Assembly (NCBI GenBank): GCA_963930775.1
Contig: OZ005705.1
Span: 5,394,001-5,458,000 of the forward strand
DNA from: Cliona cf. orientalis
Lineage: Eukaryota > Porifera > Demospongiae > Clionaida > Clionaidae
Direction of reading: 5' to 3'
Length of the DNA stretch: 64,000 nucleotides
Below are positions 1 to 64,000 of this stretch, piece by piece. The notes below the pieces were generated by a model, which was given only the letters and a program-made list of their open reading frames with translations, searched no databases and was not told the origin of the DNA. Both the position numbers and the translations under genes were made by a program. Numbering within the stretch: the stretch's first letter is position 1; the number at the start of each line of letters is the position of its first letter.

Positions 1-469
1 TGAAACTTTTCAGTGCATAGATCTATATGAATAATATTTGAACTGTACTTCTTTCAGTGCATGTATGAATAATATTTGAACTATACTTTAACATTTTTAT
101 GTGTGAAAAATTCCAACTGCAATTGAATTATATTTAAATCATTCCGACCATTTAATTTTGTGTGAAAAATATGACATCATTGTCAATGCTAGTATCACGT
201 GATCAGGAGGGCAGTTTAAATTTTGAACTTGATTTGAACGCAGCCTAGCAGCAGGTAGCTATATAGCTTGCTACATGATGAAGAAATGGTCAATAAAGAA
301 GGCTAATAAACATCGAGAGTCTCAAGGTTTTCATTAAACTATCTAGCCGATACGGATAAAGCGCCACCGATGTCAAGGAGGTTGATTTACTAAGCTGTGT
401 GATATGAAGGCTCTAGACCGAAATCAACGTTGAGATCATCAGTCACAAGCCAACAAGTAGGTAAGTATA

Positions 470-761
470 ATGCACCTATCAATGTAATGCCCCACTACCC
501 CCCTCCCGGGCACCATAGGGGCTAGGTGGGGATTTGACTAATGAACTCGTCAACTTCCCGTAAGGTGGGGCCAGCCTCGTCTGTCAAATCCCCACTCTAT
601 CCCCCTTCCAGGGTGGGGAAATGATAGGGGATTTGACAAATATCGAATACATGCATGTCAAATGCCCCTATCTGGGGCTTGGTTTTCTATGTCAATCCCC
701 CTGTGTTTCCCCCTATAGCGCCCGGGAGGGGGGTAGTGGGGCATTATATTGATAGGTGCAT
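470..761. mobile_element. MITE-like element with ~43 bp terminal inverted repeats
   Basis: The left end (470-513) starts ATGCACCTATCAAT and runs into a C-rich stretch ending CCCGGGC. The right end (719-761) is its near-perfect reverse complement, ending ATTGATAGGTGCAT. The interior is rich in CCCC/GGGG and codes for nothing visible. The size (292 bp) and structure fit a non-autonomous DNA transposon (MITE). No clear target-site duplication could be fixed by eye. Confidence 0.7.
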
Positions 762-1196
762 AAATGTAGCTAAATACGCTAGCAATCCTCAGTCAGCTCT
801 AAATTTGTTAGTTTGTCCTTTATTTTCTAATTAGTGCCCCCTCCCTCTCTCTGTCTCTTTCTCTTTTCCCCCGGCATGCTTTCCTTGGCTTTAGTTCTTG
901 TGATGGATACAATTGGTTCTTAGCCTTGTACCCAGGCCTTTTGAGAAGGAGGAAAAAGGGCCTGGTACACACTGTGTGCATGTGTTATTAAATTTTAGTA
1001 AAAGCTGGGAATTCGTATTTTTGTCCATAATGTGAACCTTGATCTACTACTTGAAAAATCATTTTGTTGGCAGCATTTCGGGCTAAAGATGCCTGCTATG
1101 ACCAATTTAGCTATATAGCACAAGCGAGCAACATCGACAGAAGATCAATAAAGAAGCTAGAAGGACAGTGACGTACTCACGTTTAGTAAGATGAAT

Positions 1197-1573
1197 AATT
1201 CGTGATCTTGCAAGGGTCTGCAAGACCTGAAGTGAGGTCAGAATTGTATGAGGAGCTGAGGGCAAGAATATGACAGTGTGTTTAGTCTTCCTCTTATGCA
1301 ATCCGACAGCAAGTTCCAAGACTAATTAAATTTTAACTCACGTGACCCCAACCACGCCTACTTCCACCCGCTCCTTGGCGCCTTTTCCAGTCTTCTTCTG
1401 CAACTCCTACATTATATTATGCATTGAAAGGGTGGGCACCTTAAGTTATTATAATGTGCAAAGTATAATAATAATATTATACTGGGTGGGATACTGTCAT
1501 ATTCTTGCCCTCAGCTCCTCATACAATTCTGACCTCACTTCAGGTCTTGCAGACCCTTGCAAGATCACGAATT
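1197..1573. repeat. Long inverted repeat, ~80 bp arms
   Basis: The segment 1197-1276 (AATTCGTGATCTTGCAAGGG...) reappears as its reverse complement at 1494-1573 with almost no mismatch, separated by about 217 bp. A further scrap of the same sequence (GAATATGACAGTGTG) recurs in direct orientation at 1598-1612. The arms could form a hairpin. It may be a fold-back transposon or a local inverted duplication. The two open frames overlapping it look fortuitous. Confidence 0.7.
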
Positions 1574-1814
1574 GTACTTCGGAGCTTCAGGCTGCGAATA
1601 TGACAGTGTGTTGTTCAAAGCCATTAATAATTATTACTGTGAGAGCATTTCATTGCCATGGATTACTGCATGGACAAAGATAATCAATCATCATGATCAT
1701 GGTAAATTCATTTCAATCTGTAGACCATAATAATTGTACAGTCTCATAATAAATTAATATAATATTATGAAAGTGAATCACCACTGAATAACAATAATCA
1801 TAATCATTCAAGTT

Positions 1815-3308
1815 TCACTTCCTGGCAAGGGATGTGAGAATTGACTTAGGAGACCTCTCCATAGGTCTGTAATAAAATCTTTTAAATGTGCTGTCTGATG
1901 ACCAGTCGGCAACACTGAGAATATCGGAGACTGACATGCCCTGCATGTTTGCAGCTGTGGCAGCCGCTCCTCTTACTGAATGAGCCTTAAACTCATCTCC
2001 AACTCCAGCCTGATGGATCAATGTCTTAATCCATCTTGCAATTGTAACCTTTTGCACAGGCTTAAAGGGGCGTACCACTGCCAAAAACAGCCTGTCTCTT
2101 GATGATTCAGATTTCCTGTACTCTTGCGTACGTTCGAGATAATGTTGCAGTGTTACCACTGGGCAAAGAATCTTGTCCTCCTTCAAACGTGGGTAGAAAA
2201 GTGAACGTTGCTTCCCAGGACGAGAAGTTTTGGTCAACTGTGCCAAATTAAATTGTACACCTGATGTCACTCTTCTCATGTACTTCACATTAAGTGCATG
2301 AATCTCGGAGGCGCGGCTGGCATTAGCTAATGCCATGATTGTCGCCAGCTTGTGGGTGAGGTCCTTCAGAGTCAATACCTCGTTGTCACCCAATGACCTT
2401 ATGAACTCCAGAACTCTTCCTACGTCCCAAGAGCAGGAGTATCTTGGCTGTGGAGGTCTGCTGTTAAAAATCCCCCTCATGAGCCTAACCACCAGAGGAT
2501 GCTTTCCAATCACAGTGCCATCAATGGGGGGATGTGTCATTGAAATAGCTGAGCGGTATGAATTCAATGTCCTGTACTGCTTGCCCTCAGCAAACTCATG
2601 TGTCAGAAAATCGAGGATTGCCCCTATAGGGGCAGAAAGTTGATTGTATCCATTCTGTTGGCACCAACCTGCCCATCTCCCCCAGTTAGAGGAGTAAGCT
2701 GCCTCTGTATTTGGTCTCCAAGACGCAAGGATAAGCTTTGATGCTCCATCTGAAACTCCTTGACTCTGTAATGAAGACCTGACACAACCCATGCGGCCAG
2801 ATTTAGTGAGCCCTGAAGGATGAGCGGGTGTGTCTCGTTCCTGGGACTCCGCAGTAGCATTGGTCCATTTGGGAGGAGTATTGGCTACCGAATCAACATT
2901 GATGTCATTAGTGGAAACCAAGGTTGTGTTGGCCAAACTGGTGCAATCAACACCAGTTCTGGTACTTTTTCCCTGTTCACTTTGGCCAGACACCTCCCGA
3001 TCAGAGCGAAAGGAGGGAAGGCATAACATCTTGTTTCTGCCCAGTTCTGATCCAGAGCATTTGTCGCTACCGAGTTGGGATCTGGTTTCCAACTGAAATA
3101 TTCTGGGAGCTGTGTCGTCAGCCTTGAAGCGAACAGGTCTATTTGGCATGGACCCAGCCTGGTCATCAGTTGCTTGAAAACTGATGGGTTGAGCTTCCAC
3201 TCCGAGCTGTCCGGCCTTGCTCTGGATTCCTGATCTGCTACTGTATTCAGTTTGCCAGGTAGATGCTCGGCTGAGATGTAAATCTTCCTCTCCATGCACC
3301 AGCCCCAC
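1815..3308 (-). CDS. DIRS tyrosine recombinase
   Basis: Frame of 497 codons; the first ~140 overlap the RT frame and may not belong to the mature protein, so the start is uncertain. The C-terminal half has the tyrosine recombinase catalytic set: Arg in ASRASEIHAL, the HxxR box in HSVRGAAA, and a C-terminal Tyr in FKRFYYRP. A SAM-like N-terminal core segment (NWGRWAGWCQQNGYNQ) precedes it. In DIRS elements this enzyme joins a circular cDNA intermediate to the target without the duplication left by DDE integrases. The frame has no internal stop, so the domain could still be functional. The assignment rests on the residue pattern and linkage to the RT. Confidence 0.85.
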   Translation of the reverse strand: MGLVHGEEDLHLSRASTWQTEYSSRSGIQSKAGQLGVEAQPISFQATDDQAGSMPNRPVRFKADDTAPRIFQLETRSQLGSDKCSGSELGRNKMLCLPSFRSDREVSGQSEQGKSTRTGVDCTSLANTTLVSTNDINVDSVANTPPKWTNATAESQERDTPAHPSGLTKSGRMGCVRSSLQSQGVSDGASKLILASWRPNTEAAYSSNWGRWAGWCQQNGYNQLSAPIGAILDFLTHEFAEGKQYRTLNSYRSAISMTHPPIDGTVIGKHPLVVRLMRGIFNSRPPQPRYSCSWDVGRVLEFIRSLGDNEVLTLKDLTHKLATIMALANASRASEIHALNVKYMRRVTSGVQFNLAQLTKTSRPGKQRSLFYPRLKEDKILCPVVTLQHYLERTQEYRKSESSRDRLFLAVVRPFKPVQKVTIARWIKTLIHQAGVGDEFKAHSVRGAAATAANMQGMSVSDILSVADWSSDSTFKRFYYRPMERSPKSILTSLARK

Positions 3309-4441
3309 ATCTGTGAGGTGATGTCCATCAAAATCTTGGAATGTGTACCCCCTTTTCGATTGATAAAATAGACAGCTGTGATGTTGTCTATTTTCAGATG
3401 AATGTGGGTGTCTGTCTTATCTCTGGCAAATGTCTGGAGAGCAAGGAAGGCTGCTAGTAGTTCCTTGGCATTGATGTGAAGGAGGGTCTCTGAGGCAGAC
3501 CACTGTCCCCCTGTTGCAAGGTTGTTGGAGCATGCCCCCCAACCCGAGTTTGACGCATCTGACTCGATTATCATCGTCGGAGGAGACTGTACTATTGGAC
3601 TGCCATTTTGCCTGGTGAGATGGTCGATCCACCATTTCAGATCCAGAGTGCTCTGATGATTCAGAATCACTACGGATTCGTATGAGTGGTGGCGGTGAAG
3701 AGCATCTATCTTTAGTGCCTGTAGAGCCCGGTAGTGAAGGGGAGCAGGGGGAACTGCAAGATTTGTGGCCACCAGCATGCCCACAAGTCGGGCCAGCTTG
3801 CGTACGGTTGTCACCTTGTCCCGGAGCAAATGGCGACACTCGGATCGAATGTCTCTCATCTTTTGCAGTGGTAGGCTGATGTCCATTCTTACCGAGTCTA
3901 TGATGTAGCCCAAGAATTCCATCTTCTGAGTCGCTATCTGTAATGACTTTTCGGCATTTACTATAAAGCCAAGACTTTCGAGAAGAGATTTCATCTTCAT
4001 GTAAGCTCCTTCTGCTTCTGGCTTCGTCTTGCCTATGATCAGGAAGTCGTCCAGGTATCCGATCAGCCTCACACCTGCCGTCCTCAAATTTGCCAAGACT
4101 GGCTTCAGAAGCTTCGTGAACAGCCTGGGGGCTGTTGCTAGACCGAACGGAAGGGCTGTATACTCGTATACCTTGCCCTGCCAGTGGAACCGAAGAAATC
4201 TCCAGTGGGAGGGATGTACAGGGACTGTCAGGTACGCATCCTTGAGATCCAACTTGCACATGAACTCGTTTCTGCTCAGCAGGTCCTTTATGCATCGTAT
4301 GTCCTCCATTTTGAAGTGCTCGTACTCGAGGAACGTGTTGAGACTCTTCAAATTGAGAATGAGCCGAACCTTCCCACTGGTCTTTGGTACCGTGAATATG
4401 TTGCTCACAAATCCTCCGTGAGGTTCCGTAAGTTGAATCAC
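2885..4441 (-). CDS. DIRS reverse transcriptase / RNase H, 5'-incomplete
   Basis: Continuous frame of 518 codons from a non-ATG codon; it stays open to a TGA at 4484-4486, so the true N-terminus is missing. The RT core shows LNLKSLN, KLDLKDAY and the catalytic YLDD box (residues about 120-125). RNase H follows with an SDASNSGWGA-type segment, KELLA and KIDNITAVYF, then the DLFASR and PVWPTQPWFP segments typical of DIRS polyproteins. Its 3' end overlaps the recombinase frame. The enzyme would copy element RNA into DNA. Coding capacity in the RT-RH core looks intact, but lack of the 5' part and gag argues that this copy is not autonomous. Confidence 0.85.
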   Translation of the reverse strand: MIQLTEPHGGFVSNIFTVPKTSGKVRLILNLKSLNTFLEYEHFKMEDIRCIKDLLSRNEFMCKLDLKDAYLTVPVHPSHWRFLRFHWQGKVYEYTALPFGLATAPRLFTKLLKPVLANLRTAGVRLIGYLDDFLIIGKTKPEAEGAYMKMKSLLESLGFIVNAEKSLQIATQKMEFLGYIIDSVRMDISLPLQKMRDIRSECRHLLRDKVTTVRKLARLVGMLVATNLAVPPAPLHYRALQALKIDALHRHHSYESVVILNHQSTLDLKWWIDHLTRQNGSPIVQSPPTMIIESDASNSGWGACSNNLATGGQWSASETLLHINAKELLAAFLALQTFARDKTDTHIHLKIDNITAVYFINRKGGTHSKILMDITSQMWGWCMERKIYISAEHLPGKLNTVADQESRARPDSSEWKLNPSVFKQLMTRLGPCQIDLFASRLTTQLPEYFSWKPDPNSVATNALDQNWAETRCYAFPPFALIGRCLAKVNREKVPELVLIAPVWPTQPWFPLMTSMLIR

Positions 4442-5910
4442 CTTCTTCCCTTCAGGAAGGTACCACCGGATACAGAGATCCGATCAATGAAGTTCTCACA
4501 ACTGGAGAGAACAGCAATAACAGGGGAGATAAATTCACTCTTAGACGCTGTAATTCAAGAGCCCTTCCTGTATGTATCAAGATTCAAATCTGCATGTAAT
4601 GAAGCACTAGCTATTGTACGGTGCAAAACCCTCAGTGCAGTCTCAGTGCCTGCATGCAGTCATGAAGCCAAAATTATGAACATAAGCATGAATTGGAGTA
4701 GCAACAAGAATTGGCATTACAGACTAGTACAGAATTTTCTGTTGCTATATATTAAAGATGCATGAGTAGACACCATAGCTCATGGATCTTTAGCAATAAT
4801 TATTATATTAATTTTGGTGAATTCTATACATATTCAGCAAATTTAATCTGCATACTTAATATAATATAAGGAACTCATTTTTGACATAAAAAATGAGGTA
4901 TATGGCAGGTAGTTAGTATGATAACAGACACATGCACACACAGCATGACTACCGCACCCCTCACGCATATACAATTAATTATGGCACCAAGACTTAGCTA
5001 AGACATTCACCAGCAAGATGAGTGTGCAGACCATTGGCAAAGATTTGGATGCCACCATCTGTGTGTATGTACGGATGTATTATAATTATTTACCCATTGG
5101 CAATAGTAGCTATAATAATAATATTATTATCATTCTACATACACTTTCTGTGCAATTAGCCGTACAGATTCCTCCAATCATGTAATTAGGTGCTCCAGGA
5201 GGTACAATCATGAGAGGTCTTACATCGTGACCTAGAAACATTATTCCAGCATCATGCTCTCTAGGAGTACTTGTGTAGTAGAATCTCATTCCTGAGCTGT
5301 CGATCATACCTAGATGTGGTAACATGGAGCATCAGATAAAGCCACTCTTCTTGTGACACAAAGCTCAGCCTTATTGCTTAAATTCTCATAATAATATACC
5401 TTCCAGCATATCAGGATTGTCATAGTGCATCTCTATTACTGCATGTTGGGGCTCTCCGTCACCTCCTAATGGCAGTGCCACATTCTCAGGATATATAAAA
5501 TCCTATAATAATATATTATTATTAAGTGATAACTGTTTTGACTGCTATCGATGATGTAATGTATTATCTGACGATTATATATATAATATACCTCTGCTCC
5601 AACGGCCCATGCCGCAATGAGAACTCCCTTCCTACTACCCCTGCAAGCACCGATGTCACTAGATACAGCATGGCAGGGACCAGTTTCACCAACACGGGTA
5701 GCATTCAGCGGGCTTGAACATAGGTATATCAGCATGTGATGGACAAAAGCACGCATATTTGGTGCAATAATAGGAGATATCTACAATACAAAACCAGAGT
5801 ATAGATAAAGGAATAGTAAGTGTCACGAGTGCCCCTAGATGTCATAGATCTATGAAGGTAGCTACTACTGTGTGCATCCTTTTAAGATTGGATTTTTTTC
5901 TTAATTGTTG

Positions 5911-5998
5911 CAGGGTTTATTCCAGGGGGTGCTCCCCCTTTAAAATTTGCTGCTACACCTTTGCCCCCTCTTGAGAAAAATTCTGAAATAAACCCTGG
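5911..5998. mobile_element. 88-bp mini inverted-repeat insertion
   Basis: It begins CAGGGTTTATTCCAG and ends AAATAAACCCTG, imperfect terminal inverted repeats. The orthologous intron of copy B (about 17215-17225) reads straight through AATTGTTAGC with no insert. GTT flanks both sides in copy A, so a 3-bp target duplication is likely. This is one of the smallest insertions in the window with a visible empty site. Confidence 0.65.
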
Positions 5999-6665
5999 TT
6001 AGCTATCATAACTGGCTGCAAAGTAGCATACATGTACAGTAGCAGGTACATGTACAAGTCTAAGTAGTGGATCTACAAAATGGTGGGTGGTGGTAATAAA
6101 AATATAATTATGAACAATATGGAAGTAAAATCCACACATAGATCTAGTTATTACCCTGGTGACATATTTTGTTGCAAGTCTGACGTCTTCAGGTAGTTCA
6201 AAGCTTTGACACCAGTAAGTAGTTGACTCACTGGGAATAGTAATCTGTCATTTAAAATTATATAACATTATTATTTTGATGCATGAGATCTGTGTCTTTC
6301 TTACATCTGATATTGTGAGATTGAATGACTGCAGATCAGCAGGCTCACTGGGAGGGCTGGCCAGTCCTCCAAGGAGGTTGATACTGGCTGAGCCCTGGTA
6401 GTTATGAACTACTGCAGTCTCTCCAAGAGGGTCAGATGGATCACTGTTGCTGAAACTCCATATGGTACGAGTTGTTCCAATCTGCATGAATACTTGGTTT
6501 TTCAATTGTCTGATTGTAGACACATAATTTATGGTTACCACCTATCTACACCTATTTGCACAGAACACATCAAAGCTATACCTAACATGCAGCTGAACAG
6601 ATGTCCTTAGTGTACACATAAACACTGGCTAGCATATTATTACAAAAGTCTAGGCAATATACATT

Positions 6666-7150
6666 ACACGCGCATGCGCAGCAACAATCAGTTTGTCTGT
6701 CGTCTGTCAGCATAAAAATCGGCAAATCTCAACATTTAAGCGAATGTATGATCAATAAATTAATAAGTGGATCTAAGACAGCAAAAAAATATCTCCTATC
6801 CCTTAATTTCTTAACCCTAGGCAATCGCCAGGGGAGCTGCAAATTATGAAAGTATGTTGGACACCCTACATCGGACACACCCACCAGTACCTATGACACT
6901 AGGGCATCTACTGCACATGTTTGAGCTTCTCTACTATAGGGAAACTCCGAGTCTACTGTGCATGCTACGTAGCTTGAGTTTCTACAGCATGCTCAAAAAT
7001 TAATGTGATTTGTGATTATGGATCTCAGAAGGGAACGAAAGAGATCACTTAAAGTTTCTGAGGAGCAAGAGGCTACACTTCAAAGAATAGAGGCCTCTGT
7101 ATTGGTGATATATTTCATGGCACGTGGAGTATGTGCTCTATGAGCTCTAG
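6666..7150. repeat. GCGCATGCGC repeat family, copy 1
   Basis: One of five related copies (10921, 13827, 17880, 56031). They open with a GC-palindromic GCGCATGCGCA motif followed by GTTTGTCTGT/GTCGTTGT-like sequence and 'CAAATCTC' or 'CCATATCTC', and close with GTATGTGCTCTA[CA/TG]GAGCTCT. This copy lies in intron 2 of gene A and is shared with copy B, so it predates the A/B duplication. No coding capacity; probably a non-autonomous element. Confidence 0.55.
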
Positions 7151-8047
7151 TTTAATGTGTAGCTGACTAAGGCTACACTATTATGAAAAGAAGCCTTAAT
7201 GAAATTGCTGGCATTCCAGTTCATGTGTCAATCAATTACAGTTAAAGAGACTCATTAGTAGTCTTGCAGCTTTAAGGACTCCGAAGAGAAAACTCTTTGA
7301 ACTCCTTGTTCACCAGGTCACTGAATGATAGTGAATGTATCTGAGGGTATACTCTAATCTACTTTTGCCTTGCCATCCTTTTGAATTTGAAGCAGCTTTA
7401 TTAAGTCACAGCTAAGGCCATCTCGCCACCATACGTATCGTATCAGTGGGCTGTTTATTGTGACTATAACATCCCAAGCAGTGGCAAGAATTTTAGCTCA
7501 GGTCGGATGGCTTCCTGTCAACTCCCAGTTGTATATCATGCATGGACAGTGAAATGAACTACAGATTAGCACATGGACTAAAACAACTAGCTAACTTTTA
7601 CAGAACAATTTGGGGATCAAGTGCGTGCTCAGGAGTACAGTAGAGTAAGTGATCAATCCTCGGATGATAGTAATGCTCGGACGCTCTATCAGGTATTAAA
7701 GAGGGGGTGTGGCCTGGATGAAATCTTTACCAGGTAAGGCCTAGGTCTAGCATCAACATACATCAGAACCGGATGTGTATCTTTGCTACCTTCGGAGCGA
7801 GAGTCACTCAAATGCGATGTCCGCTTGCATCAAACCTTAGACAGTTGCTGGAGTAGGGTAAGAGTTGATAAAACCTGATGTAGCTAGAAGGCTAGTCAAC
7901 GAGTCTTACGGCTGGGACTCCATGTGGATAGAATGCGGAGGTCCAGTCAAGGTCTGTGAATCCAACCCCTGGACGCTCGCTCAAGCGATCCAAAAACAGA
8001 ACTTTTGTCCGAGGTTTCATGCAATCAGACATCACCTTTGAGCGGAT

Positions 8048-8257
8048 AAAATACCTAGAGTTGCTCTAGGGAAGGATTAAGCAACAGTTACCTTAGAGAT
8101 TGAATTAAGCAAAACATACCTTACTACCAGTGTTTTAAGCAAAGAGCTGGTTGCTTTAATCTCCCCTAAAGTAACTCTAGGTGTGTTTTGCTTTAATAAT
8201 TCAGTCCCTAGAGTCACTTTAGGTAATGGTTGCTTAAATCCTTCCCTAGGGTATTTT
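8048..8257. mobile_element. Palindromic ~210 bp MITE, copy in gene A intron 2
   Basis: The left half, starting AAAATACCTAGAG, mirrors the right half ending CCCTAGGGTATTTT with imperfect complementarity over nearly the whole length (CTAGGGAAGGATTAAGCAAC against GTTGCTTAAATCCTTCCCTAG). The same element occurs at 19235-19417 in gene B, where about 25 bp of the right half is deleted. Typical of fold-back MITEs. Confidence 0.7.
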
Positions 8258-9123
8258 TGTTAATATAGCTATATAATATTACGATGGCATATCTTTGAGT
8301 AAATATTAGACCATAGCCCAAAGTGGGGGATGGACCGACATTCCATAATTGTGGGCCCTCTTATGTGAGGGTATGGTATTTATTATACCAGTGGCAGTGG
8401 CAGTGGCAGTACAAACACAGAGCAGATGGCACTATACAGTAGCTATACACACTACTGTACATGTAACAAAACAGTAAGTCTCATTGAGGCACTCCTCGCT
8501 GTTGGTCACATTCAACTTCAGTCAAACTCACATCAATGTCCAGGTCCTTAGGGTCGCAAGTTGTTAGATTCCTAGAAAACTCAAGAATAGTGTAACCATC
8601 TTCCTCCTCTCCAAATGAAAGAAACCAATCTTGACTTGCATCAATGGGAGGCAGCACACGCCTCTCAGCATAACGGTCCTGCACGCAAGGAGGCATACTC
8701 AAATACTAATACCGATAATAGGAGGATCCAAACAACCAAAACTATATGTATATTATATAGATCTAGATGGTTACTAGCTAACACTTGTGCATTTTTGTAC
8801 TTTTAGGTGCTGCACTTTTTATTAATTACATGAAGGTACGATTTTCCATCTGTAGCAACCCATCCTATGACCACATCAGATCCAGGCATCTGTCCGTTGG
8901 GAGAAACTCCAAAACCAACCCAGCCCGTGGTACTGACGTTCACGGCGAAGTGAATGGTCCCAGCTGCGATGCTGTAGTTCCAGTAGAGTCCATAGAACTG
9001 TCCTTGGCCATCAAACAGCACCTTCTGGAAGGGATACTTTGAGCTGAACTCGACGTGCGCGCCTGTTGCCAGCAGAGGCAGCACACACAAAAGAAATCCC
9101 AATGAATAGAGCTTCATCCTCAA

Positions 9124-9740
9124 GACTTAGCGAAAGCTATAGTTTTGTATTTCTGACCAGGTCATAAAGTTTATAGCCTATTCTTTGACACTGCACCCAC
9201 ACAATTGAATTAGGTATGTGTGAGCATGTACACAGGGAAGTTTAAAGTATAATAGACTAACCCATATAAATGGATCCTGAGCCAGCTAGTCTAGTCTTGT
9301 GGCCTTCTTGTGTCACCATGGCAGAGCCTTTGTGATTAAAAGGAATTTATACTGGGGATTCAGGGAACTGCAGACTTACGTCACCGTACCTGCCCTTAAT
9401 CATCAACTTAGAGACACCAAGTCTGTCCCACCCGGGGCCACCCCCACCCACATGCATGCTCTTCCTAATGTGGTACACAGTGAGGCTGGAGTAAACATCC
9501 TGCTTGTGGTGTGTATAAAATTATGTTGTGGTGAACTAATAATGGTTAAAAGTGTCCTACTTATAGCTACACCCACATCCTTGTGTGACAAAGGAGAATA
9601 AGAAACTATAATATGCACCATCAAAATTATGTAACTAGGGGCCTAATAATATCACAATAACAGTAATTCTATAATCATAGTATAAAACAGCATGCTTCAT
9701 CAAGCTAATCAGTGCGTTCTAAGTTTGAAGTTGGGCAGCA
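9124..9740. other. Intergenic spacer between copies B and A
   Basis: 617 bp between the stop codon of copy B and the start codon of copy A. Apart from the TATA-like box near 9170 nothing was recognised. The two small frames here are opposite-strand overlaps without family resemblance. Confidence 0.5.
9170..9175 (-). promoter_or_regulatory. TATA-like box, copy A
   Basis: TATAAA on the minus strand, about 53 nt upstream of the copy A start codon. TATA-like boxes at comparable distance occur before copies B and C, which supports a shared core promoter, though single hexamers are common in AT-rich DNA. Confidence 0.4.
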
Positions 9741-12700
9741 TCAATTCAGAACTATGCTCCACAGCATAACTACAGCAGCGATGATCACGTACACTCCACG
9801 AGGTACCACAACCACTCCTCCACTAGTGCCAGTACCTCCAGTAGTAGTTGGGCAGCCAGTGGGTTTGACTGCATTATCACCAGCTGCCAGCCTCTCACAG
9901 CATGACTGAGGCTCAAAGCAGTTGCACTGGTCTGGAGCCTGGTAGGGGCAGCTGACTTGTGGTAGACCATCATTGACCAATTCAAACATTCCTGAGTCCT
10001 GAATAAATTAATTTCAATGAAGAGTTAGATTTAGTATGCTAATTACTAAAGCACTGCGCTGAGGGACACTTAATTAATTGAATACAACATGTAACCATAA
10101 TGTAAGGAACTCGATTCCTGGAATTTTATGAATCCAATAAAATTAATAGATCTGCTTCAAAAAACAAGGACTACGACTGCTATTAGTCAACCGACCTATC
10201 ATCACACATAACAATTACTTAATAGCATTGTGTTTCAACTGTGTATGTTGCAGCCTGGAGCTCAATTAGTCTTGCCCACCAGCCCCTCCTACACTAGCCT
10301 CGTACCCAGGCTCTAGGGGGAGGGGAAAGGAGAGCCTGGTATCAGTTGCATGCGCATGCGCTTAATTTCCCCAGATTCTGGGGAAAATCGGATATTTTCC
10401 GTATACTATCCGTGTACTTGACCTTTAACCCAGGCAAGGGTTCAGCAGAACTACGAGAAGGACCTAACAACGAAGGTATTTCAGGCAACGAGTGGACTGT
10501 GTTTGTGCTACAATGGCTTACTGAGAGTTCTTGGCCTCATTCGATGTTTTTCACTGCTCGAAGGAGTAGGAGGTAAGCATTGATCTTGATAGGCAGATGC
10601 CCAACGAGGCTTGCTTGAATTCGTAAAACTACTCTGGACAACGCCATTGAATAAAATAGCTTCGCTGTCGAGATACAGCGCTCTTCAATTGTTGATTACG
10701 TAACTTTGTTTTAGTCACGTGGCTTTAATTAAGCGCATGCGCACGCAACTGATACCAGGCTCTCCTTTCCCCTCCCCCTAGAGCCTGGGTACGAGGCTAC
10801 TCCTACACACACACACAGAGAGAGAGAGAGGATCTGGTGAAGGACCATTGCCAGGTTAAGTCCTTCAGCTATATAAGACAACTATATATTATGTCCATGC
10901 ACGTGGAGGTGGTGCATTTTTACCCCGCGCGCGCATGCGCAGCAAGGGGTAAAGTAATCGGTTGTGTCGTTGTTGTGAGCACAAAAATCGCCATATCTCG
11001 AGATGTAGGCATCTAAGCGCCTCGTAAGCACAACGAATCAATAGAATTCGGCGAAAAACTAGCTTCAGTGTGCGTCAAATCGATGGACACGGTCCACGGG
11101 CGTCACAAATAGTGCTTTTTTGTTGGCTAACGTAGCCACGCCTATCGACAGTGCCCACTCAATGCATAATGCATGCCCATTGTGTTTTGTGCCCATGCGC
11201 ACAACTAAGTAGCCAAGAATATGACTGGTAAAGATCGTTGAAATTAATAAATGCTCGTTAAATAAAGTCTATCCACATCCGCTGACGGAGCTGAAATCTG
11301 CAGCCCTATGGAACCAAAACATAATGTAAGACGGCTATACTATTAATTTTCAACAAATATAGTATCTGTCTATCTGGTGCAGAGAGAGTGCTTTTTGTCA
11401 CCGGGACCTCCAGTAGCTACATATATACAATTAAGCAGCACTTCCACTAATTTTCTGAAGTTCACTATGATAAAATTATGACCATGCACACGCACAAAAG
11501 CAACTCTATAGATTGCGCAATGTGCGCGCGGGGTATGTGCTCTACAGAGCTCTAGTTCTTGGAAATGTATCATTCTGTTAGCTACAATGTATGTTCCTGG
11601 AAGTCTAATGTAAGATCAGAGTTGAAATTATTTAATTTACATAGGTAGTATTACCAAGCGTGTATTAGGAAGAGTACATAACTGCATGGGCGAGCAAGCT
11701 CTACCCTATATACGTGTGCCAGAATCCATATTTCGTTTACACAGTGATCATACACATGGCTGTGTGGTTGCAGGTGTGCTGCACAGTGTTTGACTACGGT
11801 ACCCACCATGCAGTACCAAGGGACTACCCTGCAGTATTATTCATGGGCTTGTGGCCACACAGTTTTCACTGGTATCTATTACGTGCTGTGATGCCGCTAT
11901 CCATCATACTGCATAAGTGCAATACTAACATACAGGAGCTACGTGGTATTAATACAGTATCTACGGTATAATCCCAGCCCTCTCTCCATAAAACAATAAC
12001 TTATTATACCAGTATCATAATAATACCGTAGAATCCCGCGATTTATGCCCCTCCTTTGTGCATTCATGCTAGCATGGGGGGGGGGGGAATCATTACATTT
12101 CCGTGCTATGACCATTACCGATCGTTGAATGCAACGTGTTTGAGGGGGACCACTCACCACGATCCGATATAAGTTGTTCTAGGTCCTAGGGGACGACTCG
12201 TGGCAATACAAGTAGTCCTGGGGGACTACCTATACTACTGAGCAACATATGTGGTCCTGGGGGACCGCCTGTAGGGGAGACCATTAATAGTTGCATGCCG
12301 ACAGTACCCCAGACTAGGGGGGGGGGGGGGCTTATGCGCAAGACAAAACTACCTATACAAGAACTTGAGTTAAAAGTGCAGGGGGGCTTATGTGTGTGTG
12401 TGTGGGGGGGGGGGGGTGGGGTATAATCGCGGATCATCATGACAGTTGTAGCTGTTTGAAATTATACCTCAGGTGATGAACTTGAACAAAATGCTCCAGT
12501 CGGGCCTGTGACAACGGTTATTTGCAAATCCTGTACTGCATCTGTTGTCCAATTGATTGCATTGAAGCCGTCTCTAAATCTTCCTTCTCCAAACAGCCTA
12601 GCTGCTTCTGGATTCAATCTACATAATAGCATATTATAGGAGATTCAGTTAAAAACATGATATCTCATGGATCAGTTTCATTTTCTACATAACAAAGTTT

Positions 12701-15700
12701 CATTAGCCTGTGCCTCACTAGCTACATGCTTTAAGTTCCAGTAATCATACTAGTAAATATTCTGCAACAGACCCCGCCACAAAATTTTTTTTCAATTAGG
12801 AATATTAATTTAGATCTCTAAGATCATCCAGATGGTTAATGATCTAGAAAGGAGGCATGAAACTGAGATAACCACATATTATGGTTTAACTAATGATTCA
12901 CTATTAATTTTTACACTGTAAATTACAGTATACCAGTGTGGCTAACTAACGGAAGATATTTTTCGAAGAAAGGGCCAAAGGCATTAATAGTAAATTCCCC
13001 AGACTGCAGCTGCTGTATATAAGGAAAGCTGACACACAAATCCAGATTTCTCCTGCCTGGTGGGCGAGGGTAGAACTGTGGAAAAGCTAGGCACATCTCC
13101 TCAAGAGTACTCTCACCACCCTGAGTTATAAATTTGAAGATTTTTAAAATTGTTACACGTATAAAATTTAATCCTTACAGTCGTCACACTTGTCCTGTTG
13201 GTGGCATTGTAGTAGCACTTCAAAATGAGAATATCCCCCTTTATTATAATAATAAAATTCAGTGTTAACTACATGTAGAGCTTCTCTGGAGTACATAATT
13301 ATTATGTGCATAGAGTCCAGATCTACCCCACGCACAAGACACAAACTAATGCTATAGGTTTTGAACATGATGAACATCATACATACAAATTTGCAATTAT
13401 AACATGGTTGAAAGGCATGGCCATTAGAAAACACTATTTATAATAGCACTAATACTGTTATGGCCCTTATAAAGCGTCTAAGCAAAAGCAGTTAATCTTT
13501 TCAAAATTTCGACACCAGTCCATGGTAGCTAGTGTGGCATTTGTAACTCACTGTAATGCCTACATCTCCAGATCTAGAATTGGTTTGTATAGATGACCAT
13601 GACGACGTAATCTGGTTTGCATGCGTGCGGAATAGACCTATATTATTCACTTACTGGTAGCATAGTGACTTCCTTTGGTAAATGAGAAAAGTCTTGGAAA
13701 TTGAAATCATAATTTTGATTTAGATCAATTGGAGGGAGTTCTTCATACACGCTGCATTCAGAGTTCCAGCGAAGGTGCTGTATTTCAAGAGCCCTTCCTG
13801 TATGTGTCAAGATTCAAATCTGCATAGTTACCCGCGTGCGCATGCGCAAGGGGTAAAGTAATTGGTCGTGTCATCGTTGTCGTTGTTAGCACAAAAATTG
13901 CCACATCTCAAGGTCTAGGCACCTGAGCGACTAGTAAGTACAATGAATCGGTCGAAAAACGGGCTTCAGCGTGTTTCGAATCGAGGGACATAGTCCACGA
14001 GCATCACAAATAGTGGATTTTTGTTAGCCTTCGTAACCATGCCTATCGATAGTGCCCACTCAATGCATTATGCATGCAGGCCTTTAACTCTTAACTGCAT
14101 GTTTTTACAGCAATTATTTTTCTCCTTACAACCTTATCTAATACATAGTATTACTTATGGGTGTTCACTTGTATTAGCCAGAAATTTGTGCTATTTGTGC
14201 ATCCTATGATATCTTGTATGGATATGAAATTTTATATACAAAAAAAAAAAAAAAAATGCCTGTGCTCTCTGCTCATGCGCATTACACACAAAAGCAGAAT
14301 CTGATCTATAGATTGTGCAATGTGCACACAGGGTATGTGCTCTACAGAGCTCTTGTTATAATGAAGCACTAGCTATTGTATTGTGTGACAATTGCCTGCA
14401 TGCAGTCATGAAGCCAAAATCATGAACACAATCATGAATTGGAGTAACTATTACAGACTAGTACAGAATTTCCCAAAATCATTAACCCTCGGTGCATGTG
14501 TGAGGGTTACGGTAGTCATTCTGTGTGTGTGTGTGTGTCTGTCTGTCTGTCTGTTACCACGCTAACTACTATATATACCTCGTTTGCGAGTCCAAACTGC
14601 GGTGTTATAAGGTTCCTTATGGCATTCCAAACACATGTGATTTGTGTGGATTTCACAGAGAATGCTTTGTTTGCTAGTTTTGGCGTCATTTGCTGATTCT
14701 AGGCTGCTTGAATTCTCCGATCACTTTGCTCATAAATAGAATGCTGGGTGTGTTACGCTATATATGGCATAGGCCTAATAGTTATACGCACGCGCGAGGG
14801 TTACGAAGGCGAGATCTGCATGGAGACGTAGCTAGCTATATTATATGCTGGCCCTTCTGTACAGAATGTTCCAGAGATCAGACCTATGGTTCATCCAGTG
14901 AAGCGTGTGTCATTATCGCATTATCGAGCTCACAGTTTAAATTTCAGAGGCCTTTCTGGTGACGACGCGTCCATGTCTATTGAAAAATCAAATCATGCCT
15001 CCATGCAGTCAAGCAATGTCCAAAGTGTTCATTCACAGTATACCACTATTAATAAAGTTGTTAATATTTAATACTGTATGGCGGGTAATTTTCGTGGGGG
15101 CTAATTATTTTCATGGAAAGTCCGAAAAGGCCCTCAAAATTAATTTTCGTGTTTTAAATTTCGTGACCGCAACCAATCCAGGGGCGTGGCACTGCTGCAC
15201 AAGCGATGATGTAATCGATACACGCGCTCGCAATCTTCTTTGTTACTAAGCCATACCTACAGAGACTTGGACAAATAGCATGAGATAGGAGAATAATATT
15301 ATTAGTGTCGAAGACACTAGATCTATCAGCTGGATGACAATGGCTACTGTTGCATGCTAATACTACAGGAAGTGTTGGCCGCGCTGCCACGATGTTTGTG
15401 GCCATGCCCATCATCATATGATGGACTCGCATATCACTGTAGGCATTAATTTTCGTGGATGGGAAAATTTCGTGACTGCTAAGTCAACCACGAAAATAAT
15501 GAAAATTAGCACCCCACGAAAATTACCCTCCATACGGTATACAATCATCTTCATAGCTACCTGCCTAGTATGTCATTACCATAAATCTCATAGCGCCGAG
15601 GGTTTGGCACCAGTGGTGTTCATTAATAATATTATTATTATAGTAATGGTAAAGATGCATAGAGTATCTATATATACTTGTAGACATCATAGATCTAGAG

Positions 15701-18700
15701 TCTGACTAGCTATGATGTCTACTCCATGCATCTTTAGCAACATATTTGGCAAATTCTATACTAGTCAGTAATCATGGCAATGTTGTCATTGTTTGCTAAC
15801 TTGTACCATGACATAGCTAGTACAAGTTATCAAACAATGCTAGTTCAAAAGTTGTACCTAGACACAGTATTTTGCTGTTATGCTTGCTTTTGGACCGATA
15901 AAGGTTCTGCTCTAGTATTAGCTATACAGATGGCCGGATGTAGCTATATATAAGAGCATTGGGATGTCATGATTGATGAATCAGCAAAAAGCCATTAAGC
16001 TTGGAAGTAAAGGAAATTATTTTATTTTAGGTAATCATCACTTTAGCATGCGTATTATACGATATCTTGTCAAAAACCATTGGTGTGCTTCTCGTCCAGA
16101 GAGAGCTTAGTCACCAATCGAGCAAGATTTAATGATGCCATATCTCTCAAATTTCAGCAAAGTCAGCGAACACTGAACCTATATGTATAAGAAATTCTCA
16201 TTTTTGACGTATATTATAAAAGGAGGCATGTGGATGTACAGCTAGTATGACTACTGTATCAGCCCCTCGCGCATACGCCAAGGGTTATAAAAATTATTAA
16301 TTTGGTACCAAGACTAAAGATATTTACCAGCAAGATGAGTGTGCAGGGCACTGGCAAAGATTTGGATGCCACCATCTGGGAGGTACTGTGCATGGATGCA
16401 TAGGTCAATTAATTTTATCCAATAGTAACTATTATTCTACGTACACTTTCTGTACAATTAGCTGTACAGATTCCTCCAATCATGTAGTTAGGTGCTCCAG
16501 GAGGTACGACCATAAAAGAAGTTACACTGTGACCTAGGAACATTATTCCAGCATCATGCTCTCTAGGAGTACTTGTGTAGTAGAATCTTATTCCTGAGCT
16601 GTCGGTTACACCTAATATAATGGTAACGTGGAGCATCAGATGGAGCCATTCTTATACACAAAGCTCAATAATGATTGCTTAAGCTGTATTATACGTATAC
16701 CTTCCAGCATATCAGGATTGTCATAGTGCATCTCTATTACTGCATGATGGGCCTCTCCATCACCTCCTAACGGCAGTGCCACGTTGTCAGGATATACAAA
16801 ATCCTATTATTAAGTGATAACTATTTTAATTGCTATTGATGATGTAATATAATTATTATCTTTATAACATACCCCTCCTCCAACAGCCCATGCTGCAATG
16901 AGAACTCCCTGACCACCACCCCTGCAAGCACTGACGTTATTAGATACAGCATGGCAGGGACCAGTTTCACCAACAAGGGTAGCATTCAGCGGGCTTGGGC
17001 ATAAGTATATCAGCATGTGATGGACAAAAGCATGCACACGGGGTGCAATAACAGGAGATATCTATAATACAAGACCAGAATAATAATAAAAGAATAGTTA
17101 ATAAGTGTCACACATGCCTCTAGATCTCATAGATCTAATAGCATGAAGGTAGCTGTTACTGTGTGCAGTCATTGCCTGTAAGCTATCCTTTAAGACTGGA
17201 TTCTTGGGCCTTAATTGTTAGCTACCACAACTGGCTGCAAAGTAGCATACAGTAGCAGCTACAAGTCTTAAAAGGTAGTGGATCTATAAAAATTAATGGT
17301 CTGGTGGGCAGTAGTAATATTATATGAACAATATGGAAGCAAAATCCACACACAGATCTATAGTTATTACCCTGGTGACATATTTTGTTGCAAGTCTGAC
17401 GTCCTCAGGTAATTCAAAGCTTTGACACCAGTAAGTAGTTGACTCACTGGGAATAGTAATCTGTCATTTAAAATTATATAACACCATTATTATGAATCAT
17501 GAGGTCTGTGTCTTTCTCACATTTGATATTGTGAGATCGAATGACTGCAGATCAGCAGGTTCACTGGGAGGGCTGGCCAGTCCTCCAAGGAGGTTGATAC
17601 TGGCTGAGCCCTGATAGTTATGAAATACTGCAGTCTCTCCAAGAGGGTCAGATGGATCACTGTTGCTGAAACTCCATACAGTACGAGTTGTTCCAATCTG
17701 CATGAATACTTGGTTTTTCAATTGTTCGATTGTAGACACATAATTTATGGTTAACACCTATCTACACCTATTTGCACAGAACACATCAAAGCTATACCTA
17801 ACATGCAGCTGAACAGATGTCCTTTGTGTACACATAAACACTGGCTAGCATATTATTACAAAAGTCTAGGCAATATACATTACACGCGCATGCGCAACAA
17901 CAATCAGTTTGTCTGTCGTCTGTCAGCATAAAATCGGCAAATCTCAACATTTAAGCGAATGTATGATCAATAAATTAATAAGTGGATCTAAGACAGCGAA
18001 AAAATACCTCCTATCCCTAACCCTAGGCAATCGCCAGGGGAGCTGCAAATTATGAAAGTATGTTGGACACACCTACATCGGACACACCCACCAGTACCTA
18101 TGACACTAGGGCATCTACTGCACATGTTTGAGCTTCTCTACTATAGGGAAACTCCGAGTCTACTGTGCATGCTAGCTTGAGTTTCTACAGCATGCTCAAA
18201 AATTAATGTGATTTGTGATTATGGATCTCAGAAGGGAACGAAAGAGATCACTTAAAGTTTCTGAGGAGCAAGAGGCTACACTTCAAAGAATAGAGGCCAC
18301 TAAAAGGAGGTATTGGTGATATATTTCATGGCACGTGGAGTATGTGCTCTATGAGCTCTAGTTTAATGTGTAGCTGACTAAGGCTTACACTACTATGAAA
18401 AGAAGCCTTAATGAAATTGCTGGCATTCCAGTTCATGTGTCAATCAATTACAGTTAAAGAGACTCATATTAGTAGTCTTTGAACTCCTTGTTCACCAGGT
18501 CACTGAATGATAGTGAATGTATCTGAGGGTATACTCTAATCTAATTTTGCCCTGCCGTCCTTTTGAATTTGAAGCAGCTTTATTAAGTCACAGCTAAGGC
18601 CATCTCGCCACCATACATATCATATCAGTGGGCTGTTTATTGTGACTATAACATCCCAAGCAGTGGCAAGAATTTTAGCTCAGGTCGGATGGCTTCCTGT

Positions 18701-21457
18701 CAACTCCCAGTTGTATGTCACGCATGGACAGTGAAATGAACTACAGATTAGCACATGGACTAAAACAACTAGCTAACTTTTACAGAACAATTAGCAAGAT
18801 ATGGGGATCAAGTGCATGCTCAGGAGTACAGTAGAGTAAGTGATCAATCCTCGGACGATAGTAATGCTCGGACGCTCTATCAGGTATTAAAGAGGGGGTG
18901 TGGCCTGGATGAAGTCTTTACCACGTAAGGTCTAGGTCTAGCATCAACATACATCAGAACCGGATGTGTATCTTCACTACCTTCGGAGCGAGAGTAACTC
19001 AAATGCGATGTCCGATTGCATCAAACCTTAGACAGTTGCTGAAGTAGGGTAAGAGTTGATAAAACCTGATGTAGAAGGCTAGTCAACGAGTCTTACGGCT
19101 GGGACTCCATGTGGATAGAATGCGGAGGTCCAGCCAAGGTCTGTGAACCCAACCCCTGGACGCTCGCTCAAGCAATCCAAAAACAGAACTTTTGTCCGAG
19201 GTTTGATGCAATCGGACGTCACCTTTGAGCAGATAAAATACCTAGAGTTGCTCTAGGGAAGGATTAAGCAACAGTTACCTTAGGGATTGAATTAAGCAAA
19301 ACACACCTTACTACCAGTTTTTTAAGTAAAGTGCTGGTTGCTTTAATCTCCCCTAAAGTAACTCTAGGTGTGTTTTGCTTAATTAATGGTTGCTTGAATC
19401 CTTCCCTAGGGTATTTTTGCTAATAGCGTAAGCCGCCATATATCGGCATGTACGTAATACCGGCACCGCCCGTGCCAATCATCGGCACCTAGTTTACGAC
19501 GTATTTTACGGGATTATACGGATATCGTTGAAGCGTTTACGGACCTGAAACTTTCAATGGCCATTGCACATCCTGAAGGAAAGTAAACAGGAAGAAAAGG
19601 ATGATATTACTGGCAAGAAGGCGTGGCGAAGAAGCTCTGTACCAAGTTCGATCAAAATCGGACAAAGTATCTGGCGTCTACAGGAAGAAACAGCTCATGG
19701 CGGCTTTACCGTGGCCTAGCAAGAGCTAGAAAGATTATTATTCCGTCATAGTTGCTCTGAAGGTGGAGGCTGATGCCTAGAACACATCCAAGTCCTTCAT
19801 GAATTTATTGTACTGTTGAAACGGCTCTAGTATCGATTTTACGTGTAGTATCAACACATTCACGGCTACCGTTCGAAGACGATGCAAGCGATCGATATGA
19901 GAAGAGAGATATAGCAAGAGGACATCCTGAAGTATCTGGGGATATTTTTTCTATAATTTTCTGGCAAGTAAGGCAGCAGTAAAAGGCTCGAGAAGGCCAA
20001 GGTGCCAATAAATGGCGCATTCGCCATTATGGAAAAGAATAGGTGTGCCGATAATACGTACCGGTTGCCGATAAATGGTATTTTCATGTCTGCTTATTAG
20101 TGCTTATAGCTCATTGATTACTAGGGCCTACCTCTCTGGATTCCAGCTAATGAAAGCCTACTTCAAGAGCTTTCTTTCGGTGCAAGAACCAAGTTCATAC
20201 GTCATTCCTGACGGGAGTTACAAATCGGGAAAATTTGCATGCCGATAAATGGCGGCTTACACTACAGCTATAATATAATACCCATGGGCGTCACACCCGG
20301 GGGGTCAGGGGGGGCTATGGCCCCCCACTTTTCATGACCGGACACACCCACTTTTAGATTATGCCATAGAATAAGCTGACCTTACCTATCTATATGAACG
20401 TTTTGCCTGAAAACTAGACTGCTTACATCGGTGCTCGAGTTATCAGCAGCTTCTATCTGCCCTACGGTCGTCCCCTCTGCTTTTGCTCTTTAAATTCAGT
20501 GCTGTTCACGAACTCGTTTCCTGTTAATTAGTGGGCGTGGCTAAAAATTTTGCGCACGCCACTGTTACTTGACCCTTGCCCCACTCACCTTCCAATTGCT
20601 TCCGACGCCTATGATACCAGGATAATACAATGGCATATAATATTTGGGTAAACATTAGACCATAGCTCAAAGTGGGGGATGGACCGACATTCCATTGTGG
20701 GCCCTCTTTTGTGAGGGTAGGGTACTTATTATACCAGTGGCAGTGGCAGTGGCAGTACAAACATAGAGCAGATGGCACTATACAGTAGCTATACACACTA
20801 CTGTACATGTAACAAACAGTAGCTAAGTCTCATCGAGGCATTCCTCGCGGTTGGTCGCATTCAAATTTAGCAAACTCACATCAATGTCCAGGTCCTTAGG
20901 GTCGCAAGTTGTTAGATTCCTAGAAAACTCAAGAATAGTGTAACCATCTTCCTCCTCTCCAAATGAAAGAAACCAGTCTTGACTTGCATCAATGGGAGGC
21001 AGCACACGCCTCTCAGCATAACGGTCCTGCACGACATATTCAAAATAATTCCAGGTAGGACCACCAACAATGACACAAACATATATACAGCAATAACCAA
21101 CTCTAAGCCTTATGTGTTTATAATGCTAAATCATTATGCATGCATGGTACACCAATGGGGCTAAAAAATTACATGAAAGTATGATTTTCCATCTGCAGCA
21201 ACCCATCCTATGACCACATCAGATCCAGGCATCTGTCCGTTGGGAGAAACTCCAAAACCAACCCAGCCCGTGGTACTGACGTTCACGGCGAAGTGAATGG
21301 TCCCAGCTGTGATGCTGTAGTTCCAGTAGAGTCCATAGAACTGTCCTTGGCCATCAAACAGCACCTTCTGGAAGGGATACTTTGAGCTGAACTCGACGTG
21401 TGCGCCTGTTGCCAGCAGAGGCAGCAATAAGAGAAGAGACAACAAAAAGACCTTCAT
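9741..21457 (-). CDS. MOXD1-like DOMON/copper monooxygenase, copy B
   Basis: Thirteen exons: 21457-21173, 21026-20880, 17697-17521, 17460-17371, 17061-16873, 16803-16701, 16611-16445, 16384-16327, 13797-13655, 13238-13179, 13120-12951, 12618-12468, 9998-9741. They total 1998 nt and give 665 residues with all phases consistent. Signal peptide about 1-20; DOMON about 30-150; copper type II ascorbate-dependent monooxygenase halves about 200-500. Predicted copper ligands are HHM (~248), His of HYDNP (~322), HTH (~401-403) and Met of EEMC (~482). The hydrophobic tail (VIIAAVVMLWSIVLN) suggests membrane or GPI anchoring. The family (MOXD1, DBH, tyramine hydroxylase) hydroxylates small molecules with ascorbate; the substrate here is unknown. 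Introns 2 and 8 are swollen by mobile elements absent from copy A. Confidence 0.88.
10295..10799. mobile_element. ~505 bp element with ~70 bp terminal inverted repeats
   Basis: The left arm (10295-10367) begins TAGCCTCGTACCCAGGCTC and ends GCGCATGCGCTTAATT. The right arm (10727-10799) is its reverse complement with few mismatches. It sits in intron 12 of gene B. Shorter relatives with a TAGCCT...CCCAGG...CCTGG core occur near 31445-31508, 55270-55325, 24130-24220 and 926-974. The small frame inside (10346-10576) has no recognisable domain. Confidence 0.7.
10921..11555. repeat. GCGCATGCGC repeat family, copy 2
   Basis: Opens CCCCGCGCGCGCATGCGCAG, contains AAGGGGTAAAGTAAT and a GTCGTTGTTGTGAGCACAAAAATCG-like block, and closes GGGTATGTGCTCTACAGAGC. 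It lies in intron 12 of gene B. With copies 3 and 5 it forms the better-conserved subgroup of the family. Confidence 0.6.
12060..12440. repeat. G-run and CTGGGGGAC repeats
   Basis: Several long G runs (about 12076-12087, 12318-12330, 12403-12419) surround three tandemly spaced GTCCTGGGGGAC palindromes (about 12210-12265). It is low-complexity intron sequence with quadruplex-forming potential. It lies in intron 12 of gene B next to exon 12. No gene seen. Confidence 0.45.
13827..14359. mobile_element. GCGCATGCGC family copy 3, with empty site in copy A
   Basis: It is inserted in intron 8 of gene B between CTGCAT and AATGAAGC. In copy A the same intron (about 4590-4605) reads CTGCATGTAATGAAGC without it. 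It starts near CCCGCGTGCGCATGCGC and ends near GCTCTACAGAGCTCTTG. This comparison shows the family to be mobile and gives near-exact borders. An A16 tract (14240-14255) and no coding frame were seen inside. Confidence 0.7.
14480..15069. other. Inserted DNA in gene B intron 8
   Basis: Relative to copy A, gene B has about 1.1 kb of extra DNA after ACTAGTACAGAATTT. This part opens TTAACCCTCGGTGCATG with a (GT)n/(CTGT)n tract (14520-14552); related openings occur at 55900 and 56815. The 66-, 90- and 61-codon frames here resemble nothing I know. Confidence 0.4.
15070..15541. mobile_element. ~470 bp element with ~45 bp terminal inverted repeats
   Basis: The left end (15070-15115) reads ATACTGTATGGCGGGTAATT and the right end (15489-15541) is its reverse complement with few changes, ending CCTCCATACGGTAT. 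Both arms carry repeated TTTTCGTGG blocks. It is in gene B intron 8 and absent from copy A. Non-coding; MITE-like. Confidence 0.7.
17880..18360. repeat. GCGCATGCGC repeat family, copy 4
   Basis: Near-identical duplicate of copy 1 (6666-7150) in intron 2 of gene B, carried along by the A/B duplication. It differs by a few short indels, for example AAAAGGAGGTATTGG at 18302 against CTGTATTGG at 7097. Confidence 0.55.
19235..19417. mobile_element. Palindromic MITE, copy in gene B intron 2
   Basis: Second copy of the 8048-8257 palindromic element. It lacks about 25 bp of the right half (between TTTTGCTTAATTAA and TGGTTGC), which breaks the symmetry. The flanks match those in gene A, so it predates the duplication. 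Confidence 0.65.
19428..20261. mobile_element. ~834 bp element with 23 bp terminal inverted repeats
   Basis: The ends are GTAAGCCGCCATATATCGGC (19428) and, as reverse complement, GTAAGCCGCCATTTATCGGC (20261). Internal copies of the CCGATAAATGG core occur near 20004-20016, 20049 and 20068-20082. It lies in intron 2 of gene B and is missing at the matching place in gene A (about 8262-8275), so it inserted after the duplication. The frames inside (19805-20087) have no known domain. Confidence 0.72.
20282..20625. mobile_element. ~344 bp insertion with short inverted ends
   Basis: The left end is ATGGGCGTCACACCC and the right end CGACGCCTATGAT (imperfect 9-bp inverted ends). A GGGGGTCAGGGGGGGCTATGG block follows the left end, and GTGGGCGTGGC lies near the right. 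It is absent from gene A between GCTATATAATATTACG and ATGGCATA. The class is uncertain. Confidence 0.5.
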
Positions 21458-22918
21458 CTTCGAGCTTTCTGCATGCAATCCTTGTCTCACACTGCTATTT
21501 ATGCAACTATTGTCTATCTGATGCAACCTTGCTGTGGCTTTTAGTATGCAATTTGCGCAAGCGGCGCCATCCCCGCGGATCATGTGACCGTGGTCGGCTC
21601 TGGCTGGGTACATTCCCACATTAAAACTCTGTAAACTCCACGCAGCATGCATTCACTGATGAAGCTATTTAATAAGTCACATAATATTATACACTGAGCC
21701 ACTCTTAAAATTAATTCCAATCTTCCACTTAACAATAATAATAATTATTAGAACTGTATAGTTCCAATGGGACACACATTCAGTTAAAAATACAGTCACA
21801 TGTCTCAAGTTTCTCAGACAATAAGTTGCGCATGACATAGTTTTGTCTTCATATTACGCATTGTCGAGACTTCGTGGTCGAACTTTTGCTGAGTTGTCAT
21901 CATGTGATCAACGTATAGTCTGAATTCCATTCCTCAACTTGACAAGGATGATAGTTGGAATTCAGAGTCAGATCAGTGATCATGAGGCCACATTGGAGAG
22001 TGGGCAGGGGATTGCATATTAATATCATAGTTAGCTACTGAAGAATATTTTTATGTCAATGTAGCAGTAGCTATAGATAGTTGATAGGTTTCTCCTTAAG
22101 GTATCAATATTCCCCTAAACTAATCTAGACTTGCTAAAACTAGCTAGGTAGCTATAAATACTGTTATGTCCCATTTAGACTCGTGAATATTGAGTTACAT
22201 ATATCTGACCAAGAAAATCACGATTAAAATTAATCATCAATGTCAGGATTAAAAAAATTGGGAGGGTGTAGCTATGAGAATTGCCAGTCAGCCAGAGATA
22301 GGTACAAACTTTAACAGTGTGACGGTTACATGCATGCAGTGGTGTGTAACGAACCTGGCTTAGTGCGTAGGGTCCAGCGCCGTATTTAATTCGACGTAAA
22401 GTGGGGAATGTCTAAGACGTTGACAAAAATTAATGATTTTTTGATATTTTGTAAGGGGTTTATATACACAACAGCATCACATAATCAGGGCTACATCAAC
22501 TAGATGGGGCTGCACACATACAAACATACACAAGGGCTAGAAAATAATTAAAATAATAATCAAATTGCATTTGTCTGTACAGGTGCATGTTAAGTGGTTT
22601 TGACCAACTCAAGCAGCTATAGCTATAGGACAACCAGTAACTCCAAGAACTATGAACAACTATATAGATTTTTACAGGTCTGATAGCAACACATGATGAG
22701 GTAACTTGTGATTCTATAGTAATGTAAAGTTTATATAATCCCCAGCATAATCCTACAAGTACTAGCATAGCTATAATATACAATCATGCATAACAGCTAG
22801 TATGTGACATTGGTTATTATGTTTTAATAAGTTCAAAGTTTGGCAGCATCAAGGATGGTATTCCACAGCAGCTGAGCATATAATATTATAGCTAGAGTGG
22901 CAAGGAATTATGTAACAG
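21458..22918. other. Intergenic spacer between copies C and B
   Basis: About 1.46 kb with no convincing exon. It contains a TATA-like box near 21496 and AT-rich filler. A 95-codon minus-strand frame at 22496-22783 shows no domain and no splice partners. Confidence 0.5.
21496..21503 (-). promoter_or_regulatory. TATA-like box, copy B
   Basis: CATAAATA on the minus strand, about 39 nt upstream of the copy B ATG. It is weaker than the boxes of copies A and C. Support comes only from sequence and position. Confidence 0.35.
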
Positions 22919-25900
22919 CTAGTTTGATAGCATCACACTCCACAGCATAACTAAAGCGGCGATGATCACATACATTCCATGAGGTACCACAGCCACTCCT
23001 CCACTACTGCCAGTAGTTGGGCAGCCAGTGGGTTTGACTGCATTATCACCAGCTGCCAGCCTCTCACAGCATGACTGAGGCTCAAAGCAGTTGCACTGGT
23101 CTGGAGCCTGGTAGGGGCAGCTGACTTGTGGTAGACCATTGACTGTTTCAAATGTTCCATTGTCCTGTGCACAAATTAACAGAATTAACTACCGGTAATG
23201 CAGTTGAGAAGTATGCAATACCTATGTAAGATCACGGCATATTATACTGTTATGGCTTACGTCTGGTGTAGCACTCAAGCAGAATGTTTCTATTGGACCA
23301 TTTAGAATGCTATCTGCAAGGTATTGTCTCTCTTCAGATGTCCAAGCAATGGTATTCAAACCATCCATGAAAAGATTTTCATCAAAAAGAGCACTTGCTT
23401 CGGGATTCAGTCTAGCATGTGTGTGTGCCATGCCATCCAAAATAATTTGCACTGCTTGCATGGCTAGCGCTAGACTTACGGAGAATAGTGAGAAATAAAT
23501 GAATCATAGACCTCAGGATCGGGCTGGCTCAAGCAGAAATCAAGATTTTGTTTCTGCGATAGATAAGGGTAGTACAGAGGGAAAGATAAGCACATTTCCT
23601 CCCTAGTGCTTTGTCCACCCTGGTAAAATTAAATGATGATTGTAGACCAACGAACGTAGTATTATTATTATAAAATTTAATGTCCTTACCACTGTAATAT
23701 TTGAACTGCTGGTTGTATCATAGTAGCACTTCAAAACAAGAACATCCCCCTGTTGGTTAGAGAATAATAATCATGTAGTTTATGCTATGATATGGTTGTA
23801 GTTTCTGTGTAGGCCTAGGCAAAGAATGGCTCCTCGTAAATCAATGCCATAGACACTGATACCTTCAAAGCTTTGCATGCACCATTAAATTTGGTTACAT
23901 TCCTCGTCCCATGATCATTTGCTGCAATAAATAAAGTGACCAATCAGAATACATATCAGATGTCACATGGTAGGCACATGCACTGTGGATTATAAAATCG
24001 ATCTGGCCACACCATCAGGCCTGAGGGTATGGCTCACTTTATAATCCCGGCCTGCCTACCAATGACACCACATGGACCATGCAACAACTATTAATAGTTA
24101 GTGTGTGGTTGATTTGTGGTACTATTGTATGCTCCCGGTCTCCGAGTATAGCATCATCTCCAGACCCATTTCCAGGCTTTCTATTGTTGAAAGGCAGGAA
24201 TGGGCCTGGGGACGAGGCTCAATCGATACTTCACTATTCTGTGCCGGCCAAGGGTGACTTATATTATTATGCTAATAGCACATGAACTAAACGAAACTTA
24301 CTCGAAGTACTATCACTTCCTTTGGAAGGTATATGAACTGTTGGAAGTTGAAATCGTAGTTGGGATTAAAATCAATTGGAGGGAGTTCCTCATACACCCC
24401 ACACTCAGAGTTCCACCGCAGATGATGCAACTCAAGAGCTCTTCCTATATGACGATATGCCAATTACCAGTTACACAAAATATTAGCGATTTAGATAGGG
24501 ATAGGTGTTAATGACACTGGTGTTGCAATGCGTATAGCTATATTTGTAATCTGTGCCTTCGCCTTCTCTATCACTGTCTACTTTTATCATGTTTCTTACT
24601 ATACATGTATATCATCCCCCAACTCTGTATACTTTTTTATGGGAGACATACTATAATATTGTTATTAATAAACTCATTCTCGTACATTCTGGTGGGAACA
24701 ATAATGATTACATCGACCCCTGTGGTTGCTGGCTTCCTGTTTCCCAGGATTGGTCAGTACTAGTAGCTACTACTCAGCATGAGCTCAAGGTCAAGGAAAT
24801 AATTTACCTGCAAGATGGGTGTGTAGGAGGTTTCCAAAGATATGGATTCCACCATCTGGTAGATACTACACGAGTTGCATGACAGCATAAAAATTAATTT
24901 TAAACATCAATTAATAATTATTAACGTACTTTATTTGTGCAAGTGTCAGTGCAGACAGCCCCAATGGTGTAGCTTGGAGTACCAGGTGGTATTACCATGT
25001 ACGAGGTAACCTTGTGTCCCATAGCGAGTATCCCAGCATCATGCTCTCTGGGGCTACTGGAATAGTGGAATCTAATCCCAGAGCTGTCGATGATATCTGT
25101 GATTAAGGAAATTATTAATAAAATTAATTATTGCTTGCATGCTTGGATACGTTCACCTTCTATAAAATTTGGATTGTCATAGTGTATCTCAAAGACGACA
25201 TAGGGGTTGTCACTGGGACCTCCAATGGGAAGAGCAACATTTTCAGGAAATACAACATCCTATACAGACGGTAGTATTTTTTTTTCATCAAGTTGGTGCT
25301 AGCTACAGTATAGCCCATGCGGTTGATAATAATAATTGCATAGCTACCTCTCCCCCTGGGCCCCATCCTCCTACTATATGCCCACTCCGGCAGTGTTGAA
25401 CATCAGAGGGTTGAGCATCACAGGGTCCTGATACAGTCAGCGATGATTCATTTAGGGAAGTGGTACACACATAGATGATGATGTGATGGACATAATCACG
25501 AGCATGATGTGTGATCAGAGGGGAAATCTTTTGAAAATGTGTGTGTGATCAATAATGAGTAAGAGAGTGAAAATACGCTTACCGCAGTATGACTCTGTAT
25601 CTAGTTGCGAGCAGTTCCACCACATGCCAAGCTACATTTTATGTGTCTAGACAAAATTAATAAGTAGCTGTACTATAATGTACAACTAGTGGATTAATAA
25701 TTGATGAACTTTTTCCAGTTAGCAGCCCTGGTGCTGTTTAGTTGGTTAGGCCATCTGTTCAGTCAGGGTACTATCAATAAACAAGTGAATGCTGTTTAGC
25801 AGTTGAGTCTACAACTATACTGCACTATGAGCTTTTAGTACATAACTATGTGCATAAATAAATATTATTATCAGCCTTTAAAGCCTCAGGTCAGCATGGT

Positions 25901-27379
25901 TGTTCATCATCATCACAATTATAATTTTAGCCGTAAGTATAGATGCACAAGTCATGCTCACTGCCTTCACACATGCATGCGTGAGCACGTCAGCCTTTCT
26001 CCGTGTAATGCATGAGAAAGGCTGACATGCTCTTGCATGGACAGGGACGTGTGCATGACATTGTAAGGACTCCAGATTGTATGATGTGCTACCTTGATAA
26101 TGTACTTGGTTGAATTTCTGATTTCTTCTGGAAGCTTAAAACCTTGACACCAATAGGTTGTATCAACAGTAGGGACGGTTACCTAAACAAAATAGATATC
26201 GTTAATCAATTTAAATCCCTTTATTTAATAATAATTTATGCCTCACCACAGCTATCACATCACATCAATATGCAAGCTATAGAATACTAAATTTGTGTCA
26301 GCTGAAGCACTCAAACAGAACTAGCTATTGCATGTGTAGCATTACATGTTTGTATTAACTTGTGTTTTGTATACAAAAACACTATAATATAATATTATTA
26401 CCTCATATATTCAATTCGTGTTTTCTCATAAAATTTAGTGTATACATGATAATAATATTATCGTACATTTGAGACAGCCAGATCGAAGTACTGCACATCA
26501 CTGGGGGTAGGGGGTACATTCCTTAGCCCACCGAGTAGGTTGAGGCTGAGCGAGCCCTGGTAGTCATGGATTTCTACCGCATTTCCACTAGAATCCAACG
26601 GGTCACTATTGCTGAAACTCCACACTATGCGAGCAGTTGCAGTCTATGATTGTGTATACAATAAAGTACAAAAATTAATGACTGTTCATGCATATAACAA
26701 ACTAGTTGTTGATTAACTAGCATGCACATGGTGCCATATTGTGAATGGCAGGGCCGGCAAGCACTCACATTGATATCCAGATCATGGGTGTCACAACTTG
26801 TCAAATTCCTGTGAAACTCTAAAATTGTGTAGCCATCTTCCTCCTCTCCAAATGAAAGAAACCAGTCTTGATTTGCATCAATGGGAGGCAGCGCACGCCT
26901 CTCAGCATAACGGTCCTGCAAGAAATAAAAGCTATAATATATTGTACTTTGACTTCCAGTTTAGCAGAGTTATAATATAGCCTAGGTCTATATGCAACAG
27001 ATTTAGAAGCTATACGATTTCCAAAATTTTCTAGTTTGTCATACAATGTGATTCATGATCATGCATGCAGACTTACATGAAAGTATATCTTTCCATCTGT
27101 AGCAACCCATCCTATGACCACATCAGATCCAGGCATCTGTCCGTTGGGAGAAACTCCAAAACCAACCCATCCCGTGGTACTGACGTTCACAGCAAAGTGA
27201 ATGGTCCCAGCTGTGATGCTGTAGTTCCAGTAGAGTCCATAGAACTGTCCTTGATCATCAAACAGCACCTTCTGGAAGGGATACTTTGAGCTGAGCTCGA
27301 CGTGGGCGCCTGTTGCCAGCAGAGGCGGCAGTAGAATGAGGGAAAGACTGAAGCAGATAGCTCGAATAATTCCGAACAT
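22919..27379 (-). CDS. MOXD1-like DOMON/copper monooxygenase, copy C
   Basis: Thirteen exons: 27379-27077, 26915-26769, 26643-26467, 26182-26093, 25527-25348, 25259-25157, 25096-24930, 24865-24808, 24444-24302, 23749-23690, 23619-23480, 23411-23261, 23164-22919. They total 1965 nt and give 654 residues. The exon lengths match copy B except exons 1, 5, 11 and 13. It has a signal peptide (SLSLILLPPLLATGA), DOMON, VHHI in place of VHHM (exon 5), IHYDNP, HTHLAG and EEMC, and a hydrophobic C-terminal tail. Exons 1-2 are nearly identical to copy B while exons 3-12 are much more diverged, which hints at gene conversion at the 5' end. It is the first gene of the tandem cluster, 178 bp from the 3' end of the CNBD2-like gene. 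The substrate cannot be inferred. Confidence 0.88.
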
Positions 27380-27433
27380 CTTGTCTGATTACACAAACGT
27401 CAGTTTGCGAGTGTCCCTTTACTAGCATTCGCG

Positions 27434-27441
27434 TATTTATA
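27434..27441 (-). promoter_or_regulatory. TATA box, copy C
   Basis: TATAAATA on the minus strand, about 55 nt upstream of the copy C ATG, in an otherwise GC-containing stretch. It is the best of the three TATA-like boxes in the cluster. Confidence 0.5.
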
Positions 27442-27557
27442 GGAGCTTCTAGGTATATAATTATACGCATGCGCAAATGACATTGTATCGAGCGGAGGCG
27501 TGGCCAGCGCGCGCGATAATATACTCGTAATAATATTATACTGTATACCACAATATC

Positions 27558-30500
27558 TTATACGCGTCTTTTCACTTGATTGGTCATTGTTTGTTTATAC
27601 ATGTTCCAGGCGTAGTGATCTCTGATTCTTTTCCTCATTGCCTCTTCTGAGGGATACTGAATTACCTGCATGTATTAAATAGTTCAATAGTTATAGAAAC
27701 TTACCAACTTCTTAATTGTTAGCTAGCTAATGGGGTATATAGTGTTTTATTCAAGTTTTAACATAAAAGCTGTGATCCAATGTCATAACAAACACCTTCA
27801 TGACTATAAGCCTCAGTTGTATAACCATCCAATGCTGCGCATGTGTAACCTTTATCCTTTGACAAAATTAGATTGATTATAGATTAATTGCCTGAGTCTA
27901 AGTTTTTTAATGAAAGATGTGAGCAATTTGATTACTCATGTATTTATTGCATATGGGCATTGTTTAGTAAAATAAAGTCGATATTGGATAGCTAGCCTAT
28001 AGTACCTACCTGTCGCTGTAACTTTGATTTCAGTTCAGTGCTGAGGTGGTTGGTGATGAAGGCCTTGGAAATCAAAACCAACTCAGCACCATTGCTAACC
28101 TATTAAAGTAGATTGGTGTGATAAAAATTTCAGGGTAGCTAATTTCATTAAGTTTGGTGAGGTAGCTCTCGATATTGGCGAAATTTAAAGCAGTGAATGT
28201 TCAGCATGCATGTAAATTAAATTCAGAAAACCTTCAAAAATATTCACCAAAATTAGATTCTGCTATGATATTGTCTTCCGAGATCTAGATCAGGCGGTAG
28301 CTATCAGTAATCATGTAAATAGTATCATTAATAATGTGCATGCATGATGATATTGTGAAATTCCATAGAGGCAGCCGAAGGACAGTTAACCTACCAGTGT
28401 CACACTTGGCTCATCCTGGTGTAGGATGGTTGATAATCCCTGAAAAATCAAAGAGTATATTATAATATAATAATATATTGTGCAAGCATTCCTAGACCAT
28501 CATATCTCTTGCAATCTTAACATACGAATAAATCCTTAGGCTGTAGGATCTGAAGCTGCACTAGGAACTGTTTGTGCACTGCTGGGTAAGGAGAGTACTT
28601 CACCATCTGCTTTTCCCTACTTTTAGCCGGCTGAAATCAAAATACAATTACTTATTGGCATGCAATTTACCATACTCTCATGCAGACAGGCTGAGTGGAC
28701 AGCAAAACATTAAATTTGCTACAAGATTATTCATGATGAGAAATAGGATTTGCTATGTCAAGGTACACACATGCACATGTATAAACCTCTGTCATTGACA
28801 ACTTAAATATACATATATGTCCCATGGAACTGAAGGGACATCATAATTATTATTAGCTATAGTCAATGAATGCAAAGGACCAGCTGGGGAATGACACCTA
28901 GTCCAACTATTTGACAGCTTGACAGTAGCCTTTGGTTTTAGCTATTCACTGACAGTGGCTAGGAATAATTATTACCAGTACATACCTGCAGACTTCCCAG
29001 ACTGCGAGACTGTTTCATTGCTGGCCTCGGAGAAGAGACTGAATCACCTTATCCATCAGAAGCATTTGTGCATGGTAAAATTATAAGCAGTGGGTGATTT
29101 CATTGATTTACTAGCATAGTTACCTTGTGGCTGGTCCCCTCTCCCTCCTCCTCCTCCTCCCCTGTTGCTAGATCTGCTACCACTCACTCCTGTAACAGCT
29201 GCTGCTAGAGCCAACTTACTTGGCCCCAGGTCTGAAAATAATTGGTAACAGGGACATTAACCAGTCTATGTGTATCCAGGTAAAGGTACGTTTACCAGTT
29301 GCTGGATAGGATTGGAGTGGTTGCCTTCTTCCAGTTGTTTCAGTGGAGTCCACAAACCTCTTGACGACTCGACAAGAACCCTACATCAACATAATGCAAT
29401 TATGATACAGGAGCTTGATAATCTCTTGTGTTATTGTTCACAAACTGACTTACGGCCATCACAACATACACCCAATCAGACTTTCGACTATCTTTGACAA
29501 TCACCGTATTGGGCCTGTGCGTAATAATTAAAGGAATAAAGAGGTTTCAGTTATCGTGACGTGTGTGACAATATCATATATAGGCTGAATTTATTACATA
29601 CTTAAATTTGGCAACTTTGCATAGCTCTGGCTTTGATTCCAATGATGATATTGGCCAGTGTCTCATCAAGCTTATGGTCCTGAGAATTGATGATTGCATT
29701 TGTCAATACGTAATAATTCTATGAGATGTAAGTTCATAGTTCATTACTTGCAGAAGGAGAAGTGCTTGGTTTGTTGGAAACTCTTGCTTGTCTGTCTGAG
29801 AGCTAGATCAATGTAGTCCTATGGTTAAATAGATCATTGAATTCAAAGATTATAATAATACCCCGGTATTATGAATACAGTAGCTAGTCCATATTACATG
29901 TGCATGGGGTCCATTTGTAGAGGGAGAGAATTTCTGACTCGAGTTTGAGTTGTAAGTGCATAAGTTAATTTTGGGCTAGCTTGTAGCTAGAGTAGAGATT
30001 ATTGCTTACGCTTTTGCTGATGACCAGTAGTTCTGTTTCTGTTCTTGCAACGAAGGAGGCCTCCCTGGGCATGTGTTTGAGGATTGCCAAGTCCTAACGA
30101 TGATTATTATCAAGGAAGATGGTAAATCCATGGTTAGTATATGTGAGGATCATGCTAGCTACTCCAAGGCTAGTTTAAATTCACCAACAATTGTTTCACT
30201 TACTCCAAACGTTGTACCAGCTTCAAGAAGTTCAGTTCTCTCACTTCCCTTTCTCACAACTTGAACTGTCATTTAAAAAAGCTTAATGTTAGCTAATCAG
30301 CGACATGCAGAGCCGAGATAATCTTAACCTGTTCCTGACAAGATAAAATAAAAGCAGGCTGGAAGGGAGCCTTCTTTTATTATTATTCTCCCTGGTCCCA
30401 ATCTAAGAGAAATTATGTACATGTGTGCATGAGATTAAAAATAAGAGTCCACGGTGACAAGTCTAACGAGAGCGACATAAAACAAACCTCTGGTACCAGC

Positions 30501-31261
30501 CAATTTTGCAGAGGGTCTTCTGGATGGTGGGGGAGTAATCACAGAAGGCAGGACAACATTTCAGCTCCTGGGATGCCTATAATCATGATAATAATTCATG
30601 TGAAGAAAAAGCACAACGATTATCATGGTGCACCACTCGCTTTAAATAGCCTCTTCAATCTTTCACCACCCATGCATTCCCAGTTTTCATGCATTAAGTA
30701 AACTTGGTGATTGGTGCAGCAAGCGCTCATAAACTTGCCTGCTCAATTTCAGCATGATCTCGATTCCAAGATGAATTAGTGAGAATGGTCTGTACATGTT
30801 CAGAGACTACCACCTGTAATTAACATACCTTTGAAGCTGCATGTAGTTTCTTATTTAGTTAGCTACTGGTATGTTATCCCTTTGCTTACTGTGGTCTGCT
30901 CCTTCTGTTGATTTGTTGGAGCAGAGCCAGTGTCTTCCTTTGGGTCCGGCTGAAGTCTTTGCTGGACCCTCTCCGAGATGATCTGACGAGCTCCAGGTTT
31001 GGCAAGCTCACTCAAGCTTATCAGCTGTCTATTCACCTTACGCCGACGAGCGCCCCCCTCCTCTTGATGAGAAGCAGAACTGTACCAATGTTTGTGGTGA
31101 TTCTGAGGCATGGTCACAGAAATGGTAACAGTGTACCTTTCTGTTTTGTCTGTCTGGTCCAGCTTGGAAACTGGACTGAAGGCACGCAGCAGGAGCACTG
31201 CCATTCTCGCCAGTTTCTCGAACCTTCCAGTATCTTTGGAGTCAGTAGTTTCACCAGACAT
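27558..31261 (-). CDS. CNBD2-like: CNBD2-like cyclic nucleotide-binding domain protein
   Basis: Sixteen exons: 31261-30890, 30813-30739, 30576-30488, 30402-30329, 30265-30204, 30093-30010, 29791-29748, 29679-29602, 29514-29454, 29380-29296, 29231-29124, 29047-28986, 28630-28526, 28439-28395, 28099-28010, 27665-27558. They total 1542 nt and give 513 residues with phases consistent. A cyclic nucleotide-binding fold spans about 150-255: DYSPTIQKTLCKIGWYQR, then IIIKEG, FYFILSG, and the phosphate-binding cassette FGDLAIL..MPREASFVA. CNBD2-like landmarks follow (FSFCK, GSCRVVKRF, YPSEEAM). A Gly-rich linker (R-GGGGGG-RG) lies in exon 11. Exon 2 ends with a GC donor (GCAAGT). Vertebrate CNBD2 is a cAMP-binding protein linked to sperm; the role here is inferred only. 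Confidence 0.82.
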
Positions 31262-31947
31262 TGTGATATCTTGATACAGTAAACAAGGGGGCGGGGCTGG
31301 ATGCATCGCTGATCGAGTTGACGACCCTAACCTAGACCCCTTGTCATCCGACGACCTTTACCCACTCTATCCACACAAGAAAAAGGCCTCATCACACTTG
31401 TCCCACAGATTATGTATGCGTGTCTTTTCCTACCTCATTGTTGCTAGCCTGATACCCAGGCCTCCTCCTCCTCTTCAAGGGCCTGGGTATAATATTATAC
31501 CAGGCTACATTATTACAAGCTCAGACAATAATCGTTAGCGGTTTCATTCTACTTGATTTAGAAGCTTCCAGGTAGAAACACAAGCAAAATGAGCAGTAGC
31601 AATCTATTAAATTTTTATAACAGGTCCTATACTAGCTCAATCTCCCTCATCTATCTATAACTTCACTATCAAACTTGATATAATATTGTAGCAATCCAGT
31701 GACAATAGTTAACTTCAGACACATCAGTAAAAACAAGAAAAGAGAAGAGAGAACGCGATGCAAGCTAGATGCAATAATAAAGATTAAATTAGTGCTAGTA
31801 AGATGTATGCAATATTAATAGTATTATACTGTCCTGTCACCTCTTCCGATCCATGATAAAAATTAATGTCCAACAAGTGTATAATAATATTATGTCGAAA
31901 TAATCATTATGTACAGTAGCGAAAAAAGAACTGGTGATTTGTATCTC
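31262..31947. other. Intergenic spacer with CCAGGC fold-back
   Basis: 686 bp between the CNBD2-like start and the stop of the palmitoyltransferase gene. It contains a 64-bp fold-back (31445-31508: TAGCCTGATACCCAGGCC ... GGCCTGGGTATAATATTATA) related to the 10295 element. Otherwise AT-rich; no gene seen. Confidence 0.5.
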
Positions 31948-33064
31948 CTAGACAATGTGAGTGTGCTTCCTCATTCTCACGATGGAGGGTGGTTTCATGA
32001 GGTGCCAGTACTCGAGGCAGTTGTAGACCATGCCGCGGTCAAAAGGATTGTGGTAGCTCCCGTCCTCCCTCTTGAAGTGACGGTAGCGATGGTAGTTAGC
32101 CTTCTCGTTGGTTGTTATGTTACTGACGATCATGTTGAACTATGTCGCAAATGGGAAGAGAAGGTGTATATAGCGTATAATATCATAGTATTGGAGGGAG
32201 GGAGAGAGAGAGCAGGAGAGAGAGAGAGAGAGAGAGAGAAAGCCTCACCATGAAAGTGATTTGGAAGAAGCCACTGATGAAGAATATAGTCAGGAGGAGG
32301 ATGCCCACGAATATCCACCCGTCCATTCCTTGTTCACGAATCAGTTCCTCGAGAAAGAAGATGGAAAACAGACCACACACTCCAAGGACAATGAGAAAGA
32401 TGGAGAACAGAACCCTGCAGGAGAGGGAACAAGAGAGTGTTTCAGATTAGGGTCTTTTCGGGGCCAGACTTCAACATTTCAGAGATCAGCATGCAAAGAG
32501 GCATTTCTCCTAATTTAAATCTTGGTGTAGAGTTTCTGTAATTGTATAAAATTTGGAGGGGGAGGGGGTGTCCCCAGCACTTTCAATCTTCTACTGAAAG
32601 AACCCAACACGAGCCAATAGCATACGGAAAGTGAAGTTTACCTGTTCTTAACTCCAACACAGTTGTCTATCCAGGGGCAGTGGTGGTCAAATACCTCGAC
32701 GCACTTGTTGCACTGTCTGCAGTGCTTAGCTCTGACGGGTCGCACTGTCTTGCAGGTGTGACAGATGTTGTACATTGGGTTATTGATGTCATTGTAGTCA
32801 CCCCAAGCAGCTGGATTGCCAATCTGAAAGAAAAGCAGAGCACAAAGGACTGATCAATTTCAGTTACTGCGATGGTCTATCTCAGGAATTGATATACATA
32901 GTGAGAATGGGGGAATCTTGGGGTTCTAAATTTCTAAGTGGTATCAGAATAGGGAACCTGAAGCATGACTGATGTTGCTGCTAAGTAATGTAGAGGTACT
33001 TGATTTGGTGATTTGACAAACACTTGCCAATAATATACTCTAAGGTTAGTTTGGAGGAGTGTTT

Positions 33065-33095
<31 letters not shown>

Positions 33096-35611
33096 GGGGG
33101 TGAAAGGGTTGAGTATTTCCTCACCATCTTGACTGCATCCTCGTATGCCTGTCTGTTTGGTTTGATATAGCCGGGGTCGGCAAACTTGATCCAGATGAAC
33201 AGTATCCACATGAATATCGAGAAGACCCAGAAGGTCAGGTGAAGGTTGTAGTGTTCCTCCAGGGACATCGGAAGAATCTAAAATTATTAATGTAAGACTT
33301 AGGTAGCATGAAGAAGTGTGTGCTGACTATTTTTTGCTTACAATATTAGGATTAACTTCACTGCCACAAAATTTTAAACCATAAAAATTTATTCTAAGAA
33401 TTTTCTCTGACTTTCCACGACAAAAAGATCTAGCTAGCAGCGATCGAGATTGAGTAGCTATCACACTATACAAAACTTACCCTTATGAAGTAGAAGGGAT
33501 AGGCCCAGATTATCATTCCACAGAGAAAGAAGACGACAGCATAACGATTTCTGCTGGGAGGACCAAACACGATAGTTCTGCAATAACAAGAATCATAGCA
33601 CCAGCATAGTCACAGCAATACTTAATTAACCACAACTATAATACACATCATCAACAAGTGTATCATACTGTGTGTTAGCCACACCCACCTCCAGTCCCAA
33701 AGGTTCGATGTGTCCTTATTGTCCAGAAATTTGACAAGCATTCGATGTCGTCTTCCCACGGCCAGCACTCGAGGGGTTTTCCCATTGCTATCGGGATCGT
33801 CAATAACAGCACCCTAAGTCATAAAACAATGGAAACAAGATCTAATAACTGTAGCTAAGGGTAAAGGTATCTGCCATACATAGGGAGTTAAACCAAGGCA
33901 ATAATAATAGTAATAATTAGTATAGCAAAGCTCTGAAGCCCAGGACAAAGTTTTGCTCTGCCTAATAATACCAGCTTCCCTTGAAGGGTATTGGTATGTT
34001 TAAAACTGTGTAGCAGGCATCAGACATCCAAGGAAGAATTAGCCATCATCGACTCCCCCTAGAGAGAGCCTATAGTTGGAAACTGCGAAATTGGAATTAC
34101 ATCATCCTTTGCCTGCTTGCATGAGCAACACACAGTTACACTGCCAGGATGGAGTATTTATTGGGCTGGGATTAGCAGTCAGAAGTACTTGTGGGTTTTA
34201 GTGTGGAATGCATATTCACCACACAATGAATATCATTAAATTTAATGCTCCATCATTTCCTCATCACTTACGTGCTCTACTAGCATCTCGGCACACTGGA
34301 TGTCCCCCTTGATGCACGCTGAGTGAAGCGGTGTCTGAAGAATGAAGAAAGAATTTCAAAATTGGACAGTGTGCACACATGCAGTTGAGTTATGACTACC
34401 TGAGCAAATGCATCTTTCTGAGTTGCACTCAAGCCAGCATTTAGTAATAGGAAGACAACTTCAGGGTATCCTGCACAGACAAATCGATAGGGGGAGAGAG
34501 AAAGTAAGAGGGTGAGTGTTTCTTGGCCAGTAGGCATTAAATTTTTTACTATTAGCAACTTGCATATCTGTCGTACTGAGTAGCCATACACATATTGCAG
34601 TGCAAAAGCTGATCACCTTTAAAGGCAGCCCAGTGGAGAGCAGTGTCTCCATTGATATCCACGTGGAACTTGTTGGCTCCCTTCTGGAGCAGATAGCTGA
34701 TGCTGAGCGACTGGCCGTACTGGGCGGAGACGATGAGGGGGGTGCACCCATTAAGATCCGTCGTATCAATCTCTACACCTTTCTCTAGAAAGAGGTCAAT
34801 GGTCTTGACGTTGCCATGGACACAGGCCCAGTGGATTGGGCGGGGCCCGTAGTCGTTATGACTGTGTTCATTAAGGGGCACCCCCTTATCGAGGAGGTAC
34901 TCTATCAAGTCGTTGTTGCCGGCCAGAGCGGCCCAGTGGAGAAATGTGTGGCCCTCTTTGTCAATTCGCTGGACAAAATCTGCATCTTCCTTTTCCACAA
35001 TCTCCCTCACCTTATTGAAGTTGCTATGTGAAACAGATAAAAGAAGAGGTCGAATGGAGGGGGTGGGAAGGAAAATACAGAGCCACCCACGACCACAACT
35101 ATCTCCAATAACCTTGAGGATTAGACCACTCCCACATCAGTGACATGTGTAATAATAGAAAGGTGGGGCTAATTAAAGATTTGGTGATAATCTTGCCATA
35201 GAGACTTATCGAGCTGTCGTTTAAATATACTATCTACCAAGTACAAGGTATACAGCTTTAAACATACACAATTCTGGCTGGGCAAGTTGTGGAATCGAAG
35301 AGCACCCCACCTACTACCCTAGCTAGGAAATTCCCAAATCTGATCTGGCAGTCTGGCACAGCCACTCTTAAATACTGGTCAACATACAGTATATCACAGA
35401 GAATACTTAGCAAAGAGGACCCTCTGACGCCCAGGTTAGTGTGCCGGGGGTGGGGTGGGGGCATAGCATGCAGTGGTGTAAAAATAGCGCCTCACCCATA
35501 TTTGCACGCGTCAACCATATCGACCATGATGGGGTCGAGCGGTGCGTCTTCCTCCTCCTTCTCCTTCACATCCTCCACGTCGCTCTCCTCCTCGTAATCG
35601 CTGTACGACAT
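31948..35611 (-). CDS. ZDHHC17/13-like: HIP14-like ankyrin/DHHC palmitoyltransferase
   Basis: Ten exons: 35611-35496, 35023-34617, 34470-34400, 34334-34272, 33813-33689, 33577-33481, 33277-33125, 32823-32642, 32414-32249, 32139-31948. They total 1572 nt and give 523 residues. An acidic N-terminus is followed by ankyrin repeats (about 40-220; [54 protein letters not shown]). Hydrophobic segments in exons 6 and 7, then the Cys-rich catalytic domain ending FDHHCPW (Cys about 393), then two more hydrophobic segments and the conserved TTNE motif. The enzyme S-acylates cytosolic protein cysteines at Golgi or vesicle membranes, with the ankyrin repeats recruiting substrate. It is shorter than human ZDHHC17 (632 aa), and 13 versus 17 cannot be settled by eye. 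Confidence 0.9.
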
Positions 35612-35775
35612 TTTCACCTAGACTAGCCTTGGGCGCCTTTTGAATCACCCCAGAGAAAGTAGAGCTAGAGATGGGCTGGGTCCACGTGTAGATGGGCGAG
35701 GTCGGCTAATGTGGGCGGGGCGAAAGTGGGTGAAGCTTCAAAGAGCACCGAGCTGCACTGTGTACAGTAGCAAGA
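35612..35775. promoter_or_regulatory. Bidirectional promoter, palmitoyltransferase / NDUFA2
   Basis: Only 164 bp separate the divergent start codons. The stretch is GC-richer than its surroundings, with several GGGCG/GTGGGCG boxes and no TATA box, as usual for divergent housekeeping promoters. Transcription starts were not determined. Confidence 0.55.
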
Positions 35776-36390
35776 ATGGCTTGGCGGCAGGCGATATCGA
35801 AGAATCTCCGTGAGGTGCGTATCCACCTCTGCCAGACTTCAAAGAGCAGTCAAGGTGTGAGGTGAGCTCCCTTGCTTTTTAATAAAGGACTGTGAATTTG
35901 TGATGTGCACTAATTAGAAACAACGGTCTCTCTGCAGAGATTTCATTGAGCAGCACTATGTCGAGTTGAAGCAGCAGAACCCAACATTTCCATTCTTAAT
36001 TAGAGAGTGCAGCGGTGTGGAGCCTAGAATATATGGCAGATACGGTACAGCAAAATTTATCAATATTTTTGTGACACCCATCAATCCTTCACACGTGATC
36101 GGATGCTTCTGATATCTCTTTATCTACACTGATCCAGATTAAACTGAACTGGTTTAAACTGCATTTACATACTAGTGCTTAATCTGGATTAACATTATGG
36201 CCCATTAATACTTTACATGTAATCCACTGGATTACTTCCGGATTCTAATCTGGATTAATGTTCTAGTGGTTTTGATTCTGTCTCTCTATTTGCAGACTAC
36301 GGAGAAGAGAGGAGTTTAGTTTTAGCCAACAAGAACAGTGAACAGGTCATGGCGGCATTAGAGTCTCTGGTAAAGGAGGGAGAGAAATAA
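35776..36390 (+). CDS. NDUFA2: NADH dehydrogenase complex I subunit NDUFA2 (B8)
   Basis: Three exons: 35776-35861, 35938-36044, 36296-36390 (288 nt, 95 residues). Strongly like animal NDUFA2: LREVRIHLCQTSKSSQGVRD, FIEQHYVELKQQNP, PFLIRECSGVEPR and a C-terminal helix EQVMAALESL. The length equals the family norm (about 99). The two Cys of the thioredoxin-like fold (HLCQ and RECS) are present. It is an accessory subunit on the matrix arm of mitochondrial complex I. All splice sites are GT..AG. It diverges from the palmitoyltransferase gene and converges on TMEM165. Confidence 0.95.
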
Positions 36391-36960
36391 CCCAGTACAG
36401 TATCAATTCTCAGACTCCTCTGGAATCTTTACCATGTATTTGCAATATTAAATATTGTGCTTCTGTACTCTCAGAGTCTGGTTTGTGTATATCAAATATG
36501 ACATTATGTATGTACCAGCTATCAGTAAGAGTATAGTCACTTATCATCAACACAGCTTATAATGGCTTGCCAGCAACAACTAAAAATTACATACTTTTGA
36601 AAAATGCTAATGGTGATGTCAGTCATGATAATTATTATTATAATTATTATTACAATTCTGACGATACAGATCCCGAATTATTATGTAGTGGTGCAATTTG
36701 TAGATAGTGCTTAAATGTATGAAATGTATACATCGACAAATACATTAATTATGTACACTACATAATGATAAATGTACATAATGATAGTTGATCCATCGGA
36801 GATTTGCTTTGCAATTGGTGTCAAAAGATAAGAGAGCGAAAGATATAATAGCTATAATAAAGTACACAGAGGATGCTATGAGTGTGCAGCAGAGTGTATG
36901 AGAATATGCACAAAGAAGAGACTGTTTATAATAGATCACCACAAACTCAGATGATCATGG
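36391..36960. other. Convergent 3' spacer, NDUFA2 / TMEM165
   Basis: 570 bp of AT-rich 3' flank between two convergent genes. Poly(A)-signal-like AATAAA variants are abundant in such AT-rich DNA, so none is called. No gene or repeat was recognised. Confidence 0.5.
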
Positions 36961-38996
36961 CTACGTGAGCGGTTCTGAATCATCTGTGCTGTGTAGAAAT
37001 GCCGTTAGGGCAAATATTAGGAACACTACACCTCCAATCAGCGTCACTGTACAAGGTGGGAGAGAAAAGGTGATATGAAATGATGGTACTATGACATTCC
37101 CATCCTTACCAGTTCGTACTGATATCCTCTGGGCAACAATCTTTCCTCCAATGACTGCCAGAGCTGTGCACAGCGCATGACCGAGAGTTCCACCCACTGT
37201 CACTCCAATGGGATTCTGCAGTACATCACATAAACCAGTACATTACATATGCACTCTCCCTCCCTCCCGCCCTCACACACTCACACATAGCATGTATGTA
37301 TAGAGATATAGCTATAATATTTATGCACTCAGTAACAATTTACTTTTTTGTGGTTAATAGGTAATTATGATGAAACCTATGGTGTAATCTATGAGGTAAT
37401 TATGAGAAAATTTAGGGCCTCGATGGAGCCCTTCCGGGACTTGAAATTCAGTGAAATATGTAGAGTATTTTGCGCGTGTATCCAGTGAATGCCTTACAAG
37501 CAGTGTGTTGCCTTCTCTGACGAGCAGCGATGGCCGAACTTCACGCGTTCTTTAGGCTGACGTAATCCCGTGGATATATATAGATAGCCCTGCGCTATAT
37601 ATTATAGCACGCACCATGAGCAGCATGCCGCTGGACCAGTCTAGCTGTACTGCGCTGTTGAGTTCTTCTTGAGTTGAAAATTTTCACTATCGAGGTCCAG
37701 AGACACTCTCAGATTCCTGATGATCCGAGGCTAGTCTGCAACTGAGGCGCTGGCCGGCATCATACTATACAGTGAAGTGAACCCACTATATTGATGACAT
37801 TTACCACATACACCATTTCAACTATGCAGCTACTGAGTGCATGGTCAAGTTTTCATTACATCCCCAGTATAAATTTACTTTTTTGCGGTTATTAGGTAAT
37901 TATGTTGTAATTATGATGTAACCTATGTCATCATAGCGCTAAAATTCAGAGCCTTTACAGAACACTTCTCAGACCTGAAAATCCACAGAATCATATATTA
38001 ACTTACATACATATCCAGCGAATACATTAAAAGCTGAGTGCTACTTTCTCCGACAAGTAATGCCAGCTGAACTTCACGCGTTCTCTTGGCTGACGTAATC
38101 CTGTGGATAAATAAAGCTAGCCTTGCGCTATTTATAGCACGCGTCATGCCACGACCGATCTGAAGTTCGGAAGCTGTACTGTGCTGTTGAGTTCATCTCC
38201 TTTGATTGAAGCATCGAAACTCGAAGTCGAAAGTTGATCTTAGACTCCATCTCTGCGATTGAGGCCCCGGCATCGATGTGTGTATTGATGACCTTTACCA
38301 CATGCACCATTAGAACTATGCAGCCACTGGGGATGTGGTCAAGGGTTCATTGTATAATGAAACACTAAAAGAAATACCCCTGGAATAATAAAAATAGTAC
38401 TCACACAAACTGCGACATCCTGAAATGCGATATATCATATAGTAAATTGTAAATTAATAACAATAATTATACTAATTATTGTGGTACACTGTTTTGAGTA
38501 CCACACTCACATAAGCCCACGTCCACAAGGGGAGTTTTAATAATTACTGTATGCCTAACAAGATTAATATACTATAGTGTCCCGGGCAAGCGCTCACTCC
38601 TGGGTAAGCACACATTTCATGGGGCCACTGTACATGTAGCAGCTTCTATATAAACGTATATATGGGATTTTGATCCCGGATTAGCGCCCACGTGGGCCAA
38701 ATCGCGAGTTATGTTTAAGTGCCCATGGGCACTTACCCGGAACACTACGGTATATATACTTTAAATATCACTAATAGAGAACACAAACCACAACACAAGG
38801 CATTACCTCTCTGGCACCGAGAATGATGGTGGTGATTTGTGAGCGATCTCCCCATTCTGCCAGGAATGTGAGGGAGAAGGCCTGAAGAAAGATGGGAGAC
38901 AGAAGTGGACCAAAGCACCGTAACCTTCTCCTCAAAGGAGGGGTACTCGTAAGAGCCTGCTCCACATCTGTAGAACCTGTTGTCAACTGAGATGGA

Positions 38997-39055
<59 letters not shown>

Positions 39056-40708
39056 CTTCAATGACACTGTACTCCTATTATTGTCCTGACAGGTAACAAT
39101 ATATACGTACACAATATCAGTTTTTACACATACCACTTCCTCCTTCTTTCTGAGTTCCTCTGAGACCTCGTCAAACTCCTCCTGTCCTTCATCGGGGCTC
39201 ATGTTCCAGCCCTCATAGAGCATCTTGAGTCCAAACAGGGCTAGGAGGGCGGTGGAGATGTAGAACGTCACAGCTCGAGGAATGATCATCGTAGCAAAAC
39301 CAAGGCACACCGACAGGAAGGTCATGAATGCCAATGCAGAGATTGCCCCACTGAATACAAGCCATCTGTATAGCAATTCATGAGTGTATGATATAGGAGA
39401 TAGTAATCATTGTCTACATGACCTTAACCCCTTCGTTGATAATTAAATTTATCATTGTAAGAAAGGGGTGGGGGATACACCATAGAGCTAGCTACATGTA
39501 GCTAACCAACAATATGCAATGTTACACACCATGTTGACTATACAGCCATCCCTGGAAACATGTTTGTAGATGTATGCCTACTGAATAGCCCCGACAATGT
39601 CATTGTTGTATTGATCACTTTTTAATGCTGCTAACAATAGCACCACTCTCGTTGGTCAAAATGAAGGATCCAATGCCAACAATGCAAACTAAGGATAATT
39701 GGCAGTTTGGCAGTCCTTTATAACCGCCAAAAATTATACACCCATACATAGTAAGGTGAGCCCACACTGAATTGCCAACCATGGGTGGTGCAAATTACCA
39801 AACTTAATTCTCACCCATATTCCTGCAGTACACAAGTAGAATATCACAATGGGGGATCCCTTTTAACAACGTCCTATTAATGAACACAGCATTATAATTC
39901 ATCACCTTGAGTGTTTCATGGCGAGAATTGCTGCAATGAAGAAGGTCTTGTCCCCCAGTTCAGAGACAATAATGACTGAGACAGAGGCTGCAAAGGCATG
40001 AAAGAAACCCAGTGAGGTCTGTTTCTTGCCCTGAGAAGCCTTATCCAGGTCTTCTTTCCCTTCCTGCTGGTTAGTCTTCTCCGGCTTATCTTTCTCTTTA
40101 TCATACGCAGCAGGGTCAACCTGCAAGAGTCAAGAACGGAATGGACATAAGTCTACTGTTGTGAATATTCGGCTATCATTTTTGTCAACATGAGATTCCA
40201 CTGAACTTGGCTACTTAGCAAGTTTGTTGCTTCTACAGGGCATGAACATTGTGGTTTTAATACATGCTATGATATAAAAAGGCTTGGTACCAGATTATTT
40301 ATTAACATGTGTTGTATCTCTATTCTCAGCACAACTCAGGCTGTATAGTTCAGTTAGCTCTATGGTCACAACAACTTGATGTGCAATGAGTTTTAATTAA
40401 AGCACCTGCACTTTCAAGTCTTCCACCTTCCCCTTCTCTCGTAATTCTTCATCCTTCTCATGGTTTATCACTTCAAATTCGTCTCCTTCCTCCAGCTTTC
40501 GTTGGTTCTCCTTCTTCTCCACGACCTCCATCTCCTTCTCCATTTCCTCCTTCTCGATCAAGATGGGCTCCCCGGGGACGTCAACCCCGGCACCGGGAGC
40601 ACGAACACCAGCATCACCTCCTCCTGCCGGCGCCTGGCAGTCAATTATACCAGGCAGCCACACGAGAAAACACACGCAGAGAACGAATTCGAAGAGCTGT
40701 CGGTACAT
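36961..40708 (-). CDS. TMEM165: TMEM165/GDT1 family cation transporter
   Basis: Seven exons: 40708-40406, 40120-39906, 39365-39134, 38986-38807, 38419-38405 (15-nt micro-exon), 37215-37110, 37046-36961. They total 1137 nt and give 378 residues, phases consistent. A cleavable signal (FVLCVCFLVWLPGIIDC) is followed by an acidic, charged N-terminal stretch longer than in human TMEM165 (324 aa). The two family signatures E-x-G-D-[KR]-[ST] appear as ELGDKT (exon 2) and EWGDRS (exon 4), each beginning a membrane triplet. The last exons give GGTLGHALCTALAVIGGKI and a final hydrophobic segment. The family moves Ca2+/Mn2+ against protons in the Golgi and is needed for glycosylation. The micro-exon encodes DVAVC, filling a conserved position (ARED.. 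in vertebrates). It is divergent with the MICU gene. Confidence 0.93.
37339..38353. repeat. Diverged tandem duplication in TMEM165 intron
   Basis: Two ~500 bp units in the same orientation (about 37339-37857 and 37871-38353). Shared landmarks are AATTTACTTTTTTG.GGTTA, CTTCACGCGTTCT, GCTGACGTAATCC.GTGGATA, TGCGCTAT...TATAGCACGC and GACNTTTACCACAT.CACCAT. The units have drifted by many substitutions. No exon was found. Both carry a CRE-like TGACGTAA. Confidence 0.55.
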
Positions 40709-40924
40709 GCTGAGCCAGCTGGGTGATGCGGTTGCACCCAGCGTCGTCGAGTTTAATAATACAGTGTATTATGCAGTACTCTGATGCAGTATATAGAATT
40801 AGAATGGACCATGGAGCGGTGGGCTTCATTTAGGAAGAAAGGAATTTAAGTTCAAAGGTCATCACGACGGCTTCAAAGGTCGAAGTTCATATTTGGGTGG
40901 GCTTTATTTCGGATTCACCTCAGT
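40709..40924. promoter_or_regulatory. Bidirectional promoter, TMEM165 / MICU
   Basis: 216 bp between divergent start codons of a Golgi-type Ca2+/Mn2+ transporter and a mitochondrial Ca2+ uptake regulator. It includes tandem TTCAAAGGTC(A/G) half-site-like motifs (about 40852-40859 and 40871-40880), reminiscent of nuclear-receptor AGGTCA half-sites. Regulation is inference from layout only. Confidence 0.5.
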
Positions 40925-43868
40925 ATGGCCTCTAAATCTCTGCGGGCTTTTCTATTCACTTTCCGTCGAGTATCGGGACCAAGAGGATACCAGAATGGTG
41001 TGAGAATTCAATTGAACGCAAACAGCCGTTCTCTAGTGACGAATTTTTCTAAGACTGGGGGTCAATACCGCCAAGGAGTGAGGCTAGGCCCTCTTATGGG
41101 TGTGGCCACCTTAGCAGCCTCGGGAATCGGCTTTTGGAACTATTTCGGAAGGGAAGAGAGTGAAATTACCCCGGAAAGTCGCCTAGCTCTCTTGCCAAGG
41201 CTTCAAGCTGCTGAGAAAAAGAGCGATGAAGTTCCCAAGAAGAAGGTGTCTCTACGTGAAAAACGCTACAAAATGTTTGCCTCAGTTGTTTACAAGGAAG
41301 AGCCGTACATGACACCTAGGGACTTCATCGAGTCACTTTTGCAGGATGAACCAAGAAGTAAGTTGATCTGACAAACTTGCTGTAGCATTCATACCGGTAC
41401 ATGTAGTTCAATTTGCTTCTATTATTCAGGTCAGTATACGGAGCGTATTGATGAGAGGACCCTCAATAAGAAGCTCAAGTCCACCCCCTCTCGCAGATAC
41501 GGCTCCAGTCACCTGTTCCGAGACATGGAGGATAAGGGTATGGCTTAGTGGTTGTACAAAAGTTCAATTGGGAGTTTTTACGAAACCCACAAGTGCTTTA
41601 GAACTCTAAGCTTGTTTAAGCCCCTTGGCGTCTTAGGTCTTCTATTGAGGTGGCAGACCCACCTAGTGCTACACTGCACTGACCAGGCCCAATTAGACTG
41701 AAATAGCTGTCTGCAGTTGCACTTTTGTTGGTACTCATTTTAGTTTTATGTACATGTAGTCAGTATCCCTTACCTTTCCAACATTCACTTGGTGTAGGTA
41801 TCCTCACGTATGCTGACTATCTGTTTCTGATCACTGCCCTAGTCAGTAAGTCCACGTTACATTTTGGCTGTGTTGCTGTTAGTATAGTGCTGAATACTGT
41901 ACCTGTTTACAGAGACGACTAGGCAGTTTGAGATTGCCTTCAAGATGATCGATGAGGACAAGAGTGACTACATTGACTTGAAGGAGTTTAGCCAAGTCCA
42001 GGAGGCTGTTTCGAGACAGAGGGATCATACTGTGGTTAGATATGATTATGCATGGTGTACCAGAGTGTTTTAACCAACCCGATCACATAAATCTGTATTG
42101 CATCATTTTTTATCGTGCCATCAATTGCAAATTGTTAAAATGCATAAATAAAAATTTTCAAGAGGCTTATTTTGACCAATTTGCAAACTTTTTCACTTGC
42201 ATACTAATGGATCCTAACTGGTAACAGTTCTAAGTACATGTATAGGTGTAATACAATGATCCCCGACAAACCAGAAACTTCCATACCTGATCCCAGAAAC
42301 TTCCATATTTGGATGTCTCATAATAACTCTCTCATACATGTAATACCTACTTTGGTTTGGCGAAGCTACCCACATGTGCTAAGCATTGTAGAGGTGATGC
42401 ACAGTAGCTTTAGTAGACATACATGTAGCTATTCCAGTACCTCCTAATCCTTTCTGTTTTCTAGTTGTTTGAGCAAAGCTTGGCCCAGAGCTCTCTAACA
42501 GTGCACCTGTTTGGCTCCAAAGGCAGGGATCGACTCTACTCCAAAGACTTCTACAAGTGAGTCTGCGACAGTCCACTCCCAGATTAAATTGGATAACTCA
42601 TTATTAATCGCTTTGTGATCCTTTTCCAGATTCATTGAAGATCTGCAAACAGAAGTCCTGGAAGTTGAGATATCCTTTGCTGTGTTTTCCCTTGACACTC
42701 CCACACACACACACTGTAACTTAATTTTTAGCAGAGGTAGTCACATCTATGCATCATATATTTGCCCCTGAGGTATTGCAGGCCCTATGCTCAGTAGGGG
42801 GGGGGGGCATTCAAAACACCAAGCTTGGTGGATATCTTGCACTAATTTAACCAACTGAAGCGGGCAATCCTCATATAACATACATGTACATAGGGAAGGC
42901 CTAAGGAGTTTCGTCGCAGTGGCTGGCTTCCTTGACTCTCTTTCTCACTTCAATAATTACTCGTTGGGTGGTGAGCGATCAGGTACCATCACTGATGAGG
43001 ACTTTGCCCGTATCCTACTGCGTCATACCGCCTGGGACCTAGACCCTGTCCTTCAGCGACTCAGGAAGACACCAAGAAAGGTGAGATAAATAAACTGGTA
43101 CACTGGTAAATATCTCCAATGCCACAGAATTTGTAGTGATTGTATAGGTGTAGTTTTATGGTTTATGCAACCTGTTCTTTCCTTGTGTAATGAAACAATT
43201 ATTATACAGCAATGAGAAAGTGCAATTAGTGTAATCTCGTTATGCGTGAGAGAGCTTTGCTTATAGGATGTTCATAATGTACGGGTTAATTTTTATTAAT
43301 TTTGTTATTCCTCATACTAAAAGGGTGTCAAGTTTGAAGATTTTTGTGACTTTTGTCAGCTGCTCAATTCTCTGGAGGACTTTGGCATAGCCATGACCAT
43401 GTACACCATTGCCGGCACTCCAGTCACACAAGAGGAGTTTGCTAGAGCTGCAAAGGTCTGCATCGGCAAGTCCCTCAACAAGGAGGTCGTCAGCACTGTC
43501 TTTGATATCTTCGACGTGGACGGTGAGTGTATGTGAAGAGAGACAGAGAGAGAATGAGAGAGGGGAAGGGGGGAAGGGGAAGGGAATGATTAATAATCAT
43601 AGTGGTCACTTCTTCCTCAGGTGATGGGCGATTGAGTTACCGTGAATTTCTTGTTGTGATGAAGAACTGGAAATTGAGAGGTTCCAAGGTAACAGTGTTA
43701 CACTGAGCTAAACTTGCAGGCTAAACCGCATGACTGTATGCCCAGAGTCTCTTGTGCAACATCTCTAGTTTGTATATATATCTTGTGTTGCAGATGCGGG
43801 AACACAAGAGCCTAGGTGCATGGGACTCATTCAAGACCTGTATCAAGATGGAAATGAAGAATCGATAA
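40925..43868 (+). CDS. MICU2/3-like: Mitochondrial calcium uptake protein, MICU2/3-like
   Basis: Ten exons: 40925-41357, 41430-41537, 41798-41845, 41913-42034, 42465-42556, 42630-42669, 42949-43080, 43324-43522, 43621-43688, 43794-43868. They total 1317 nt and give 438 residues. The Arg-rich N-terminus (RAFLFTFRRVSG) suits a mitochondrial presequence; a hydrophobic segment lies about 57-75. Family blocks: YMTPRDFIESLL, LTYADYLFLITAL, EF-hand 1 DEDKSDYIDLKE (~210-221), FIEDLQTEVLEVEF, EF-hand 2 DVDGDGRLSYRE (~389-400). Both canonical loops have acidic residues at positions 1, 3 and 12. MICU proteins gate the mitochondrial calcium uniporter from the intermembrane space. MICU3-like features (NLQTEVLEIEF, TVFKIFDVD) fit slightly better than MICU1. 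Intron 6 (42670-42948) is AT-AC. Confidence 0.9.
42670..42948 (+). other. U12-type AT-AC intron in the MICU gene
   Basis: The donor reads ATATCCTTTGC directly after GTTGAG, matching the near-invariant U12 consensus ATATCCTT. The branch-point motif TTCCTTGAC lies 14-22 nt before the 3' end, and the intron ends ...CTCAC before TTCAATAAT. Splicing at these sites keeps phase 0 and gives VEFNNYSLGGERSGTITDEDFA, which follows the family pattern (EIEFLSYSNG...ISEEDFA in MICU3). No GT..AG alternative keeps both frame and homology. Confidence 0.85.
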
Positions 43869-44133
43869 CTAATTTGAATTATTTATTATTTTTACCACAC
43901 TTTAGCTAGATTCAGATGTAGCTAGCTAGATCTTTGAAAAAATTATATTATATATTAGTGCAGAAAAGTTTTATCAGGCAATGGTCGACAAAAGTGTTAG
44001 TACCCATTAATGAGTAGGAACATCCCCAATATGATATCCAATCTATGCTTCAATTGCCATTCAGTATCTTGATCACAAACTCAAAGAGCAGGGAGAAGTT
44101 AGTAGTTTGAGTCGCGTAGCCAGGCATTCAAGT
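43869..44133. promoter_or_regulatory. Short spacer / presumed promoter of scaffold gene
   Basis: 265 bp between the MICU stop and the ATG of the next plus-strand gene. It must contain the MICU 3' end and the promoter or 5' UTR of the scaffold gene, unless an upstream non-coding exon exists. AT-rich; no motif stands out. Confidence 0.35.

Positions 44134-64000
<19,867 letters not shown>

Follow-up and report, generated by a model that had tools for sequence, protein, structure and literature searches.

The sixth intron of a MICU2/3-type gene in the window (the whole 64 kb stretch of DNA that was analysed, C17:5394001-5458000, to which the positions below refer unless otherwise stated) is very probably a U12-dependent AT-AC spliceosomal intron, removed from the pre-mRNA by the minor spliceosome. 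The motifs, their spacing, the reading frame, the protein homology and the presence of snRNA genes can be read from the DNA; that the transcript would be spliced in this way, and by the minor spliceosome, is what we infer from them.

The AT-AC intron of the MICU2/3-type gene

The gene, as rebuilt from the sequence, lies on the + strand at 40925..43868 and has 10 coding exons, encoding 438 amino acids. Among PDB structures the predicted protein matches MICU3 with 232 bits (1.4e-67) and MICU2 with 207 bits (5.4e-60), compared with 127 bits at best for MICU1 (9.8e-36), and it carries a Pfam EF-hand_1 at residues 383-406, which is the C-terminal EF-hand. On these matches the protein belongs to the MICU family and to its MICU2/3 branch, being nearer to MICU3 and MICU2 than to MICU1. 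No MICU relative was found in one scan of the genome contigs. The exons, intron 6 and its motifs are as follows.

40925-41357, 41430-41537, 41798-41845, 41913-42034 and 42465-42556, + strand: coding exons 1-5 of the MICU2/3-type gene, from the sequence
42630-42669, 42949-43080, 43324-43522, 43621-43688 and 43794-43868, + strand: coding exons 6-10 of the same gene, from the sequence
42630..42669, + strand: exon 6, of 40 nt, preceding the putative minor-class intron, 3' end GAA GTT GAG (E V E)
42670..42948, + strand: intron 6, AT-AC, U12-type by its motifs and frame, 279 nt, phase 0
42670..42678, + strand: U12-type 5' splice site ATATCCTTT, 9/9 match to the consensus
42928..42936, + strand: U12-type branch-site motif TTCCTTGAC, 9/9 match to the consensus
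42947..42948, + strand: AC 3' splice site, the first AC or AG past the branch motif in the sequence
42949..43080, + strand: exon 7, opening TTC AAT AAT TAC TCG (F N N Y S)

The minor splicing system is rare, and the consensus of its U12-type introns is RTATCCTTT at the 5' splice site and TTCCTTRAY at the branch site. The sequence of intron 6 from 42670 is ATATCCTTTGC, and the only A within its branch motif, at 42935, is followed by 13 intron bases before the 3' end. In a passage of PMC3584512 the donor and the branch motif are the defining features of U12-type introns, and 11-13 nt is the optimum distance from branch to 3' splice site, an interval within which intron 6 falls. The preliminary description had proposed that a MICU-family gene carries a U12-type AT-AC intron at this place, and the proposal is borne out by the donor, the branch motif, the AC end and the MICU homology; its figure of 14-22 nt before the end holds for the branch motif, while the branch A itself lies closer to the end. 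The eight other introns of the gene, whose nearest members had already been described as GT-AG, are all of that type, with donor matches of at most 6/9 and branch matches of at most 7/9. A search of both strands of the 64 kb for RTATCCTTT with TTCCTTRAY no more than 3 kb downstream, and then a suitably spaced AC or AG, gave a single site (1 on +, 0 on -), and when the window is modelled as a first-order Markov chain the probability of both motifs occurring together at a fixed donor position is about 2.5e-9. Once the exons are joined, the MICU homology is restored and runs uninterrupted through the phase 0 junction VE|FNNYS, as had been predicted: LQTEVLEVE|FNNYS aligns gap-free to LQTEVLEIEFLSYS of MICU3 and LQTEIQEMEFLQFS of MICU2.

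Several observations count against the U12 assignment, namely the pyrimidine-rich tail of the intron, its phase 0 and, in the genome at large, the C at position 14 of U6atac, the unenriched count of U12-type patterns and the U4atac score below cut-off. The 20 nt that precede the AC are 0.9 pyrimidine, the branch motif being counted in, whereas according to the passage of PMC3584512 a distinct polypyrimidine tract is absent from U12-type introns; phase 0 is the rarer phase among minor introns, about 22% in an extract of PMC10639083. From AT-AC termini alone the class of an intron cannot be read (PMC2831892, in the portion that treats it), and the pyrimidine-rich 3' end would suit removal of intron 6 by the major (U2) spliceosome, as occurs for some sodium-channel introns. 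Nevertheless, the sodium-channel U2-type AT-AC introns in that portion of PMC2831892 all have G at +5, where intron 6 has C, the donor of intron 6 fits GTRAGT at 2/6 positions, and a U2 mechanism offers no account of the correctly spaced 9/9 U12 branch motif; we consider this mechanism very unlikely. Even less likely is a GT-AG intron with cryptic ends nearby, in which the AT-AC motifs would have arisen by chance: 19 pairs of a GT in 42631-42760 and an AG in 42760-43020 keep the frame open, but every one of them, judged by eye against the homology, loses conserved junction residues or adds unrelated ones, and the chance occurrence of both motifs would have the very low probability given above. 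The least likely of these alternatives is that the interval is not spliced at all and reflects an assembly artefact or a pseudogene. The splicing of intron 6 is indeed a prediction, yet the ten exons form a single open frame with MICU homology, and an artefact would not produce matched U12 motifs. Retention of the intron was also considered and rejected: its 279 nt are a multiple of three, but they include two in-frame stops. A U12-dependent AT-AC intron is the reading that we retain.

A second branch-like motif, TTCCCTTGAC, occurs at 42687-42696, 17 nt from the start of the intron, and a CA repeat follows it at a short distance. The motif is too near the donor to serve any intron that would end at the ACs immediately beyond it, and is probably a chance decoy.

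Other features of the window lie outside the MICU gene. A gene of the GDT1 family of divalent cation/proton antiporters occupies 38771-40710 (minus), with Pfam GDT1 in the frame 38771-39376; it appears to stand head-to-head with the MICU gene across a gap of about 0.2 kb, its 5' exon having been read by eye. Four tRNA-Asn (GTT) genes are found in 4 kb at 55420-59312, three on the + strand and one on the - strand. At 1815-4441 (minus), overlapping frames encode a tyrosine recombinase of the phage-integrase family together with a reverse transcriptase, as in DIRS-type retrotransposons.

Minor spliceosome components in the genome

The preliminary description had suggested a search of the genome for the U11, U12, U4atac and U6atac snRNAs, and all four kinds were detected with Rfam models in the 216.8 Mb assembly (149 contigs). 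Two copies of U12 (113.7 and 112.4 bits), two of U6atac (106.7 and 79.7 bits) and one of U11 (95.4 bits) score above cut-off, and one divergent U4atac (L005:1501-1627, minus) scores 48.0 bits, under the Rfam cut-off of 53. What makes this candidate credible is the predicted pairing between its 5' end and the genome's own U6atac, which comprises 10, 6 and 2 pairs (-29.3 kcal/mol). U12 retains GAGUAAGGAA, for which the predicted duplex with UUCCUUGACUC has 10 pairs and one bulged A (-11.4 kcal/mol), and U11 retains AAAAGGGC. The U11-48K zinc-finger model gives four matches in the genome. One of them, L020, has a U11-48K-like CHHC finger that matches U11-48K structures (2vy4, 2.4e-5); it is probably U11-48K, a name that is not certain because Gametocyte-specific factor 1 is a slightly stronger match (5.2e-6). 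A CHHC-type finger is present in L019 too.

With these components, intron 6 would be removed by the U11/U12 di-snRNP and the U4atac/U6atac.U5 tri-snRNP. The donor would be paired by U11, and U12, through GAGUAAGGAA, would pair with UUCCUUGACUC, leaving A42935 bulged as the branch nucleophile; the 3' splice site would then be the AC 13 nt downstream of the branch A. The weak link in this scheme would be the U6atac step.

U6atac and the donors of U12-type introns

Capitals in an Rfam consensus mark strongly conserved bases, as in GAAAGGAGAGAAGG of U6atac. Where the consensus has GAAAGGAGAGAAGG, both U6atac copies of this genome have GAAACGAGAGAAGG, which amounts to G14C.

L003:1501-1625 (C7 4528471-4528595), minus strand: U6atac copy 1, from Rfam
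L004:1501-1626 (C7 4525801-4525926), minus strand: U6atac copy 2, from Rfam

When the whole genome was searched with a pattern that allows any base at position 14, only these two copies were returned, both with C. They are 2.7 kb apart and differ at 1 of their first 92 bases, which points to one duplication rather than two independent events; the L004 copy no longer matches the Rfam model over the 3' distal stem-loop. Given that there are two copies, a sequencing error is an unlikely source of C14.

In the canonical arrangement the GAAAGGAGAGAAGG box pairs with donor positions +4 to +9, an arrangement that is not found with the U6atac of this genome, as C14 in both copies entails the loss of the pair to intron position +6. 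The predicted duplex between box and donor has an energy of -0.9 kcal/mol, compared with -6.5 for the consensus box, and a hypothetical donor with G at +6 would form a duplex of -5.7 kcal/mol with the C14 U6atac. Intron 6 of the MICU2/3-type gene has C at +6. Since C14 cannot pair with this C, either U6atac would act on a mismatched donor helix, or there would be some compensation that was not seen.

The base at +6 was examined across the genome with a donor-branch pattern that leaves +6 free and allows a gap of 45-75 nt. This pattern gave 10 rows, with 9 distinct donors, compared with 11 for a reversed-pattern control, so that the raw count is unenriched and not decisive alone. For the RTATCCTTT form, 7 distinct donors were seen compared with 0.81 expected from a Markov model of window composition, an estimate that may be low by about two, as the reversed control gave 11 where the same model expects 5.6. 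The bases at +6 among the 9 distinct donors are C in 7/9, T in 1, A in 1 and G in 0, and the frequency of C is to be compared with about 24% expected (binomial 0.001). For three of the nine, homology extends across the predicted junction.

L009, at 1501 onward: predicted GT-AG intron in a Tfb4 gene, C at +6, homology across the predicted junction (5e-18)
L015, at 1501 onward: predicted AT-AC intron in a myosin-VII tail, C at +6, homology across the predicted junction (8.7e-12)
L013, at 1501 onward: predicted AT-AC intron in a ZDHHC9-type palmitoyltransferase, C at +6, homology across the predicted junction (8.1e-6)

The Pfam DHHC match of L013 (0.00072) is under its cut-off. The comparison covered only the upstream flank of L016, which gave no homology match, and only a misjoined peptide for L007, where no phase stays open through the junction for more than 23 residues upstream together with 5 downstream; L010 and L012 were left out. 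In L008 and L014 the frame runs open through the junction but neither matches Pfam, and L008 has no PDB match either. The L009, L015 and L013 homologies suggest that further U12-type introns of the same class exist in this genome.

The reading to which we give an even chance is that the only U6atac genes detected have lost the G14-C6 donor pair while C6 persists in the U12-type introns, presumably by virtue of U11 pairing alone, and that the weakened U6atac helix is offset by protein contacts or by a shifted register. The AAAAGGGC kept by U11 would explain the retention of C6 in donors.

Published work and known systems

In the open-access main texts searched, none was found to report a minor intron in a MICU gene, and among the matches listed in broader literature searches none combined a MICU, CBARA1 or EFHA name with a minor-splicing term. 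The fly names looked for were CG4662 and CG4495, which we take to be the MICU genes of that organism. Both are absent from the main text of PMC2952598 and, together with MICU, from that of PMC7644725, and MICU and EFHA are absent from the main text of PMC6717393. MICU and U12-type terms co-occur in PMC10853796 but stand apart in the portions of its text that hold them, and none of the nineteen Drosophila U12 introns tabulated in PMC2831892 is labelled MICU. Likewise, no paper joining U6atac with Amphimedon was found in the literature search, none of the matches listed concerned U6atac in the sponge literature, and sponge, Porifera and Amphimedon are absent from the main text of PMC10639083.

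On its sequence, intron 6 qualifies as a textbook minor intron, a good but ordinary case of a known kind, which supplies one more clean AT-AC intron and a marker with which minor introns can be followed across MICU genes. U6atac raises a wider question. In the relevant passage of PMC4980772, GG14/15 of U6atac faces CC5/6 of the donor, and in CHO cells a CC5/6GG donor is rescued only with matching U6atac: U11 alone does not rescue it, matching U6atac does so partially, and both together restore near wild-type splicing. If our reading of G14C is true, a helix that is important in transfected mammalian cells would have been weakened in nature without donor compensation, and a natural G14C facing unaltered donors would open to experiment the specific question of how far the minor spliceosome depends on the U6atac-donor helix.

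The predicted protein resembles MICU3 and MICU2, EF-hand regulators of the mitochondrial calcium uniporter, which are its best PDB matches and share its C-terminal EF-hand. With U12-type AT-AC introns, intron 6 shares the ATATCCTTT donor, the TTCCTTRAY branch motif, the short branch-to-AC distance and the AC end, and it differs from them by its rarer phase 0 and its pyrimidine-rich tail; the departure from the consensus of such systems is here in the U6atac of the genome and not in the intron. Compared with the human U6atac GG14/15CC suppressor, a laboratory mutant, the C at 14 is natural in this genome, and only position 14 is changed, whereas both positions are changed in the suppressor. Finally, the human suppressor works on a CC5/6GG donor, while no G is present at +6 among the 9 pattern-matched donors of this genome, that is, no matching donor change accompanies its U6atac in the set examined.
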